Below are positions 1 through 64,000 of a stretch of 64,000 bases of DNA, piece after piece (positions within the stretch are counted from its first letter, which is position 1; the number at the start of each line of letters is the position of its first letter). The stretch lies in contig CALUQH010000003.1 of the NCBI GenBank assembly GCA_944322885.1, positions 1 to 64,000 on the forward strand, in the 5' to 3' direction. The position numbers were made by a program, and so were the translations under genes. The notes beneath the pieces are model-generated. The model saw only the letters and a program-made list of their open reading frames with translations, did not search any database and had not been told where the DNA came from. Origin of the DNA: Candidatus Gastranaerophilales bacterium (GTDB lineage Bacteria > Cyanobacteriota > Vampirovibrionia > Gastranaerophilales > Gastranaerophilaceae).

Positions 1-2
1 AG

Positions 3-1646
3 AACAGCGGGTTATTATTAGGCAGTTTAGCGAGCGGGAATCTAGGTAGTAATGCAATTGCATTTGGTTTAAATACCCGTGCATCTAACAATAATACAAC
101 AGCTGTAGGTGTAAATTCCACTGCAACCGGAAGTGATTCTACATCTTTAGGGAGTTCATCTGTCGCCTCAGGCATTCAATCAAGCGCCATAGGTTATAGT
201 GCAGGGGCTTCTGGTAATTATTCTCAAGCTTTTGGCGATGAGGCATTAGCCGGAGCCGAAGGGACAATTGCAATCGGCTCCCAATCATCCTCAACAACTG
301 CTTCCGGTATATCAATCGGTATGCAGTCCTCATCAACGAATACAGATGCAATTGCTATAGGCAAATTATCCGAAGCTTCTGGTTATCAGTCAACCGTTTT
401 GGGATCTGGTTCAATTGCCAGCGGGGCTGACACAACAGCTGTAGGTAATACCTCAAAAGCGACAAACAGTTTTGCCAGTGCTTTCGGCTATGCATCAGAG
501 GCATCTGGTTTGAATTCAACCGCTCTGGGAGCGAGTGCAAAGTCCAGTGGCATTTATTCTATCACGTTGGGTTATAATTCTATAGCTACCAATAACTATT
601 CCGTAGTCTTAGGGGCTAATTCGACAGCTTCTGGTAACTATTCTACAGCCTTAGGTGCCTATGCTGAAGCTTCCGGTCTAAAGTCTGTCGCTTTAGCGGG
701 CTCAGCTTCAGGTAGTGGTTCTACTGCCTTGGGTTCGAATTCAGAAGCTTCCGGAGATGGTTCTACTGCCTTGGGTTCGAGTTCAGAAGCTTCTGGTCCC
801 TATTCTACGGCTGTTGGCGATTATGCGAAGGCTTTTGGTTCAAACAATGTAGCGATTGGATATAATGCTTGCCAAGCTGTTGCAGGTTCAAATAAAGTAT
901 GTATTGGTGCAAATTCCGGTCCGAGATCTGGTTCTTCGTGGGCATCCTCGAGTGATGCAGAAGAACGTATATTTATAGGCGGCAAATCTAAATTTAATAA
1001 TGGTGCAGCTGTATTGGAAATTCATAATTTATCCAGTAATTCTCTTAGCGGTTTAGCAGATAATAATGATACATCAGTTGTTATAAACGGAAACCTTATA
1101 GTTAGAGGTAATACTTTTTTGACAACAAGAGAAAAGGATTCGCAAAGTTCCATTTCAAGTAACCGTCTTTCTCTTATAGAACGTAAAGATGAGGATATCC
1201 GCAAATCTCATAATGTTAATGATAAATGGATCACTTTTTGGAACAGTCTCCATTTGTATTATTCTGACCGCCGATTAAAATATGTCGGTAAAGAAAGCAC
1301 TTCGGGCTTAGATAAAATCCGTGAGTTAAAAGTATTCAACTTTACCTTTAAAAAAGATGAAAATAAAACTCCACATGTTGGCGTAATCGCACAGGATTTA
1401 CAAAAAGTCTTTCCCGAAGCTGTAAGTAAAGCTGCAGACGGTTTCTTGAAAATTCGTTTTGAAGATATGTTCTATGCAATGATAAATGCAATCAAAGAAC
1501 TTGATTCACGTGTTACAACTCTTGAACAAGAAAATCAACAGTTAAAAGAGATTCTGAAACAAGTTCAGGATGACAATAGACAGCTTCAAAATGACAATAA
1601 GAAACTTGATGCCCGCTTAAAAACTCTTGAAGCAAAGATAAAATAA
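3..1646 (+). CDS. YadA-like head-repeat surface protein with C-terminal peptidase S74 (auto-chaperone) domain, 5' end missing
   Basis: The reading frame is open from the left edge, so the gene starts outside the window; 547 residues are visible. The first ~300 are tandem ~14-residue repeats of the type SxAxGxxSxALGxxA, the left-handed beta-roll of YadA/Hia trimeric adhesin heads. Near the C-terminus lies a peptidase S74 intramolecular chaperone domain: the SDRRLK motif (Ser codon 1263-1265, Lys codon 1278-1280, spaced i+5 like the Ser-Lys dyad of endosialidase tailspikes), then HVGVIAQDLQKVFPEAV, then a coiled coil of about 45 residues. In characterised S74 proteins this domain trimerises the fibre and cleaves itself off. 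No YadA membrane anchor or sortase motif follows, so attachment to the cell is unknown. The family call is firm; adhesin function is inferred. Confidence 0.85.
   Translation, partial: NSGLLLGSLASGNLGSNAIAFGLNTRASNNNTTAVGVNSTATGSDSTSLGSSSVASGIQSSAIGYSAGASGNYSQAFGDEALAGAEGTIAIGSQSSSTTASGISIGMQSSSTNTDAIAIGKLSEASGYQSTVLGSGSIASGADTTAVGNTSKATNSFASAFGYASEASGLNSTALGASAKSSGIYSITLGYNSIATNNYSVVLGANSTASGNYSTALGAYAEASGLKSVALAGSASGSGSTALGSNSEASGDGSTALGSSSEASGPYSTAVGDYAKAFGSNNVAIGYNACQAVAGSNKVCIGANSGPRSGSSWASSSDAEERIFIGGKSKFNNGAAVLEIHNLSSNSLSGLADNNDTSVVINGNLIVRGNTFLTTREKDSQSSISSNRLSLIERKDEDIRKSHNVNDKWITFWNSLHLYYSDRRLKYVGKESTSGLDKIRELKVFNFTFKKDENKTPHVGVIAQDLQKVFPEAVSKAADGFLKIRFEDMFYAMINAIKELDSRVTTLEQENQQLKEILKQVQDDNRQLQNDNKKLDARLKTLEAKIK
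717..798 (+). repeat. Near-identical 42-nt tandem repeat inside the adhesin head
   Basis: Two copies of a 39-nt segment (717-755 and 759-797), separated by one codon, differ at only a few positions. Both encode GSTALGSxSEASG. Nucleotide-level identity above the general protein repeat suggests a recent in-frame duplication, and unequal recombination here could change head length. Confidence 0.75.
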
Positions 1647-1700
1647 GTTTGTTTATTCAGAATAAACGGCCGTAATTCGGCTCGTTTACTTTCATTCCTT

Positions 1701-1727
1701 CCCGCATAGAATAGTGCGGGTTTTCTT
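1701..1727 (+). terminator. Rho-independent terminator of the S74 protein gene
   Basis: A CCCGCA/TGCGGG stem closes an 8-nt loop and is followed by TTTTCTTT, about 55 nt after the stop codon. Confidence 0.75.
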
Positions 1728-1740
1728 TACCTCATAAAAC

Positions 1741-1768
1741 TTGCACAAATTCTTGTTTGAAGTATGAT
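1741..1768 (+). promoter_or_regulatory. Probable sigma-70-type promoter of tig
   Basis: TTGCAC (1741-1746) and TATGAT (1763-1768) are separated by 16 nt, upstream of tig and downstream of the previous terminator. Confidence 0.45.
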
Positions 1769-1804
1769 TAATATATATGTATTAATTAATATAAGGATAA
1801 AGAT

Positions 1805-3097
1805 ATGAAAGTTACTTTAGAAAAAGAAAAAGAAAATGTTGTTAAATTAAATATTACAATTCCTGCAAAAGATGCAGCTGATGCATATAACAATGCAGTA
1901 AGAAAAATTTCCCAGTATGTAAATATTGACGGGTTCAGAAAGGGTAAAGCTCCGCGTTCAGTTGTTGAAAGACACGTAGGAACTGAAAGAATCAAGCAGG
2001 AAGCTATTGAAAATCTTATGCCTAAAGCTATTAATCAGGCAGTTGTTGATAATAAACTTGATTTAGTTGCTCAGCCTTATATCACATCTTATAACTTTAA
2101 CATGGGAGAAGATTTAACAGTAACGGCAAAAGCTGAATTGAGACCTGAAGTTACACTAGGGCAATATAAAGGTTTGAAATTAGAAGTTAAAGATTCGCCT
2201 GTTGTTGAAGATGCTATGCAGAAATCTATTGATAATCTTTTGAACCAGTATGCTACTCAGGAAACAGTTATTGACAGAGCAACCAAGGATAGTGATATTG
2301 CCGTAATTGATTTTGAAGGTTTTTGCAACGGCGAAAAAATTCAGGGCGGAGATGCAAAAAATTATCCGCTTGATTTGGCTCATTCAAACTTTATTCCCGG
2401 ATTTGCCGAACAAATTGTCGGTAAAAATTTGAATGATGAATTTGATATTAAAGTTACTTTCCCTGAAAATTACCATGATGAAAAATTAAAGGGACAACCT
2501 GCAACATTCAAAATTAAAGTTAATGAGATTAAAGAAAGAAAACTCCCCGAGCTTAATGATGAATTTGCTCAAAAGGTAGGCCCTTTCAAAACGGTTGATG
2601 ATTTGAAAGCAGATATTCAGAAATATCTTGACACTCAAAGAGAAAGAACAAATAAACAAAATTCTGAAAATGAAGTGTTTAAAGCTGTTATTGATGCTTC
2701 AAGTGTAGACATACCTGAAACAATGATTGAAAGGGAAGTTGCTTCTTTAAAAGAAGAATATAAGCAAAGACTTGCAGCTCAGGGAATTACCTGGGAAACT
2801 CTTGTTAAATCACAGGGTGAAGATGAATTGACTAAAAATCTTCATGAAGATGCTAAAACAAGAATTAAAAATTCTCTTGTTATTGACAAAATTGCCAAAG
2901 AAGAAAATATTAAGCTTGAATCTAAAGATATTGAAGCAAAATTTGCACAACTAGGAGCTATGTATGGCTTGAAACCTCAGGATTTGATTAAACAATTGGG
3001 TAAAAGTCCGGAAGCTTTGACTTCAATTTCTCAACAGGCACTTAATGACAAAGTGAGAGATTTCTTAATTCAAAATAATACGGTTGAAATTAAGTAA
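1805..3097 (+). CDS. tig: Trigger factor, ribosome-associated chaperone/peptidyl-prolyl isomerase
   Basis: 430 residues, the normal length. The N-terminal ribosome-binding domain carries the signature GFRKGKAPR near residue 41. A central FKBP-type PPIase domain follows (about residues 155-245, with VIDFEGFCNGEKI and FIPGFAEQIVG), then the helical C-terminal chaperone domain. An AAGGATAAAGAT Shine-Dalgarno region precedes the ATG. Trigger factor binds nascent chains at the tunnel exit. It stands directly before clpP and clpX, a common bacterial order that links folding and proteolysis. Confidence 0.97.
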   Translation: MKVTLEKEKENVVKLNITIPAKDAADAYNNAVRKISQYVNIDGFRKGKAPRSVVERHVGTERIKQEAIENLMPKAINQAVVDNKLDLVAQPYITSYNFNMGEDLTVTAKAELRPEVTLGQYKGLKLEVKDSPVVEDAMQKSIDNLLNQYATQETVIDRATKDSDIAVIDFEGFCNGEKIQGGDAKNYPLDLAHSNFIPGFAEQIVGKNLNDEFDIKVTFPENYHDEKLKGQPATFKIKVNEIKERKLPELNDEFAQKVGPFKTVDDLKADIQKYLDTQRERTNKQNSENEVFKAVIDASSVDIPETMIEREVASLKEEYKQRLAAQGITWETLVKSQGEDELTKNLHEDAKTRIKNSLVIDKIAKEENIKLESKDIEAKFAQLGAMYGLKPQDLIKQLGKSPEALTSISQQALNDKVRDFLIQNNTVEIK

Positions 3098-3194
3098 TTT
3101 AAAATCTAATATATGTGCCTGATTTATTTCGGGCACATCTTTGCTATTTTATATTTATAGTTTATAATTTAATTGTTAAAGAAAGGATAAAAAG

Positions 3195-3785
3195 ATGAGC
3201 TTTGTACCTGTAGTAATTGAACAATCAAGCAGAGGTGAACGTTCTTTTGATATTTTTTCAAGATTATTGAGAGAAAGAATTATTTTCTTAGGCACACCAA
3301 TTGATGATATGGTTGCAAATTTGGTTGTAGCACAGTTGTTGTTGTTGGACAGTGAAAATCCTGAAAAAGATATCATGCTTTATATAAACAGCCCTGGCGG
3401 AAGTGTTACGGCCGGTTTTGCTATTTATGATACAATGCAGCATATCAGAGCTGATGTTTCAACTATTTGTTTAGGTCAGGCTGCTTCTATGGGGGCATTT
3501 CTTTTATCTTCCGGTGCGAAAGGTAAACGTATGGCTCTCCCTCATTCAAGAGTATTAATCCACCAGCCATTGGGCGGTGCACAGGGTCAGGCAACGGATA
3601 TAGAAATTCAGGCCGCTGAAATTATCAGAATTAAAAAATCATTGAATGAAATTTTGGCTGCTAACACAGGCCAGTCAATTAAAAAGATTGAAAAAGATAC
3701 AGATCGTGACTATATCATGACTCCGGCTGAAGCTTTAGAATACGGTATGATTGATAAAGTTATTTCAAGAGATGCAATCAAGTAA
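3195..3785 (+). CDS. clpP: ATP-dependent Clp protease proteolytic subunit
   Basis: 196 residues with the full catalytic triad at canonical numbering: Ser98 (QAASMG), His123 (RVLIHQP) and Asp172 (TDRDYIM). The start is supported by AAAGGAT 8 nt before the ATG. There is no obvious propeptide. ClpP forms a double heptameric barrel that degrades substrates unfolded by ClpX, encoded just downstream. It probably shares transcripts with clpX, although a hairpin lies between the two genes. Confidence 0.98.
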
Positions 3786-3798
3786 TAAAGAAAGGATT

Positions 3799-3829
3799 AG
3801 CTTACGATAGGTTTTCACCTTCGTAAGCT
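3799..3829 (+). other. Perfect 9-bp stem-loop between clpP and clpX
   Basis: AGCTTACGA (3799-3807) pairs exactly with TCGTAAGCT (3821-3829); an inner AGG/CCT extends the stem after a one-base bulge. No U-run follows, so it does not look like a standard terminator. It ends 12 nt before the clpX ATG and could affect clpX translation initiation or be an RNA processing site. Confidence 0.6.
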
Positions 3830-3841
3830 TTGGTATAAAAG

Positions 3842-5143
3842 ATGGTAAAACATGATGACAGCAGATTAAAATGTTCATTTTGCGGTAAATCTCAAGATCA
3901 GGTAAAAAAATTAATTGCCGGTCCTGAGGTTTATATATGTGATGAATGTGTTGATTTGTGTAATCAAATATTAGATGAAGAATTTTTTGAAAATAAGGAA
4001 AAGGAAACTGGTGACGGTGATAATTCTGCTGAAGAAAAACCTATTCCAAAACCGCACGAAATCAAGGCTTATCTTGATCAGTATATTGTAGGTCAGGATG
4101 ATGCAAAAAAAGTGTTGTCAGTTGCTGTTTATAATCATTATAAGAGATTAAAGCACAATAAAGATAACGATAAGGATTCAGTTGAAATTCAAAAATCAAA
4201 TATTCTTCTTGTCGGGCCTACCGGTTCCGGTAAAACCCTTCTTGCTCAGACTCTTGCAAAAATGCTTGATGTTCCTTTTGCTGTCGCTGATGCCACTACC
4301 TTAACAGAGGCAGGCTATGTAGGCGATGACGTCGAAAATATTTTGTTAAGACTGTATCAGAATGCCGAATTTGATTCTGCTAAGGCTGAGCGCGGTATTA
4401 TTTATATAGATGAAATTGACAAAATTTCCAGAAAATCTGAAAATACTTCAATTACAAGAGATGTTTCCGGAGAAGGTGTTCAGCAGGCTTTGTTAAAAAT
4501 GATTGAAGGTACTGTTGCACATGTTCCTCCTCAGGGCGGCAGAAAACATCCGCATCAGGAATTCATTGAAATTGATACAAAAAATATTCTGTTTATAGTC
4601 GGCGGTGCCTTTGTCGGTTTGGAGAAAATAGTTGAACGCAGGGCAGGTGAAGGAACCTCTGTCGGATTCGGTGCAAAGGCTCCTATGACTCAGATTGAAA
4701 AAGAGGCAGCTGCTGCGCGAATGTTGAAAAAACTTCAGCCGGAAGATTTGTTGAAATTCGGTATGATTCCTGAGTTCATCGGTCGTGTTCCTGTTTATGC
4801 TGTTCTTGATCAACTGAATGAAAAAACATTAAAAATGATTTTAACAGAACCGAAAAACGCTGTATTAAAGCAGTATCAAGCCCTGTTAGAAATGGACGGA
4901 GTTGATTTGGAATTTGAACCGGAAGCCATAGATTTGATTGCACAGGAAGCAATTAAACGTAAGACAGGTGCTCGTGCGCTGCGTTCAATTGTTGAGGAAA
5001 TCATGCTTGATGTTATGTATGATGTGCCTACAAAAGGCGATGTAACTAAATTTGTTGTTACGGCTGATATGGTAAAAAACAGGAAAAACGCTGAGGTTGT
5101 GCAGCTTCCTACTCAGAACCACGATAAAGAAATTACAGCATAA
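3842..5143 (+). CDS. clpX: ClpX unfoldase, ATPase subunit of ClpXP
   Basis: 433 residues. The N-terminal zinc-binding domain has CSFCGK and ICDECVDLC (four Cys, residues 11-38). The AAA+ module follows: Walker A GPTGSGKT, pore loop GYVGDD, Walker B YIDEIDKI and sensor-2 GARALRS. This is full length for ClpX. It recognises and threads substrates into ClpP. The leader is unusual: a hairpin ends 12 nt before the ATG and the ribosome site is weak (GGTATAAAAG). Confidence 0.98.
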
Positions 5144-5156
5144 TAAAATAAATTTA

Positions 5157-5183
5157 AAAGCGGATTAAAAATCCGCTTTTTTT
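5157..5183 (+). terminator. Rho-independent terminator of the clpP-clpX unit
   Basis: AAAGCGGAT/ATCCGCTTT, a 9-bp stem with a 5-nt loop, runs into a T-tract 13 nt after the clpX stop. Confidence 0.9.
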
Positions 5184-5239
5184 ACGAAATTTTGCTTAAC
5201 ATATTTGTAAAATGTGTGTATTTATGAAAAAATATATTT

Positions 5240-8089
5240 ATGGGGAATAGTAAAACACTTATTTTAATTGACGGACATGCACTTGCTTTCAGACAGTATT
5301 ACGCTCTTGAAAGAAGTAATATGAGAACTTCTGACGGCACTCCGACATGGGCTGTGTACGGCTTTTTTAAAGCTATATTTGATCTTTTAAAAAATAGTGA
5401 TTTAAAAGTTGATGCAATAGCTGTTGCATTTGATGTCAGTCATCATACATTCAGAACGGAAACTTACACTGAGTATAAAAGTAATCGTGAAGCAATGCCG
5501 GACAATATGCGTTCTCAAATGGAGCTCATTTATGAGGGTTTGAAAGCTTTCAATATACCAATTTACACTAAAGAAGGTTTTGAGGCTGATGATGTTATTG
5601 GAACTATATCAAGTGAAGCTTGTGCGCTTGGACATAAGGTTTTAATTCTGACAGGTGATCAGGATGCTTTCCAGCTTGTGGATAAAGACGGATGTGTTAA
5701 AGTAATACTTCCCTCAAAAGGCGAGCTTGTCGAGTATAACTGGGATAAGATTTATGAAAAATTAGGTGTATATCCTAATCAGGTTATAGACTATAAGGGC
5801 TTAAGAGGTGATATTTCCGATTGTATTCCCGGTGTAAAAGGTATTGGAGAAAAGACAGCACAAAAACTTCTTGCAAAATACGGCACATTAGATAATGTTC
5901 TTGCGGATTGCGAAAATATTCCGGAAAAATCTGTAAGAGAAAAAATTTGTGCGGGTAAGGAACAGGCAAAAATGAGCCAGTATCTCGCTACAATTGTGAG
6001 AAATCTTGATGTAAATTTCGATTTTGATAAGACAAAAGTTGAATTGCCTGAAATTTCTGTTGTGACAGAATATTTGAAAAAAATGCAGTTTTATACATTT
6101 ATTAAAAATATAAATGAGATTTTATATTCTTTTGATAAAGGTTCTGCTCCGATTGTGTCACAAAATCAAGTTGAAGGTACCTGTCAGCTTGGTATCTTTT
6201 CTGAGGTCGTTAATGAAGAAATTAACAAAGAGTCTGATTTTAACTCAGAAAATCATCTCGTTGTTGATTCTGTAGACCTTGATACGCTTGTTAAAGATTT
6301 GCAAAGACAAAAACTGGTTGCTTTTAGAGTGTATGCAAATGTAGTAAGTGCTGTACGCTCTGAAATTACGGGGTTTTCATTTTCTTATAATCCGGATATT
6401 ACTTATGATAAACGTATAAGTTTTATAGATTCAGGTGCTATATATAAGAGTTTATACATTCCGGTTAATCATTCTAATATTGAAAATCAGCTGCGTGTAA
6501 AAGATGTTCTGGAAGCTTTAAAACCGTTGTTCGAAAACGATGATGTCAAAAAGGTAACTCACAATGCTAAAAGTGCATATAATATATTGAGGTGTGCAGG
6601 TGTATTTCTCAAAGGTATAATATTTGATACAATGCTTGCAAGCTATGTAAAAGACCCGCAAAGGAATCACGAACTGGATATTCAGGCAATGGAACATTTG
6701 GGACATGCAATTATTCCTTTTGCACCTTTTGAAAAGGACAAGAAAAAACAAATTAAATTGAGTGATTCGCCTGCGGAAAGTGTATTGACTTTTACATGTG
6801 ATGAAATTGTTTCTATTCTGGAACTCGTAAAATTCTGGTCATCCGATCTAGATGAAAAAGAACTTGATATCGTTTATAATATTGAAGTTCCGTTGACATT
6901 TGTTCTTGCTGATATGGAATATGACGGAGTTTCCGTAGATGAAATGTATCTTGCTCAATTGACAGTTTTAATGAATTTGGAACTTGCACAGATTGAAGAA
7001 AAAATATTTAAACTTGCAGGGTGTAATTTTAATATTAATTCTCCGCGTCAGGTGGGTGAAGTTCTATTTGATAAAATGGGCTTGAAAGCGAAAAAGAAGC
7101 GCGGAAAGACGAATTATTCAACAAACGCTGCTGTTTTAGAGGAGCTGGCTGAGGATTATGAAATTGCTCAATTAATTCTTGATTACAGAAAATATGCAAA
7201 GCTAAAATCTACTTATACAGAAGCTTTGCCTGCTTTAATTGATATAAAAGACAGGCGTATTCATACAACCTATAACCAGACAGTAACGGCAACAGGCAGG
7301 CTTTCTTCATCAAATCCGAACTTGCAAAATATTCCTGTCAGAACAGAAGAAGGCAACAAAATAAGAAAAGCATTTGTTCCTGAGGACAGAGAAAATGCTT
7401 TAATCCTTTCTGCAGATTATTCACAGATTGAACTTCGTCTTTTAGCACATATTACTCAGGATAAACATTTGTTGGAAGCGTTTAATAACGGAATAGACGT
7501 TCATACTCTTACGGCTTCTAAAGTTTTTGATGTTCCGGTAGAGCAGGTTACAAAGGAAATGCGTTATAATTCCAAAGCTGTTAATTTCGGTATTATCTAC
7601 GGCCAGAGTAAATACGGGCTTGCAAAGGCGCTCGGTATTTCAAATGCTGAAGCGGAAGATTTTATAAATAAATATTTTGCGACATATCCGAGAGTGAAAG
7701 CATATATGGAAGGAACTGTAAAAGAGGCGGAAGAAAAAGGTTTTGTTCAGACGATTTTCGGGAGAAAACGCTATCTTGCATCTGAACTTTCAAGTTCAAA
7801 CGGAATGATTAGAGAATTTGCAAAACGTGCGGCAATTAATCAGCCGATGCAGGGCTCGGCTGCTGATTTAATGAAGATTGCCATGATAGAGTTTGCAAAC
7901 AAATTAAGGGAAAATAATCTAAAATCAAAAATGATTATTCAGGTTCATGACGAACTTGTTGTAGAAGTATTAAAAACTGAATTAGAGGATGTTAAACGGC
8001 TTGTGAAAGAGGCTATGGAATTAAATCAGCCTTTATCGGTTCCTCTCGTTGTTGATATAAGTGTAGGTGAATCATGGAAAGAACAATAA
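5240..8089 (+). CDS. polA: DNA polymerase I (5'-3' exonuclease and polymerase; proofreading site degenerate)
   Basis: 949 residues. The N-terminal FEN-like 5' nuclease domain (IDGHALAFRQYYA, FEADDVIGT, TGDQDAFQL, DYKGLRGDISDCIPGVKGIG) is intact. The family-A polymerase domain has motif A (ADYSQIELRLLAHI), motif B (RYNSKAVNFGIIYGQSKYG) and motif C (QVHDELVVE). The central 3'-5' exonuclease fold is present, but the DxE of ExoI reads AFRVYANV and the ExoII Asp region reads HNAKSAYNIL, so proofreading is predicted inactive, as in Taq and Bacillus Pol I. No clear Shine-Dalgarno precedes the ATG. The next gene overlaps its 3' end by 16 nt, suggesting coupling. Confidence 0.96.
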   Translation: MGNSKTLILIDGHALAFRQYYALERSNMRTSDGTPTWAVYGFFKAIFDLLKNSDLKVDAIAVAFDVSHHTFRTETYTEYKSNREAMPDNMRSQMELIYEGLKAFNIPIYTKEGFEADDVIGTISSEACALGHKVLILTGDQDAFQLVDKDGCVKVILPSKGELVEYNWDKIYEKLGVYPNQVIDYKGLRGDISDCIPGVKGIGEKTAQKLLAKYGTLDNVLADCENIPEKSVREKICAGKEQAKMSQYLATIVRNLDVNFDFDKTKVELPEISVVTEYLKKMQFYTFIKNINEILYSFDKGSAPIVSQNQVEGTCQLGIFSEVVNEEINKESDFNSENHLVVDSVDLDTLVKDLQRQKLVAFRVYANVVSAVRSEITGFSFSYNPDITYDKRISFIDSGAIYKSLYIPVNHSNIENQLRVKDVLEALKPLFENDDVKKVTHNAKSAYNILRCAGVFLKGIIFDTMLASYVKDPQRNHELDIQAMEHLGHAIIPFAPFEKDKKKQIKLSDSPAESVLTFTCDEIVSILELVKFWSSDLDEKELDIVYNIEVPLTFVLADMEYDGVSVDEMYLAQLTVLMNLELAQIEEKIFKLAGCNFNINSPRQVGEVLFDKMGLKAKKKRGKTNYSTNAAVLEELAEDYEIAQLILDYRKYAKLKSTYTEALPALIDIKDRRIHTTYNQTVTATGRLSSSNPNLQNIPVRTEEGNKIRKAFVPEDRENALILSADYSQIELRLLAHITQDKHLLEAFNNGIDVHTLTASKVFDVPVEQVTKEMRYNSKAVNFGIIYGQSKYGLAKALGISNAEAEDFINKYFATYPRVKAYMEGTVKEAEEKGFVQTIFGRKRYLASELSSSNGMIREFAKRAAINQPMQGSAADLMKIAMIEFANKLRENNLKSKMIIQVHDELVVEVLKTELEDVKRLVKEAMELNQPLSVPLVVDISVGESWKEQ

Positions 8090-8496
8090 AAACTTTTATT
8101 ATATCTTTTGTAATTCTTTTATCTTGTATGTTACAGGCGAAAGCTGATGATAATTTGCTTCTCAGCAATCTTATTACTCCTCAGAATGTTAATTTTAATA
8201 TTTGTACAAGAACGTATATTCTGCCTCAGGATAAATTGTTTTATATGGCTATCGCAAGTGCTAATGCTAATAATTTTGATGTTGAAGAAATTCAGTCAAA
8301 AACGGGCTATATTCTTTTTACTGCGGTAAATAAGCAGTATCTTGCCAGTATAGTGAAGGTTGATGATAAGCATTCCATGTTAAAAATTACACCGACAAAT
8401 AATAATTATTTCTTTCCGCCTGGTGTTGTTTTGAATTTCTTTAGATATATTGATTTATACGGCGCTACCCCGCTTGCAAATGTACCTAAAGCTTAA
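8074..8496 (+). CDS. Small exported protein of unknown function, translationally coupled to polA
   Basis: 140 residues. It has an N-terminal signal peptide (about residues 1-25) with a likely signal peptidase I site after QAKA; LLSC could also serve as a weak lipobox. The mature part is about 115 residues with mixed strands and no motif I recognise. The ATG lies 16 nt inside the end of polA, an unusual partner for an exported protein. Its 3' end overlaps the convergent tlyA by 4 nt. I cannot assign a function. Confidence 0.8.
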   Translation: MERTIKTFIISFVILLSCMLQAKADDNLLLSNLITPQNVNFNICTRTYILPQDKLFYMAIASANANNFDVEEIQSKTGYILFTAVNKQYLASIVKVDDKHSMLKITPTNNNYFFPPGVVLNFFRYIDLYGATPLANVPKA

Positions 8497-9305
8497 CAGT
8501 TTAAATTAGAGTGTGCTTCGTTTACTATTGATTCTACGTCAAAAAATTTCGGCTCGTTTGCTTCTGTTGATAACCAGATAAGATATTCAATATTTCCGGA
8601 AGGCCCTTTTATTGATGAATATGTAAGCCCTTGAATTGAGTAATTGAGAGTCTTGGCAAAATTTATAACATTTTCAATAACTTCTTTATGTACTTTTTTA
8701 TCTTTTACAACCCCGCCTTTTTCAACTTTTTCTTTCCCTGCTTCAAATTGAGGTTTTATAAGACAAATCATTTCGTGAAAATTGGGATTTAAAAGTTTTT
8801 TAAGATTTTCAAGAACTTTGGTTAAAGAGATAAAAGACAGGTCGCTGACGAGTAAATCAGCCAATGGTTCATTTTCCGAGTAGATGTCAGAAAACTGGCA
8901 GATTTTAAGGTTTGTTCTTTCAATTGTTTTTACACGGTTGTCAGAGCGGATTTTCCAGTCAAGCTGTCCGTATCCGACATCAACTGCGTATACAAATTTG
9001 GCGCCGTTTTGTAAAAGACAGTCCGTAAATCCGCCTGTTGATGCGCCGGCATCAAAGCAAATTCTATCTTTTACACTAAAATTAAATGCATCAAGGGCTT
9101 TTTTTAGCTTAAAACCGCCTCTTGAAACGTAAGGCATAGATTTAACAACTATATCATATTCCTTTGAAGGGTTAATTTGAAAACCGGCTTTTGTAATATA
9201 TTCATCATTGATTTTTACGTGTCCTGCAAGAATAGCGGCCGATGCTTTACTTTTTGTTTCAAAGTATCCAAGATCCGTCAGATATTTGTCAAGGCGTTCT
9301 TTCAT
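8493..9305 (-). CDS. tlyA: TlyA-family rRNA 2'-O-methyltransferase (S4 plus FtsJ-like domains)
   Basis: 270 residues. An S4 RNA-binding domain (residues ~1-60, MKERLDKYLTDLGYFETKSKA) is followed by a Rossmann methyltransferase domain with SAM motif FDAGASTGGFTDCLL and AVDVGYGQLDW. Known TlyA proteins methylate 16S/23S rRNA and are often misannotated as hemolysins. The start codon overlaps the tatD stop by 4 nt (ATGA), so the two are co-translated. The exact target nucleotide cannot be told from sequence. Confidence 0.93.
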   Translation of the reverse strand: MKERLDKYLTDLGYFETKSKASAAILAGHVKINDEYITKAGFQINPSKEYDIVVKSMPYVSRGGFKLKKALDAFNFSVKDRICFDAGASTGGFTDCLLQNGAKFVYAVDVGYGQLDWKIRSDNRVKTIERTNLKICQFSDIYSENEPLADLLVSDLSFISLTKVLENLKKLLNPNFHEMICLIKPQFEAGKEKVEKGGVVKDKKVHKEVIENVINFAKTLNYSIQGLTYSSIKGPSGNIEYLIWLSTEANEPKFFDVESIVNEAHSNLNC

Positions 9306-10057
9306 ATGGCAAACACACTTTCTGCATTTGCTGTTGTAACACCGTTTACTTCTTCAATACTAATATTTCGGAGTTTTGCGATTTCTTCGGCAACAAATTT
9401 TACGTAAGCAGGCTGATTTTCTTTCCCGCGATACGGAACAGGTGTAAGATAGGGCGCATCCGTTTCAAGAAGTATATGCTCAAGCGGAACTGCCTGTACA
9501 ACTTCTTTCATTTTTACCGCATTTTTAAATGTTACGACACCGCCTATTCCAAGATACCAGCCTTCTTTGATGCATTCTTTTGCAAACTCTACACTTCCTG
9601 AAAAACAGTGCATAACAACTTTTGAACCATTGTTGTATTCTTTTAAAATATCAAAAGTGTCTTTGTGGGCTTCTCTGTCGTGTACGTCTATCGGCAGATT
9701 AAGTTCATTTGCAAGTTTTATCTGTTTAATAAAAACTTCTTTTTGGAGCTCATTAAAGCTTTTATCCCAATAGTAATCAAGTCCTATTTCACCTATAGCA
9801 ACAATTTTTTTGTTTTTAGCAAGTTTTTTTATGTCTTCAATAAGAACGTCGTTCCAATCCTTAGCCTCTGACGGATGAACACCGAGCATTCCGTATACAT
9901 TATCATATTCATTGATAAGTTCCATAATTCCTGCAAAATCGGCGGGATTTGCTGCCGGAACTATTATTTTATTCACACCGTTTGCTGCGGCATTTGGGAC
10001 GGCGCCATCGGTTGTAATGTTCTCAAGCATATTTATGTGGGAATGTGTATCTATCAT
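9302..10057 (-). CDS. tatD: TatD-family metal-dependent hydrolase/DNase
   Basis: 251 residues from ATG 10057. The metal-binding motifs of the TatD amidohydrolase fold are all present: DTHSHI at the N-terminus, GEIGLDYYW, DVHDREAH, MHCFSG and ETDAPYLTP. A TTG five codons upstream is in frame, but ATG 10057 gives the family-standard MIDTHSH start and lies 6 nt after a TATAAT box, so the mRNA is probably leaderless. It forms an operon with tlyA. The role is likely 3'-5' exonuclease or quality-control DNase activity. Confidence 0.94.
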   Translation of the reverse strand: MIDTHSHINMLENITTDGAVPNAAANGVNKIIVPAANPADFAGIMELINEYDNVYGMLGVHPSEAKDWNDVLIEDIKKLAKNKKIVAIGEIGLDYYWDKSFNELQKEVFIKQIKLANELNLPIDVHDREAHKDTFDILKEYNNGSKVVMHCFSGSVEFAKECIKEGWYLGIGGVVTFKNAVKMKEVVQAVPLEHILLETDAPYLTPVPYRGKENQPAYVKFVAEEIAKLRNISIEEVNGVTTANAESVFAI

Positions 10058-10069
10058 AAAATTATTATA
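10058..10069 (-). promoter_or_regulatory. -10 box of tatD with predicted leaderless start
   Basis: On the minus strand TATAAT (10069-10064) is followed by exactly 6 nt (AATTTT) and then the tatD ATG. Transcription should start at or within a base of the ATG. No Shine-Dalgarno is visible and no good -35 was found. Confidence 0.55.
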
Positions 10070-10099
10070 CAATAATATTATTAAAATAAATAAAATATT

Positions 10100-10903
10100 C
10101 TACCATTCATAATTAATTTTCCAGCCATCCTGTTGTATCAATGCTCCGCAGGATTCCCCGTTTCCGCTTTTGCTGCACCCTTGCTGAAGGGTGCTGTGCT
10201 CGCTGCCTGTTCCTGAGAATACAAATTTATTTTTGTTCACGGTTTCATATTGAGGGAGAATCATTTTAAAAACATCTTTTCCATATGTATTAGGACCTTT
10301 AATTCCGTTAATATCCGTTATTATCATAAATCCACCGTACCACCAGTCAGATACACATTGCCCGTTTTCCTGTTCACAGTTTCCGGATATAGAAACTGCA
10401 ATAAGGCTCCCGTTTGCTAATACTATAATGCGTTTGTTTAAACTATTCCAGTTGTTTGCATCTTTACTGCCATTCATATAGTATAATGCCTTATAACCAA
10501 TATCTTTTAGAGAGGTTTTCCCGTAATCTTTTGTAACTTTAATATATGGAAGCAAATATGTTGACATAAATTCTTCTAATATTTGAGTTCCGCCTGATGT
10601 TTGACCGTATATATTACTTACACTCCAGTTTGGAATATCCCCGTAGTCGGCAACTGCATGCTGAAATGCCTGAGATAAAATTGAAAAGGTGGCTTTTAAT
10701 TGTGCAGCTGTTCGTTCTTTCTGATAATTTTGAAGTAATGTTGGAATGGTCATAGCCGCTACAACACCAATAATTCCTAAAGTAATCAAAACTTCAGCAA
10801 GAGTAAAACCAAATTTACGAAAGTAAATAAATTTTTCTGAATTTCTTGTTATACTTGAACTTTGCGGGGGGGGGGGCAGCCTCAAAGTTTCTTGTTTAAA
10901 CAT
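10100..10903 (-). CDS. Type IV pilin-like/pseudopilin protein with a C11 tract in its leader
   Basis: 267 residues. The prepilin signal is G|FTLAEVLITLGIIGVVAAMTI, preceded by an unusually long 32-residue leader. A run of 11 C on the coding strand (+ strand G run 10866-10876) encodes the PPPP of that leader. The start is secured by a strong AGGAGG. The C-terminal region has DINGIKGPNTYGKDVF and ends GWKINYEW, sharing its pattern with the two pilins at 41.7-43.2 kb. Such proteins are cleaved by PilD and assembled into pili or type II-like pseudopili. Slippage in the C tract would frameshift the protein before the pilin domain. Confidence 0.88.
   Translation of the reverse strand: MFKQETLRLPPPPQSSSITRNSEKFIYFRKFGFTLAEVLITLGIIGVVAAMTIPTLLQNYQKERTAAQLKATFSILSQAFQHAVADYGDIPNWSVSNIYGQTSGGTQILEEFMSTYLLPYIKVTKDYGKTSLKDIGYKALYYMNGSKDANNWNSLNKRIIVLANGSLIAVSISGNCEQENGQCVSDWWYGGFMIITDINGIKGPNTYGKDVFKMILPQYETVNKNKFVFSGTGSEHSTLQQGCSKSGNGESCGALIQQDGWKINYEW
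10866..10876 (-). repeat. Homopolymeric C11 tract in a pilin coding sequence
   Basis: Eleven consecutive G on the plus strand, in an otherwise AT-rich region, lie about 27 nt after the start codon of the pilin gene. Tracts like this are typical contingency loci for phase variation. Confidence 0.85.
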
Positions 10904-10971
10904 TTTTCATCCTCCTTTTTTTTTATTATAACTTTTTTTTTGATAATTATCAAGCCTTAATACTATTATTG

Positions 10972-10980
10972 TGCTATACT
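10972..10980 (+). promoter_or_regulatory. Extended -10 box of gatD
   Basis: TGC-TATACT is an extended -10 (TGnTATACT). It ends 8 nt before the gatD ATG at 10989, so the leader is at most one or two nucleotides. Confidence 0.5.
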
Positions 10981-10988
10981 GATATAGC

Positions 10989-11723
10989 ATGGAAGAGAAA
11001 AATGTAAAAATATCAATAGGGCATTTGTATCCCAAACTGTTAAATTTATATGGCGATATGGGAAATATAATAACACTTACAAAACGCTGTGAATGGCGTG
11101 GAATTGATGTTGAATATGACCCGATTGGTGTTGGTGACAGAATAAAAGAACATGATTTATACTTTATAGGCGGCGGGCAGGACAGACAACAAATAGAAGT
11201 TGCAGAAGAACTCTATAAACATAAAGATTTCTTATTAGAAGAACGTGACAAGAATACTGTGTTTTTAGGTATTTGCGGCGGGTATCAACTTTTTGGACAT
11301 TATTACCAACCGTTTGAAGGGGATAAACTTTTAGGCATAAGCCTTATGGATGCTTATACTGTTGCCGGAAAAAAAAGATTTATCGGAAATGTTACGGTTG
11401 AAACGGATTTTTTAAGTCCTTCAACTCTCGTAGGTTTTGAAAACCATAGCGGATTAACATATCTTCAGGGAGATACAAAACCGCTTGGAAAATTAAAAGT
11501 TGGAAACGGCAATAACGGTCAGGATGGTATGGAAGGCGGAAGATATAAAAATGTTTTCGGTACTTATCTTCATGGCTCGCTGCTGCCTAAAAATCCACAT
11601 TTCGCTGATTATTTAATAGAACTTGCGCTTGAAAAGCGTTACGGTGAAAAGATTAAATTGTCAAAACTTGATGATGAACTTGAACTCAAAACTCACAATT
11701 CACTGGTTGGAAAGGCTTATTAA
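10989..11723 (+). CDS. gatD: GatD-like glutamine amidotransferase of lipid II isoglutaminyl synthase
   Basis: 244 residues of the CobB/CobQ-type GATase_3 family. The nucleophile is Cys96 in GICGGYQ, and the catalytic His is in FGTYLHGSLL. Opening with ISIGHLYPKLLNLYGDMGN is typical of GatD, which supplies ammonia to MurT to amidate D-Glu of peptidoglycan stem peptides. MurT, normally adjacent, is not in this window; the upstream neighbour is divergent and the downstream one is a GtrA protein. A cobyric-acid-synthase-like role is possible but the length fits GatD better. Confidence 0.85.
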   Translation: MEEKNVKISIGHLYPKLLNLYGDMGNIITLTKRCEWRGIDVEYDPIGVGDRIKEHDLYFIGGGQDRQQIEVAEELYKHKDFLLEERDKNTVFLGICGGYQLFGHYYQPFEGDKLLGISLMDAYTVAGKKRFIGNVTVETDFLSPSTLVGFENHSGLTYLQGDTKPLGKLKVGNGNNGQDGMEGGRYKNVFGTYLHGSLLPKNPHFADYLIELALEKRYGEKIKLSKLDDELELKTHNSLVGKAY

Positions 11724-12148
11724 TGAGTAAGGAAGCTGTATTAAATTTGTATAATAAATGGTGTTTAATCCCTGATAAGATTAGATTTTTATTTATTGGC
11801 GGGGTCAACGCGGCTTTTTCTTACATAATTTTTGCAATTGCGGTTTACTTAATCGGTCAGGAGCATTATCAGATTTGTGTCGCACTACAGTGGGCTATCT
11901 CTTCTGTTTTTTCATTTGTTAATCAAAAGCTTTTTGTTTTTTGCACAAAGGGCCACTGGCTTAGAGAATATATAAAATGCTGCACAACCTGGGTTGTAAG
12001 TTACGCTGTCAACGCTATTATTCTTGAGATAATTGTAAGGTACGTGACAAAAAATGTTTATGTCGGGCAGTTCGTTTCTATTTTGCTTGCTGCTGTCGTT
12101 ACTTATGTTTTATTTAAATATTATGCTTTCAGGCATAATAAACATTAA
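11723..12148 (+). CDS. GtrA-family membrane protein
   Basis: 141 residues with four predicted transmembrane helices (roughly 22-44, 51-70, 85-105, 112-132). The GtrA/DPMS pattern FLFIGGVNAAFSYIIF and SFVNQKLFVF is clear. GtrA proteins are thought to help move lipid-linked sugars across the membrane. The ATG overlaps the gatD stop (TAATG), so the two are coupled, which puts this gene in an envelope-biogenesis context. Confidence 0.88.
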   Translation: MSKEAVLNLYNKWCLIPDKIRFLFIGGVNAAFSYIIFAIAVYLIGQEHYQICVALQWAISSVFSFVNQKLFVFCTKGHWLREYIKCCTTWVVSYAVNAIILEIIVRYVTKNVYVGQFVSILLAAVVTYVLFKYYAFRHNKH

Positions 12149-12161
12149 ATTATAAATTAAA

Positions 12162-12187
12162 AAAGCGGTTAATTATTTAACCGCTTT
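12162..12187. terminator. Bidirectional terminator shared by gatD-gtrA and proS
   Basis: AAAGCGGTTAA/TTAACCGCTTT, an 11-bp stem with a TTAT loop, has A/T-rich tracts on both sides. The left arm abuts, and the right arm overlaps, the last codons of the convergent proS gene (stop at 12173-12175). Confidence 0.85.
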
Positions 12188-13909
12188 AATTTTTTCTATA
12201 AGTTTTTTTGTTGCTTCTTCAGGTGTATATTTTTCCTGTTCTCCCGTTTCACGGACTTTATATTCAACAAAGCCTTCATTAATTGTTTTCCCGACAGTTA
12301 CCCTGAACGGGAAGCCTATTAAATCTGCGTCTTTGAACTTGACACCCGCTCTTTCATCACGATCATCAAGAACAACTTCAATGCCTGCAGACTGTAAATC
12401 TTTGTACATTTTATCCGCAACTTTCATTTGAAGTTCGTCATTAATATTAACGGGAACAATTACAACATGATACGGAGCAATCGCAATTGGCCATTTAATT
12501 CCGTGTTCGTCATAGTGTGCTTCAACAGCTGCAGCAGCTGTTCTTGAAATTCCTATTCCGTAACATCCCATGACATAAGGATGAGTTTTTCCGTTGATAT
12601 CTGTGTAAACTGCATTCATCGGCTTTGAGTATTTTGTCCCGAGTTTGAAAATATTTCCGACTTCTATCCCTTTAGTTACATAGAGCGGTTTGCCGCACTG
12701 AGGACATAATTCTCCTCTCTGTACAAGCCTGATATCAGCGTATTTGATATTTTCAATACCTAAATCAGAAAGATTTGCGCCTACAAGGTGCTTGTCTGTT
12801 TGATTAATTCCGACAACAAAGTTTTTCAAATCTCGAACTGTTTCATCAGCTATAATTTGAATACCATCCATTCCCTTTGGCCCTATAAAGCCGGGTACGG
12901 CATCAAATCCTTTTTCTGACATAAGTTCTGCAATTTCAGCAGAGGAAGCTATTCTTATATCAATCCCTTCTGCTGCGTTCATTAATTTTGTTTCTTCTAT
13001 GGCTTTGTCAGCTCTTATAAGTGCAAGAACCGGTTTTTTGTCAATTATATAAACCAGAGTTTTTAAAATCAGTGTATCCGGAATATTTAAGAATTTACTT
13101 AATTCCTCAATAGAGTGAGTGTTCGGAGTATCAAGTATTTTGGTTTCTTTAAAATATTCCTTACCGTCAACAACGGCTTCAGGCAGATTTGATATTGCGT
13201 GGTTGGAATTCGCTGAATAATCGCAGGAATTACAGTAGAAAACATCATTTTCTCCTGCATCAGTGTCAGTGATTACCATAAATTCGTGCGAAACGCTTCC
13301 GCCTATAGCTCCTGAATCAGATTGAACCATTTTTGTTTCAAGCCCGCATCTTTCAAATATTTTTTTATAAGCCTGAGCCATATTTTCGTATTCTTTATCT
13401 AGACCTGCTTCATCTAAATCAAAGCTGTAGGCGTCTTTCATAATAAATTCTCTGCCTCTTAAAAGTCCGTATCTAGGTCTTATTTCATCTCTAAATTTAG
13501 ATTGTATCTGGTATAAATTAACCGGTAATTGTTTGTAAGATTTCAATCCGTCGCGGGCGACAGCTGTTATAATTTCTTCGTGTGTAGGCCCGAGGCACAT
13601 ATCTCTGTCGTGGCGGTCTTTAAGGCGCATTAATTCTTTTCCGTATACTTCCCATCTGCCTGATTCTTCCCAGAGTTCTTTCGGCTGTACAAACGGCATT
13701 AAAAGTTCCTGAGCGCCTGCTCTGTCCATTTCTTCTCTTACAATAGTTTCAATCTTTTTCAAAACTCTCCACATCAAAGGCATATATGTATAAACGCCGG
13801 GTGAAAGTTTTTTTATAAACCCTGCTCTGCCAAGCATTTTGTGAGAAATAACTTCCGCATCGGAAGGGTATTCTCTCAGGGTTTGTACAAATAATTTTGA
13901 CATTTTCAT
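12173..13909 (-). CDS. proS: Prolyl-tRNA synthetase, bacterial type with editing domain
   Basis: 578 residues, normal for the long bacterial form. Class II motifs are visible: motif 2 (FRDEIRPRYGLLRGREFIMKD) and motif 3 (GCYGIGISRTAAAAVE). The INS editing insertion lies between them (about residues 220-400), and the C-terminal anticodon-binding domain follows (PYHVVIVPVN...DDRDERAGVKFKDADLIGFP). GAGG lies 10 nt before the ATG; an ATG two codons later is possible but farther from it. The last codons form part of the terminator hairpin. Confidence 0.97.
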   Translation of the reverse strand: MKMSKLFVQTLREYPSDAEVISHKMLGRAGFIKKLSPGVYTYMPLMWRVLKKIETIVREEMDRAGAQELLMPFVQPKELWEESGRWEVYGKELMRLKDRHDRDMCLGPTHEEIITAVARDGLKSYKQLPVNLYQIQSKFRDEIRPRYGLLRGREFIMKDAYSFDLDEAGLDKEYENMAQAYKKIFERCGLETKMVQSDSGAIGGSVSHEFMVITDTDAGENDVFYCNSCDYSANSNHAISNLPEAVVDGKEYFKETKILDTPNTHSIEELSKFLNIPDTLILKTLVYIIDKKPVLALIRADKAIEETKLMNAAEGIDIRIASSAEIAELMSEKGFDAVPGFIGPKGMDGIQIIADETVRDLKNFVVGINQTDKHLVGANLSDLGIENIKYADIRLVQRGELCPQCGKPLYVTKGIEVGNIFKLGTKYSKPMNAVYTDINGKTHPYVMGCYGIGISRTAAAAVEAHYDEHGIKWPIAIAPYHVVIVPVNINDELQMKVADKMYKDLQSAGIEVVLDDRDERAGVKFKDADLIGFPFRVTVGKTINEGFVEYKVRETGEQEKYTPEEATKKLIEKIKAVK

Positions 13910-13953
13910 AATTCTAAATCCTCTTTTCTTATGATTATTTTACCATAAAAAGA

Positions 13954-14562
13954 TTATTTATAAAGCATAGCAAAAGCAAACAATGCAAACGGAATACAAG
14001 CTATACCGCCTACAAGCATTACAGGAAAAGTAATCACAATTCCTAAGCATCTCAGAAAAGTTTTGCCGGGGTATAACAAATATTTTTCACCTTCACTTTC
14101 TACTTGTATTGCTTCAATTTTATTTGTTGAAACACTATCGAATACAAAGTCACTCAGAGATTTTTTGTTAATATCAAAAATTGCATATTTATTATCTTTT
14201 TTTACTTTAATGTATCTATAATGTTTACTTATTGTTTCTATTTTATCAAATTCAGGTTCAAAGAGGATTTCCCCGTTTAAGTCTGCTAAACCATATTTAT
14301 TATCTTGCAGAATGCTTATTATTGTATTTTTGTAGTTACGGTTGTTTACAAGTTGAATACTGTATTCTCTAATATAATCGTAATTTGCTTGAAGAATAAC
14401 AGTTCCGTCTTTAGTTGTTACCCCATATTTATCACCGCATTGTACAATATTGTATCCCAACGCAAAATTATGACTTTTTATTGTACAATTTTCTTCCGTT
14501 TGAGCTAAACTAACAGGATTAAATATTGCAAAGATTAAAAATGTTGCTAAAAATTTTTTCAT
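13954..14562 (-). CDS. Exported WG-repeat protein with C-terminal membrane segment
   Basis: 202 residues. A signal peptide (about 1-20, cleavage after SLA) is followed by three degenerate WG-type repeats: KYGVTTKDGTVILQANYDYI, KYGLADLNGEILFEPEFDKI and KYAIFDINKKSLSDFVFDSV. A hydrophobic segment near residues 170-200 may anchor it. WG repeats are beta-rich and their function is generally unknown. AGAGG lies 6 nt upstream of the ATG. It lies 8 nt downstream of the TPR gene and probably shares its transcript. Confidence 0.82.
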   Translation of the reverse strand: MKKFLATFLIFAIFNPVSLAQTEENCTIKSHNFALGYNIVQCGDKYGVTTKDGTVILQANYDYIREYSIQLVNNRNYKNTIISILQDNKYGLADLNGEILFEPEFDKIETISKHYRYIKVKKDNKYAIFDINKKSLSDFVFDSVSTNKIEAIQVESEGEKYLLYPGKTFLRCLGIVITFPVMLVGGIACIPFALFAFAMLYK

Positions 14563-14570
14563 GCATGCCT

Positions 14571-15494
14571 CTAAAAAAGCTTATCTAACTCTTTTTTTAC
14601 AAGTTTTGGGGAGACTGAAAGGGTAGAATTTAATTTAAGAGCTTTATTCATAGCCTTAACATAATTTTCCCTCGAATTTTGAAGTTTATAAATTTGCGCA
14701 AGTATATAATACAAATCTCCGGTTTCTCCGCAGTTTTCAATAGCTTTTTCCATAATAGAGACAGCATTATCATATCGACCGAGTTTACTTAATATTTTTG
14801 CGTAAATTTTATATGCTTCAATATCTTTTGGATTTAATTCAATTGTTTTTTCAAGATTGTTTATTGCGGAGTCAAAATCATCTTCTTCATAATCAATTGA
14901 AGCAAGATTAAAATATGCCCAGCTATAATCGGGTGAGAGCTGGAGAACCTTGTTAAATTTTTCTTTTGCTCCCTCGTTATCACCCTGTTCTTTTAGAATA
15001 TTGCCCATATAAAAGTGAGCGTATATATCTTCATCATTCAAATCAATTGTGCGCTGAAAATAGTATTTTGCACCGTCAAATTTTCCTTCTTTAAAGTAGC
15101 AAAGCCCTATTGAAAAATATGAATTAGAGTCATTATTGTCTTTTGACAGAACACTTTCAAAGCAATCAACGGCTTTTTCATACATTTTTTTATCTAAATA
15201 TACAAGTCCGAGGTTGTAATAAGCATCAACTTCTTCAGGGGCAAGGTCTATTGCCTTTAAATATGCTTCCTGTGCTTTGTCAAGATTTTTCAGTTTTTCA
15301 TAGGTAATTCCGAGGTTGTAGTATAGTCCGCTGTCATCATTGAAGATTTTTGCCAGATATAAAAAGTGTTGTTTGGCTTCTTCAGGATATCCGCAGTCCA
15401 GAAGCAATACCGCAAGTTCGCGCCGTGCCTGAAAGTTTGTCTGATCTTCTTTTAAAATATTTTGTAATTCTTCAATTTTATCAATTTTGGACAT
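14571..15494 (-). CDS. Cytosolic TPR-repeat protein
   Basis: 307 residues made almost entirely of 34-residue tetratricopeptide repeats, about eight, with consensus positions such as YYNLGITYEKLKNLDKAQEA and AYFNLASIDYEEDD. There is no signal peptide or transmembrane segment. TPRs mediate protein contacts; the partner is unknown. The promoter has -35 TTGCAA, a 17-nt spacer and TATACT ending 6 nt before the ATG, so the message is probably leaderless. Confidence 0.88.
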   Translation of the reverse strand: MSKIDKIEELQNILKEDQTNFQARRELAVLLLDCGYPEEAKQHFLYLAKIFNDDSGLYYNLGITYEKLKNLDKAQEAYLKAIDLAPEEVDAYYNLGLVYLDKKMYEKAVDCFESVLSKDNNDSNSYFSIGLCYFKEGKFDGAKYYFQRTIDLNDEDIYAHFYMGNILKEQGDNEGAKEKFNKVLQLSPDYSWAYFNLASIDYEEDDFDSAINNLEKTIELNPKDIEAYKIYAKILSKLGRYDNAVSIMEKAIENCGETGDLYYILAQIYKLQNSRENYVKAMNKALKLNSTLSVSPKLVKKELDKLF

Positions 15495-15500
15495 ACAGAT

Positions 15501-15529
15501 AGTATAAGACTTTTGTAAATATATTGCAA
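15501..15529 (-). promoter_or_regulatory. Promoter of the TPR gene, leaderless configuration
   Basis: On the minus strand: TTGCAA (15529-15524), a 17-nt spacer, TATACT (15506-15501), then exactly 6 nt to the ATG at 15494. Both hexamers and the spacing are near consensus, which makes it one of the strongest leaderless candidates in the window. Confidence 0.7.
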
Positions 15530-15578
15530 AATTGTTAATTGTTTTATAAAATGTATGAAAAAGAATAGGAGAGCTTTT

Positions 15579-16253
15579 ATGAGATTTTTAGTTTTAATGT
15601 TATCAATGTTATTATTTATAAATACTGCTTTAGCAGCCCCTTTTAATGCAAATGCTAAGACTAAAAGGATTCCTGCTGGAACTAAATTTTCGCTTCAGTT
15701 GATGAACCCGATATCTACTATTAACAATACAGAAGGAACTGAATTTACAGCTATATTAATGAATGATGAAACAGCCGACAATGACGTGATTTTGCCTATG
15801 GGCTCATTAGTGCGCGGTACTATCAGAAAAGTTGAACCTTCAAAAAGAATGTCAAAAGGTGCGGTTTTGTATCTTGATTTTGACCATGTTGTAACACCTA
15901 ACGGAAGACAGCTTCCTTTGACTTTTACAATAACAGGGCGTGCTGATATTACTTATGACGGCGGTATAACTGGCGGTAAGGGGTATAAAGATGCTCTTAT
16001 AAATAACTGGCACGTTACAAAAGATATTGTTTCAACTTCAACAGAATGGGGCGGGGATGTATTTGATGATGTAATTGTTGCAGATCAATTGATGACAGGT
16101 ATAGGTGCAATTGGAGGAACTATAGGCGGCGGAGCTTATTATGTTTATGACTTTTTTGCAGATATGATACGAAAAGGCGATGATGTAAACCTTAGAAAAG
16201 GCGAAGTTTTAAACGTAATTTTGGTTGATCCTGTTGATGTACCCGTAATATAG
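15579..16253 (+). CDS. Exported protein of unknown function
   Basis: 224 residues from ATG 15579, which has AGGAG 7 nt upstream and gives a clean signal peptide (MRFLVLMLSMLLFINTALAA). An in-frame ATG 24 nt earlier would add a charged extension and has no ribosome site. The mature protein begins RIPAGTKFSLQL and contains MGSLVRGTIRKVEPSKRM, beta-rich patterns resembling secretion or conjugation-type (VirB10-like) beta domains; this resemblance is weak. A Gly-rich hydrophobic stretch occurs near residues 165-190. Confidence 0.8.
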   Translation: MRFLVLMLSMLLFINTALAAPFNANAKTKRIPAGTKFSLQLMNPISTINNTEGTEFTAILMNDETADNDVILPMGSLVRGTIRKVEPSKRMSKGAVLYLDFDHVVTPNGRQLPLTFTITGRADITYDGGITGGKGYKDALINNWHVTKDIVSTSTEWGGDVFDDVIVADQLMTGIGAIGGTIGGGAYYVYDFFADMIRKGDDVNLRKGEVLNVILVDPVDVPVI

Positions 16254-16267
16254 GTGATTGTTTCTTT

Positions 16268-17176
16268 ATGTCGAAAACACTTGTTTTTATGCGTACACAT
16301 ATTATTTCTAAGGGAGTAATTTCAGAGTTTTTAAAATTAAAAAACTCAACGGATTATGATTGCATTCTGTTTATTGACAATCATAAAAAGATTATTCCCG
16401 GAGATTTTAATGAGCCTGTGCAAAATTTGGATTTTTTTGACGGACTTGGAAAAGATATAAAGTGTTTTTTATTTGATGAAAATATTTTTAAGACTTTTAA
16501 TCTGCCTTATTATGCATCAAAAAATACAAACACATCTATCAGCAACGTAATGTGGTATTGTGCTGATTATATTTTTTATATAATCAAAAGGTATTTCCCA
16601 AATTATGATTATTATTGGCATTTTGATTATGATGTTTTTTTCAATGGAGATTCTTATAAACCTTTTTTCTCTAAATATGAAAATGATAATGCTGATTTAA
16701 TTGTATCTGGACTCAGTGCCTTAAATAAGAATTCAGGTTGGGAATGGCTAAAAAAAACTGATTGGGCTTATTTGGGTAAAACTTGTTATTCTTCATTTTT
16801 TCCAGTTGTGCGTTTAAGTTCAAGGGCTATTGATTTTATGTATCAAAGAAGATTAGAGATGTCTGCTTTATTTTTCGGAATATCTAAAAATAAGGCAAAT
16901 AGGTGGATGAATTGTGAGTTATTTGCTCCTACCGAATTATTAAATAACGGGTTTAAAGGTACAAGACTTGAGGAAAATTTAAGGTTTGCTCCAAATTATG
17001 ATTTGAATGAGGATCGTTTATTTGAACATCCTGATAACAAGATATATCATCCTGTAAAAGGTAATTATGAAGCAGCTTTAGAATCTTTAAAGAATAGGGT
17101 TAAGACTTTAGAAAAATATAAAATTTCTTTATTCGGATATCATATCGGACTATTTATCGGGAAAAAACGTAAATAA
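16268..17176 (+). CDS. Glycosyltransferase-like protein of unknown specificity
   Basis: 302 residues, soluble. A possible DxD metal/sugar-nucleotide motif is seen in WHFDYDVFFNG, following YFPNYDYYWHF. The phrases ADLIVSGLS and PVVRLSSRAIDFMYQRR resemble GT-A fold enzymes that modify surface glycans. The C-terminal 30 residues are basic (FGYHIGLFIGKKRK). It starts 14 nt after the exported protein gene and has no strong Shine-Dalgarno. Membership in a named GT family cannot be fixed by eye. Confidence 0.65.
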   Translation: MSKTLVFMRTHIISKGVISEFLKLKNSTDYDCILFIDNHKKIIPGDFNEPVQNLDFFDGLGKDIKCFLFDENIFKTFNLPYYASKNTNTSISNVMWYCADYIFYIIKRYFPNYDYYWHFDYDVFFNGDSYKPFFSKYENDNADLIVSGLSALNKNSGWEWLKKTDWAYLGKTCYSSFFPVVRLSSRAIDFMYQRRLEMSALFFGISKNKANRWMNCELFAPTELLNNGFKGTRLEENLRFAPNYDLNEDRLFEHPDNKIYHPVKGNYEAALESLKNRVKTLEKYKISLFGYHIGLFIGKKRK

Positions 17177-17187
17177 ATAGTTGGCTT

Positions 17188-18954
17188 TTATCCGACTTGA
17201 TTTCTTCCGTTATTTTTAGCGTTGTATAAACGTTTATCTGCAGCTTCAATAATATCAACAGCGCTTTCTCCATCTGCTGGATAAGTTGAGACTCCAAGGC
17301 TTATTGTGACGTTTGTTTCTTTTCCGTTTGAAAGTTTGAATTTCTTTTCGGCAACTCTTGCACATATTTTTTGTGCGGTAGAGAAAGCTTCTTCTTTAGG
17401 AGTATTGGGTAGTATTATACTCATTTCTTCCCCGCCGTATCTGCATACAATATCTGTTGCACGGACATTTCGTTTAAGTGTTTGGGCAACTTCTCTTAAA
17501 ACAGCATCTCCGGATTGATGTCCGAATGTATCGTTAAACTTTTTAAAGAAATCAATGTCAATAATAATAAGGGAGAAGCTTGTATTATATCGTTTTGATT
17601 GTTCAAGCTGCATTCTAATTTGTTCTTGAAAATATCTGTGGTTATAAAGTTCTGTTAATCCGTCGGTTGTAGCAAGCTTGTACTGTAGTTCAAAATCGCG
17701 TGATTTAATAAGGTATTTTATTATGTAAGCACATGTAAACGCAAAAATCGAAAATATTAAAGGATAGATAATTTCAAGCCAGAGATTGCCGAGTTTCATT
17801 GCATAGTATGATATTAAAAGGTATACAAAATATGTTGAAAGTGACATTAATGAAGCTGTAAACGCCGAACTAACCCTGCTCACTACAGATGCAATGAGCA
17901 AAGCTAAAAGTATGCTTAAAGCAAGCGTATATCCTCTGTTAACTTTCCTTATAAAGTTATTATCAATAAGGTTATTTAGAAAAGTTGCCTGAATTTCTAC
18001 CCCGGGATAAATCTTCCCTGTTGGTACGGTTTTTATGTCAAACAAACTGGCCGCGGTTGTTCCGAAATATATTATTTTATTGGAAAAATCATAATCCAGT
18101 TCGGTTTTTTCTCCGTTAACAGCTTTTATAAGCTGATACATAGGGATGTATGTGTATGTCCCCGCAGGGCCGTACCAGTTAATTATCGCACTGCCGTCTT
18201 TGTCAAGAAAAATTTTTCTGTCGCCGAGTTTAAGGTTTGAATTTTTGTCAATTTCATATGTGTCGTTGCCTTCTCCAAGGTATTGCATTCCCACTTTCAG
18301 TGCAAGCTGAGGGTAAAATTTATCCTGATATTTTACTATCAAAGGCATTTTTCTTAAAACTCCGTCATCAGAACGTGAAACATTGATTATACCTATATTT
18401 GAAGTCGCATCTATAATTCCGTCAAGTATTTTTCTGCAATTTGTATAGCTTAAATCTGAAAAATCAATGCTTGAGTTATTTTTAATATTAATTGATAATT
18501 TGTCAGGTAGTTTAGGCGGGGTTCTTAAATCTGCAGACTGATTATCGAAATTCATTGAAGTGAAAACGTTGTTATATTTCTTAAAAGCATTGACAAGGGC
18601 CGAATCGGCATTATTTTGACTTTTTAATGATTTAACAAACATCATGTCAAATGCTATTGCACGTGGGCTGAACTGCTCCAGATAATTTATCATTTTTGCG
18701 TAAACATCTCTGGGTAAGGGCCATTCGCCGTAGCTGCCGAGTATATACTCATAAGTTGCATCATCCACCGCAATTATGACAATATCACTGTTTGCTTTTT
18801 TCCCGCCATCTTTAATAATAATGCCCTGTCTTAAGTCGAAAGTTCTGTTTTCTACAGCATCAATTAACGAATTAAGATTTGCATTTTTTACAATTAAAAA
18901 TATAAATATCCCGAAAATTATCAGCCCTAAGGCATATAAAATTTTTTTAAACAT
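17188..18954 (-). CDS. CHASE2-domain diguanylate cyclase
   Basis: 588 residues. An N-terminal membrane helix is followed by an extracytoplasmic CHASE2 sensor domain (about 30-325, with FDLRQG, DIVIIAVDD, FSPRAIAFDMMF), a cluster of three transmembrane helices (~330-420), then GGDEF (~430-588). The active-site signature is GGEEM, not GGDEF/GGEEF; an RxxD inhibitory site (RATD) sits five residues upstream. It probably makes c-di-GMP in response to an external signal. The Met at the last signature position may reduce activity. A strong promoter is visible upstream. Confidence 0.93.
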   Translation of the reverse strand: MFKKILYALGLIIFGIFIFLIVKNANLNSLIDAVENRTFDLRQGIIIKDGGKKANSDIVIIAVDDATYEYILGSYGEWPLPRDVYAKMINYLEQFSPRAIAFDMMFVKSLKSQNNADSALVNAFKKYNNVFTSMNFDNQSADLRTPPKLPDKLSINIKNNSSIDFSDLSYTNCRKILDGIIDATSNIGIINVSRSDDGVLRKMPLIVKYQDKFYPQLALKVGMQYLGEGNDTYEIDKNSNLKLGDRKIFLDKDGSAIINWYGPAGTYTYIPMYQLIKAVNGEKTELDYDFSNKIIYFGTTAASLFDIKTVPTGKIYPGVEIQATFLNNLIDNNFIRKVNRGYTLALSILLALLIASVVSRVSSAFTASLMSLSTYFVYLLISYYAMKLGNLWLEIIYPLIFSIFAFTCAYIIKYLIKSRDFELQYKLATTDGLTELYNHRYFQEQIRMQLEQSKRYNTSFSLIIIDIDFFKKFNDTFGHQSGDAVLREVAQTLKRNVRATDIVCRYGGEEMSIILPNTPKEEAFSTAQKICARVAEKKFKLSNGKETNVTISLGVSTYPADGESAVDIIEAADKRLYNAKNNGRNQVG

Positions 18955-19333
18955 AACCTTATATATTTTTCTCTACTTCATTCTTTCAGTATAGTTGAAT
19001 GTAGAAGATTTGGCAACAAAATTTTTTAATATAAACTGTTTTTCAAGAATAAAATTGTTAACTTTTAAAATTTCTGTAGAATACGACAATTCATCGGGGT
19101 TTTGCAAATACCTGAGTAAACATTTTTCATGCAGATTCATCTATATAATCACCTTTAAAAATCTAATAACTGATAACCTTTTTATTATGCCGAAATTAAT
19201 AAAAATTAACATCAAACATATGCATGAGATTTTCTTACCGCTTGCACTTTTTTATTTCCGTAGTATCATATAATTAGTCGAAATTTTAAAAGTAATCAAG
19301 TTTGGAATCTTGAGAAAAAGAAAGAGGTTAGAA
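18955..19333. other. Divergent intergenic region without a convincing gene
   Basis: 379 nt between the CHASE2-GGDEF gene and rpmE. It holds the GGDEF promoter and a TATAAT at 19269-19274 that may serve rpmE. A 92-codon plus-strand reading frame here lacks a ribosome site and has the composition of noncoding AT-rich DNA, so I do not call it a gene. Confidence 0.5.
18988..19016 (-). promoter_or_regulatory. Promoter of the CHASE2-GGDEF gene
   Basis: On the minus strand TTGCCA (19016-19011), a 17-nt spacer, and TATACT (18993-18988). About 33 nt of leader precede the ATG. Confidence 0.65.
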
Positions 19334-19540
19334 ATGAAAAAAGGAATACACCCTGATTATAAAAAAACAGTTATCAAGTGTGTTTGCGGTAACGAAATTG
19401 AAACAGGTTCAATTAATGATAATATTACGGTTGAAATTTGCAACCACTGCCATCCGTTCTACACAGGCCAGCAGAAAATTCTTGACTCAGAAGGTCGTGT
19501 TGAAAGATTTAACAAACGTTACGGCAATAAAAAAGCTTAG
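19334..19540 (+). CDS. rpmE: 50S ribosomal protein L31, zinc-binding type
   Basis: 68 residues from ATG 19334, preceded by AGAGGT; an upstream TTG would add an unnatural basic extension. Four zinc ligands are retained (CVC near residue 15 and CNHC near residue 35), followed by HPFYTGQQ and the terminal [11 protein letters not shown]. This is the C+ form that stores zinc, located in the central protuberance of the large subunit. Confidence 0.97.
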
Positions 19541-19568
19541 TTTGCATAAATTGTTAGAAAAAATTTAC

Positions 19569-19612
19569 ATTATACCACTCTTAAACTTAAGGGTGGTATA
19601 ATTATTTTATTG
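19569..19612 (+). terminator. Long stem-loop after rpmE, probable terminator
   Basis: Arms 19569-19584 and 19587-19602 pair over 16 positions with a single G-U pair, followed by TTATTTTATT. The T-run is interrupted. The right arm contains TATAAT, so the element could also carry the thyX -10 box. Confidence 0.6.
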
Positions 19613-19636
19613 TATTTTATAGAGGGGATTTTGTGT

Positions 19637-20350
19637 ATGGAAAATAATAACAAACCTGTTGTAAATTTGATTTCAAAACCTGATAATATGCTAAAGACTG
19701 TTTATACAGCCTGCAGAACCTGTTACAGTGCAGATTACCCGATAAATATTTATAACAGCACTGATGATAAAGAAAAAATGCTTAAACTTATTGAAAGAGT
19801 TATTTCCTCAGGTCATTATTCAACAATTGAGCATATTCAGGTTACTTTTGCAATATCAAATGTTTCGCGGGCCTGCACGCATCAGCTTGTAAGACACAGG
19901 CACATGTCTTTTTCTCAAAAATCTCAAAGATATGTTAAGGAAAAAGGGCAGTTTGATTATATTATTCCGCCGACAATAGAAAGAAATCCTGAATTAAAAG
20001 AAAAATTTGTCGCGTTTATGGGAAAAATTTCAGAGCAGTATCAGGAATTTGTTGATGCTGGAGTTCCTGCTGAAGATGCAAGATTTGTCCTCCCAAATGC
20101 TGCTGCAAGTTCCCTTGTTGCAAGTTTAAACCTCAGGGAAATGATTCACCTTGCAAACTTAAGACTTTGTACAAGAGCGCAGTACGAAATAAGAACAATG
20201 GTTAAAATGATGTGCGATGAACTTGTTAATGAAGAACCATGGTTAAAACCTTATCTTGTCCCTAAATGTGAAAGATTGGGCTTTTGTGATGAGGACAAAT
20301 CCTGCGGAAGAAAACCGAAATTTGAAGAATTAACAGCGGAAAAAGTTTAG
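19637..20350 (+). CDS. thyX: Flavin-dependent thymidylate synthase
   Basis: 237 residues from ATG 19637 (AGAGGGG upstream; a TTG 27 nt earlier is unlikely). The ThyX signature RHRHMSFSQKSQRY is complete, with DARFVLPNAAASSLVASLNLRE and LRLCTRAQYEIR for substrate and FAD binding. It makes dTMP from dUMP with methylene-THF and NADPH, independently of ThyA. Its presence implies thymidylate synthesis without need for dihydrofolate reductase recycling. The permease follows after 3 nt. Confidence 0.96.
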   Translation: MENNNKPVVNLISKPDNMLKTVYTACRTCYSADYPINIYNSTDDKEKMLKLIERVISSGHYSTIEHIQVTFAISNVSRACTHQLVRHRHMSFSQKSQRYVKEKGQFDYIIPPTIERNPELKEKFVAFMGKISEQYQEFVDAGVPAEDARFVLPNAAASSLVASLNLREMIHLANLRLCTRAQYEIRTMVKMMCDELVNEEPWLKPYLVPKCERLGFCDEDKSCGRKPKFEELTAEKV

Positions 20351-20353
20351 GCT

Positions 20354-21655
20354 ATGGAATTATTATTTAACCCGATAATTGTATCTGTCATATTGCTGTG
20401 TATTTTATGTTTATGCAGGGTAAATGTTTTACTTGCCCTTATTGTTTCTGCCGTTGTTGCCGGTAAAATCGCAGGAATGCATGCGGGACAGATTATGGAC
20501 GTTTTTATAAACGGTATGGGACAAAACAGCGAAACTGCTTTGAGTTATATTTTACTCGGAACATTTGCCGCAGCTATGGCGCATACGGGTTTGGCGGATG
20601 TTCTTGCAAAAAGAATTGCATTATTGATAAAAAATAATAAATTTATTCTTCTTTTAATATTAACACTTTTAGCCTGTGCATCGCAGAATTTGATACCGGT
20701 ACATATTGCTTTTATCCCTGTAATAATTCCGCCTTTGATATCAGTTATGAATAAGCTCAAGCTTGATCGTCGTGCTGTTGCCTGTGCTCTTGCGTTCGGT
20801 CTGGTTACTCCCTATATCGTTTTTCCGGCAGGGTTCGGGTTAATCTTTCAAAGGCTTCTCGCGGATAATATGACCTCAAACGGCATGAAAGTTTCTGTTA
20901 CGGATGTTTGGCAGTCTGTATGGATTTTAGGGTTAGGACTTTTTTGCGGACTTTTATGGGCTGTATTTATTTCGTACAGAAAACCGCGGGGCTATGAAAA
21001 TATCCCGTTCAGAGAAGAACGTAGAAGGTCTTTGAGATTTACGGGAAGTCATTATATAACTCTGCTTGCGGCCTTTGCAACGCTAGCTGTTCAGTTGTGG
21101 ACAAAGTCTTTGCCATTAGGCGCTTTAATTGGTTTAACAATAATTTTCGGCACACGGGCTATTAACCCTGAAAAAATGGATACTCTTATTAATGAAGGTA
21201 TAGGCTTAATGGGTTATGTAGCATTTGTAATGCTGGTTGCAGCTGGTTTTGCGGGTGTGTTGAAATCAACCGGCGGTATTGACAACCTTGTTAATGCTTT
21301 TATTCCGTTGATGATGGGCTCAAAACTTGTTGCCTCATTTTTAATGCTGATAATAGGCTTATTCATAACAATAGGTATCGGAACTTCTTTTGGTACAATC
21401 CCTATTTTAGCCGTTTTATTTGTACCGATATTTGTTCATCTTGGCTTCACGCCTTTTGAAGCAATAGTTGTGTTTGCCTCATCTGCCGCTTTAGGTGATG
21501 CAGGCTCTCCTGCTTCCGGCACTACGCTTGGCCCAACAGCCGGTTTGAATGTCGACGGTCAGCATGAACATATTAAAGACACATGTATTCCGACGTTTTT
21601 ACATTACAATATCCCGTTAATTTTATTTGCACTGCTTGCAGTGTTGATATTTTAA
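20354..21655 (+). CDS. NhaC-like Na+/H+ antiporter-family permease
   Basis: 433 residues with about 11-12 hydrophobic helices. SALSYILLGTFAAAMAHTG and GDAGSPASGTTLGPTAGLN, with QHEHIKDTCIPTFLHYN at the C-terminus, match the COG2056-type predicted permeases related to NhaC; relatives are described as amino acid (histidine) or Na+/H+ transporters. The substrate cannot be set from sequence. It starts 3 nt after thyX, so it is likely co-transcribed. Confidence 0.82.
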   Translation: MELLFNPIIVSVILLCILCLCRVNVLLALIVSAVVAGKIAGMHAGQIMDVFINGMGQNSETALSYILLGTFAAAMAHTGLADVLAKRIALLIKNNKFILLLILTLLACASQNLIPVHIAFIPVIIPPLISVMNKLKLDRRAVACALAFGLVTPYIVFPAGFGLIFQRLLADNMTSNGMKVSVTDVWQSVWILGLGLFCGLLWAVFISYRKPRGYENIPFREERRRSLRFTGSHYITLLAAFATLAVQLWTKSLPLGALIGLTIIFGTRAINPEKMDTLINEGIGLMGYVAFVMLVAAGFAGVLKSTGGIDNLVNAFIPLMMGSKLVASFLMLIIGLFITIGIGTSFGTIPILAVLFVPIFVHLGFTPFEAIVVFASSAALGDAGSPASGTTLGPTAGLNVDGQHEHIKDTCIPTFLHYNIPLILFALLAVLIF

Positions 21656-21681
21656 TATTAAAGAAAATGAAAAAAGTATGG

Positions 21682-21755
21682 TGGCCCCGGCGCGATTCGA
21701 ACGCGCGATCTTCGGTTTAGGAAACCGCTGCTCTATCCTGCTGAGCTACGAAGCC
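21682..21755 (-). tRNA. tRNA-Arg (anticodon CCU)
   Basis: On the minus strand a full cloverleaf is visible: GGCTTCG acceptor, GCTC-N-GAGC D-arm, anticodon loop TTCCTAA (CCU, reads AGG), TTCGAAT T-loop and CGGGGCC closing the acceptor. CCA is not encoded. The first pair of the anticodon stem is a mismatch (G-A). Confidence 0.95.
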
Positions 21756-21815
21756 TCATACTTTTCGATTTTTTCAAACCGGCTGTCAACCATATTTATT
21801 ATAATATAAAAATTT

Positions 21816-22157
21816 TTATACGGGTGTATAATTTATCTCAGAGATTTCATCTGTCACCTCTATTTTGAATATAACAGGCCGTAAACCGTCATTACATGAA
21901 CATATTGCAACACCCGGAACTCTTATCCAATCGTTAAAATAGAATGTTTCTTTATCTGCCCCATGCGAAAGTGCAAAAACATATTGATAGATTGCTTTCC
22001 AGGCTTCATCACAAAAACCTTCTGGCTTTGCATAATCAGCATAAAATACCTGACCTTCTTTCAGCATTGGACATGGACCAAGGTTTGGTGCACCGTATTC
22101 TTTAGCAAGTTCTTCTTCAAATGTTTTCTTTAGTACCGTAATTTTACATTTTTTCAT
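21816..22157 (-). CDS. TIGR04076-family protein
   Basis: 113 residues. It has the features I associate with TIGR04076: a KCKITVL start, CPMLKEGQVF, GFCDEAW and AICSCNDGLRPVIFKIE. Conserved Cys residues (near 29, 50, 89 and 91) suggest metal or redox chemistry, but no function is established for the family. GGGGGA precedes the ATG. It lies between a tRNA and the divergent hydE. Confidence 0.82.
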   Translation of the reverse strand: MKKCKITVLKKTFEEELAKEYGAPNLGPCPMLKEGQVFYADYAKPEGFCDEAWKAIYQYVFALSHGADKETFYFNDWIRVPGVAICSCNDGLRPVIFKIEVTDEISEINYTPV

Positions 22158-22190
22158 TTTTCCCCCTTCTTATAATTTGATTATATCATG

Positions 22191-22199
22191 TGATATAAT
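22191..22199 (+). promoter_or_regulatory. Extended -10 box of hydE, leaderless configuration
   Basis: TGA-TATAAT (22191-22199) is an extended -10; exactly 6 nt (all T) separate it from the ATG at 22206. No Shine-Dalgarno exists. Confidence 0.65.
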
Positions 22200-22205
22200 T
22201 TTTTT

Positions 22206-23180
22206 ATGAATTTATCAAAAAAAGAAATAATAGATATTTTAAACTCTGATGACAATTCAGTTTTGGATACTGCTGACAAAATTCGTCATCAATATGTCGG
22301 TGACGGTGTTCATCTGCGCGGATTAATTGAGTTTTCCAATATTTGTAAACGTAACTGCCAATATTGCGGACTGCAATCTCAAAATAAGTCAGTTAAAAGA
22401 TACAGACTTTCAAAAGATGAAATAATTAATCTTGCAAAAAACGGCGCGGCTCAAGGATATAAAACAATTGTTCTTCAATCGGGAGAGGATGATTTTTATT
22501 CTACGGATTTGTTGTGCGAGATTATTGCTGATATCAAGTCTTTGGATGTCGCCCTAACTTTGAGTATCGGTGAAAAAACATTTGATGAATTCAGGGCATA
22601 CAAAGAAGCTGGTGCTGACAGATACCTTTTGCGTATAGAAACGACGGATGAAAATTTATATAAAAAAATGCATCCCTATGCTGATTTTGAAAACCGTAAA
22701 AGATGTTTGTACGATTTAAAAAAACTTGGTTATGAAACAGGAACAGGATGTCTTGTGGGGTTGCCTGGGCAGACTATTGAATCACTGGCAGATGATATTT
22801 TGTTTTTTAAAGAATTAGATGCTGATATGATTGGTATAGGTCCTTTTATCCCTCATCCGCAAACTTCATTGAAAAATGAGCACTCGGGAAATCTTGATTT
22901 GGCTGTGAAAGTTATGGCTTTAACAAGAATTTTGCTTCTGGATATAAATATCCCTGCAACAACGGCTATGGAATCTTTAAGAGCAGACGGCAGACTTTTA
23001 GCCTTGCAAAGCGGTGCAAATGTTGTTATGCCCAATTTGACGGATGATTTCCATAAAAAATTGTACGAAATTTATCCTGATAAGGTAAGTGCAACACGGG
23101 AGGAACTCAGAAAAAAACTGGATAAAATCGGACGTTTTATTGTTGAAAATAATTCTGGATTCAGGTTTGAAAATAGATAA
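22206..23180 (+). CDS. hydE: [FeFe]-hydrogenase H-cluster radical SAM maturase HydE
   Basis: 324 residues. The radical SAM cluster motif CKRNCQYC is preceded by VHLRGLIEFSNI and followed by GLQSQN, the HydE pattern. Downstream YRLSKDEI, TIVLQSGEDD, LSIGEKTFDEF and the BATS-like end (ALQSGANVVMPNLT) fit. HydE contributes to the dithiomethylamine bridge of the H-cluster. HydF, HydG and a hydrogenase are not in the window. PylB and BioB relatives are alternatives but less like it. Confidence 0.88.
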   Translation: MNLSKKEIIDILNSDDNSVLDTADKIRHQYVGDGVHLRGLIEFSNICKRNCQYCGLQSQNKSVKRYRLSKDEIINLAKNGAAQGYKTIVLQSGEDDFYSTDLLCEIIADIKSLDVALTLSIGEKTFDEFRAYKEAGADRYLLRIETTDENLYKKMHPYADFENRKRCLYDLKKLGYETGTGCLVGLPGQTIESLADDILFFKELDADMIGIGPFIPHPQTSLKNEHSGNLDLAVKVMALTRILLLDINIPATTAMESLRADGRLLALQSGANVVMPNLTDDFHKKLYEIYPDKVSATREELRKKLDKIGRFIVENNSGFRFENR

Positions 23181-23237
23181 TAGAAGCGTAAAATGATTTT
23201 TAATGTATAATAAATTAATATTGTGGAGATAGAATTT

Positions 23238-24149
23238 ATGAGAAAAAATTTATTATTAGTTTTAGTTTTATTAGTATCAGTGTCAGTTTTCTGTACTGGC
23301 TGTATAAAATCTTCTTATAACATAAATATTGATGACAAAGACAATGTTTCAATTTCAAAAACACAGGCATTTAATCTGTCTTTTTTTGAGAATTATGATC
23401 CCGGTTTTAAAAATGAGTTTGAAAAATCTGTTTTTGAAAATGAAGAGGATTTTAAAAAAGACGGTTATGATGTTGCGGAATATTATGATGGTACATATAG
23501 AGGGATTACAATAAGCAAAAAAAATATTAATTTTGAAAAAACAGGAGAAGAATTTGAAGATGCTTTCACGGATGTTGATGAAGCTTTTACTATAGAAAGA
23601 AGAGGGTTTAGTAAGTTTTATAAAATACATTTGGTTTATGATTCTAATAAGGCTATGGAACAGTTGTCTAAACAGGAAAACTCTTTCCAAAATGAAGATA
23701 TTGACGAAGAAAATTCTTTTACAATAAATGGTAAACCTGACAAAGTCGTTTCAAAAACAACGCAAACAGATCCGAATACGGGAGATGTTACAGAAACTAC
23801 TTATTATGCAAGCGGTGCAGTATCGACTTCCTCCTATAACCCTCAGCAGCAGAAAAAATTTGGTGAGGCTCTTGGCAATTACTTTAACTCTGTTCCTGGC
23901 TTAAAACCTATTTCGGAAATAACAATAAAAATTCCTAAAAAGGCTGTAAAAAATAATGCAACTAAAGTAATAAGCGATACTGAGTATTATTGGGATTTAT
24001 CTGATACAGATTCTAAAAATAGCGTTATTGAAGTGATTCTTGAGTATGAAAAATTTGATTTTTCATCATTGGGACCCGTTATATCAGTCCTAATAATTGC
24101 TGTAATTATGGGTGCTGTGTTTATAATGTTTAAACATGACGGAAACTAA
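23238..24149 (+). CDS. Membrane lipoprotein with C-terminal transmembrane helix
   Basis: 303 residues from ATG 23238 (GGAGA upstream; a GTG 15 nt earlier is less likely). The signal ends in the lipobox FCTGC, giving a lipid-modified N-terminus. A soluble region of ~240 residues follows (ISKTQAFNLSF, DTEYYWDLSD), then a C-terminal helix PVISVLIIAVIMGAVFIMF. This layout resembles DUF3153/LppM-like proteins, but the match is by architecture. Function unknown. Confidence 0.8.
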   Translation: MRKNLLLVLVLLVSVSVFCTGCIKSSYNINIDDKDNVSISKTQAFNLSFFENYDPGFKNEFEKSVFENEEDFKKDGYDVAEYYDGTYRGITISKKNINFEKTGEEFEDAFTDVDEAFTIERRGFSKFYKIHLVYDSNKAMEQLSKQENSFQNEDIDEENSFTINGKPDKVVSKTTQTDPNTGDVTETTYYASGAVSTSSYNPQQQKKFGEALGNYFNSVPGLKPISEITIKIPKKAVKNNATKVISDTEYYWDLSDTDSKNSVIEVILEYEKFDFSSLGPVISVLIIAVIMGAVFIMFKHDGN

Positions 24150-24228
24150 ATAAAAGATCCCTACTTAAGGAATTTTTTATTGTACCTGATGCTATCGTCT
24201 TGAAATTTTTTCGTTAAACGGACTTCAG

Positions 24229-24264
24229 ATTAAATTATAGCAATCTTAATTGCTATAATTTAAT
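24229..24264. repeat. Perfect 36-bp palindrome (16-bp arms, CTTA loop)
   Basis: Arms 24229-24244 and 24249-24264 are exact reverse complements. Each arm holds TATAAT, once per strand, so the element contains two divergent -10-like boxes. Shorter inverted arms GAAATTTTT (24202-24210) and AAAAATTTC (24280-24288) bracket it. No T-run follows either side, which argues against a simple terminator. Confidence 0.85.
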
Positions 24265-24317
24265 ACTTGTGTTCTCTGCAAAAATTTCGTTCGAACGCTA
24301 ATGGAATTTAATACATC

Positions 24318-24354
24318 AAAAAAGGTCAATATCATAAGGATATCGACCTTTTTT
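24318..24354 (-). terminator. Terminator of tRNA-Arg(CCG), possibly bidirectional
   Basis: AAAAAAGGTC...GACCTTTTTT with a 10-bp core stem. The only imperfect position is G-U when read on the minus strand and A-C on the plus strand, so it suits minus-strand transcription from the tRNA. Confidence 0.8.
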
Positions 24355-24427
24355 GTGCCTGATGCGATTCGAACGCACGACCTTTTCCTTCGGAGGGAAA
24401 CGCTCTATCCAACTGAGCTACAGGCAC
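24354..24427 (-). tRNA. tRNA-Arg (anticodon CCG)
   Basis: Minus strand: acceptor GTGCCTG/CAGGCAC (7 perfect pairs), D-arm GCTC/GAGC, anticodon stem TTTCC/GGAAA with loop CTCCGAA (CCG, reads CGG) and T-loop TTCGAAT. CCA is not encoded. The discriminator base overlaps the terminator T-tract. Confidence 0.96.
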
Positions 24428-24439
24428 ATAGTCAGGGAA

Positions 24440-25780
24440 TTAATTCCCTGACAATACTATTGTAAAATCTGTTTCTCCGCATTGATAATTAACAGGATCA
24501 TAAACAAATTGGAGTCCGCCGAATGCTTCATTCTTTTTCTTTAACCAATTATAATAGTCATTGGTTACATTCGCAGAATGCGCAATAAATTGAGAGTGAG
24601 CTCTTGTTGTTATACCGGTACATTTAACTTCTATATTAGCAGCTTTAAGGTTTGCTTCCATTTCTTCTGCTTTAGCTGTACTTGATGCCATTACTCCTGC
24701 AGTCATTGGTGCGGCTTCGTCAATAGCAACTTTGTCACGATAAATTACTCTGTTTACGACTTCCTGAGTTTTTTCCGGATCTAAAATCCAATAGCTTATA
24801 TAACCTTTCTGATTTGGAGCACCCGGAAGCATTGCTACTTCAATTTTATCCATGTCTATGTGTTTTGCAAGTGCAGCATACTGCGACATTTCATAGAAAG
24901 ACATATCTGTTTTTATATATTTTTTTGCGACTGATATAATATCAGGAATTTTAGTAATTGTTTCAGGTTGTTTTAATTTATTCAAAAGGCTTCTTAGGAG
25001 CCATTGCTGTCTTTGAGTTCTGCCTATATCCCCCAAAGCATCATGCCTGAATCTTAAATATTCAACAGCCTGCTGACCGGTTAAGTGATGATCTCCTTTT
25101 GTAAAGTTAATATGTAAATTACCTGAGTAATCGTTATAATGCATGGGCTTTTCAACATATACATCCAATCCGTCCATAGCATCGACAATTTCCTTAACTG
25201 CGCTGTCGTGCACCATTATGTATCTGTCAATATGAACTCCTAATGTATCTTCGATTGTTCGTTTTGTCATTTCAATTCCGCCTATAGCGTGTGCGGCATT
25301 AATTTTATTCACACCGTTATCACCAGGGAGATAAACTTTACTGTCGCGCGGAATTGAAAGAGCATTGACCGATTTTGTTCTGGGATCAATATTTACAAGA
25401 ATAATTGTATCTGTTCTTGTTCCTGACCATAAATCATTCGGATTCCCGCTGGCGTCAACCCCGAGAAACAAAATATTCTGTCTTCTTAATCCAAAAGGAA
25501 GAGTAAAATCCGCATGTTCTTTGTTTGCATTACTTACGGTTAGTTTTTGATAAATTTTTGTTATTATTGAGTCCTCTCCAAAATGTTCTACAACAAAGTT
25601 TTCATTGCCCGCAATAATAAATATACCTAATAAAACTCCTATAAATACTATTATCATGCCTATTAAAACTTTAGCAAAGGAGGAACGTTCTTCTCTGGTT
25701 TCTTTAGCGTGTCTTACAAATGTTTCACTTCTATCATTTTTGTCATAATTATTTCTGTTTCTCTGAATTTGATTTGTCAT
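24440..25780 (-). CDS. LytR-CpsA-Psr (LCP) family protein with LytR_C domain
   Basis: 446 residues. A basic cytoplasmic tail (~40) and one transmembrane helix (~41-62) precede the LCP catalytic domain (~105-310). Its lipid and Mg-binding residues are seen in SGTRTDTIILVNID, SIPRDS, KINAAHAIGG and EYLRFRHDALGDIGRTQRQQ. A LytR_C domain closes the protein (~365-440). LCP enzymes transfer lipid-linked glycopolymers to peptidoglycan. Its presence fits the gatD and glycan genes elsewhere in the window. mgtE lies 16 nt upstream on the same strand. Confidence 0.94.
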   Translation of the reverse strand: MTNQIQRNRNNYDKNDRSETFVRHAKETREERSSFAKVLIGMIIVFIGVLLGIFIIAGNENFVVEHFGEDSIITKIYQKLTVSNANKEHADFTLPFGLRRQNILFLGVDASGNPNDLWSGTRTDTIILVNIDPRTKSVNALSIPRDSKVYLPGDNGVNKINAAHAIGGIEMTKRTIEDTLGVHIDRYIMVHDSAVKEIVDAMDGLDVYVEKPMHYNDYSGNLHINFTKGDHHLTGQQAVEYLRFRHDALGDIGRTQRQQWLLRSLLNKLKQPETITKIPDIISVAKKYIKTDMSFYEMSQYAALAKHIDMDKIEVAMLPGAPNQKGYISYWILDPEKTQEVVNRVIYRDKVAIDEAAPMTAGVMASSTAKAEEMEANLKAANIEVKCTGITTRAHSQFIAHSANVTNDYYNWLKKKNEAFGGLQFVYDPVNYQCGETDFTIVLSGN

Positions 25781-25796
25781 ATTATTTTACCTTTTT

Positions 25797-27164
25797 TTAC
25801 ATAACCTTAATTAGATAGGTTGACACGAGAGTAAAGTATATTGCCAATCCTAAAACATCAATTGTTGTCGCAATAACAGGTCCTGATGCGACTGCAGGAT
25901 CTACTTTCATTGCTTTAAGTGCAAAAGGTGTAAATGTACCGATAACTGTTGCCATTGTCATATTTATAGCCATTGCAATCCCTACAATTGCTCCGAGTTC
26001 TATACTATGCTGCCAGCCCCAGGTAACTAATGTTACAAGAATTCCGAAAATTGAGCCTATTACAAATCCGATAAAAGTCTCTCTTAAAATATGATGAACC
26101 GCAGAATTTAAAGTAACCTGACCTGTGGAAAGGCCGCGAACCATAAGTGTAATACTTTGTGTTCCGATGTTTCCGCCAAGACCTGCAAGGAGAGGCATAA
26201 AAATTGCAATTATTGGGAGTGCCTGTAATGTATGGTCAAAATGATGACCTACATTTACGGCAATAAATTCTCCTATAAGTGTGATAAAAAGCCATGGTGT
26301 TCTTGCTCTTATTGCGTTTAAAACATTCCCTGACAGAATTTCGTCTTCATCAACAATTTCTGTTGAAATACCTGAAGATTGGTAAATTTCTTCAGTTGTT
26401 TCTTCTTCGAACAAATCATGTACATCATCCCACGTAATCATCCCTTTTAGCCTGTTGTAAAGATCTACTACCGGAAGGGCATTGTACTGGTATTTCATAA
26501 ATTCATCAATAATATAATCGCTGTAATCATCAACATGAAGCTTAACAATATCGGAAATCATTATGTCTTCTACTTTTTGATTTATAGGTGATGTTAGAAG
26601 TTTTCGCAATGATACAACGCCAAGAAGGTGATTTTGTTTATCAACCACATAAACGTAATAAAGTTCCATATTGTCTTGTTCGGCTTTAATTCTTATGTGG
26701 TTTAAGACATCCTGAACGCTCATGTCCGAATTAACTGTTAAAACAACCGGGTTCATAATACCGCCTGCAGTGTCTTCGTTATATGTTAAAAGTTCTCTGA
26801 CTTCTTCTGAAAATTTGTGGGGAAGTTTGTCTAAATATGTTTCACTTTCATCTTCTTCCATATCCCCGAGAACGTCTGCAGCAGCGTCATGAGGTAATTG
26901 TGTCAAAATTTGTGATGCAAGATTCTCGTCAATATCGCTTAAGAGTTCAACCTGCATCTGGGCGGGTAAATATTCCATTAAATCGGCAGCTTTGCTTAAA
27001 TCCAGCAGTTTAAAACACTGAAGTCTTTCTTCGGGTTTTAACTCCTGAAAAATATCGGCCAAATCAGCAACGTGATAGCTGTTCAGTTCATCTTTGAGCT
27101 GAATAACGGTTTCATCACTCATGATTTCGCGTATTCTGTCAATAATGTTTTGAACGTTCATCAT
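25797..27164 (-). CDS. mgtE: MgtE magnesium transporter
   Basis: 455 residues. A superhelical N-domain (~1-130) is followed by two CBS domains (~135-260) and five transmembrane helices. LLAGLGGNIGTQSITLMVRGL and the pore-associated Asp in ATTIDVLGLA are conserved. CBS domains sense cytosolic Mg2+ and gate the channel. Two adjacent ATG codons begin the gene; TATAAT ends 6 nt before the first one, which favours it and a leaderless mRNA. Confidence 0.96.
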   Translation of the reverse strand: MMNVQNIIDRIREIMSDETVIQLKDELNSYHVADLADIFQELKPEERLQCFKLLDLSKAADLMEYLPAQMQVELLSDIDENLASQILTQLPHDAAADVLGDMEEDESETYLDKLPHKFSEEVRELLTYNEDTAGGIMNPVVLTVNSDMSVQDVLNHIRIKAEQDNMELYYVYVVDKQNHLLGVVSLRKLLTSPINQKVEDIMISDIVKLHVDDYSDYIIDEFMKYQYNALPVVDLYNRLKGMITWDDVHDLFEEETTEEIYQSSGISTEIVDEDEILSGNVLNAIRARTPWLFITLIGEFIAVNVGHHFDHTLQALPIIAIFMPLLAGLGGNIGTQSITLMVRGLSTGQVTLNSAVHHILRETFIGFVIGSIFGILVTLVTWGWQHSIELGAIVGIAMAINMTMATVIGTFTPFALKAMKVDPAVASGPVIATTIDVLGLAIYFTLVSTYLIKVM

Positions 27165-27170
27165 AGTAAT

Positions 27171-27176
27171 ATTATA
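27171..27176 (-). promoter_or_regulatory. -10 box of mgtE, leaderless configuration
   Basis: TATAAT on the minus strand (27176-27171) followed by exactly 6 nt (ATTACT) and the first mgtE ATG. No Shine-Dalgarno is present. A divergent TATAAT for argS lies at 27212-27217. Confidence 0.6.
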
Positions 27177-27247
27177 TTACAAACATTAGATTTCATATAG
27201 TTTGTTTATAGTATAATTAATTCACATAGATTACAATGGAGAGAATT

Positions 27248-28501
27248 ATGATAAAAGATTATTTTATAAACGAGATAGAAAATGCTCTTGAAAAGGCAGT
27301 TAATGATAATAAATTAGGTGCAATGACCGAATATACAAGAGGTACACTTAAAGTTGAACGTCCGAAAAATTTGGATTTCGGTGATTATGCTGTTAATGTT
27401 TCTCAGCTTGCCAGATTTGCAAAAATTGCACCGCCTCAAATTGCAAATGCAATTCTTGAATATATTGAAAAAGACGATAATGAATATACAGTTATCGGCG
27501 GTTTTATAAACTTCAAAGCAGGCAAGAAAATTCTTTCCAATCTTGTGGAAGAAATTTTCAAGGCTGAAAAAGAATTCGGTAAGCCTGAAAATGTTGAAAC
27601 AGAAAAGATAATACTTGAATATGTTTCGGCTAATCCTACAGGACCTTTCCATATAGGACACGGCCGCTGGGCTGCTATGGGTTCGGTTCTTGCTAACCTT
27701 TTGAAATTCTACGGGCATGAGGTCTATCAGGAATTTTATATTAATGATGCGGGTTCTCAAATTCAAAAACTGGGTAACTCTCTTGCTATCAGAATTCGTC
27801 AGGAACTCGGTGAAGATGTTGACTTCCCGTCTGATGAAGTTGAAAGAAAAAATTATTATCCCGGAGATTATTTAATTCCTGTCGCTAAAGAATATTTAAA
27901 AAATCATAAAGGGCTGCCTGATGATATTCAGGAACTTTGTGATTTTGCAAAAGAATATGAAGAAAAGGTTCAGCGTGACTTATTAGATAAATTTAAAGTT
28001 CATTTTGATAATTTTTATTCTGAATTATTTTTGCATAAATCGGGTAAAGTTGAAGAATGTGTAAATAAGTTGAAAGCAAGCGGTAAAATTTACCAGAAAG
28101 ACGGCGCTGACTGGTTTAAATCTTCAGATTACGGCGACGACCAGGATCGCGTAATTAAAAAAGCAGACGGTTCAAATACTTACCTTACGGCAGATATAGC
28201 ATACCATATTGATAAATTGGAACGCGGTTTTGACAGAATGATTAACATCTGGGGGGCAGACCACCATGGTTATGTCGCCCGCGTAAAAGCCTCCATTGAG
28301 GCTCTGGGCTACGATCCGAATAAACTTGAAGTCCTTTTAGGACAGCTTGTTAATCTTGTTATTGACGGCAACGAAGTTAGAATGGGCAAACGTAAAAATA
28401 TGGTTACGCTTGAAGATTTGATTGACGAGGTTGGTGTTGATGCGACACGTTTCTGGATGTCTATGAGAAACATTGATACAACTCTTGATTTTGATATTTA
28501 A
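27248..28501 (+). CDS. argS: Arginyl-tRNA synthetase, N-terminal and catalytic part, ending at an in-frame TAA
   Basis: 417 residues from ATG 27248 (GGAGAGA three bases upstream; an ATG 12 nt earlier overlaps this ribosome site). The Arg-S N-terminal additional domain, HIGH motif (GPFHIGHGRWAAMGS), ADHHGYVARV and the KMSKS-equivalent MGKRKNMVTL are all intact. A TAA at 28499-28501 then interrupts the frame in the conserved stretch [19 protein letters not shown]. The same frame continues for 153 codons. A single G-to-T change of GAA would explain it. This product alone lacks the anticodon-binding domain. Confidence 0.9.
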   Translation: MIKDYFINEIENALEKAVNDNKLGAMTEYTRGTLKVERPKNLDFGDYAVNVSQLARFAKIAPPQIANAILEYIEKDDNEYTVIGGFINFKAGKKILSNLVEEIFKAEKEFGKPENVETEKIILEYVSANPTGPFHIGHGRWAAMGSVLANLLKFYGHEVYQEFYINDAGSQIQKLGNSLAIRIRQELGEDVDFPSDEVERKNYYPGDYLIPVAKEYLKNHKGLPDDIQELCDFAKEYEEKVQRDLLDKFKVHFDNFYSELFLHKSGKVEECVNKLKASGKIYQKDGADWFKSSDYGDDQDRVIKKADGSNTYLTADIAYHIDKLERGFDRMINIWGADHHGYVARVKASIEALGYDPNKLEVLLGQLVNLVIDGNEVRMGKRKNMVTLEDLIDEVGVDATRFWMSMRNIDTTLDFDI

Positions 28502-28963
28502 CTTGCAAAGAAAAATTCTGATGAAAATCCTGTTTTCTATGTTCAATATGCTCATGCGAGAGCCTGTTCAATTCTAAGAAATGTTATTGCAGAAAAATTA
28601 GATACTGAAACAGGTGAAAAATCTCCTGCACCGATGTCTGAAACGGAATTAAACAAACTAATCAGCGAATTTAAATCGGAAATGGTGCTTCCGACAATTG
28701 ATACTGCAAGACAGCTGATTTTAAAACTTGAGGAATATAAATCTGTTATTAAAAATTCGGCAGAAACACGTCAGGTTTACACAATTTGCAGATATGTTCA
28801 GGAACTTGCTTCTGAATTTCATTCATTCTATAACGCAAACCGTGTAATATCAGAAGATAAAGAAATGATGAAGGCAAGAATTGCACTTGTTTGGGGTGTA
28901 AAAACAGTTCTTCATAACGCATTGGAAGATATACTTGCGGTTAGTGCTCCAGAGAGGATGTAG
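28502..28963 (+). pseudogene. argS: Arginyl-tRNA synthetase C-terminal DALR domain, same frame, beyond the in-frame stop
   Basis: In the same reading frame as the upstream part, 153 residues match the end of ArgRS: [20 protein letters not shown], then the helical anticodon-binding domain ending near NALEDILAVSAPERM. Together the parts total about 571 residues, the normal length. The first internal ATG is 28634, without a Shine-Dalgarno, and starting there would discard conserved residues. The coding sequence looks under selection, so a base error, rare readthrough or very recent mutation are the main explanations. Confidence 0.85.
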
Positions 28964-29053
28964 TGCTACGCATGTAGCCACATTAAATAACTTCGTAATT
29001 AGACACAGACACCTTGGCGTTCAGAAGAATTATGCGATTCTTAGTCTAAATCC

Positions 29054-29100
29054 CATTCTGAGGGCATAGCCTGAAGAATGTTATATTTTAGGCTCAGAAT
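29054..29100. repeat. REP-like palindrome 1
   Basis: ATTCTGAG (29055-29062) pairs with CTCAGAAT (29093-29100), with a nested CATTCT/AGAATG (29054-29080). The wording resembles dispersed extragenic palindromes seen in many bacterial genomes. Confidence 0.6.
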
Positions 29101-29121
29101 GACAAAATGGTAAAAAACGTC

Positions 29122-29142
29122 ACCCTGAACTTGTTTCAGGGT
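29122..29142. repeat. REP-like palindrome 2
   Basis: ACCCTGAA and TTCAGGGT form an 8-bp stem around CTTGT. A CACCCTGAACTTGTTTCAG-type element is a widely seen extragenic palindrome. It is locally much more GC-rich than the surrounding DNA. Confidence 0.7.
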
Positions 29143-29157
29143 CTAAATAATATTGAG

Positions 29158-29193
29158 ATTCCGAAATACGGAGTTCAATCCGACGTTCGGAAT
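29158..29193. repeat. REP-like palindrome 3
   Basis: ATTCCGAA (29158-29165) pairs with TTCGGAAT (29186-29193). With the two preceding elements it fills the gap between convergent argS and dusB; nothing coding is seen there. Confidence 0.6.
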
Positions 29194-29252
29194 GACATTA
29201 TGACTGTATTTTGAATACATTTAGTGTAAACTGCGATATAAACACCAATAAT

Positions 29253-30233
29253 TTAATATATTCCATGTTCAATAGCTGTATTATTTAGTAATACAATAAT
29301 TTTATTGTAATCTTCTTCCAATACAAGCTTTGAACGGAGCACTTTTGCGTTTTCAAACCCCGATAAATAGTATGGATAAAATTTTCGCATGAATTTTATC
29401 GCAACATTTTCTCCGCGTAGTTTAATTTCCTCATCCAAATGCCATTTTAGCATTTCAACCCGTTTTTCAAGCGGCGGAATAGGAAGTTTTTCTCCTGTAT
29501 TCAAATAATGCTCAATGCGTCCGATAAGTGTCGGATCGCCAAGTGCACCTCTGCCTATTGCAACTCCGTCTGCTCCCGAAAGCTCAAGGCATTCAATTGC
29601 ATTTTCGATTGATGTAATATCACCGTTTGCAAATACAGGAATATCAACATTTTTTTTTAATTCCCGAATTTTAGCCCAGTCAGCTTTCCCAGAATACATT
29701 TGAGAACGCGTTCGCCCGTGAATTGTTATAAATTCGGCGCCGGCTTCCTGCATTTTCTGACCGAATTCAACATAATTCATCTCATCTGATGTGTAGCCAA
29801 GCCTGAATTTTACACTTACCGGTTTGTCAGTTCCGTCTTTTACCGCTTTAACAAGATCTGATGCAAGTTCGGGAGTTCTCATTAAAGCACAGCCGTCCTG
29901 CCCGCCTACAACTTTTTTTACTGGACAGCCCATATTAATATCAATCATATCCGCATATTGTGTTAAAAACTCTGCTGCCTGACGCATTAAATGCGGTTTG
30001 TGACCGCTTATCTGATATGAGATAGGGGAATGGTCAGCATCTCGCTTAAGAATTTCTGTACCGCTTCGACCGTTGAGTGTTTGTGCCAAATATTCAGAGC
30101 TTATCATTTCTGTTGTTAAAAGGCAGCTTTCTGAATATCTTCTTACAAGACTTCTTAATACATAATCAGTTATACCTGCCATAGGTGCAAGCGAAACGCG
30201 GCTTTGTATAAGAGGTAATGCTTTATTTGCCAT
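29253..30233 (-). CDS. dusB: tRNA-dihydrouridine synthase
   Basis: 326 residues from ATG 30233. FMN-binding TIM barrel with SLAPMAGITDYVLR, DINMGCPVKKVVGGQDGCALM (catalytic Cys in the last part), ITIHGRTRSQMYSG and ANGDITSIENA. It reduces uridines in tRNA D-loops. A GTG at 30248 is an alternative start, giving 331 residues and a larger overlap with the upstream TPR gene. Either way the genes overlap (11 or 26 nt), so translation is coupled. Confidence 0.94.
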   Translation of the reverse strand: MANKALPLIQSRVSLAPMAGITDYVLRSLVRRYSESCLLTTEMISSEYLAQTLNGRSGTEILKRDADHSPISYQISGHKPHLMRQAAEFLTQYADMIDINMGCPVKKVVGGQDGCALMRTPELASDLVKAVKDGTDKPVSVKFRLGYTSDEMNYVEFGQKMQEAGAEFITIHGRTRSQMYSGKADWAKIRELKKNVDIPVFANGDITSIENAIECLELSGADGVAIGRGALGDPTLIGRIEHYLNTGEKLPIPPLEKRVEMLKWHLDEEIKLRGENVAIKFMRKFYPYYLSGFENAKVLRSKLVLEEDYNKIIVLLNNTAIEHGIY

Positions 30234-32343
30234 TGTTTTCCAGTTCACCTGCCCTTGTTTGTGCGTATTTTAGGAAATCATCCTGTTCTGTGTATTTAGA
30301 TGTAAAAGTCTTGTAATAAGGCAGTGCGTTCTTATACTGCCCCAGTGTATCGTAGTCAACTGCGATTAAGTAATTTACTATTGTTAGATCTGGACTTATA
30401 TTTATTGCTTTTTTGTAATCTGCAATTGCCTCATTATATTTTTTCTGTGTGTCGTAAATCATTCCTCTGTAATAGAGAGCATAAGAATCATTCGGTTCGA
30501 CTTCAAGAATTTTATTCAGCAAAGCCAGACTTTCGGCATACTTTTCAGAATCAAACAGCGAGATTGCCTGCTCAAGCTCTTGGGATGCAAGCTGTGCGTT
30601 AAGGCTTTCTAAAAGCTCCTGAGCCTGTTTGTTATCTTTGTTTAATGCAATAGCTTTGTCAGTGTAAGTTTTTGCATTATTATAATCTTCTTTATCCGCA
30701 TAAAGGGCACCTATATAATAAGCAATATCAGAATTTTTCGGAGCCAAATCAAATGCTTTTTTGTAGTAAACTATTGCGTTGTCAATATCGTCCATATTTT
30801 GATATGCGGAAGCAGCGCCTAACATTGAATCCGATGTTGGCGGTTGGATTTTTAAATATTCATTTATAGCGTTTTGATAATCTTTATTATTGTAATATTC
30901 TGCAGCAGCAGCCAATTTCTCATCCGTTGATTGTGCGCTGATTGATTTGATTGCGTCTTTTACCTGCGAATTATTCGGAAATTTTGTGTTTGCAGTATTT
31001 AATGTAACAAGCGCAGCATCATAATTTTTATTTTGTCCCTGAGCAATTGCTAAATTTACGTAAACTTCCGGATTTGAAGGAGTAAGTTTAATAACTTCAC
31101 CATATATTGCAATTGAATCCGTCAGTTTGTTTTGCTTGTGTAAGTCAAGTGCATAGTTGTATAAAATGTCGGCGGCATTTTGCGGATTGTTTTTCTTTAT
31201 GTAATCTACAAATTGTGCGGTCGTCATTGTCCCGCGAACCATATTAATCATTTCATTTTGAGCAACCTGATTCCCAGGGTCTAGTGTAAGCACTTTTTTA
31301 TAAAGATCTGTTGCTTTCTTATCTTCTCCTATAGCTGCAAGTGACTGTGCCTTATAAAGATTTGCAAGAACATTATCAGGGTAAATTGTCAGAACTGAAT
31401 CATAGGCAGTTATTGCCGTTTTAAAATCACCTTTTTGCTGGTAAAGTGTCCCGACATTAATTCTTGTATTAACGTTGGAAGGGTCAAGATATTCGGCTTT
31501 TGAATAATATCTTAATGCCTCATCAAGGTTTCCTTCTTTTTGCATAATCGCTCCTAAATTTGCTGTAACAGAAGCATCCTCAGGTGATTCTTCCAATTTC
31601 CTTTTGTAAATTCTCTCCAGAGAATATAAAATATCTTTATTATCCTCTGTTTTTGAAAGAATATAGTTATACTCCTGAACGGCTTCATCTTCTGAGCCCA
31701 ACTTATCAAGCATTTTTGCATAAGAAAGTCTTAAATCAATGTCAGAAGGAGCAACTGCAACCGCTTTCTTATAATATTCAGAGGCTTTTGGATCGTTTCC
31801 TAGAAGCTTCATAATATCGCCTGTCTGTTGAAAACTGTCTTTAAGTAGATTTTTGTCTGATAGTGATTGGTTAAATTCGTATCCCGCAGCTGCAAAATTC
31901 CCTTCTGCCCTTAGTTGTTTGGCGGTATTGAAACGATTTTGCGCAGTTGTATCAAAGTTTATTTCATTCAAGCACTTATTAAGATTTGAAGTAACCTGTA
32001 CGATTGCCTGTGAAGAGTTTCTGACCTGATTTGCATTCGGGTAGTATAAGAGATAGAAAAGTGCAGCACGGTAGTCGTCTGCCGCTTTTGCATAATCCTT
32101 GTCAGTGTTGGCATAATATGTGCCTCTTGCAAGATATGAATTAATAAGGCCTATTCTTGCCGAGTTGTCAAGATAATTAATTCTTAGTGCGCTTTTAAAT
32201 TCCGTAATTGCACCCGAATACTGGTAATTAGCTAAGTATTGCTGTCCTAAGTCATAATGTTCCTTAAAGTCCGCAAAAACAGGAGATGCAATTCCGGTAC
32301 ATAAAGTTAAAATACATAATATCCTGATAAAAAGTTTATCCAT
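30223..32343 (-). CDS. Exported protein with many TPR repeats
   Basis: 706 residues from ATG 32343, preceded by GAGGGA; an upstream in-frame codon would spoil the signal peptide. Signal peptide ~1-25 (cleavage after VFA). The rest is a solenoid of more than 12 TPRs (for example AAITEFKSALRINYLDNSAR, ALRYYSKAEYLDPSNVNTR, AIADYKKAINISPDLTIVN). Lack of other domains suggests an extracytoplasmic scaffold, perhaps for envelope or pilus assembly. It overlaps dusB. Confidence 0.88.
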   Translation of the reverse strand: MDKLFIRILCILTLCTGIASPVFADFKEHYDLGQQYLANYQYSGAITEFKSALRINYLDNSARIGLINSYLARGTYYANTDKDYAKAADDYRAALFYLLYYPNANQVRNSSQAIVQVTSNLNKCLNEINFDTTAQNRFNTAKQLRAEGNFAAAGYEFNQSLSDKNLLKDSFQQTGDIMKLLGNDPKASEYYKKAVAVAPSDIDLRLSYAKMLDKLGSEDEAVQEYNYILSKTEDNKDILYSLERIYKRKLEESPEDASVTANLGAIMQKEGNLDEALRYYSKAEYLDPSNVNTRINVGTLYQQKGDFKTAITAYDSVLTIYPDNVLANLYKAQSLAAIGEDKKATDLYKKVLTLDPGNQVAQNEMINMVRGTMTTAQFVDYIKKNNPQNAADILYNYALDLHKQNKLTDSIAIYGEVIKLTPSNPEVYVNLAIAQGQNKNYDAALVTLNTANTKFPNNSQVKDAIKSISAQSTDEKLAAAAEYYNNKDYQNAINEYLKIQPPTSDSMLGAASAYQNMDDIDNAIVYYKKAFDLAPKNSDIAYYIGALYADKEDYNNAKTYTDKAIALNKDNKQAQELLESLNAQLASQELEQAISLFDSEKYAESLALLNKILEVEPNDSYALYYRGMIYDTQKKYNEAIADYKKAINISPDLTIVNYLIAVDYDTLGQYKNALPYYKTFTSKYTEQDDFLKYAQTRAGELENNGK

Positions 32344-32420
32344 ATAACAATCCCTCACAACCGAAATTTTAATAAATTTATTATTGCACGAACATCGACA
32401 TTTTACTATATTTTTGTAAC

Positions 32421-32455
32421 AAAAAAAGAAGACTATATTAATAGCCTTCCTTTTT
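32421..32455. terminator. Terminator after the 48-residue gene, bidirectional shape
   Basis: GAAGACTAT (32428-32436) and ATAGCCTTC (32441-32449) form a 9-bp stem with one G-U pair when read on the minus strand; A-runs and T-runs flank it. Confidence 0.75.
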
Positions 32456-32480
32456 GTACTAACAATCCATTACATTTTAA

Positions 32481-32627
32481 TCATTCAAAGTCTGTTTTTG
32501 AGACAAAATTCATAACATCATCAAATAAAATTTGAATAGGTAATGTCATGTCAAATTGCAGATACTCCCCGTTATTTAAGTCAATAAATACTTCCGGTTC
32601 TTTTGTTTCGACCATTGGTTGTTCCAT
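32481..32627 (-). CDS. Small conserved-looking protein, 48 residues
   Basis: ATG at 32627 has a textbook AGGAG 8 nt upstream and the frame ends at TGA 32481-32483. The product is acidic and soluble (start MEQPMVETKEPEVFIDLNNG, end FVSKTDFE). It has its own terminator downstream. The size, ribosome site and terminator support a real gene. I do not recognise the family; the phrase FIDLNNGEYLQFDM could be a small beta-hairpin regulator or binding protein. Confidence 0.7.
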   Translation of the reverse strand: MEQPMVETKEPEVFIDLNNGEYLQFDMTLPIQILFDDVMNFVSKTDFE

Positions 32628-32869
32628 AAATTAGACTCCTTATATTCTTTTCTTTGATATTTGCTTTGTAGTATTTATATCGGACAATTTATTTAAAACT
32701 TTAATTTTATTTATAGCTAAAAATCGACAAAAAAGCCTACATCTCATTGTTGCGGCCTAACTTTTTTCAACTTTACATTTTGTTACAAAAAAAAATCCTT
32801 AATAAATATGGAAAAAATGCAATTTTGTGCTACCATAATACTTGTGAGTACAATATAGGAGATACAACA

Positions 32870-33406
32870 ATAGCACCAAACGATAATAAAAATAATAAAA
32901 ATCAGGTAATTATTAATGAACGTATTCGTTCAAAAGAAGTTAGATTAATAGATCAGGATGGTCAAAACCATGGTGTAATTCTAACATCCAAAGCTTTACA
33001 GATGGCTTATGATGCTGATTTGGATCTGGTTTTAATTAATCCAAATCAGGAACCGCCTGTTGCCAAAATATTAAATTACGGTAAATACAAGTATGAACAG
33101 GAAAAACGCGCTAAAGAAGCGAAGAAAAAACAGCACACCGTAGAAATTAAAGAGATTAAAATCAGATATAAAATAGATACGCATGACTATCAGGTTAGAA
33201 TAAAAAGTATTGAAAAATTTATTGCTCAGGGAAATAAAGTAAAAATTGTTGTTATGCTTAGAGGTCGTGAAATGCAGCATTCAAATCTAGCATTTGATCT
33301 TGCTAATCGTTTTGTTGCTGACATGCAAAATCTTCCTGTCACAGTTGAGAAAAAACCTCAGCTTGAAGGAAGAAATGTTACTTTATACCTTGCCCCTCAA
33401 ACTTAA
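32870..33406 (+). CDS. infC: Translation initiation factor IF-3 with non-standard AUA start
   Basis: 178 residues if translation starts at ATA 32870, which lies 8 nt after AGGAG (32857-32861). No ATG, GTG or TTG suits the position: an upstream TTG frame runs through this Shine-Dalgarno and adds ~40 meaningless residues. The IF-3 N domain (INERIRSKEVRLIDQDG, ILNYGKYKYEQEK) and C domain (VEIKEIKIRYKIDTHDYQVR, MLRGREMQHSNLA) are complete. IF-3 proofreads initiation codons, and E. coli infC uses AUU to autoregulate. rpmI and rplT, usually next, are absent. Confidence 0.92.
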   Translation: MAPNDNKNNKNQVIINERIRSKEVRLIDQDGQNHGVILTSKALQMAYDADLDLVLINPNQEPPVAKILNYGKYKYEQEKRAKEAKKKQHTVEIKEIKIRYKIDTHDYQVRIKSIEKFIAQGNKVKIVVMLRGREMQHSNLAFDLANRFVADMQNLPVTVEKKPQLEGRNVTLYLAPQT

Positions 33407-33417
33407 TAAAAAAGTTC

Positions 33418-33445
33418 TTGACTGAAAATTTTCAGCCGGTATAAT
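33418..33445 (+). promoter_or_regulatory. Strong promoter of the tRNA-Phe transcript with a palindromic spacer
   Basis: TTGACT (33418-33423), 16-nt spacer, TATAAT (33440-33445). The 14-bp perfect palindrome CTGAAAATTTTCAG (33422-33435) overlaps the -35 end and spacer, an ideal operator position. Confidence 0.75.
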
Positions 33446-33454
33446 AAAAAACGT

Positions 33455-33503
33455 GGCAATTAAATATTTAGAACCATTTATCCCAAAAGAATATTTTATT
33501 GCC
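33455..33503 (+). ncRNA. Predicted 5' stem-loop in the tRNA-Phe leader
   Basis: GGCAATTAAATATT (33455-33468) pairs with AATATTTTATTGCC (33490-33503) with one mismatch, leaving a 21-nt loop. It begins about 3 nt after the expected transcription start. No coding role is seen. It may be a processing signal for the tRNA precursor or part of a small RNA. Confidence 0.4.
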
Positions 33504-33544
33504 TCAACTCTTTAAAATATTATTTGATAATTAAATATAAAAAT

Positions 33545-33617
33545 GCCGCGTTAGCTCAGTTGGTAGAGCAAGGGACTGAAAATCCCTGTGTCCTTGGTTC
33601 GATTCCGAGACGCGGCA
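33545..33617 (+). tRNA. tRNA-Phe (anticodon GAA)
   Basis: Complete cloverleaf: acceptor GCCGCGT/ACGCGGC, D-arm GCTC/GAGC, anticodon stem AGGGA/TCCCT with loop CTGAAAA, T-loop TTCGATT. CCA is not encoded. A T-run follows directly. Confidence 0.97.
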
Positions 33618-33715
33618 TTTTTGTTGTTAATCAAGAGTGATATTTGTGATTTTTTAGCAAATTAATTTTTTTTTGAGTTTTACTCAATTTGTTAATTTTT
33701 ACTTAAAGGATAAAT

Positions 33716-34183
33716 ATGAATATTAGTTTCACCGGCTTTTGCAATGTAAGTATTAAAAAAGCAGAATATTCCCGATTTGGTTCATACCAAAAATTGAATA
33801 ATTCTATTGCTCAGGGAGAAAAAAAATATACAAAGATTAAGATTAATGCCTCATTATCTGATGATGAAAAAGGAAATGATTTGTCAGATTATCTAAATCG
33901 TGTTCCGAATGAATTTGTCAATAAAAGGGATTTCAAAAATATTGAATTACTTGTAACTCGTTTTGATATTCCTAATGAAGGAGTTTCTCAATCTTCGTTT
34001 AAGCTTAATAATAAAGATTTAATTTTAAATAGTGATAAAAAACTACCTGTCATGACTTTTCTAGCTCGTTTGACAAGACTATGTTCCCGTGATTCGAATT
34101 ATTCAATTAACCAGAGAAAATATTTGAAGCTCGCAAATAATTCTATACATAAAGAAACTGTTGATTATATTGAAAATAGATAA
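33716..34183 (+). CDS. Hypothetical protein with NISFTG-type N-terminus
   Basis: 155 residues, soluble, basic. AAAGGAT precedes the ATG. It begins MNISFTGFCNVSIKKAEYS, a start reminiscent of a set of uncharacterised short proteins in Gastranaerophilales (from memory, not searched). The remainder has no motif I recognise. It stands directly upstream of the large Clp-N/M41-like gene and may be co-transcribed with it. Confidence 0.75.
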   Translation: MNISFTGFCNVSIKKAEYSRFGSYQKLNNSIAQGEKKYTKIKINASLSDDEKGNDLSDYLNRVPNEFVNKRDFKNIELLVTRFDIPNEGVSQSSFKLNNKDLILNSDKKLPVMTFLARLTRLCSRDSNYSINQRKYLKLANNSIHKETVDYIENR

Positions 34184-34255
34184 TTATTTGTAAATTTTTA
34201 TTAATTACTAGCAAATTTTTTTATTTTAATGTTTCTTATCTGCAGGAGAAGTATA

Positions 34256-37231
34256 ATGATTAATAAGATAACTGCGACTCTTGATAAGGTTCACTATTCT
34301 GCAAATTCACTATTTAACAATTCAAATTCTGATAATAATATTCATAATTCCGGTTATGCTGGGGTTCCGTCCGGAATTAGCATGAACTATTTTGTTCCCT
34401 TTCTCGGCAGTGAAAAACATTCAAAAAGTCCTCAGATGACAAAATTTGAAAATATAATGTATTATGCTGATACTCCGACAAAGAAGTTTATCACAAATTT
34501 GAAAAATGAGGCTGTTAAAGATGGCTGTGATAAAATTACTACGCTTCATGTAATTAAATCTTCTCTTAATACATTATGCGGGTATCTTGATAAATTGGAT
34601 TCAGGAGAAGAGGATTTTAAAAACGCTAAGGATTATCCGGATATTGTAGGTATAATTATCTCCGGTGCTGCCCCAAATATCTTTGAACAACCGGATTTAA
34701 GAAAGATGTTTAAAGATGTTCTAAAAAATAATATTTCAAAAATTGATAAAATTTTAGAAAATTATAAAAATGGAACAGTAACCAATCCTGATGATGTTGC
34801 ATTTTCAGAAGATTTAACGGATGCGGTCTGGGCTAACAGACAAGAAGATAAGCCTATAAATTCTGTTAACTTCTTATTAGGTGTATTTAACAGCCCTGAC
34901 GATATCACATCCGATTTCACGGAAGAATTGCGGGATGAAATATCAAATCTTTCAATGCAGGATCATACTCCTGAAAGTAAGCGTACTCCTTTCAGTGTGT
35001 ATGATAAGAAGGCTGAAAATATTTTAAAAAATCTTTCGCTGGGAACTAATATTTATCTAACTTTTGATCAATCTAAGGAAATTCCTCAGCCTTTTATAGA
35101 TACTGTTCGACGTGTTATAAAGAACAGTAATCAAAATTATAAGATTGCTGAGTTTAATGAAATGACTAAGCCTGATTATTTCAGCCAAGTTGTTAGTGAT
35201 CTTGGCAAAGATAAATCAAATAAGTATATTATAATTGCAAACCCGGTTCAAATGATTGTTATGGGTAGTGTTAGGGTTGAAAGTGATGGTAGAATGTCTT
35301 TTGATATACCGCCAATACTTCTGCAAACAATTGCAGCGCCTCCTCCAAATGTGAAATTTTTATTCTATTCAACAAAGGATAATTATTATAATTTTTCGGC
35401 AACTACAGGTTTATTTTCTGATTTTGAGGAGGCTGCATTGCCAACTTTGTCTACAGTTCAGATGATTAGATTCTTTAAAGAAAATCCTGTTTTAATTCAA
35501 AATATTCAAAAACCGTTTTCAAAAAATGCTATTGAAAAAGTAGTAGAAGCCTCAGCTCAGCTGGACGGAGCTTTCCCTATTAAAACTGTAAATCTTATGA
35601 AAAAAATCGTAAGTTATTACATTGATAAAAAAGAAATAAATGAAACAGATGTAGCAAATTATTTGAAAGAGGCAACAAATTTATTTAAAAAAGCAGGAGA
35701 TGACAGTTCAATTGTAATGTCTTTTGACACCGGTAAAAGATTAAAAAATATTGTTGGTAAAAATTCTACAAAAAAAGAGGCAGCCTCTATTGTAAAACAG
35801 ATTAGGTCAAATAAAATGGGGACAAAGGGTATTATTATATATTCCCAAGATGGTTCCCCCGGAAGCGGAAGAAGATATACTGCAAAAGCAATAGCAGGTG
35901 AAGCAAGTGTTCCATACCTTGAAATTAATACAATGGATTTTGGAACAAAAGATGTTGATATTTTCGGGGGTGGCGTGCTTTCGCCGGAAGCTTCAATAAA
36001 AAAATTATTTTCAGTGGTAAATACTCAGGCAGAAGCTAATCCGAATAAATCTGCAGTATTGTTTATTGAAAATTTTGAATATTTTTCTGTTGGGGAATTT
36101 GTCTCCGAATATCACCAAAAGGCTATGGCCCAACTTCTTAGAGAAATGGAAAAAGCGGACAAGGCCGGATTAAATGTTCTTGTTGTCGGTTCAGTCGCGG
36201 ATCCGAATCTTATAGGGGCTGCTGCAATGAAATCGTTTAAATTCGTGGATAGTATAGAGGTATCTTCTCCGGCTTATAATAAAGCGGAAAGAGCGGAAAT
36301 TATTAAACAGGCATTGCATGACGCAAAAGTTAAACTTGCGGGTGATAGTGAAACACGTGAAAACATAATTGAAGCTGCATCGAATATTACAAGAGGTTTC
36401 CCGTTTATTTATCTTAAGAATTTTGTCAAAAAAGCCCAATCTGTTGCCTTGGAACGCGGTCACAGATCTCTGACAAAAGCTGATTTTACGGAAGCATATT
36501 TGCAAATAACAACCGGCCGACCGGCCATGAACCATATAGAAGATCATGAAAAACGTGTTGTATCCTCTCACGAATGCGGGCATGCTGTTAATCTTGAAGT
36601 AATGAATAATATTGCAAAGACAATCGGAAAACCGTGGCATATTCCTGATAAAGTAAACTTTATAACGCTTGATCCAAGGGGTGTTTACGGTGGTGCCGTA
36701 TACCATGGCAGAGATAAAAACAGTGCAATGTCATTTGAAAATATCTTTGCATCACTTGTTTGCTCTTTTGGCGGCAACTCAGCTGAAAATTTATTTTACG
36801 GAATGGACGGCTCTTATGGTATAAGTGCGGATATGGAATCTGTCAGAGCTTATGCGGATTTAATGGTTAAAAATCTCGGTATGGGCGCAAATACCGGAAA
36901 AATGGTAATTGCTCCCGATGATGTGTTATCAGAGAATTTAAAATCAATGATTGAAAAAGATGAAAGAGTTATTATCAATAATGCTAAAATAGCTTCTGAT
37001 TTTATTACTGAAATATATGCTGATTTTAACAGACAGTTTACGGAAAAATATGCGCCTCTTGTCGGCACCGGAGAATGTATTCTTGACGGAGATGATTTCA
37101 GGAAGGCCTTAGAGGAATGGAAGTCCTCGCAAAGTCCCGAAAAACAAAGAGAGTTAAAACTCTGTGATGAAGCTATTGTAAAAATTATTAATGCAACTAA
37201 AAAAGGGATTGCGGTAAGAAAAGAAAATTAG
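34256..37231 (+). CDS. Large soluble AAA-type protein with Clp-N-like start and FtsH/M41-like metallopeptidase end
   Basis: 991 residues from ATG 34256 (AGGAG upstream). Residues ~64-105 (MYYADTPTKKFITNLKNEAV, TTLHVIKSSL) resemble the Clp N-domain repeat. A middle region (~260-480) looks like a degenerate first AAA module. The second AAA region has a Walker A read as GSPGSGRR (533-540), with Arg replacing Lys, and a Walker B read as FIEN (603-606), lacking the catalytic Glu. The C-terminal third is M41-like: HECGH at 772-776, LVCSFGGNSAENLFYG and YGISADMESVRAYADLMV, which could supply the third zinc ligand. No transmembrane segment exists, unlike FtsH. Proteolysis is plausible, ATP hydrolysis doubtful. 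Confidence 0.8.
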   Translation: MINKITATLDKVHYSANSLFNNSNSDNNIHNSGYAGVPSGISMNYFVPFLGSEKHSKSPQMTKFENIMYYADTPTKKFITNLKNEAVKDGCDKITTLHVIKSSLNTLCGYLDKLDSGEEDFKNAKDYPDIVGIIISGAAPNIFEQPDLRKMFKDVLKNNISKIDKILENYKNGTVTNPDDVAFSEDLTDAVWANRQEDKPINSVNFLLGVFNSPDDITSDFTEELRDEISNLSMQDHTPESKRTPFSVYDKKAENILKNLSLGTNIYLTFDQSKEIPQPFIDTVRRVIKNSNQNYKIAEFNEMTKPDYFSQVVSDLGKDKSNKYIIIANPVQMIVMGSVRVESDGRMSFDIPPILLQTIAAPPPNVKFLFYSTKDNYYNFSATTGLFSDFEEAALPTLSTVQMIRFFKENPVLIQNIQKPFSKNAIEKVVEASAQLDGAFPIKTVNLMKKIVSYYIDKKEINETDVANYLKEATNLFKKAGDDSSIVMSFDTGKRLKNIVGKNSTKKEAASIVKQIRSNKMGTKGIIIYSQDGSPGSGRRYTAKAIAGEASVPYLEINTMDFGTKDVDIFGGGVLSPEASIKKLFSVVNTQAEANPNKSAVLFIENFEYFSVGEFVSEYHQKAMAQLLREMEKADKAGLNVLVVGSVADPNLIGAAAMKSFKFVDSIEVSSPAYNKAERAEIIKQALHDAKVKLAGDSETRENIIEAASNITRGFPFIYLKNFVKKAQSVALERGHRSLTKADFTEAYLQITTGRPAMNHIEDHEKRVVSSHECGHAVNLEVMNNIAKTIGKPWHIPDKVNFITLDPRGVYGGAVYHGRDKNSAMSFENIFASLVCSFGGNSAENLFYGMDGSYGISADMESVRAYADLMVKNLGMGANTGKMVIAPDDVLSENLKSMIEKDERVIINNAKIASDFITEIYADFNRQFTEKYAPLVGTGECILDGDDFRKALEEWKSSQSPEKQRELKLCDEAIVKIINATKKGIAVRKEN

Positions 37232-37237
37232 CAGCAG

Positions 37238-37552
37238 CTATTTAGTGCAATTTTCAATCCAATCAAGATAATTTTTTTCTCCGTTTGTAATATCAAAAGA
37301 TATTATTTCCGGCACTTCATAAGGATGAAGTTCTACAATTTTGTTTTTTACATTTTCAAATAATTCTTTTTTTGTTTTTATAACCATTAGATATTCATCA
37401 TCTTCAGTTATCTCATTATTCCAGAAATAAATTGATTTAATCTGCGGGATTATATTAACACATGCTGCAAGTTTGTCTTTGACGAGCGTGTTTGCAATAA
37501 GTTTTGCATTTTCAATGCTGTTTGTATTACTTAATATCAGGGAGTAAATCAT
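37238..37552 (-). CDS. cutA: CutA1-like divalent cation tolerance protein
   Basis: 104 residues. Matches the CutA1 ferredoxin-like trimer: KLAACVNIIPQIKSIYFWNNEI, MVIKTKKELFENV and LHPYEVPEIISFDITNG..YLDWI. AAGGAG precedes the ATG, which lies 26 nt inside the upstream glycosyltransferase gene. Originally linked to copper tolerance; its molecular role is unsettled. Confidence 0.93.
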   Translation of the reverse strand: MIYSLILSNTNSIENAKLIANTLVKDKLAACVNIIPQIKSIYFWNNEITEDDEYLMVIKTKKELFENVKNKIVELHPYEVPEIISFDITNGEKNYLDWIENCTK

Positions 37553-39401
37553 TATTTTTCTCCTTAATGAAAAATTTTAATCCTAAAACAGTTATCTTTT
37601 TCTCTTTTATTCCGTTATTCTTATAATTTTTTATCGCAAAAATAAATTGAAGTACAGTTTCAATAAATTTTTTTATGGTATACCTTTTGCTGTTTACCGC
37701 ATAAATTTTGTAATTCTGCATTTCAATTATTCTTGTTAATAATCTTTCCATTGCATGCGACATTGATGCTCCGCTGTTGGTATGGAGAGTTTCATTAAAA
37801 TCTTCAGATGTAAGCTTCATATTTTTAATTCTTTCATAGCATTTTGCCCTTGCAAGGAATATTGTTCCTGCAATAAATTTTCCTTTGTTTACCGGAAAGT
37901 TGTATTTCTCGCAAAGTTTTTCAAAAAGGTCTGTATCTTCAGCTTCTTTAGAACCCATTGTTGCAAGTGTAACTTTAGAGCCAATCAGTCCTATTTCAGG
38001 ATTTTCAAGCATTGTTATAAGATTATTCTTAAAAGTTTTTTTATTTTTGAGTAGTGCATTGATAAGGTAATTCCGCCATCTGTACCCTTTCCCGTAGAAT
38101 TTTTTTGTCCGTCTGTAGTTTTTTGTATGACATTTTAGGATAAAATCGTAATCTTCAAGATTAACCAAATTTAATATTTGTATAAACGGCCATATATCAT
38201 ATCCTTTGTTTTGGATTATGATAATTTTTGCATCTGGTTTAAATTGTTTTATTTGATTAATAATATCGGGATTATTTTCAACTAAAGTTACATATAAATC
38301 CCAATTGCAGCTATTAATATTTTTTAATTTATTAATCATATATTTCAGCTGGTTCTGATAATATAAATGCAGGTGTACAAGTACACGCGGTTTGTTATTT
38401 TTCAATACACTTTTATTTATAACAAAAGATTGTCCTGCTATTGTTATAACTTTGTATTTTAGATGAGCTTTTTTTATATTTTTTAATGAAAAAATTTGTT
38501 CAAATCTGTTTGCATAGATAATTTTATTGTTTATAAGAATGTTTATAAATTTATCAATATCCGTGTAATTAATTTCTTTTGCATACTGTTTTGATGTCTT
38601 GATAATTATTGCTTTTTGAGCATCACTTGAGAATTTATAGGCAAGTATACAATATTTATGAAAAAGATATTTTATAATCTTTATGTGTTCGTCAAGAATA
38701 TTTTTTTGTTTCAATCTTTCATACAGAAAATGCCAGACATATAGATGGTGGATTGATTTATCGGCGCATTTTTTCATAATAGATGAACCATGCTGCCTGT
38801 AAAAATAATATTTCCCATTTATGTAACAGATGTTTTTTATACTCAACATATATTCCATAACAAAAGGAAAATCTTCAAATAATAAACCTTCTGCGAATTT
38901 AATGTTATTATCTTTTATAATAGAAGTTTGGAAGAGTTTATTCCATACATAAACATTTGTGTCCTTTATAATTTTATCCGTTACTTTATGCACACCTTTT
39001 CTTTTGTTTGAAATTAATTTTTGAAGCGGGTTTGTTTTATCCGGCGGATAAAGCCGGCCTTCAAAGCATATCATCTCTTGAGGGAGATATTTTATAAGAT
39101 TTTCAAATAATTTTTCGTTAACAAAGTCATCGCTGTCGACAAAGGATATGTATTCTCCGCATGCTGCTTCTATCCCTTTATTTCTTGCACTGGATAATCC
39201 CTGATTTCTCTGGGTTATAATTTTAATTTTATCATATTTTTCTGCATAATGATTTAAAATTTCTGCTGATGCATCCGTAGAGCCATCATTAACGCATATT
39301 ATTTCAATATCATTGAAAGTTTGGTTTATTAGACTGTCGAGACATTTAGGCAAATATTTTTCAGAGTTATAAACAGGAACAATTACGGATATTTTCGGCA
39401 T
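37527..39401 (-). CDS. Two-domain glycosyltransferase: GT2 plus RgpF-like rhamnan synthesis domain
   Basis: 624 residues. N-terminal GT2 domain (1-~230): ISVIVPVYNSEKYLPKCLDS, CVNDGSTDAS, SFVDSDDFVN. The C-terminal half (~335-600) resembles rhamnan synthesis protein F: RVLVHLHLYYQNQL, NKGYDIWPFIQIL and DFILKCHTKNYRRT. It likely builds a cell-surface polysaccharide. It follows the next glycosyltransferase with no gap, in an operon glf-GT2-this-cutA. Confidence 0.9.
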   Translation of the reverse strand: MPKISVIVPVYNSEKYLPKCLDSLINQTFNDIEIICVNDGSTDASAEILNHYAEKYDKIKIITQRNQGLSSARNKGIEAACGEYISFVDSDDFVNEKLFENLIKYLPQEMICFEGRLYPPDKTNPLQKLISNKRKGVHKVTDKIIKDTNVYVWNKLFQTSIIKDNNIKFAEGLLFEDFPFVMEYMLSIKNICYINGKYYFYRQHGSSIMKKCADKSIHHLYVWHFLYERLKQKNILDEHIKIIKYLFHKYCILAYKFSSDAQKAIIIKTSKQYAKEINYTDIDKFINILINNKIIYANRFEQIFSLKNIKKAHLKYKVITIAGQSFVINKSVLKNNKPRVLVHLHLYYQNQLKYMINKLKNINSCNWDLYVTLVENNPDIINQIKQFKPDAKIIIIQNKGYDIWPFIQILNLVNLEDYDFILKCHTKNYRRTKKFYGKGYRWRNYLINALLKNKKTFKNNLITMLENPEIGLIGSKVTLATMGSKEAEDTDLFEKLCEKYNFPVNKGKFIAGTIFLARAKCYERIKNMKLTSEDFNETLHTNSGASMSHAMERLLTRIIEMQNYKIYAVNSKRYTIKKFIETVLQFIFAIKNYKNNGIKEKKITVLGLKFFIKEKNNDLLPDIK

Positions 39402-40469
39402 TTATATGACCTCTTTGCCAAATATTGTAAGATTAAGTCTGCCGTTTCTGAAATGAATTGAGAGTATATTTTTTCTAATTTGATTGAATTTTCTTCTTCT
39501 TTCAATATTTTTGAGCACCTTAAGATATTTATCAGGGGAGTTAATAAGAGTCATAAACTCTTTTTTCTTAATTTTTTTGAAAAACTCATCTCCTAAAAGT
39601 CCGGAGTTGTACTCCTCTTTGAAATGTTCAGAAAACACCTTAATAAATTCAGGTTTGACGGAATCGTCAATTCTTAAAACAGAGCTGACATACCCATTGT
39701 AGCGGTTAATTTCTTCCTGAATTTTATATTCAAATTTTAACTGCGGATATTCATCTAAAAATCTGTCTATTTCATCATATTCATCACATACGCAGTAAAC
39801 TTTTGTTTTACTTTTTACTGAAGAATTTATATTATCCTGTCTGTAATGAAGGTATGCTTTATCAGTTAAGATTACACGTTGTGCCAGTGCAAATATTTTG
39901 AAGGAGAAGGCTAAATCCTGATAGCTTGCTCCTGGAGTTTCAAGAAATCTGATGTTGTATTTATTTAGAAAATCTCTTTTATAAATAGCACTCCAAACGG
40001 ATGGATTAATGCGTAAAAGACTTTTATCCTGCATAGAATTTGTTAATTTAAAAGCTTTAGCCGGAGAAATCCTATTGTTTTTTCTTGAAAATTTATTTTT
40101 GCTCCAGTAGTTGTACCAGTCGCCTTTTACTATGTCTGCATCATTTTCTTTTGCGATTTTATATAAATCTTCAAACATGTTTTTATCTGCAAAGTCATCT
40201 GATTCTATAATCCCAATGTATTCGCCTCTTGAGGCGTTTATACCTATGTTCATTGTGTTTCCGTAGCCTGAGTTTGCTTTGTTTATAACAATAATACGTT
40301 TATCTTTCTGTGCATAATTATTCAGAATTTCAAGCGAAGAATCGGTGGAACCGTCGTTTACACAGATAATTTCAATATCTTCAAGAGTCTGATTAATTAT
40401 ACTATCTAAACATTCTGTTAAATATTTTTCAACATTATAAACGGGTACAACAACACTGACTTTAGCCAT
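39402..40469 (-). CDS. GT2-family glycosyltransferase
   Basis: 355 residues. VSVVVPVYNVEKYLTECLDS, CVNDGSTDSSLEIL, GYGNTMNIGINASRGEYIGI and the DxD-type ESDDFADKNMF identify a GT-A family 2 enzyme. The acceptor cannot be told. Its first part is closely similar to the downstream glycosyltransferase, suggesting duplication. Start and stop touch the neighbours (8-nt overlap with glf, none with the next), so the operon is translationally coupled. Confidence 0.92.
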   Translation of the reverse strand: MAKVSVVVPVYNVEKYLTECLDSIINQTLEDIEIICVNDGSTDSSLEILNNYAQKDKRIIVINKANSGYGNTMNIGINASRGEYIGIIESDDFADKNMFEDLYKIAKENDADIVKGDWYNYWSKNKFSRKNNRISPAKAFKLTNSMQDKSLLRINPSVWSAIYKRDFLNKYNIRFLETPGASYQDLAFSFKIFALAQRVILTDKAYLHYRQDNINSSVKSKTKVYCVCDEYDEIDRFLDEYPQLKFEYKIQEEINRYNGYVSSVLRIDDSVKPEFIKVFSEHFKEEYNSGLLGDEFFKKIKKKEFMTLINSPDKYLKVLKNIERRRKFNQIRKNILSIHFRNGRLNLTIFGKEVI

Positions 40470-41586
40470 TATTTATCTCCTTAAACAAATTCATAGCTCT
40501 TTCTGCTGCTTTATCCATGTCATAATACCTGTAATCACCGAGACGCCCGAGAAAATAGACATTTTGAGGTCTTTCTTTCAGGTATTTTTCATAGAGTTTG
40601 ATATTTTCATCATTACAAATCGGGTAATACCTTTCATTTTTCCCGTTTTCGAAATATTGGGAATATTCTTTGGCTATAACAGTTTTTTCGGATTTGTCAT
40701 TCAGGTAATATTTGTATTCGTGAATTCTTGTAAAATCATAATTACACGGATAATTTACGACGGAATTTTTCTGGTAAAACTCTGTGTTGTGTGTTTCAAA
40801 TTTGAAATAAACACTTCTGTAAGGTAACATACCGTATTTGTAGTTAAAGAATTCATCAATGGAACCTGTATAAAATATCCTGTATTCATTCATTAAATCA
40901 GAATCTTCAGAGGCAAATTCTTTAAAATCTGTGTTTAATTTGATTTCTATATTCTGGTGATTTAGAATATTTTCAACCATTTTGGTATAACCGTTTAGCG
41001 GTATTCCCTGATATTTGTCCTGAAAATATCTGTTATCTTTGCTGATATATACAGGCACTCTTGCGGTTACTGACGAGTCAATTTCATTTGGATTTTTACC
41101 CCACTGTTTTGCCGTATAGTGAAGAAATACTTTTTCATAGATGTAATCTGCAAGAAATTTTAAATCCTTGTCATCCTGTTTTTGAAATTCAAGGATGGGA
41201 ACTTTCGTGTTGTATTGAAAGTTATTAAGCAGGTTTTCTTCAAGTCTTTTGGCAAGAGAGTGCGGGAAAACATCATATAGAGCGTTTATATTAAACGGTA
41301 TTGTAGTTTCAATTCCGTCAATCAGTGCAACAACTCTATGCATATAGGTGTTGAATGATGTAAAACGGTTTAAAAATTGCCATACTTTTTCATTGTTAGT
41401 GTGGAAAATATGTGAGCCGTATTTATGGATACATATTCCGTTATCATTATTGTAGTCGTAGATGTTTCCTGCAATGTGATTTTTTCTGTCGATTACAAGA
41501 ACTTTTTCCCCGTTATCAGCAAGCAGCCGTGCTATAACAGCACCGGACAGCCCGCATCCTATCACCAAATTTTTGTTATAATTCAT
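40462..41586 (-). CDS. glf: UDP-galactopyranose mutase
   Basis: 374 residues. FAD-binding start LVIGCGLSGAVIARLLADNG, then HIAGNIYDYNND, KYGSHIFHTNNEKVW, and late GMLPYRSVYFKFE and YFLGRLGDYRYYDMDKA. It converts UDP-Galp to UDP-Galf for galactofuranose-containing surface glycans and so supplies the substrate for one of the adjacent transferases. The palindrome ATACT-CTCT-AGTAT lies just upstream of the ATG. Confidence 0.97.
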   Translation of the reverse strand: MNYNKNLVIGCGLSGAVIARLLADNGEKVLVIDRKNHIAGNIYDYNNDNGICIHKYGSHIFHTNNEKVWQFLNRFTSFNTYMHRVVALIDGIETTIPFNINALYDVFPHSLAKRLEENLLNNFQYNTKVPILEFQKQDDKDLKFLADYIYEKVFLHYTAKQWGKNPNEIDSSVTARVPVYISKDNRYFQDKYQGIPLNGYTKMVENILNHQNIEIKLNTDFKEFASEDSDLMNEYRIFYTGSIDEFFNYKYGMLPYRSVYFKFETHNTEFYQKNSVVNYPCNYDFTRIHEYKYYLNDKSEKTVIAKEYSQYFENGKNERYYPICNDENIKLYEKYLKERPQNVYFLGRLGDYRYYDMDKAAERAMNLFKEINNG

Positions 41587-41653
41587 ATCATATACTCTCT
41601 AGTATGATGGTATTACAAAAACGGGTATTTGTCCATTATTATTAAGCCAAATT

Positions 41654-41688
41654 AAAAAGCAAAGTTTAATATCAAAACTTTGCTTTTT
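41654..41688. terminator. Strong stem-loop between the pilin and glf transcription units
   Basis: AAAAAGCAAAGTTT (41654-41667) pairs with AAACTTTGCTTTTT (41675-41688) over 14 bp, with a 7-nt loop. On the minus strand it terminates the pilin operon just after its last gene. Confidence 0.85.
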
Positions 41689-41713
41689 AGTAAATTTTGA
41701 TGTTTAAAAACTT

Positions 41714-42442
41714 TTAGTAATCCATCTTCCAGCCATTGCGCATAAGATTGTACATACATTTTTCACCGAATGGTGAATTTGTACATGTTGTTTGATTGCC
41801 TGAACCAAGCACAGGCGGGAACGGTAAATACCCATTATTAGGTTCATACCCAGCGTCTGCTTCAGGAGAGTTAGGACTGACTCCTAAAAGTTCACCTTGC
41901 CTGTTTATGTAAAAGGTAAACATATCACGTCCGCCTATATTAGGTTTGTCCTGTCCGTTTGTATCCATAATAATTTTCATCCATGGAGCCCCAACTAGCC
42001 AAGCATGACTCCCATCTGGCATTTCTACAGGGTCGTCATCGGTAACAGTTACACATATTACGGCAGAATTAGCTAATACATAGGACTTTTCTGTACAGCT
42101 CATAGCACTATTTTTAGTGTTATCAATTGATCTGTAATTTGAAGCAAAGCAGGAAGTATCATTCGCAGCACATTCTTTGGTGACTTTCAAATTTGAGTCA
42201 ATAAAATCTTCCAGACCTCCGTCATCAAATATTCTTGTTGCAGCAAGAGAATTTTTCCCTTCAGCTGTTATATACATATCAATCGCATTGGCAAATTCCT
42301 GAGATGCTTTTCTTATTTGGACGGTTTGGGCCTCTTTTTGATATTTACTCATTAACGTAGGAACGGTCATAGCAGATATAACCCCGACAATACTCAGTGT
42401 TACCAGAACTTCTGTTAAAGTAAATGCATTTTGTTTCTTCAT
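41714..42442 (-). CDS. Type IV pilin-like protein
   Basis: 242 residues. A short leader MKKQNA precedes FTLTEVLVTLSIVGVISAMT, the class III prepilin signal; residue -1 is Ala instead of the usual Gly. The globular part has paired Cys, DTNGQDKPNIGGRDMFTFYI and the terminal NGWKMDY. It lies 20 nt downstream of another pilin gene with the same tail, so they form an operon. Likely a minor pilin or pseudopilin. Confidence 0.87.
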   Translation of the reverse strand: MKKQNAFTLTEVLVTLSIVGVISAMTVPTLMSKYQKEAQTVQIRKASQEFANAIDMYITAEGKNSLAATRIFDDGGLEDFIDSNLKVTKECAANDTSCFASNYRSIDNTKNSAMSCTEKSYVLANSAVICVTVTDDDPVEMPDGSHAWLVGAPWMKIIMDTNGQDKPNIGGRDMFTFYINRQGELLGVSPNSPEADAGYEPNNGYLPFPPVLGSGNQTTCTNSPFGEKCMYNLMRNGWKMDY

Positions 42443-42462
42443 AACTTATCCTCTTTTGTAAA

Positions 42463-43164
42463 TTAGTAATTCATTTTCCATTCATCATTAAATACTCTTG
42501 CAAAACAGCCTGCTCCGACTGTTGAATTTGCGCATCCGGCTGCCTGTTGGTTTCTTAATGTCCGTTTATTTGAATCATCCCCTATCTCATCAACATTCTC
42601 GCCCAAATCATCTACTGTGTAAAAATCATAAATATAGAATGAGAACATATCTCTTCCGCCTATATTTGGTTTATCCGTACCGTTAACATCAAGGTATACA
42701 TGAGCAGGCTGCGCATCTTCAGCTTCAATACCGGCTTCATCATCAGCCTCTACACTTGCCTGCCCTGGTTCAATACACATCGCGGAACCGCCTTTTAACA
42801 AAACACTGTAGCCGTCACAGTCAAAATCAGTCCTTGCCGCAGAATTTATTGAACGATATGAATCTGCAAAACAAGGCTGGGGAGTATTTCCGCATTCGTC
42901 TGTCGCATTATAAAAATCTTCAAAAAATTTTTCCGTATCAGTATTAAGTGTTGTTCTATAAAAATTGGTCTTAAAATTATCTGCGTACAACAATAATAAA
43001 TTTTCCTGCAATTCAACGTAATTCTTTTTTAATAAAGCAACCATTGATTGCTTTTGATACTTAGATATAACCGCCGGAACCGTCATTGCAGCAATTATGC
43101 CGACAATAGCCAATGCTATCATTAATTCCGAAACGGTAAATCCTAAACAAGCCTCACTTTTCAT
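42463..43164 (-). CDS. Type IV pilin-like protein
   Basis: 233 residues. Prepilin signal CLG|FTVSELMIALAIVGIIAAMTV with an 8-residue leader and the +5 Glu. The body contains several Cys, an acidic insert near residues 140-155, DVNGTDKPNIGGRDMFSFYI and the end DEWKMNY. The last two motifs are shared with the other two pilins in the window. Confidence 0.87.
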   Translation of the reverse strand: MKSEACLGFTVSELMIALAIVGIIAAMTVPAVISKYQKQSMVALLKKNYVELQENLLLLYADNFKTNFYRTTLNTDTEKFFEDFYNATDECGNTPQPCFADSYRSINSAARTDFDCDGYSVLLKGGSAMCIEPGQASVEADDEAGIEAEDAQPAHVYLDVNGTDKPNIGGRDMFSFYIYDFYTVDDLGENVDEIGDDSNKRTLRNQQAAGCANSTVGAGCFARVFNDEWKMNY

Positions 43165-43237
43165 AAATAATAAAACTTCCCTAACGTAACTATATACATT
43201 ATAACCTTTTTTCTGGCAAAAGTCAATTGCTTATGAC

Positions 43238-43465
43238 CTAAACTTCGATGAACAGACGCTGTCCGACTATATTTTGTTTGCCATTATAGTAACCGGCAAA
43301 ATATCCTCCTCTTACAGGTGAATTTTTTGCATAATTGTTAAGGCTGTTGCCGTTATAATTTACAAACGGATTATTGCTGTAAGGATTGTTACTTCTTACC
43401 GGAGCAGTAACCTGCGTTGACTGCGGGATAAACATTTGTGACAATAAATTTGCAATACCTGCCAT
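43238..43465 (-). CDS. Small Asn-rich hypothetical protein
   Basis: 75 residues. GAGAGGT lies 9 nt before the ATG. Composition is unusual: rich in Asn, Tyr, Ser and Gly (SNNPYSNNPFVNYNGNSLNN), with a hydrophobic start (MAGIANLLSQMFI). No known domain. It lies between the pilin operon and a divergent PurD-like gene, with its own likely promoter. Confidence 0.65.
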   Translation of the reverse strand: MAGIANLLSQMFIPQSTQVTAPVRSNNPYSNNPFVNYNGNSLNNYAKNSPVRGGYFAGYYNGKQNIVGQRLFIEV

Positions 43466-43591
43466 TTCTACGTAACCTCTCTTCCTAAGGTAAATTTAAT
43501 TATTATTTTAATTTTGTCATTATTATATCATAATTTATAATAAATTTTAATTTTTCTTAATAAAATCGTTTATAAAGATGAGAAATTTGTA

Positions 43592-43597
43592 TATAAT
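43592..43597 (+). promoter_or_regulatory. -10 box of the PurD-like gene, leaderless configuration
   Basis: TATAAT followed by exactly 6 nt (ATATTT) and the ATG at 43604; no Shine-Dalgarno. Confidence 0.6.
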
Positions 43598-43603
43598 ATA
43601 TTT

Positions 43604-44851
43604 ATGGCTGATAATGTAAAAAAGGTTTTGATAGTAGGTGCATCGGCAAAGGAATATGCGCTTGTTAAAAAGTTTAAAAATTACGGATGTGATATTTTCG
43701 TGACTCCTGGCAATTCTGTTATCGGAGAAATCGCCAAATGTGTTGATATTAGAGAAGATAATGTTGAGGAATTACTCGCTTTTGCTGTTAAAAATTCAAT
43801 TAATTTGACAGTTGCTTCATCAGAGGTTGCAATAAAAAATAATATAGGAGAACTCTTTCAAGCTAATGAACAGCTTATTTTTGCTCCGTTTGCAAAGAGC
43901 GCGGAATTTGCTTTAAGCAGGTCGTCGGCTAAAAAATTTTTGTACAGACTCAGAATCCCGACTCCGCGTTTTGCCGTTTTTGATAAACCTCAGCTTGCCA
44001 TTGATTATTTGAAAAATGCTCCTATGCCTCAGGTAATAAGAACCGATGAAAATGCTTCGGGACAGGATAGGTTAGTTTGTACAACTTTTATTTCTGCTAA
44101 AACATTTGTTGAGGATTTATTTGCCAGAAACGAAAAAAAGGTTGTTCTTGAAGATTATGTCTATGGTCATGAATTTACGCTTTACATTGTTACTGACGGT
44201 TACCATGCACTTCCTTTATCGGTCGTTGCCAACTATAAATTTATGGAAAATGGAGACGGCGGAATTTTGACAGACGGAATTGGCGCTTTTACTCCGGATT
44301 ATAAAGTGTCTGCTGAAATCGAGAATTCCGTTATGAACAACGTCGTGCAAAAAGTCCTTTCTTCACTTCAGCAGAAAGAAATTCCTTACCTTGGTATTTT
44401 GGGTATAAATTGTGTACTGAAAGATGACGGAACTTACGTCGTTTTGGATTTTAAGCCGTTTCTGTCAAATCATGATTGCGAAGCTGTTTTAAATCTTGTG
44501 GATGAAAATCTTTTAACTCTTTTTGAAGCCTGTGCTATAGGTTCTTTTGCTGATGATTACAGATACATTAATGTTTCAGATAATGCTTCTGTTTCCTGTG
44601 TTCTTTCCTCCAGAACAGCGGGAAATATAATAAAAGGTCTTGATAGGGTTGATTCTGATATAACACATTTCCCAGTCAGAAAAAATGAATATCTTGAGTA
44701 TGAAACAATAGCAGGAAAAACTCTTGTGCTTACAAAGACTGCTAATACTCTTTCCAGAGCCAGAAAATATCTTTATGAAGATATAGAGCAAATAAGTTTC
44801 GACGGTAAAAAGTATCGAACTGATATCTGTATGCAGGTTGAAAATTTTTAA
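43604..44851 (+). CDS. PurD-like ATP-grasp protein (phosphoribosylamine-glycine ligase family)
   Basis: 415 residues, close to PurD length. N-domain VLIVGASAKEYALVKKF, then SRSSAKKFLYRLRIPTPRFAVF, VVLEDYVYGHEFTLYIVTDG and a PurD-like C-terminal region. The ATP-grasp metal site, usually LEFNxRFGDPE, here reads LDFKPFLSNHD, and the glycine-site wording is changed. It may be a diverged functional GAR synthetase or a paralogue with another substrate. No other pur gene is nearby. Confidence 0.7.
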   Translation: MADNVKKVLIVGASAKEYALVKKFKNYGCDIFVTPGNSVIGEIAKCVDIREDNVEELLAFAVKNSINLTVASSEVAIKNNIGELFQANEQLIFAPFAKSAEFALSRSSAKKFLYRLRIPTPRFAVFDKPQLAIDYLKNAPMPQVIRTDENASGQDRLVCTTFISAKTFVEDLFARNEKKVVLEDYVYGHEFTLYIVTDGYHALPLSVVANYKFMENGDGGILTDGIGAFTPDYKVSAEIENSVMNNVVQKVLSSLQQKEIPYLGILGINCVLKDDGTYVVLDFKPFLSNHDCEAVLNLVDENLLTLFEACAIGSFADDYRYINVSDNASVSCVLSSRTAGNIIKGLDRVDSDITHFPVRKNEYLEYETIAGKTLVLTKTANTLSRARKYLYEDIEQISFDGKKYRTDICMQVENF

Positions 44852-44865
44852 ATCTTCATTATATA
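44838..44865 (+). promoter_or_regulatory. Possible promoter of the dnaJ-like gene inside the end of the PurD-like gene
   Basis: TTGAAA (44838-44843), a 16-nt spacer and TATATA (44860-44865), 7 nt before the ATG at 44873. No Shine-Dalgarno is seen. Confidence 0.45.
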
Positions 44866-44872
44866 TAAGTGT

Positions 44873-45871
44873 ATGAAGAATTATTATTCTATTCTTGGAG
44901 TTACACCTGACAGTTCCGATGCTGAAATTAAAGCAGCATACAGACGTCTGGCACGAAAATTTCATCCTGATGTTAATCCGTCGGGAGCTCAGATGTTTAA
45001 AGATATTTCAGAAGCTTATGAAACGCTTTCCGATCCTAAAAAACGTCTGCGTTATGATACTATAAACGGATTTTTCAAATCTGCGAACAGAGAAGAAAAA
45101 CAACATACTTCTCCTAAACAGGCGCAATCCGAATATAAAAAACAAACATCCGCTGAAAATGAGACTAAAGTTGAGTTTTCTAAAAAAATTAATGATATCT
45201 TTGAGGAATTCGCAAAGCCAAAAAACAAAAAAGAAAAATTATCCTCCAAAAACGGTGAAGACATCTATGAAGAAATATCTGTTCCAATGAAAGATGCGGT
45301 AAGGGGGACCAAACGCGTTGTAAATGTCGTACATACTACGCAGTGCCCGCGCTGTAAAGGAAGAAAATTTATAAACGGTTCTGCCTGCCCGTTATGCAAA
45401 GGTTCCGGTGAGCATAGTGAGCACAGAAAAATTACTGTTAAAATCCCTAAAAATGTTAAAAATAATACTAAACTCCGTGTCACGGGAGAGGGAAATCCCG
45501 GAGAAAACGGCGGTAAAAACGGCGATTTGTATTTGAAGATTAAAATAGAACCTAATTCAAGAATGCAGTTTGAAGGCAGTAATGTTATATATAATGTTCC
45601 TGTTACTCCATTTGAGGCAGTTCTTGGAGGTAATATTTCTATCCCCGCGTTTGAAGGGAATTTATCTTTAAAAATTCCGCCTAAAACGCATTCCGGACAG
45701 AAATTCAGACTTTCCCGTCAGGGCTTAAAACAAAATGGAAAAAACGGTGACATGATTGTCGTAGTGCATATTGAAATTCCATCTTCTTTGTCGGATGATG
45801 AAATCAGGCTCTATGAAAAGCTTAGAAAATTATCACAGGAAAATATCAGAGAGAATTTGCTAAATGAATAA
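44873..45871 (+). CDS. DnaJ-family co-chaperone with a half-size zinc finger
   Basis: 332 residues. J-domain 1-~65 with HPD at 31-33. The central cysteine-rich region has only two CxxCxG motifs (C158/C161 and C172/C175), enough for one zinc site; canonical DnaJ has four motifs and two sites. The substrate-binding CTD follows (KITVKIPKNVKNNTKLRV, GDLYLKIKIEPN, TPFEAVLGGNISIPAFEG). It stimulates DnaK; dnaK and grpE are not in the window. Its end overlaps queE by 8 nt. Confidence 0.88.
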   Translation: MKNYYSILGVTPDSSDAEIKAAYRRLARKFHPDVNPSGAQMFKDISEAYETLSDPKKRLRYDTINGFFKSANREEKQHTSPKQAQSEYKKQTSAENETKVEFSKKINDIFEEFAKPKNKKEKLSSKNGEDIYEEISVPMKDAVRGTKRVVNVVHTTQCPRCKGRKFINGSACPLCKGSGEHSEHRKITVKIPKNVKNNTKLRVTGEGNPGENGGKNGDLYLKIKIEPNSRMQFEGSNVIYNVPVTPFEAVLGGNISIPAFEGNLSLKIPPKTHSGQKFRLSRQGLKQNGKNGDMIVVVHIEIPSSLSDDEIRLYEKLRKLSQENIRENLLNE

Positions 45872-46532
45872 AGTAAAGATAAAAGAAATTTTTGAATCAA
45901 TACAGGGTGAAGGACCTTATGTCGGATATAAACAATTATTTGTAAGATTTTGTAACTGTAATTTAAAATGTAATTTTTGTGATACGGAATTCTCATCAGA
46001 AAATGAATTCACTGAATATAATCCATGTGAACTTGCAGATATTGTAAACGGTAGTAAAAATACGCATTCTGTCTCCTTAACAGGCGGAGAACCCCTTTTA
46101 TCAGTTGAATTCCTAAAAGAATTTTTGCCGCTCATAAATAAAAAAATTTATCTGGAAACTAACGCAACTCTTGCGGATAAATTTTCGGAGATTAAGCCGT
46201 TTATTGATATTGTTTCTGCGGATATAAAACTTGAAAGTGCTACGGGAATTAAAGATGCATACAAATTCCATGATAAATTTTTTAAAGCCAGTAAAGGAAT
46301 TGAAACTTTTGCCAAAATTGTTTTTAACGAAAATATTACTGATGTAGAAATTGTTAAATGCTGTGAGCTTGCGCACAAATATGATATAGAACTTATTCTC
46401 CAGCCGGAAATGACTGCTAATAAAATGTCTGTTACTTCTGAATTTGCCTCAGCTATCCTTGATAAATTTCTGGATAAATATAGCAATGTAAGGCTTATTC
46501 CGCAAGTTCATAAATTTTTAGACTTTAAATAA
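45864..46532 (+). CDS. queE: QueE-like 7-carboxy-7-deazaguanine synthase (radical SAM)
   Basis: 222 residues. The start IKEIFESIQGEGPYVGYKQLFVRF is diagnostic, with the radical SAM motif C32-x3-C36-x2-C39 (CNLKCNFCDTE) and SLTGGEPLL. It forms the 7-deazaguanine core for queuosine. Co-translated with dnaJ-like (8-nt overlap). No other que gene is in view. Confidence 0.93.
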   Translation: MNKVKIKEIFESIQGEGPYVGYKQLFVRFCNCNLKCNFCDTEFSSENEFTEYNPCELADIVNGSKNTHSVSLTGGEPLLSVEFLKEFLPLINKKIYLETNATLADKFSEIKPFIDIVSADIKLESATGIKDAYKFHDKFFKASKGIETFAKIVFNENITDVEIVKCCELAHKYDIELILQPEMTANKMSVTSEFASAILDKFLDKYSNVRLIPQVHKFLDFK

Positions 46533-47192
46533 GAATGGATTTTTTCCCTGAATCTGTACAAATGGATTAGCTTGCCCTGAACTGAAAGGATTTGTAACAG
46601 TATTTTGATTTCCGCCGGAGCTGTTTTGCTCCAGTGTATTATTATCATTTATAAATTCTGCCGGTACTTTATCTTTTTTACCTGTCTCTGCATATTCAAT
46701 AATGCCTGATATAATATTTCTTAGTTTATTATCATCATCATTTGTACTTGTTTCTTCTGTGTTTTGTGTTGATAACATTCCGGCTTCTTCGCTGTTTCCT
46801 TTAATTCCCGTGTCGTTTATTTGCGGTGCTTCAAGTAGTTTACTTGCAATTTTATCAAAATCAATATTTTTTAATAATTCCGATTTTTCCGGATCACTTA
46901 AAATATTTTCCAGTTTTTGGCAAAGGGTTGCTGTCATCTGGATTCTTTGCGTGTAAGCACTAATTTCCTGCTGCTTTTTGCTTATTTCAATTTCAATAGA
47001 TTTTATTTTATTTTCAACTTCTTTAGGATCTGTTATATTTTTGCATGAATCAAATACAGAACCAAGCAGTTCTAAAAATTCATCAGTAAGCTTCATTATA
47101 GTTGTGTATAGTTTTGAGCCGGCTGATGTTAAGCTTGGTGAAACTGTTGTTTTATTAATTATATTCTCAGCTCTTTCTGCTTTTTGTTTCAT
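46518..47192 (-). CDS. Hypothetical coiled-coil protein, N-terminus probably truncated by a frameshift
   Basis: 224 residues from ATG 47192, which has no Shine-Dalgarno. The middle is helical and coiled-coil-like (DPKEVENKIKSIEIEISKKQ), the C-terminal part is Asn/Ser/Thr-rich and ends NPFSSGQANPFVQIQGKNPF. The frame continues upstream without stop to about 47380 and appears to be the continuation of another frame beginning at 47403. It overlaps queE tail-to-tail by 15 nt. No family is recognised. Confidence 0.65.
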   Translation of the reverse strand: MKQKAERAENIINKTTVSPSLTSAGSKLYTTIMKLTDEFLELLGSVFDSCKNITDPKEVENKIKSIEIEISKKQQEISAYTQRIQMTATLCQKLENILSDPEKSELLKNIDFDKIASKLLEAPQINDTGIKGNSEEAGMLSTQNTEETSTNDDDNKLRNIISGIIEYAETGKKDKVPAEFINDNNTLEQNSSGGNQNTVTNPFSSGQANPFVQIQGKNPFLFKV

Positions 47193-47403
47193 CGGCTCAA
47201 TATTGTATGATGATGCTATTCTAACGGACTCATCGGAAATTTTTTCTGCAATCTCCTGATTTTGCTCATTTATATTATTAGTGGAATTTCCGGAAAATAA
47301 ACTTGGTTCTGTTATCGTATTTTTTTTGAGTCCTGCTGAGTCCGTTTGAGTTCTGCTGGTAAATTCCTATATTTGTAAAATTTATATTGTTTATATAACT
47401 CAT
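47193..47403 (-). other. Probable 5' part of the preceding gene, out of frame across an A8 tract
   Basis: From ATG 47403 the frame reads MSYINNINFTNIGIYQQN..., similar in style to other NISFTG starts. It meets A8 (47320-47327). Shifting frame there by losing one A gives NTITEPSLFSGN and joins the downstream protein with good composition; without a shift the frame stops about 13 codons later. Slippage, indel error or decay could explain it. Confidence 0.5.
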
Positions 47404-47455
47404 ATATATAAAAACAATATACTAAATAAATTATTGTTATATTTTAGTTTTTTGT

Positions 47456-47484
47456 TTGCAAATCTTAATATTTTGCTTTATAAT
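47456..47484 (+). promoter_or_regulatory. Promoter of def-fmt-aroH
   Basis: TTGCAA (47456-47461), 17-nt spacer, TATAAT (47479-47484). The leader to the def ATG is about 20 nt and contains a GAGAGG Shine-Dalgarno. Confidence 0.75.
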
Positions 47485-47510
47485 TTATATAAAGTAGCAG
47501 AGAGGTATGT

Positions 47511-48080
47511 ATGTCCGTCAAAAAAGTTTTGAAATATGGAGAAAAGAGTTTGAGAGAGCCTTCAAAAGAGGTTCATAAAGTTTCTAAAAAAATTCAGGAT
47601 TTGGTTCAGGATTTACTTGACACCATGTATGCAAAGAACGGTGTTGGTATGGCTGCGCCGCAAATTGGTGTAAATTACAGGGTTTTTGTTGTAGATGTCT
47701 CAAAAAATGATGAACCTTTAAATCCGCTTGTTTTTATAAATCCTAAGATTATCAAAAAATCGGGGGCTATTATTGCTCAGGAAGGCTGTATAAGCTTCCC
47801 TGAGGCATATACTGATGTAAAACGCTACAAAAATATTATGGTAAAGGCACTTGATATTCACGGCCGTCCTTTTGTGATGGAAGCTAAAGACGGTTGTCTT
47901 CTTGCCCGTGCAATACAGCATGAAAATGACCATCTCGATGGAATTCTTTTTATAGATCACTGCGTCAACAGATTTGAAACCGATGAAATTCTTGCAAAAC
48001 ATCATCTGCCGCCTGTTGAACCTGATAAGATTATAAATGAACCTGATATTGATAAAGAACTGGAAAAAGAAAATGATTAA
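47511..48080 (+). CDS. def: Peptide deformylase
   Basis: 189 residues. The three PDF motifs are present: GVGMAAPQIG, EGCISFPE (metal Cys) and QHENDHLDG (HExxH). It removes the formyl group from nascent Met. Preceded by GAGAGGTATGT. It pairs with fmt, which starts within its end: the usual def-fmt coupling. Confidence 0.97.
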   Translation: MSVKKVLKYGEKSLREPSKEVHKVSKKIQDLVQDLLDTMYAKNGVGMAAPQIGVNYRVFVVDVSKNDEPLNPLVFINPKIIKKSGAIIAQEGCISFPEAYTDVKRYKNIMVKALDIHGRPFVMEAKDGCLLARAIQHENDHLDGILFIDHCVNRFETDEILAKHHLPPVEPDKIINEPDIDKELEKEND

Positions 48081-48984
48081 TATTGTATTTTTTGGAACCC
48101 CGAAAATTGCGTTGAAATCTCTAGAATATTTGTATAACTCTAAAGAAGTTAATGTTCTTGCTGTTGTGACACAGCCTGATAAACCGGCAGGCAGAGGGCA
48201 TAAACTTTCGATGTCTCCTATAAAAGAGTTTGCACTTGAGAAGGGATTACCAGTTTTTCAGCCGAGGTCTATAAGAAAAGAGCCGGAAGTTCAAAATGCG
48301 TTAAAAAATTTAAATCCTGATTTTTTTGTAACTTTTGCATTCGGGCAAATTTTATCGCAAGATGTTTTGGATATTCCAAAATATGAAACGATTAACCTTC
48401 ATGCTTCGCTTTTGCCAAAATACAGGGGAGCAAATCCTATTCAGCGTGCTATTATTAATGGTGATAAGCAGACAGGTATTTGTACTATGATAACGGAACT
48501 CGGACTCGACTGCGGGGATGTCTGCTTAAAAGAGATTATTGATATACCTGAAGATATGACTTGTGTCGATTTGTTCGAGATCATTAGTGAAAAATCTCCG
48601 ATTCTTATTGAAAAAACACTTACTGGACTTGTTAATAACACTATACGTCCTCAAAAACAATGTGTTGATAGTGTATGTATGGCAAATAAGCTGTCAAAAG
48701 AAGAAACACAGATTGACTGGTCTAAGTCAGCTGAAGATATTCATAATCTTGTGCGCGGTATTTATAAGTTCCCTTCTGCATTTTTTATGTATAACGGAAA
48801 GATTATAAAGGTTTTAGAAACTCGTGTTCTTGATGGGTGCGGAAAATGCGGAGAATTTATAAAATTTTCTAAAGAAGGTATAGAGGTCGGATGCGGTAAG
48901 GGTTCAATTCTTCTTGTAAAAGTTAAACCTGAAGGCAAGGGGGAAATGTTTGCGCGGGATTGGGCAAACGGCTTGCATAAATAA
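48073..48984 (+). CDS. fmt: Methionyl-tRNA formyltransferase
   Basis: 303 residues from ATG 48073, overlapping def by 8 nt. Start INIVFFGTPKIALKSLEYL; the folate/catalytic region is INLHASLLPKYRGANPIQRA with the Asn-His-Asp set (TELGLDCGD). The C-terminal OB-like domain binds tRNA. An upstream codon at 48037 would give an unnatural extension. GGAAAAAG serves as the ribosome site. Confidence 0.97.
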   Translation: MINIVFFGTPKIALKSLEYLYNSKEVNVLAVVTQPDKPAGRGHKLSMSPIKEFALEKGLPVFQPRSIRKEPEVQNALKNLNPDFFVTFAFGQILSQDVLDIPKYETINLHASLLPKYRGANPIQRAIINGDKQTGICTMITELGLDCGDVCLKEIIDIPEDMTCVDLFEIISEKSPILIEKTLTGLVNNTIRPQKQCVDSVCMANKLSKEETQIDWSKSAEDIHNLVRGIYKFPSAFFMYNGKIIKVLETRVLDGCGKCGEFIKFSKEGIEVGCGKGSILLVKVKPEGKGEMFARDWANGLHK

Positions 48985-48997
48985 TAAGGAGTAAAAA

Positions 48998-49345
48998 ATG
49001 ATTACAAAGGGAATTAGAGGGGCAATAACCGTATCTTCCAATACGGATTATGATATTAAAAATGCAACCATTGAATTGCTTACAAAGATGGTTATGGAAA
49101 ATAATATAGAGCAAAATATGATATCCCATGTTATTTTCACGCTTACTGATGATTTGAATGCTGCTTTCCCTGCAAAATTTGCACGTATTGATTTTGGCTG
49201 GACAAATATTGCCATGATGTGTTTTCATGAACTTGATGTTCCTGCATCGCTTCCTATGTGTCTTAGAATTCTTATAGTCTTAAACTGTCGGGAGGATTTT
49301 ATTCCCAAATTCGTTTATTTAAAAGGCGCAGAAAAATTAAGATAA
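48998..49345 (+). CDS. aroH: Chorismate mutase, AroH type
   Basis: 115 residues. ITKGIRGAITVSSNTDYDI, then SHVIFTLTDDLNAAFPAKFARI and PMCLRILIVLN match the monofunctional AroH barrel of B. subtilis, with the active-site Arg in RGAI and RILI. It makes prephenate for Phe/Tyr. AAGGAG precedes the ATG 13 nt after fmt. Its end overlaps the convergent HerA-like gene by 9 nt. Confidence 0.94.
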   Translation: MITKGIRGAITVSSNTDYDIKNATIELLTKMVMENNIEQNMISHVIFTLTDDLNAAFPAKFARIDFGWTNIAMMCFHELDVPASLPMCLRILIVLNCREDFIPKFVYLKGAEKLR

Positions 49346-51487
49346 TTTTGTAATTTCGCTCATTGCAGGATCAAGGAGTCTTCTTCCAATGTTCGGGAAT
49401 TCAATTGAGCAGAGCATTTTATTCCCGTATTTTATCATTTTTTCAACAACGCCTTCCCCGTACTTAGGAGTTGAGACTCTGTCTCCTGGTTCAAGTTTTT
49501 GATTTTCTTCCGCTTCTATGTCTTCTCCAGGATAAATTGGCAGAACTGGCGGATTTTCTTCCGAAAAGTCAGTTATTTCTAATGTGTTATCTTCTTCATT
49601 ACCTAAGTTAATATCATCTATTAAGTTTAAATCGTCTTCTGTTAATTCGTCTGTTTCAATATTGTCGAAGGAGAGGTTATCTTCCGTTTCAATTTTTTCA
49701 TATAATGCTTTATCTACATCTTTGGCAACCTGTTGAACAATATCATCTTCAGTTTGCAGTTCTTCATCTGCTGTATCTGATTGCAATGTTTCAATTGGTA
49801 TTTCGTCTGGTTCTGTTAATTCCTCAATTGAAGCATCGTCGTATAAAGGTTCAACTTTAATATCGTCAATTTTAGTGTATTGACTGTCAGGAGTTACGGT
49901 TTCTTCAATTATAGTATCTTCTTCCGGTATGTCTTCTGGGATATCTTCAAGTATATTAGGAATATCAGGTTCTGTTTGCTCTGATGTGTTCTCTTCCGAA
50001 ATTTCCGGCTCTTGTGAATTTTCTACAATCTCAACGGGCTCCTCAATCGTAATATCAGGATAAGCTATATCTTGTGGATAATCATTCAGCACTGTATCTT
50101 CCTGTGTGACATCTTCAATAATTGAAGGTTGCTCAATTTCTTCTTCTTCTTCTAAATCAATATCATTTACTTTTTCTTCTGCTTCTTCAATAATTGTGTC
50201 TGAAATAATTTCGGAGGATTGATTGGTTTCTTCAACAGTTTCAGGTTTGGGTTCTTCTGTATTTTGTATTTTATTTTCATCATTATCTTCGCCGGTTTCA
50301 GAACTGTCTTCTAACATAACAATTAAAGGAATATTTTGTGTATGTGCACCGTAGATTATAAATTCATCAGCATTAAGTTTATTTAAAAATGTATTGTAAC
50401 TTGCAAAATCGTGCTGAAGTGTAAGCGGTGTGAATAAAATTAAATTTTGCGCATTTTCTTTAAGAATATTAATATATTTATATTCGTGAGGGCATATAAT
50501 AGTAGTTGATATTTCTTGTTGTTGAAGTAAAGTTTTTAGCAGTTTTTTGTCTGAGTTTGAATTTTCTATTTTTATGAAAGAATAAATACGGCCTTTTATA
50601 CCGGACATAACGTTGTATGCGTAAGTTATGATTTCTTTCTGTAAGTTTTCAGGCACTTCAGAAATATCAACAGTTAAAATTTCAGATTGTTCAATTGCAA
50701 TGCTAAAATTCAAAATATCCTTAAGTTCTTGTGCAAAAACATTTAATTCTTTGTATTTTAATAATTTATTTTTAAGAAGTACAAGCTGGGGAATTTGAGT
50801 TTCTTTGTACTGCTGGTCTACTACATTTAAAAATGTATCAAACGGCAGATATCCTTCAGGCAATGTTTTTGTATACTGCTGAACCTCAAGGAATATATCC
50901 TGAATTATTGCCCTGCTGGTTGCATCAACATCTTCAAGATCATTTTCATATATGAAATTTATAGTTTCATAATTCAGAGGTAATTTAAAATCTTTGCCGA
51001 ATTTAATTTTGCTTGTCAGTTCAAGAGTTCCGTCTATATCAAAAATAACAACTTTTTCATCTATTTGGGAAACAAGATTATTAATTAAACGTTTAGTATT
51101 TTCAGTGTTGTTTGAACAAACCAGCAAATTGTTATCAAGAATTGATTTATCTACTTGAAGAAGAGTTTCCTGTTCCGCAAGAGTTCCTATTTTTAGCGGT
51201 TTATCAATAGGGATGATATCAAGAAGTTCATTTGCAGGGAGTTTTGTAACGGTTGATTTTAATGAAGGAATTGTACCGTTGTAATTTTTTAATATGCCTT
51301 CTTCATTAAATGTAAAAAGTAGTTTTACAATTGCATAATTAGCAGTGACATCTGCTTTAAGATTCATTACCTGAGCAACATAGGGGGTATTAACATCCTG
51401 AATAATAACAAAGCCTGAAAGAGCGAGATTATCTTGTGTCTCGTAGGCAATCTTCACTAAATTATTCTTAATTTCCAATACTTTCAT
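49337..51487 (-). CDS. HerA-like protein with lost P-loop, acidic linker and C-terminal UvrD/PcrA-type Tudor domain
   Basis: 716 residues. N-terminal ~90 residues (VLEIKNNLVKIAYET, AIVKLLFTF) look like a HAS barrel; IGTLAEQETLLQVDKSIL leads into where a HerA/VirB4 Walker A should be, but it reads CSNNTENTKRLI, with no GxxxxGK[ST]. A helical region follows, then ~250 strongly acidic residues (Glu/Asp, ~410-655). The last 52 residues (GDRVSTPKYGEGVVEKMIKY..IEFPNIGRRLL) match the Tudor-like tail of PcrA/UvrD that binds RNA polymerase. GAGGGAG lies before the ATG. Function unknown. Confidence 0.75.
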   Translation of the reverse strand: MKVLEIKNNLVKIAYETQDNLALSGFVIIQDVNTPYVAQVMNLKADVTANYAIVKLLFTFNEEGILKNYNGTIPSLKSTVTKLPANELLDIIPIDKPLKIGTLAEQETLLQVDKSILDNNLLVCSNNTENTKRLINNLVSQIDEKVVIFDIDGTLELTSKIKFGKDFKLPLNYETINFIYENDLEDVDATSRAIIQDIFLEVQQYTKTLPEGYLPFDTFLNVVDQQYKETQIPQLVLLKNKLLKYKELNVFAQELKDILNFSIAIEQSEILTVDISEVPENLQKEIITYAYNVMSGIKGRIYSFIKIENSNSDKKLLKTLLQQQEISTTIICPHEYKYINILKENAQNLILFTPLTLQHDFASYNTFLNKLNADEFIIYGAHTQNIPLIVMLEDSSETGEDNDENKIQNTEEPKPETVEETNQSSEIISDTIIEEAEEKVNDIDLEEEEEIEQPSIIEDVTQEDTVLNDYPQDIAYPDITIEEPVEIVENSQEPEISEENTSEQTEPDIPNILEDIPEDIPEEDTIIEETVTPDSQYTKIDDIKVEPLYDDASIEELTEPDEIPIETLQSDTADEELQTEDDIVQQVAKDVDKALYEKIETEDNLSFDNIETDELTEDDLNLIDDINLGNEEDNTLEITDFSEENPPVLPIYPGEDIEAEENQKLEPGDRVSTPKYGEGVVEKMIKYGNKMLCSIEFPNIGRRLLDPAMSEITKLS

Positions 51488-51528
51488 CTGAACTCCCTCA
51501 CTTTGTTTTATATTTTATCACAAACATG

Positions 51529-52104
51529 CTAATTTTGTACTAAATCTTGAAGTTTGTTGTAGATTTCAACAGTAAGGAGGCATATTTTTAGGTCACGTTT
51601 TACAAGACTTTTGAGAGTTTCTTTATAGCAGACTAAGAGTGCTTTATTCAGTCCGTTTTCTTCTTCAAGTATTTTAATAATTTTTTCTGAATACTCTTTA
51701 TCTCTTGTATTTGGTTCTATTTTATCTGCAAGAAATACAATTTTTTCAAAATCGGTCATATCAAGTCTGCCTAAAGTATGCCAGCGAATTGCAGACAGAA
51801 TTTCTTTATCTGTTACTTTGAATTCTGTTTGTGCGATATATGCGCTGACCGGAGCGTGCAGGGTTTTGTAGTTGAGCATTTCACTTTCTTCAACCTCTAG
51901 ATGTTTTTTTATTATGCCAAGCAGTTTATCTTTTGAAAAACATTTCGCACAGTCGTGCAATAACCCTGCTAAATATGCCTTTTCTTCATCTATGTTATAT
52001 TTTTTTGCAAGTTGTTTTGCACATTCGGCAGTACCGAGAGTATGCAAATACCTTTCTTCATTAAGGTTTTCTTTAAGCCATTGTTTTATTTTTGTATAGT
52101 CCAT
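51529..52104 (-). CDS. yqeK: YqeK-type HD-domain Ap4A hydrolase
   Basis: 191 residues. HD-domain metal ligands in RYLHTLGTAECA, GLLHDCAKCF, HAPVSAYIAQ and FLADKIEPNTRD match YqeK, which hydrolyses Ap4A symmetrically. It overlaps nadD by 32 nt; the nadD-yqeK pair is frequent in bacteria and is fused in some. No other start is available, so coupling is likely. Confidence 0.93.
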   Translation of the reverse strand: MDYTKIKQWLKENLNEERYLHTLGTAECAKQLAKKYNIDEEKAYLAGLLHDCAKCFSKDKLLGIIKKHLEVEESEMLNYKTLHAPVSAYIAQTEFKVTDKEILSAIRWHTLGRLDMTDFEKIVFLADKIEPNTRDKEYSEKIIKILEEENGLNKALLVCYKETLKSLVKRDLKICLLTVEIYNKLQDLVQN

Positions 52105-52669
52105 TTTCTTTTATATAATCCTCAACTTTTTTTGTAACTAAACCTTTAATAGATTTTCCATCTGCTATTCTATTTCTGATTTCTGTTGATGAAATATCTA
52201 TAAACTCCATCGGAGCGAATCTAAAATTATATCCTTTGTTTTTTAAATATTCCAGCTCAACTTTTTCATTTTCACGTATAAAAACAATAAAATCAACAAT
52301 ATTTTTCAACTGTTCGGTTTTATACCATGTTTCAATCTGTTTAAAGGCATCTGTTCCGATAATGAGGTTAATTTTACCGTCTATATTATTTTGTTTGTAA
52401 AGTTCAATAATCGTGTCATAAGTGTAGGATTTATTCTCACGTTTAAATTCAATATCTGATATTTCAAAATGCGGATTTGTTCCGGTTGCAAGTTTAACCA
52501 TATTATAGCGATGGAGGCACATTTCAGGGTTATAATCCTTATGGGGCGGTTTAAATGCCGGAATGAACAATATTTTATCAAATCCGAAATTTTTCAGAAC
52601 ATATTCGGCCATTTTTAAGTGTGCCGTATGAATGGGATTAAATGTGCCTGAAAATATGCAAAGTTTCAT
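52073..52669 (-). CDS. nadD: Nicotinate-nucleotide adenylyltransferase
   Basis: 198 residues from ATG 52669. GTFNPIHTAHLKMAEYVL carries the (H/T)xGH-type nucleotidyltransferase motif, and ISSTEIRNRIADGKSI is the ISSTxIR motif. It makes nicotinate adenine dinucleotide in NAD synthesis. An in-frame codon 18 nt upstream is excluded because TATAAT ends exactly 6 nt before ATG 52669. Confidence 0.95.
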   Translation of the reverse strand: MKLCIFSGTFNPIHTAHLKMAEYVLKNFGFDKILFIPAFKPPHKDYNPEMCLHRYNMVKLATGTNPHFEISDIEFKRENKSYTYDTIIELYKQNNIDGKINLIIGTDAFKQIETWYKTEQLKNIVDFIVFIRENEKVELEYLKNKGYNFRFAPMEFIDISSTEIRNRIADGKSIKGLVTKKVEDYIKENGLYKNKTMA

Positions 52670-52675
52670 ATCCGA

Positions 52676-52684
52676 ATTATAACA
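52676..52684 (-). promoter_or_regulatory. Extended -10 box of nadD, leaderless configuration
   Basis: Minus strand TGT-TATAAT (52684-52676), then TCGGAT (6 nt) and the ATG at 52669. The TGn extension strengthens the call; no Shine-Dalgarno. Confidence 0.7.
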
Positions 52685-52695
52685 CATAAAGAAAA

Positions 52696-52718
52696 CCTGA
52701 TTTCGTTATGAAATCAGG
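52696..52718 (-). terminator. Terminator of the 54-residue gene
   Basis: CCTGATTTC/GAAATCAGG, 9 bp around a 5-nt loop; on the minus strand it is followed by TTTTCTTT. It sits directly ahead of the nadD promoter. Confidence 0.75.
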
Positions 52719-52758
52719 TGAAAAATTTGTAGGGGAAAAATTAATTGGAGTTAAATTA

Positions 52759-52923
52759 TTAGATTAAATGTAAAGCTTGTTTATTTGCAATTGCGATAAA
52801 ATTCATCTGTGCAAGCAGTAATTCCGAACGATCTTCAAACGGCTGATTATTGTTGACTGTAACTTCATTTTCATAAATGCTTTTTAATTTGTCATCAATT
52901 TTTTTCAAATTTGCTACTGCCAT
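52759..52923 (-). CDS. Small hypothetical protein, 54 residues
   Basis: ATG 52923 has GAGAGG 6 nt upstream and the frame ends at TAA 52759-52761, 40 nt before a terminator. The product is soluble and helical (MAVANLKKIDDKLKSIYENE, LLLAQMNFIAIANKQ). Its layout as an independent unit supports a real gene. I do not recognise it. Confidence 0.7.
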   Translation of the reverse strand: MAVANLKKIDDKLKSIYENEVTVNNNQPFEDRSELLLAQMNFIAIANKQALHLI

Positions 52924-53092
52924 TTTATGCCTCTCATTCTTCTTATTTACTTCAGATGTATATATAAAGTATATAAAAAGTAGTGAATTTCACAAAAGGC
53001 TAAAGTTGTTACATTTCTTTACATATATTTTTTAAAAGCAATTAATGAGCAGGTTTTGTTTTTATATTTATATAGGGGAAAATGGGAAAATT

Positions 53093-55282
53093 ATGCTCGA
53101 AAACAATGTAAATAAACAACAGCAAATCCCGCAGTTTCAGGCAATGAATCCTCAAACTGTACAATCACAGCAGGTACCTATGCAGGCTGTAAATCCTGAG
53201 CTGTTAAAGCAAAATGTTCAGGACAGCTATGTTAGCAATAGAGTGTCTGAAACTACAGATGATCCTAAAGGGATGCTTTATACAGGTTTACTGGCCATAC
53301 CTTCCTGGTTTGCTATCGCAAAAGGTATGGATAAATTCGCAGAAAAAACAAGAGGAGATTATGATAAAACTATTTATCATAAAATAGGGCAATTTGGCGA
53401 TGATGTTACAAGTCATGTAAAAAATAGTGCGTTTGGTAAGTCCAGTTTCGGGCAATCATTAAATAACGGATTTAAAAGTTTCAAGTCATTTGTAAGAAAA
53501 AATGTTATAGATAGATTTAAAATTACGCGTGCAATGGCATACACACCGTCACGACCTGAAAATCCTATGGTATTAACTCAAGCAGACGGTATGCTTGGTT
53601 TTTTCGGCGGTGATTTCCCGCAGGTGGCTGATAACTTTTTAAAAGAGTCCTGTTCTCTTGATGATTTAGTTCGTTATGGAGCTGACTCAAATGATATAAA
53701 TAGTTTTAAGAAAGCATTTAATAGTGCGACAACAAAAGAAGCACGTGAACTGATTTTGCAAAAAGCCGAGTTTGAATGTTTGCAAAAATATTCCCGCGGG
53801 ACACCGTTAACAGGTTCGGCTCTGAATACTGCTGTTAGCGATTTCGCTAAGTTAAGCGCAAAAGATAGAGTTGCAAAATTGAAGGATATGAAATCCTTTG
53901 AATTGGGTGCTAAGAATTTTAAGGAGCTGGAATATATAAAAACAAATATTCATAGTAATCCTGCAAAAATTATAGAAATATCATCTCAGTCTAATCCGAA
54001 GATGTTTTCGCGTGCATATCTACAGAAAAAAGGTGCTTTAAACTGGCTTCAGCGCAAATTTTTAAACCGTGACGTTTACGGATCAGAATTTGCAAATAAA
54101 ATGGCAGCATCAATCGGGAATATGGACTTGAATGCTCATCCTGAGTATAAACAGGCATTACAAAAAGCAGGCTTATTGAATAAAATTCCTAAATCTGCTC
54201 TGGGCAGATTCCTGAATAAATATACAAACGTTATTCTGGAAGGTGCTACAAACAGAGTTGCAGGCGGTAAACTCGTTGCATTAATGCAGGCAGCTTATTT
54301 TGCGGATGTTTTGTACAAGAGTATGAAAGCGGACGGAATGAGCGAAAAAATGAAGAGTTTTGCTGAACGTTTCACAGAAATGGTAGCATTCTTCGTTGCA
54401 ATGCCTATGGCTATAAAATTGATGCATAGTATAGGCGGACTTCAGTATGCAGGTATGACAAAACAGCAGGTTGAGGCTTATCGTGCACATTTAAATGCTC
54501 ATAATATGAAGGCAATGTCAGCTAAATTTGCTAATAAGGCAGAATGGAAAGCAAGTAAAAAGGCATTGCAAAAAGAATTAAATGCAGGTGTAAAAAATCC
54601 GATTATTAAATTGTTTAAGAAAGTTGGTCGAATTGTTACAGTGGGTCTTGAACAAATCAGACCTTATGACAAAGCTGATATCGGCGTAGTAAAAGATGGA
54701 GTAAAAACTTACAGAAAAGGTATAATGGCTAAAATTAAAGATTTATTCCGTCATCCAAAATTCGGTATTAAGCAGATGGCAGGTTATCCAATGAGAATTG
54801 TTCTCGGTATGATGATAATTTTGCCTTTCTTAAGCAAGATTGCCGTAAAAGGTTCGCATTTAATATTTGGTAAACCTAAAAATTCTGTACTGGATGAAGG
54901 TAAAGAGCAGCCGCAGCAGGCACAGGAACAGATACAAGTTCCGCCTCAGCTTCAGCAAAATCCTGTTCAGCCACCGGTTCAGCAGACTAATACAACACAA
55001 ACTGTAACTACTACAAATACCCAACAGGGACAGAGTGCTACAAACTTGCTTAACAAGTATAGAAATCCTTCTGCAGCAACCACGACAACAACAACTACAA
55101 CTCAGCAGAGCTTAAATACGACGAATAATAATACTCCGCCGGAACCTGTCAGAACTTATATTCCATCTCCTATAGGAGTGCAGCTTGTTAATCAGCAGGA
55201 AGATACCTCGGCGGCTGATCAGGCAATGATGCGCGCTGATAATGCTGCAAAAATTGCAATGCAAACTTTAAAAATGAATTAA
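53093..55282 (+). CDS. Large membrane-associated hypothetical protein with Gln/Thr-rich tail
   Basis: 729 residues from ATG 53093 (GGGAAAATT upstream; an ATG 48 nt earlier is less likely). The N-terminus is Gln-rich (NKQQQIPQFQAMNPQTVQSQ). There are hydrophobic segments near residues ~70 and ~430, and a stronger one near ~595-615 (MRIVLGMMIILPFLSKIAV). Basic helical regions lie between. The last ~120 residues are Gln/Pro/Thr repeats. No catalytic motif is seen. It may be a structural or host-contact protein; function unknown. Confidence 0.75.
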   Translation: MLENNVNKQQQIPQFQAMNPQTVQSQQVPMQAVNPELLKQNVQDSYVSNRVSETTDDPKGMLYTGLLAIPSWFAIAKGMDKFAEKTRGDYDKTIYHKIGQFGDDVTSHVKNSAFGKSSFGQSLNNGFKSFKSFVRKNVIDRFKITRAMAYTPSRPENPMVLTQADGMLGFFGGDFPQVADNFLKESCSLDDLVRYGADSNDINSFKKAFNSATTKEARELILQKAEFECLQKYSRGTPLTGSALNTAVSDFAKLSAKDRVAKLKDMKSFELGAKNFKELEYIKTNIHSNPAKIIEISSQSNPKMFSRAYLQKKGALNWLQRKFLNRDVYGSEFANKMAASIGNMDLNAHPEYKQALQKAGLLNKIPKSALGRFLNKYTNVILEGATNRVAGGKLVALMQAAYFADVLYKSMKADGMSEKMKSFAERFTEMVAFFVAMPMAIKLMHSIGGLQYAGMTKQQVEAYRAHLNAHNMKAMSAKFANKAEWKASKKALQKELNAGVKNPIIKLFKKVGRIVTVGLEQIRPYDKADIGVVKDGVKTYRKGIMAKIKDLFRHPKFGIKQMAGYPMRIVLGMMIILPFLSKIAVKGSHLIFGKPKNSVLDEGKEQPQQAQEQIQVPPQLQQNPVQPPVQQTNTTQTVTTTNTQQGQSATNLLNKYRNPSAATTTTTTTTQQSLNTTNNNTPPEPVRTYIPSPIGVQLVNQQEDTSAADQAMMRADNAAKIAMQTLKMN

Positions 55283-55340
55283 TGCTATAAAAACTTGCCC
55301 GAATCTAAATGGCATGCTATAATTTTTAAAGGAGGGTTTT

Positions 55341-56033
55341 ATGGTAGCTACATTTGACTACAAAGGTTTTGCTAAAGATTTGACTAAACAGGCTGAAGGG
55401 CTTATGCCGGAAGATATTGCATTAAAGCATAAGAAAGAATTTCTTGATAAAATATATAATTTTACATATATTGCAGGGGAAGCTTTTTCAAAAGATGATA
55501 CCATAGAAAACTCTGATACAGCAAAGATGCTTACTCAAATAATTTCTGAATGGACTTTCCACAAATATGTAGATTTGCTGCGCTCGGGGATACCTGAAAA
55601 TTATCATGAAACAATATTACAGAAACTTGCTTTTGTAACTTTTGAGATGACTAGAGAGGCTGCTTTAAGCAATCTTTCTGAAGACAGGATGTTAAAACTT
55701 GTTGAGGTTCAGCTTAATAAAGCTTATGAAAGATCATGCAAGCATCTGCTTGAAAATGGACAAATTACTCAAACAATTTATGATAAAGCAATGAGTCTTT
55801 CAAATGTTGATTCTATGCGAGATGTAACTATATCTCATAATGTAAAGGTCGTAAAAATGAAAAAAAGTACATTAAAATATACTGCTGTTGCTTTGGTTTT
55901 GGCAGTATTTACAGCTTTATTGAATGTGTTCTATCCTGACAATTTGAATTTAATTGTATTTAATCCGATTGCAGTTATTCTTTTATCTGTTTATATTGGG
56001 TTTTATTTCGGCGCAAATAAGTATTCAAAATAG
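55341..56033 (+). CDS. Hypothetical protein with two C-terminal transmembrane helices
   Basis: 230 residues. GGAGGG lies just upstream of the ATG. The first ~165 residues form a soluble helical domain (FDYKGFAKDLTKQAEGLMPE, FHKYVDLLRSGIPENYH); two hydrophobic helices (~178-195 and ~206-223) end the protein. No family is recognised. It starts 58 nt after the previous hypothetical gene on the same strand. Confidence 0.75.
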   Translation: MVATFDYKGFAKDLTKQAEGLMPEDIALKHKKEFLDKIYNFTYIAGEAFSKDDTIENSDTAKMLTQIISEWTFHKYVDLLRSGIPENYHETILQKLAFVTFEMTREAALSNLSEDRMLKLVEVQLNKAYERSCKHLLENGQITQTIYDKAMSLSNVDSMRDVTISHNVKVVKMKKSTLKYTAVALVLAVFTALLNVFYPDNLNLIVFNPIAVILLSVYIGFYFGANKYSK

Positions 56034-56048
56034 GCAGACTGTTTAATA

Positions 56049-56077
56049 TTGAATATAAATAAAAGTTGTGTTATAAT
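56049..56077 (+). promoter_or_regulatory. Promoter of the 6S-like RNA
   Basis: TTGAAT (56049-56054), a 17-nt spacer and TATAAT (56072-56077). The predicted start at ~56083-56084 coincides with the first base of the closing stem. Confidence 0.8.
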
Positions 56078-56082
56078 GTATT

Positions 56083-56256
56083 AGCTCTGTACGGATGCTC
56101 ATTTTGTTCCTACATTTATTTTAAAAGGGAGAATTGGCTCTGACAGGATGTGAAGTATACCCGCCGATATTTTATCGCCAGCGGGAAACGGATAATCCGA
56201 GGCGTTCACCCACCTGCGAGACCACGCAGGCAACAAAATCACATCTGTATGGGGCT
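56083..56256 (+). ncRNA. ssrS: 6S RNA (SsrS-like), predicted
   Basis: 174 nt, no open frame. The ends AGCTCTGTACGGATG and CATCTGTATGGGGCT pair over 15 bases (with G-U pairs); the next segments ATTTTGTT/AACAAAAT pair over 8. A large internal bubble follows, then an apical arm (CCCGC...GCGGG) and a small hairpin CCTGCG...CGCAGG after TTCACC on the 3' bubble strand. This is the layout of 6S RNA, which mimics an open promoter and binds RNA polymerase. A T-run near 56266 may end it. The call is by structure only. Confidence 0.65.
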
Positions 56257-56354
56257 TCTTTATGCATTTTTTATTAGAAACTTCTCTCTTGTAATTGATT
56301 TTTGTTCCTGATAAAATTCACTTAAGTAAGAAATATAGATAGAGGATAAAAATT

Positions 56355-57881
56355 ATGACACAGAGAGTATTATTATGTATTATGGACGGTTGGGGAATAA
56401 GTAAAAATCATCCCGAGTATGATGCAACAAAGCTTGCTCATCCTGTCCATGTTGACAACTTGGAAAAAGAATATCCGACAATTTCAATTCACGCAGACGG
56501 GCAATATGTTGGTCTGCCTGAAGGTCAGATGGGAAACAGCGAAGTCGGACACTTGAATCTTGGCGCAGGACGTGTTGTGCATCAGGATTTGTCCAGAATT
56601 AACAGAGCTATTAAAGATGGTTCTTTCTTTAAAAATGAACGTTTCTTGATGGCTATGAATCACGCTAAAGAAAATAATTCTGCTTTACACATTTTCGGGC
56701 TTGTTTCAACAGGCGGTGTTCATTCATCTTTAGAGCACCTTTTAGCTTTGATAAAGATGGCTGCTGATAACGGTTTGAAAAGAGTTTATGTTCACGCATT
56801 TTTGGATGGCCGTGATACACCTCCTCAAAGTGCCTGCACATTTTTAGAACCCGTTGAAGCTGAACTGAAAAAATACGGGCTTCCGCCTGTTGCAACTATT
56901 ATAGGCCGTTATTATATAATGGATCGTGACAATCGCTGGGATAGAGTTGAAAAAGGTTATAATGCTTTGTTATTTGGAGAAGGTGAAAAAGCATCATCTG
57001 CCTGCGAGGGTGTAAAAGCATCTTATGCAAGAGGTGATAATGATGAATTTGTTCTTCCGACTGTTATCGGCGGTGAAGAATCCAGAATTCATGATAATGA
57101 TTCAATCATTTTCATTAATTTCAGACCGGACAGAGCAAGAGAAATTTCTAAAGCTTTGAATTTTGCAGATTTTGACGGTTTTGAAAGAAAGAAAGTTCTT
57201 AAAAATCTTTGTTATATAACAATGACAAGCTATAATGAAGATTTTAGTTTTCCTGTTGCTTTCCCGAAAGAACACCTTGTAAATATTCTCGGCGATGTTT
57301 TGGAGGCTAACGGAGTTAAACAGTTCAGAACTGCTGAAACAGAGAAATATGCGCACGTTACCTTCTTCTTTAATGGCGGTATTGATGAACCACAGCCTCA
57401 TGAAACAAGAGTTCTTGTCCCTTCTCCAAAGGTTGCTACTTATGACTTACAGCCTGAAATGAGCGCACCGGAAGTTTGTGAAAATGTTCTCAAAGCAATA
57501 GATAATCCTGAATACGGTTTTATTCTGGTGAACTTTGCAAATCCTGATATGGTGGGTCATACCGGAGTTATTGAAGCAGCAACAAAGGCTTGCCATGTTG
57601 TTGACGAATGCGTAGGAAAAATTGCTGAGGCCTGCAAAAAGAATAACATTATTATGCTTTTGACTGCAGACCATGGAAATTCCGAAGTTATGGTTAATGC
57701 TGATACGGCTAAACCTCAGACGGCACATACAACAAACAAAGTTCCGTTTGTTCTTATAAATGCGCCGAAAGATATGCAATTAAAAGATGACGGGGCTTTA
57801 TGCAACATTGCACCGACTGTCTTGCAGTTAATGGGTATTCCAAAACCTGCAGAGATGGATTGCGATTCTTTGATTAAATAG
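56355..57881 (+). CDS. gpmI: 2,3-bisphosphoglycerate-independent phosphoglycerate mutase
   Basis: 508 residues, normal for iPGM. The metal-binding catalytic Ser lies in MGNSEVGHLNLGAGR; DGRDTPPQSA, GRYYIMDRDNRWDR, FRPDRARE and LTADHGNSEVM carry the remaining Mn ligands and substrate residues. It interconverts 3- and 2-phosphoglycerate in glycolysis. AGAGGATAAAAATT precedes the ATG. Confidence 0.98.
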   Translation: MTQRVLLCIMDGWGISKNHPEYDATKLAHPVHVDNLEKEYPTISIHADGQYVGLPEGQMGNSEVGHLNLGAGRVVHQDLSRINRAIKDGSFFKNERFLMAMNHAKENNSALHIFGLVSTGGVHSSLEHLLALIKMAADNGLKRVYVHAFLDGRDTPPQSACTFLEPVEAELKKYGLPPVATIIGRYYIMDRDNRWDRVEKGYNALLFGEGEKASSACEGVKASYARGDNDEFVLPTVIGGEESRIHDNDSIIFINFRPDRAREISKALNFADFDGFERKKVLKNLCYITMTSYNEDFSFPVAFPKEHLVNILGDVLEANGVKQFRTAETEKYAHVTFFFNGGIDEPQPHETRVLVPSPKVATYDLQPEMSAPEVCENVLKAIDNPEYGFILVNFANPDMVGHTGVIEAATKACHVVDECVGKIAEACKKNNIIMLLTADHGNSEVMVNADTAKPQTAHTTNKVPFVLINAPKDMQLKDDGALCNIAPTVLQLMGIPKPAEMDCDSLIK

Positions 57882-57946
57882 AAGTTATTCTGGCAGATGC
57901 TGTTTTGGCATCTGCCTATTAATTAAATAAATTGGATTGGAAATAT

Positions 57947-60919
57947 ATGGCTGATATAAAAAACTTGGATATAGATTTTTCATTTAAAAAGAATAATGTT
58001 GATGAATTGTTTTTCAACCTGTCAGAAAATCCTGACGGATTTAAAAACAAGGATTTCCGTTATACTTTAAGTTTAATATATCAGACTGTGGAAGATGAGT
58101 TTGCGGGTGTTTTCTTAAGCCCTAATGCACCTGCGAGAAATACAAATTTTTATCTGATAAATAATAACGATAAACTTTCATTTTTTGTCACGCCTACAAA
58201 TAATTTTCAATATTATTTAAAGTCTAAGGGCTCATTATTCCGTTTTAAGTCAGAAGTTATGGATGATAAAGTCGGTTATTCCATGAGTCTGGATCTTGTT
58301 ATGGATTATTTCGGCGGGTTCGGCAATGTTGTTGATATTGAGTCTTTGACTCCGACTTTTATTTATTTGAATAAGCTTACATATTTTGTTATGAAGTTGA
58401 TTGAAAAACTCTATTTTATCCCGACAATAAAAAAACACGGTACAATGTTCAGAATTGTGTATGAGCCTATTATTAATTCTCAGCAGCTTGCACGCATTAT
58501 TAACCAGTTTGAAGAAAATATACCTGATGATTTATTTATAAAAGGAGAAAAACCTAAAAACTTTATCAACGATTTTATTTATAATTATTTAAACTATGTG
58601 ATTTATAAATTTTTGGGGATAAAAGCTTATAAATTTAAGGACGTAAAGTCCGGTACTTATATGATAAAAGACCTTGAGCAGCGTGCCGTAATGAAGGGAC
58701 ATGATATTGCAGAAAGCTTTGCTCAGTGGTTTGACGAACTTTATCTCGGTAAATATGATGTGATTCCTTTCTTCAAGATTGATAAACTTGAAGATCAGGA
58801 GCTTTTCAGGCTAAAAGTGCATATTAAAAACAGAAAAACCGGTGAAGATGTCTTTGTTGACAGATTATACACTGATGAAGAAGTTTTTGGCGCAAATTCA
58901 TCCGATATCGCACGTATTGTAGAAAAACAGCTTAATTATGCAATAAGATATATGCCCGAGTTGGAAGATTTGTTTGAAGATGAAGATAAACTTTATCTTG
59001 ACCTCGATTTAAATCAGGTGTATCAGATTATAACTAAGACTGCTTATTATCTTCAAAAGGCTCAAATTGAGGTTATTCTGCCCAAAGAACTGACAAATAT
59101 TGTTGTTCCGCGTGCATCTATTAACGCAAAAGTAAAGACTTCGCGTTCAAAAGAACTTGCTGACATATTTAACAATAATTCAACTTCGAAGATATCTCTA
59201 GATGATATTTTGGACTTTTCGTATGAAATAGCAATCGGGAATGAAAAATTATCGGTTGAGGAATTTAATAAACTTGTTGAAGGTGAAAATGGACTTATTA
59301 AGTATAAAAATAAGTATGTTTTAATTGATAAAGATGATACAAAAAAGATTTTCGAACAAATTGCAAAATCCAATTTAAAATCAATGACAAGGATGGAGCT
59401 TATTCAGGCTTCAATGTCCGGTCAGTTTGCCCAGTATGACTTTGATTATGATGAAGCATTTGCAAAAGTTATTAAAGATTTTAACAAGCCTGTAGAAGTA
59501 ACCCCGCCGGAAGCTTTAAAAGGAGAACTAAGACCTTATCAGCTTACTGGTTTAAAATGGTTATGGACAAATGTTTCCAAAGGCTTTGGTGCTTGTATGG
59601 CTGATGATATGGGACTTGGTAAAACAATTCAGGTAATAAGTCTTATCTTGAAGTTAAAAGAAGAAAATAAACTTGATAAGCCTGTGCTGGTAATTTGTCC
59701 GACTACCTTGATGGGTAACTGGATGAAAGAACTTCAAATGTTTGCGCCTTCTCTTGATGCTGTTATATACCACGGTGCAGAAAGAAAGCTTGACTTAAAG
59801 CATGATGTAATTCTAACGACTTATGCAATTATGAGAATTGATGTTGAAGAATTGAAAAAAGATGCTTGGGGAATGATTGTTGTTGATGAGGCGCAGAATA
59901 TTAAAAATCCTGATACTGCTCAAACTCTTGCGGTTAAAATGTTAAAGTCAGATATAAAGATTGCAATGACAGGTACGCCTGTTGAAAACAGACTCACTGA
60001 ACTTTGGTCTATATTTGACTTTATTAATCAAGGATATTTGGGGACTTTAAGAGAATTCCAAAAAAGTTATGCTATACCTATTGAGCGGTTTAAAGAAAAT
60101 TCGCGTGCGGCAAAATTGAAAATGTCTGTTTCCCCGTTTGTTCTAAGACGTTTGAAAACAGATAAACACGTTATTACTGACTTACCTGAAAAAATGGTTA
60201 TTAATGATTACTGCTATCTGTCAAAACCGCAGGCTGTACTTTATGAAAAAACTCTTAATGAAATGATGGAAAAAATTTCTGGATTTACAGGTATTAACAG
60301 ACGCGGAAACATATTCAAACTTATTACTGCTCTGAAGCAGATTTGTAATCATCCTTACCAGTTCTTAAAAGGCGGAGAAATGAGTAAAGAACTGTCAGGT
60401 AAAATGGATAAATGTATATCTACTGTGCAGAGTATACTTGATAATAATGAAAAAACTCTTATCTTTACTCAATATAAAGAGATGGGTGACATTTTATGCA
60501 AGGTTATTCCTGACGAATGTAATACAGACCCGTTATTTTTCCACGGCTCATTAACTGTTCCGCAGAGAGAAGATTTAATACACCGTTTCCAAAACGATGG
60601 TGACGCAAAGATTATGGTGCTTTCATTAAAAGCCGGCGGAACCGGGTTGAACCTTACAAGTGCAACAAATGTAATTCACTATGATTTGTGGTGGAATCCT
60701 GCGGTTGAAGATCAGGCAACAGACAGAACTTACCGTATAGGTCAGGATAAAAACGTAATGGTTCACAGAATGATTACACTCGGTACCTTTGAGGAAAAGA
60801 TTGACGAAATGCTAAAATCCAAGAAAGAACTTGCCGACCTTGCTGTTTATGAAGGTGAAAAGATCATCACTGAGCTTTCAGACGAGGAAATTTATCAGAT
60901 ATTTACTCTGTCGGCTTAA
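57947..60919 (+). CDS. SNF2-family helicase/ATPase
   Basis: 990 residues from ATG 57947 (TTG 15 nt upstream unlikely). The N-terminal ~520 residues are an uncharacterised domain without a clear SWIM zinc finger. The SNF2 core follows: LRPYQLTGLKWL, Walker A DDMGLGKT (553-560), Walker B DEAQ (647-650), MTGTPVENRLTELW, and helicase motifs SLKAGGTGLNLTSA and ATDRTYRIGQ. It likely remodels DNA-protein complexes such as stalled RNA polymerase. Confidence 0.94.
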   Translation: MADIKNLDIDFSFKKNNVDELFFNLSENPDGFKNKDFRYTLSLIYQTVEDEFAGVFLSPNAPARNTNFYLINNNDKLSFFVTPTNNFQYYLKSKGSLFRFKSEVMDDKVGYSMSLDLVMDYFGGFGNVVDIESLTPTFIYLNKLTYFVMKLIEKLYFIPTIKKHGTMFRIVYEPIINSQQLARIINQFEENIPDDLFIKGEKPKNFINDFIYNYLNYVIYKFLGIKAYKFKDVKSGTYMIKDLEQRAVMKGHDIAESFAQWFDELYLGKYDVIPFFKIDKLEDQELFRLKVHIKNRKTGEDVFVDRLYTDEEVFGANSSDIARIVEKQLNYAIRYMPELEDLFEDEDKLYLDLDLNQVYQIITKTAYYLQKAQIEVILPKELTNIVVPRASINAKVKTSRSKELADIFNNNSTSKISLDDILDFSYEIAIGNEKLSVEEFNKLVEGENGLIKYKNKYVLIDKDDTKKIFEQIAKSNLKSMTRMELIQASMSGQFAQYDFDYDEAFAKVIKDFNKPVEVTPPEALKGELRPYQLTGLKWLWTNVSKGFGACMADDMGLGKTIQVISLILKLKEENKLDKPVLVICPTTLMGNWMKELQMFAPSLDAVIYHGAERKLDLKHDVILTTYAIMRIDVEELKKDAWGMIVVDEAQNIKNPDTAQTLAVKMLKSDIKIAMTGTPVENRLTELWSIFDFINQGYLGTLREFQKSYAIPIERFKENSRAAKLKMSVSPFVLRRLKTDKHVITDLPEKMVINDYCYLSKPQAVLYEKTLNEMMEKISGFTGINRRGNIFKLITALKQICNHPYQFLKGGEMSKELSGKMDKCISTVQSILDNNEKTLIFTQYKEMGDILCKVIPDECNTDPLFFHGSLTVPQREDLIHRFQNDGDAKIMVLSLKAGGTGLNLTSATNVIHYDLWWNPAVEDQATDRTYRIGQDKNVMVHRMITLGTFEEKIDEMLKSKKELADLAVYEGEKIITELSDEEIYQIFTLSA

Positions 60920-60924
60920 TACAC

Positions 60925-60952
60925 TTGAAAAATTTTTTATTTAAGCTATAAT
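60925..60952 (+). promoter_or_regulatory. Promoter of rpsU
   Basis: TTGAAA (60925-60930), 16-nt spacer, TATAAT (60947-60952), just past the SNF2 stop codon. Confidence 0.75.
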
Positions 60953-61008
60953 TTAATTATTAAATCAGAATGTAAAAAATAATGACCATAAAGGTGGTGA
61001 AAATATAA

Positions 61009-61182
61009 ATGGCAGAAGTTAAAGTTGGCGAAAACGAATCAATTGAAAGCGCTTTAAGACGTTTCAAGAAAAAAATTCAAAAAGCCGGTATCCTTTCAGA
61101 AGTTAAAAAACGTGAAAGATACGAAAAACCGAGCGTAAAAAGAAAACGCAAATCTGAAGCAGCTAGAAAAAGAAAAGTTTAA
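61009..61182 (+). CDS. rpsU: 30S ribosomal protein S21
   Basis: 57 residues starting at ATG 61009, with AAAGGTGGTG upstream. [20 protein letters not shown] and the basic tail ([14 protein letters not shown]) are typical S21. It helps the small subunit reach Shine-Dalgarno sites, which is of interest in a genome with many apparently leaderless genes. It has its own promoter and terminator. Confidence 0.96.
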
Positions 61183-61195
61183 TCAGGTTTTATAT

Positions 61196-61231
61196 AAAAA
61201 AAAGAGGTTAGAGAAACTAACCTCTTTTTTT
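61196..61231. terminator. Bidirectional terminator between rpsU and the repeat lipoprotein
   Basis: AAAAAGAGGTTAG/CTAACCTCTTTTT, a 13-bp stem with a 5-nt loop, with A- and T-tracts on both sides. Confidence 0.9.
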
Positions 61232-61233
61232 AT

Positions 61234-62163
61234 TTATAATACACACGCAAGTATCATTAACAATAATGTTCCTATCTGCATGGCTGTTGCCATATTTTGT
61301 GAGAATTTGTTTGAATCATATTTGCTTGCTGTTTTCAAAGCTTTATATGCGCTGGAAATTCTTCTTAATCTGTCGCTTTCGCTGTCTGCATCAAACGTTG
61401 TTCCAAACATAGTACTTTCAAGTCTTGCGAGTCTGTTGTCCATTGAATCCTGGTTAAAGCTCTGCTTAAATATTGTTTTTTCAACAGAAGCGAGATTTAT
61501 TCTTACAGGTTTTTGATGGCTCGCATTATAGGCGTCATAATCAAATTCGGGCGGCTGGTACTCTGAAAGATTATAATTTTTATCTAAAGGTATTGACTCG
61601 TCGTCATAGTATTCATTTGAATCCTGAGCTATACTGTTATTCATAAGTGAGTCCGGTTTTATTTTAGCCTGCAGCCTTTCAACACGTGTGGCAAACGCAT
61701 CCTTTTCATAAGTTTGTCCGAGTGTTTCTTTTTCCAGTTTTGCAAGTCTGCTGTTTAAATCCCGATTTTTAAACTCTTGTTTAAAAAGTTTTTTTTCAAG
61801 TTCGTTGACTGATGGATAATCTACATTTGCGCCGGCAGGCGGCATTTTTTCTTCTGCAATTGTTTCTCTGTAGTCGTCTTCTTCCGCGAAGGTGTCTTCT
61901 TTAGGTGTTATTTCTTGTCCTAAAAGTTCGGCCGACATATCTTTATTCAGCTTTGCAACCCTTTCGGATACCGCCTGATTTGTTCTTGACTGTCCGTAGA
62001 CGCTCTGCTCTATTCTGTCGAGGCGTGATGCGTCATCGGATGTTGTATATGTAAAACCGTATAAAGAATTTTCTATTTTATCAAGAATTTGTGAGTACTG
62101 GCCGGCTGCTGCGCAGCCGTTTATACTTAATATAATGCATAAGGAAATAACAAATTTTTTCAT
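61234..62163 (-). CDS. Lipoprotein with ~45-residue internal repeats and C-terminal hydrophobic segment
   Basis: 309 residues from ATG 62163 (AGGAG 9 nt upstream; an earlier in-frame ATG lacks one). Lipobox SINGC. At least three copies of a unit of the form xEkxxFxxxFxxxxxxxRLxRLExxxFGxxF are seen: around residues 22-60, 120-165 and 225-268. Acidic linkers separate them. The end (MQIGTLLLMILACVL) is hydrophobic. No family is recognised; repeats may form a helical surface array. Confidence 0.78.
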   Translation of the reverse strand: MKKFVISLCIILSINGCAAAGQYSQILDKIENSLYGFTYTTSDDASRLDRIEQSVYGQSRTNQAVSERVAKLNKDMSAELLGQEITPKEDTFAEEDDYRETIAEEKMPPAGANVDYPSVNELEKKLFKQEFKNRDLNSRLAKLEKETLGQTYEKDAFATRVERLQAKIKPDSLMNNSIAQDSNEYYDDESIPLDKNYNLSEYQPPEFDYDAYNASHQKPVRINLASVEKTIFKQSFNQDSMDNRLARLESTMFGTTFDADSESDRLRRISSAYKALKTASKYDSNKFSQNMATAMQIGTLLLMILACVL

Positions 62164-62251
62164 AACAAAAAACTCCTTATGCATAGGATAAGGCTGAACG
62201 TAATCTAAAACTATTCTACACGGTCAGTATTTCTAAAAGATAAAAAATACA

Positions 62252-62289
62252 TAAAAAATCGCAGTACCTGAGCACTACGATTTTTTTTT
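62252..62289 (-). terminator. Terminator of the nifU-nifS operon
   Basis: On the minus strand AAAATCGTAGT pairs with ACTGCGATTTT (one G-T pair), 8-nt loop, then T-run. It lies 28 nt after the nifS stop. Confidence 0.75.
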
Positions 62290-62316
62290 AATTGTATAAA
62301 AGTATTAATTTCAAGA

Positions 62317-63510
62317 TTAATGTCTTAATCTTTTCAATGCCTCGAGTTCATCCTGAAATGGCGATAAATTAGTTAATTTTTCAATTATTCCGGGCATTTT
62401 TTCGCATACATAATCAATTTCAGCTTCTGTTGTGAATTTGCTCAAAGAAAATCTTATGCTGCCGTGAATTGCCGTGAACGGAACATTCATCGCTCTTAAC
62501 ACGTGAGACGGCTCAAGTGAACCTGATGTACAGGCGCTTCCCGAACTTGCGCAAATTCCCAAGTCGCTCAAATGAAGAAGAATAAGCTCCCCTTCAATGT
62601 ATTCAAAACCGATGTTTGTTGTGTTGGGAACTCTGTTTGCTACTCCCGTGTTCAATCTTGCGTTAAATATGTTTTTAACAATATTTTGTTCAAGTTTGTC
62701 ACGAAGTCTTTTAACTTCTGTTGCCTCATATTTCAAATGGTCTGTTGCAAGTTCAGCCGCTTTTGCCATCCCGACAATGTAAGGAACGTTTTCTGTTCCT
62801 GCACGTTTCCCGCGTTCCTGATGACCGCCGATAATTAAAGGTGTTATTAATGTTTTTGAATTTACATAAAGTGCTCCGATACCTTTTGGAGCGTGGAATT
62901 TATGTCCTGAAATTCCGACCAAATCAGCACCCATCGCCTGAACATCAATCGGGATTTTGCCTGATACCTGAACCGCATCTACAAAGAATTTAGTTTCTTT
63001 ATTTTTTGATTTGATGATTTCCGATATTTTTTCAATCGGGAAAATTACACCGGTTTCGTTGTTGGCATACATTACGGAAACAAGGGCTGTATCATCATTT
63101 ATGGCTTCTTCCAGTTGAGCTAAATCAAGTTCTCCGTTAGAATTTACCCCTATATAGTCTACTCTGTAACCTTCTTTTTCCAGTGTTTGGTACAAATTCA
63201 AAACGCACGGGTGTTCAACTTTTGTTGTTATAATGTGGCGTTTGTTTTTATTCATGTTTAGCACACCGCGAATTGCTGTGTTTGCACTTTCAGAACCGCA
63301 GGAGGTGAAGATTATTTCTTTTTCGTCTTTTGCGTTAAAGAAATCTTTCATAACGCCTCTTGCATCTCTTACTGCATGGTTTGCATGTTTTGCAAAATCA
63401 TAAACGCTTGAAGGGTTAGCATATTCGTCTTTTAAGTATGGAAGCATTGCCTCTAAAACTTGCGGGTCAACTTTTGTTGTTGCGTTATTGTCTAAATATA
63501 TTAAATTCAT
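62317..63510 (-). CDS. nifS: Cysteine desulfurase, NifS type
   Basis: 397 residues. IYLDNNATTKVDPQVLEAM start, PLP Lys in SGHKFHAPKGIGALY, active-site Cys in SSGSACTSGSLEPSHVL. It mobilises sulfur from cysteine for Fe-S assembly. ATG overlaps the nifU stop by one base (TAATG). NifS with a three-domain-like NifU fits cyanobacteria-related and other anaerobic lineages that lack a full ISC set. No nitrogenase gene is seen. Confidence 0.96.
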   Translation of the reverse strand: MNLIYLDNNATTKVDPQVLEAMLPYLKDEYANPSSVYDFAKHANHAVRDARGVMKDFFNAKDEKEIIFTSCGSESANTAIRGVLNMNKNKRHIITTKVEHPCVLNLYQTLEKEGYRVDYIGVNSNGELDLAQLEEAINDDTALVSVMYANNETGVIFPIEKISEIIKSKNKETKFFVDAVQVSGKIPIDVQAMGADLVGISGHKFHAPKGIGALYVNSKTLITPLIIGGHQERGKRAGTENVPYIVGMAKAAELATDHLKYEATEVKRLRDKLEQNIVKNIFNARLNTGVANRVPNTTNIGFEYIEGELILLHLSDLGICASSGSACTSGSLEPSHVLRAMNVPFTAIHGSIRFSLSKFTTEAEIDYVCEKMPGIIEKLTNLSPFQDELEALKRLRH

Positions 63511-64000
63511 TATTCAACCTCCACAACTTCGATATTTGAATCAACTGTATCCTTCAGTGTTTTTTCAACAAACGCTTTGAGTGTCAGGTGGGAATTTTTA
63601 CAGCCCGAGCACTTTCCGCGAAGTTTTACCATAACTTTGTTGCCGTTAATATCAACGAGTGTTATATCTCCGCCGTCTTTCATTAATTCAGGTGAAATCT
63701 GTTTTTCAATAACATTATTTATTTTAATAATTTTTTGTGCGGGGGTTAACGTTGATTCGGTTTTTTCGTGTTCTTCTTTTTTGTAATATGTATCAATGAT
63801 ATCCTGAATCAGGCCTTTGCATTTCCCGCAGGCGCCGCCGGCCTTTGTATAATTAGTTACTTCTTCAACTGTCTTAAGTCCGTTCATTTTTATTGCGTCC
63901 CAGATTACGTTTTCAGTAATTCCAAAGCAGGTGCAGACAATTTTTTCACGCTGCTTATTTGCTTCTTCTTCATTTCTGATGTCGTCAAGGTCGGTGTAAT
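63510..64000 (-). CDS. nifU: Fe-S scaffold NifU, 5' end beyond the window
   Basis: 163 residues visible; the frame stays open to the right edge, so the ATG at 63887 is internal. The visible part starts in the end of the IscU-like domain (DDIRNEEEANKQREK), then the BFD-like [2Fe-2S] domain (VCTCFGITENVIWDAIKMNG, GACGKC) and the C-terminal NifU domain with the CxxC scaffold site (GKCSGCKNSHLTLKAF). It hands clusters built with NifS sulfur to apoproteins. Confidence 0.92.
   Translation of the reverse strand, partial: YTDLDDIRNEEEANKQREKIVCTCFGITENVIWDAIKMNGLKTVEEVTNYTKAGGACGKCKGLIQDIIDTYYKKEEHEKTESTLTPAQKIIKINNVIEKQISPELMKDGGDITLVDINGNKVMVKLRGKCSGCKNSHLTLKAFVEKTLKDTVDSNIEVVEVE

Follow-up and report, generated by a model that had tools for sequence, protein, structure and literature searches.

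It is assumed that AAA+ proteases depend on ATP to feed their peptidase. The locus described here raises the question of whether a protein of this kind can retain its peptidase when both of its motors are gone, and what the remaining rings would then be kept for. It lies in a stretch of 64,000 nucleotides (the window) of a Candidatus Gastranaerophilales genome of 1.86 Mb. The intact open reading frame, 34256..37231 (forward strand, as for all features below), starts with ATG at 34256, has a stop codon ending at 37231 and is preceded by a Shine-Dalgarno-like sequence, AGGAGAAG (AGGAG), just 5' of the ATG. Its 991-residue product is a soluble M41 protease of Clp/FtsH-like build in which both AAA domains are inactivated. 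The same genome also encodes a normal FtsH and three separate Hsp100-type proteins of 834–894 residues. As the features of the protease recur in homologues, chance and sequencing error are excluded as their origin. No paper on such a protein in Gastranaerophilales was found in the literature collection searched.

Domain organization

The protein starts with a disordered, Asn-rich tail (residues 1–59; 34256..34432), characterized by AlphaFold2 pLDDT values below 50 and the lowest sequence identity of all parts. This is followed by a helical region resembling the N-domain of ClpC-type Hsp100 proteins (residues ∼60–245; 34433..34990) and by a domain similar to the Hsp100 D1 AAA module that is devoid of a P-loop (residues ∼246–487; 34991..35716). 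The second half harbours an FtsH-type AAA domain, AAA2, whose motifs are inactivated (residues ∼488–755; 35717..36520), and an M41 zinc peptidase domain (residues ∼756–991; 36521..37228).

The second half was assigned by Pfam, structure searches and alignment. Pfam places AAA at residues 533–662 (E 7e-12) and Peptidase_M41 (PF01434) at residues 761–907 (E 2e-14, 54 bits with a cut-off of 29.9), and a sequence search of solved structures matched FtsH over residues 496–885 (E 2e-21); a PF07728 search added nothing. The NCBIfam FtsH_fam model scores 111 bits, far under its 600-bit cut-off. In the full-length AlphaFold2 model (mean pLDDT 78.6), FtsH (3kds) is the best fold match for the second half (E 6e-20); confidence is moderate over AAA2–M41, and the relative placement of the domains is uncertain (pTM 0.46).

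For the first half, a preliminary description of this DNA had proposed a Clp-N-like start and a degenerate first AAA region. Pfam, which recovers the AAA and M41 domains, gives no match in the N-terminal half of the window protein, Clp_N included, but a profile of 42 N-terminal halves from the family matches ClpC structures at the N domain (3pxg, E 8e-7) and at the D1 lid (6em8 residues 308–428, E 3e-8). Modelled alone, the N-terminal half reaches a pLDDT of 91.3 and a pTM of 0.85 and resembles Hsp104, ClpB, ClpC and ClpA (E down to 1e-8), with Foldseek pairing the D1-like part with NBD1 of ClpB, ClpC and Hsp104. Profile and fold comparisons thus bear out both proposals, with an Hsp100 fold in the first half and an FtsH fold in the second.

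The proposed absence of the FtsH membrane segment is likewise upheld. No transmembrane segment is detected by hydropathy, the best 19-residue score being 1.38 versus 2.71 in the genome's own FtsH; among 77 homologues none is predicted and no score exceeds 1.6. The protease is therefore predicted to be cytoplasmic. An origin as a simple FtsH copy is ruled out by the membrane, motif and score tests. The protein shares with FtsH the order of AAA and M41 peptidase, the fold and the zinc ligands, and differs in lacking the membrane segment, functional Walker A and B motifs and Arg fingers, and in possessing the Clp N and D1-like domains. With ClpC and ClpB it shares the N-terminal helical domain and a D1 with a typical lid, whereas the two functional P-loops and the D2 C-terminal domain of class I Hsp100 proteins (ClpA/B/C) are absent, D2 being replaced by an FtsH-type AAA domain and a built-in peptidase.

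Loss of ATPase motifs in both AAA domains

ATP hydrolysis by AAA+ proteins requires the Walker A Lys, the Walker B Glu and Arg fingers. In the D1-like domain no P-loop was found. In AAA2 the Walker A motif reads GSPGSGRR (residues 533–540; 35852..35875), with Arg in place of the Lys of the GxxxxGK[ST] consensus, and is preceded in the window by a three-residue insertion that measures two to three residues across the family. The substitution is present in all 75 loci with letters at this position and, as R539, in all 35 sequences picked by whole-protein similarity. The Walker B motif, VLFIEN (residues 601–606; 36056..36073), has lost the catalytic Glu to Asn and carries E605/N606 where FtsH has DE. 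Among the 35 whole-protein relatives this position is occupied by Asn in 29, Lys in four, His in two and never by Glu, and the 75 loci likewise show no Glu there (N/H/K). The 35 sequences derive from whole-protein scans free of the bias affecting Walker B counts in the 77-species scan, which relied on YHQKAMAQ and on patterns taken from the Walker B region. Homologue alignments also reveal that the Arg-finger region RPGRF has become KSFKF (36230..36244), and that the two SRH Arg-finger positions (K659 and K662 in the window) are altered throughout the 75 loci and the 35 relatives, mostly to Lys, which stands at each of them in 31 of the 35. The earlier reading of the second AAA as dead is thereby corroborated, and by the known rules both rings should be unable to hydrolyse ATP.

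Hydrolysis by a non-standard arrangement involving Arg539/Arg540 and Glu605 would be in keeping with the invariance of Arg539, the frequent presence of Glu605 at the Walker B Asp position and strong purifying selection; yet it is very improbable, as Lys, the Walker B Glu and both Arg fingers have been lost together and most relatives outside the clade keep them.

An intact peptidase site

The peptidase domain presents the opposite picture to the motors. The zinc-binding and catalytic motif HECGH (residues 772–776; 36569..36583), spotted in the preliminary description together with other M41-like motifs, falls within the PF01434 match. Glu844 of the GGxxAE motif, a conserved M41 residue (36785..36787), and Asp859, which aligns with the third zinc ligand of FtsH (36830..36832), complete the site by residues. 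H772, E773, H776, E844 and D859 are invariant in 75/75 loci and in 35/35 sequences selected by whole-protein similarity, and zinc-peptidase activity would be expected of such a site. A non-proteolytic scaffold or chaperone with a structural zinc site would suit the chaperone-like N-domain and D1; nevertheless, the conservation of every catalytic residue in 75/75 loci, the HEXXH glutamate included, makes this reading quite improbable.

Distribution and evolutionary history

Of the 77 loci of the family in the GTDB species collection, nearly all carry the label Gastranaerophilales or that of an uncultured bacterium. Most relatives with a name are Candidatus Gastranaerophilales MAGs from the gut, the order being placed in the Melainabacteria lineage; odd labels on a few loci (e.g. 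Clostridiaceae, Acinetobacter) look like mislabelled MAGs. Whole-protein searches matched 93 of 286 genomes of the order (about a third, a few of them only via an intact-motor relative) and 21 of 50 genera, with a patchy distribution inside genera. Across the phylum 36 of 244 genomes match, every one of them from the window's own family. The features are kept across the protease family, so they are no accident of one genome.

A tree of the AAA2–M41 region (68 sequences, LG+G4, 1000 ultrafast bootstraps) groups the dead forms as monophyletic (support 99), nested among soluble proteins of about 850 residues that retain the Walker A Lys (support 90 for dead plus 850-residue forms). A separate clade of soluble proteins of ∼750 residues is also recovered (support 100). 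Like the window protein, both of these Gastranaerophilales types (L018–L022, L177–L184) are soluble AAA–M41 proteins; unlike it, they carry the Walker A Lys in all cases, with full FtsH motifs in L018–L021, and have no Clp N domain. The nesting indicates that the motor of the second ring was lost once, in an already soluble protein. Most 850-residue forms share the D1-like region with the family (E 1e-22 to 4e-7) without the Clp N domain; as that D1 is degenerate too, loss of the D1 motor is probably older than that of AAA2. The order also contains relatives whose FtsH-type AAA is intact, so that the contribution of the motor can be tested on a natural before-and-after pair. Within the 750-residue clade (L177, L178, L181–L184, Walker A intact), several members display an F-x-G-like start.

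Such relatives invite the question of whether the dead form joins an ATPase-competent AAA–M41 protein in a mixed ring, to which it would give only peptidase sites or recognition. Mixed hexamers of the FtsH family are known in cyanobacteria and organelles (PMC9020784, PMC8047818), a normal FtsH is available in the window genome, and several genomes of one genus group hold both the dead form and the 750-residue form with its intact Walker A. However, a soluble partner above threshold is missing from the window genome and from most carriers, the normal FtsH is membrane-anchored, and the Arg fingers that a neighbouring subunit needs are gone; a mixed ring is accordingly an unlikely arrangement.

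Selection on the inactive ring

Mean pairwise identity across 73 sequences is 0.21 for the tail, 0.22 for Clp-N, 0.33 for D1, 0.53 for AAA2 and 0.48 for M41. In 14 close pairs the dN/dS of AAA2 ranges from 0.013 to 0.080 and is often the lowest among four domains. This top conservation and low dN/dS argue that the inactive ring is under strong purifying selection and is kept for a function; a decaying pseudogene is ruled out by dN/dS and the invariant residues. In-frame stops and splits are rare: a single TAA occurs in the matches of genome G013, where it sits upstream of the chosen start, another in those of genome G200, and one locus (L106) is split.

G536, G538 and R539 in the P-loop region are strongly conserved, so that AAA2 may still bind a nucleotide. 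In the main rival account AAA2 would bind ATP, ADP or another nucleotide without hydrolysis, its occupancy opening or closing the peptidase ring. The invariant glycines and Arg539, in the most constrained part of the protein, agree with such gating, and so does the precedent of LonC, whose hexamer binds six nucleotides although it has no ATPase activity (PMC3391209). Replacement of the Walker A Lys in every member, a P-loop longer by two to three residues and the loss of the sensor-1 Asn in many sequences speak against it, and a structural reason would account for the conservation equally well; overall, we regard nucleotide gating as having a modest chance of being correct.

A putative ATP-independent chambered protease

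The reading that we favour, by a little over even chances, is that the protein is an ATP-independent chambered zinc protease, the FtsH counterpart of LonC. It would be a cytoplasmic zinc endopeptidase, probably hexameric, that needs no ATP hydrolysis: catalysis would take place in a ring of M41 domains, the two AAA rings (FtsH-type and Hsp100-type D1) would be retained as a rigid collar and entrance, and the Clp-type N domain would capture or gate the substrate. Entry and cleavage may be limited to unfolded or short polypeptides, as in LonC, and the conserved N-terminal F-x-G tail would probably, on weaker grounds, act as a docking or localisation signal. As FtsH-type degradation is ATP-driven and LonC belongs to another peptidase family, the mechanism is transferred by analogy.

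LonC of Meiothermus taiwanensis, a model for ATP-independent chambered proteolysis, is likewise a soluble AAA+ protease with decayed ATPase motifs and a preserved peptidase (PMC3391209, PMC9569914). It is hexameric, lacks ATPase activity, degrades unfolded proteins without ATP and yet still binds six nucleotides (PMC3391209). It differs from the window protein in having one AAA ring and a Lon peptidase domain, of an unrelated family. The suggestion in the preliminary description of an ATP-independent or pseudo-ATPase-regulated peptidase is consistent with all these findings and with the LonC precedent (PMC3391209), although here it is reached by reasoning from analogy.

The plant and algal FtsHi proteins (e.g. 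the Ycf2–FtsHi motor) are also divergent FtsH relatives and rank among the best fold matches. They belong to chloroplast membrane complexes and are called pseudo-proteases in the title of a review cited in PMC9020784; with the motor kept and the peptidase lost, they are the mirror image of the window protein.

A conserved clade spanning many genera thus keeps its M41 site and discards both motors. If the favoured reading is true, the clade would join LonC as a second example, from an unrelated peptidase family, of a ring architecture that is worth keeping for its own sake. A broader and more tentative proposal, for which the odds are clearly below even, is that this is the first LonC counterpart on the FtsH side, a fuel-free metalloprotease with dead, maintained rings whose N-terminal motif marks an undescribed sorting or delivery class.

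Genomic neighbourhood

No conserved operon was found and no gene accompanies the protease across species; its neighbours track the local synteny of each subclade. In the window genus a backbone of TPR gene, infC and tRNA-Phe is nearly constant. The tRNA-Phe (GAA) occupies 33544..33618, and in seven carriers of the genus the protease lies in a variable stretch right after it; non-carriers have the same backbone without the protease. This stretch (after infC; window and L215–L244) varies between species like an integration hot spot. For a single gene that lacks conserved neighbours and represents a variant within the AAA+/M41 kind, the earlier label of a candidate new protease-like system is too strong.

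The 155-residue NISFTG-type gene at 33716-34183, earlier put forward as a possible partner, is rejected as such. It sits between the tRNA and the protease, is private to the window at that place, and its protein matches no Pfam family; relatives are weak (28–34% identity, in nine of 58 genomes, the window's own included), and none adjoins the protease in other loci. An ISFTG start, of the same F-x-G type, is seen in this small protein and in another of 188 residues at L170:11972-12538 (G000:C20:31972-32538).

The N-terminal F-x-G motif

The F-x-G motif of the protease, NYFVPFLGS (residues 44–52; 34385..34411), contains Phe49, invariant in the family and nearly the sole conserved residue of the otherwise divergent, disordered tail. 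A motif at residue ∼33–55 (D-T-V-S-F-[TSKG]-[GA], relaxed F-x-G) behind an Asn-rich start is common to the protease and to unrelated proteins, which include adenylate kinase, RelA/SpoT-domain proteins and unknowns. Carriers are found at L078:1659-2375, L092:1320-2369, L089:1096-2247, L162:9658-10743, L135:6436-7752, L136:9728-11335 and L164:10643-11083.

Across 1749 ORFs the strict pattern D[TSAV][VIL][STEN]F[TSKGNRC][GA] has 18 matches, all within the first 100 residues, and the other 454,497 residues contain none. The exact size of this enrichment is optimistic, as the pattern was framed after examples had been seen; ten of the 18 carriers are not M41 proteins. Searching 21 genomes with an independent version of the motif at the DNA level yielded 20 matches, versus two for the reversed control. 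In a combined start-plus-tag test 61 cases were observed against 6.7 in shuffles (maximum 12); 24 of the 61 are not caught by the automatic M41 filter, but two of these 24 (L099, L106) belong to the protease family. Loose F-x-G patterns over all proteins show weak N-terminal enrichment, and the KAN[YF] variant in one genome (G046) matched nothing beyond the protease.

A natural guess is that the motif serves as a shared docking, sorting or delivery signal. In two neighbouring proteins (L153:9848-12343 and L153:12487-13656) the F-x-G start leads into a stretch that resembles a signal peptide or a lipoprotein, so that the motif precedes a secretion signal there.
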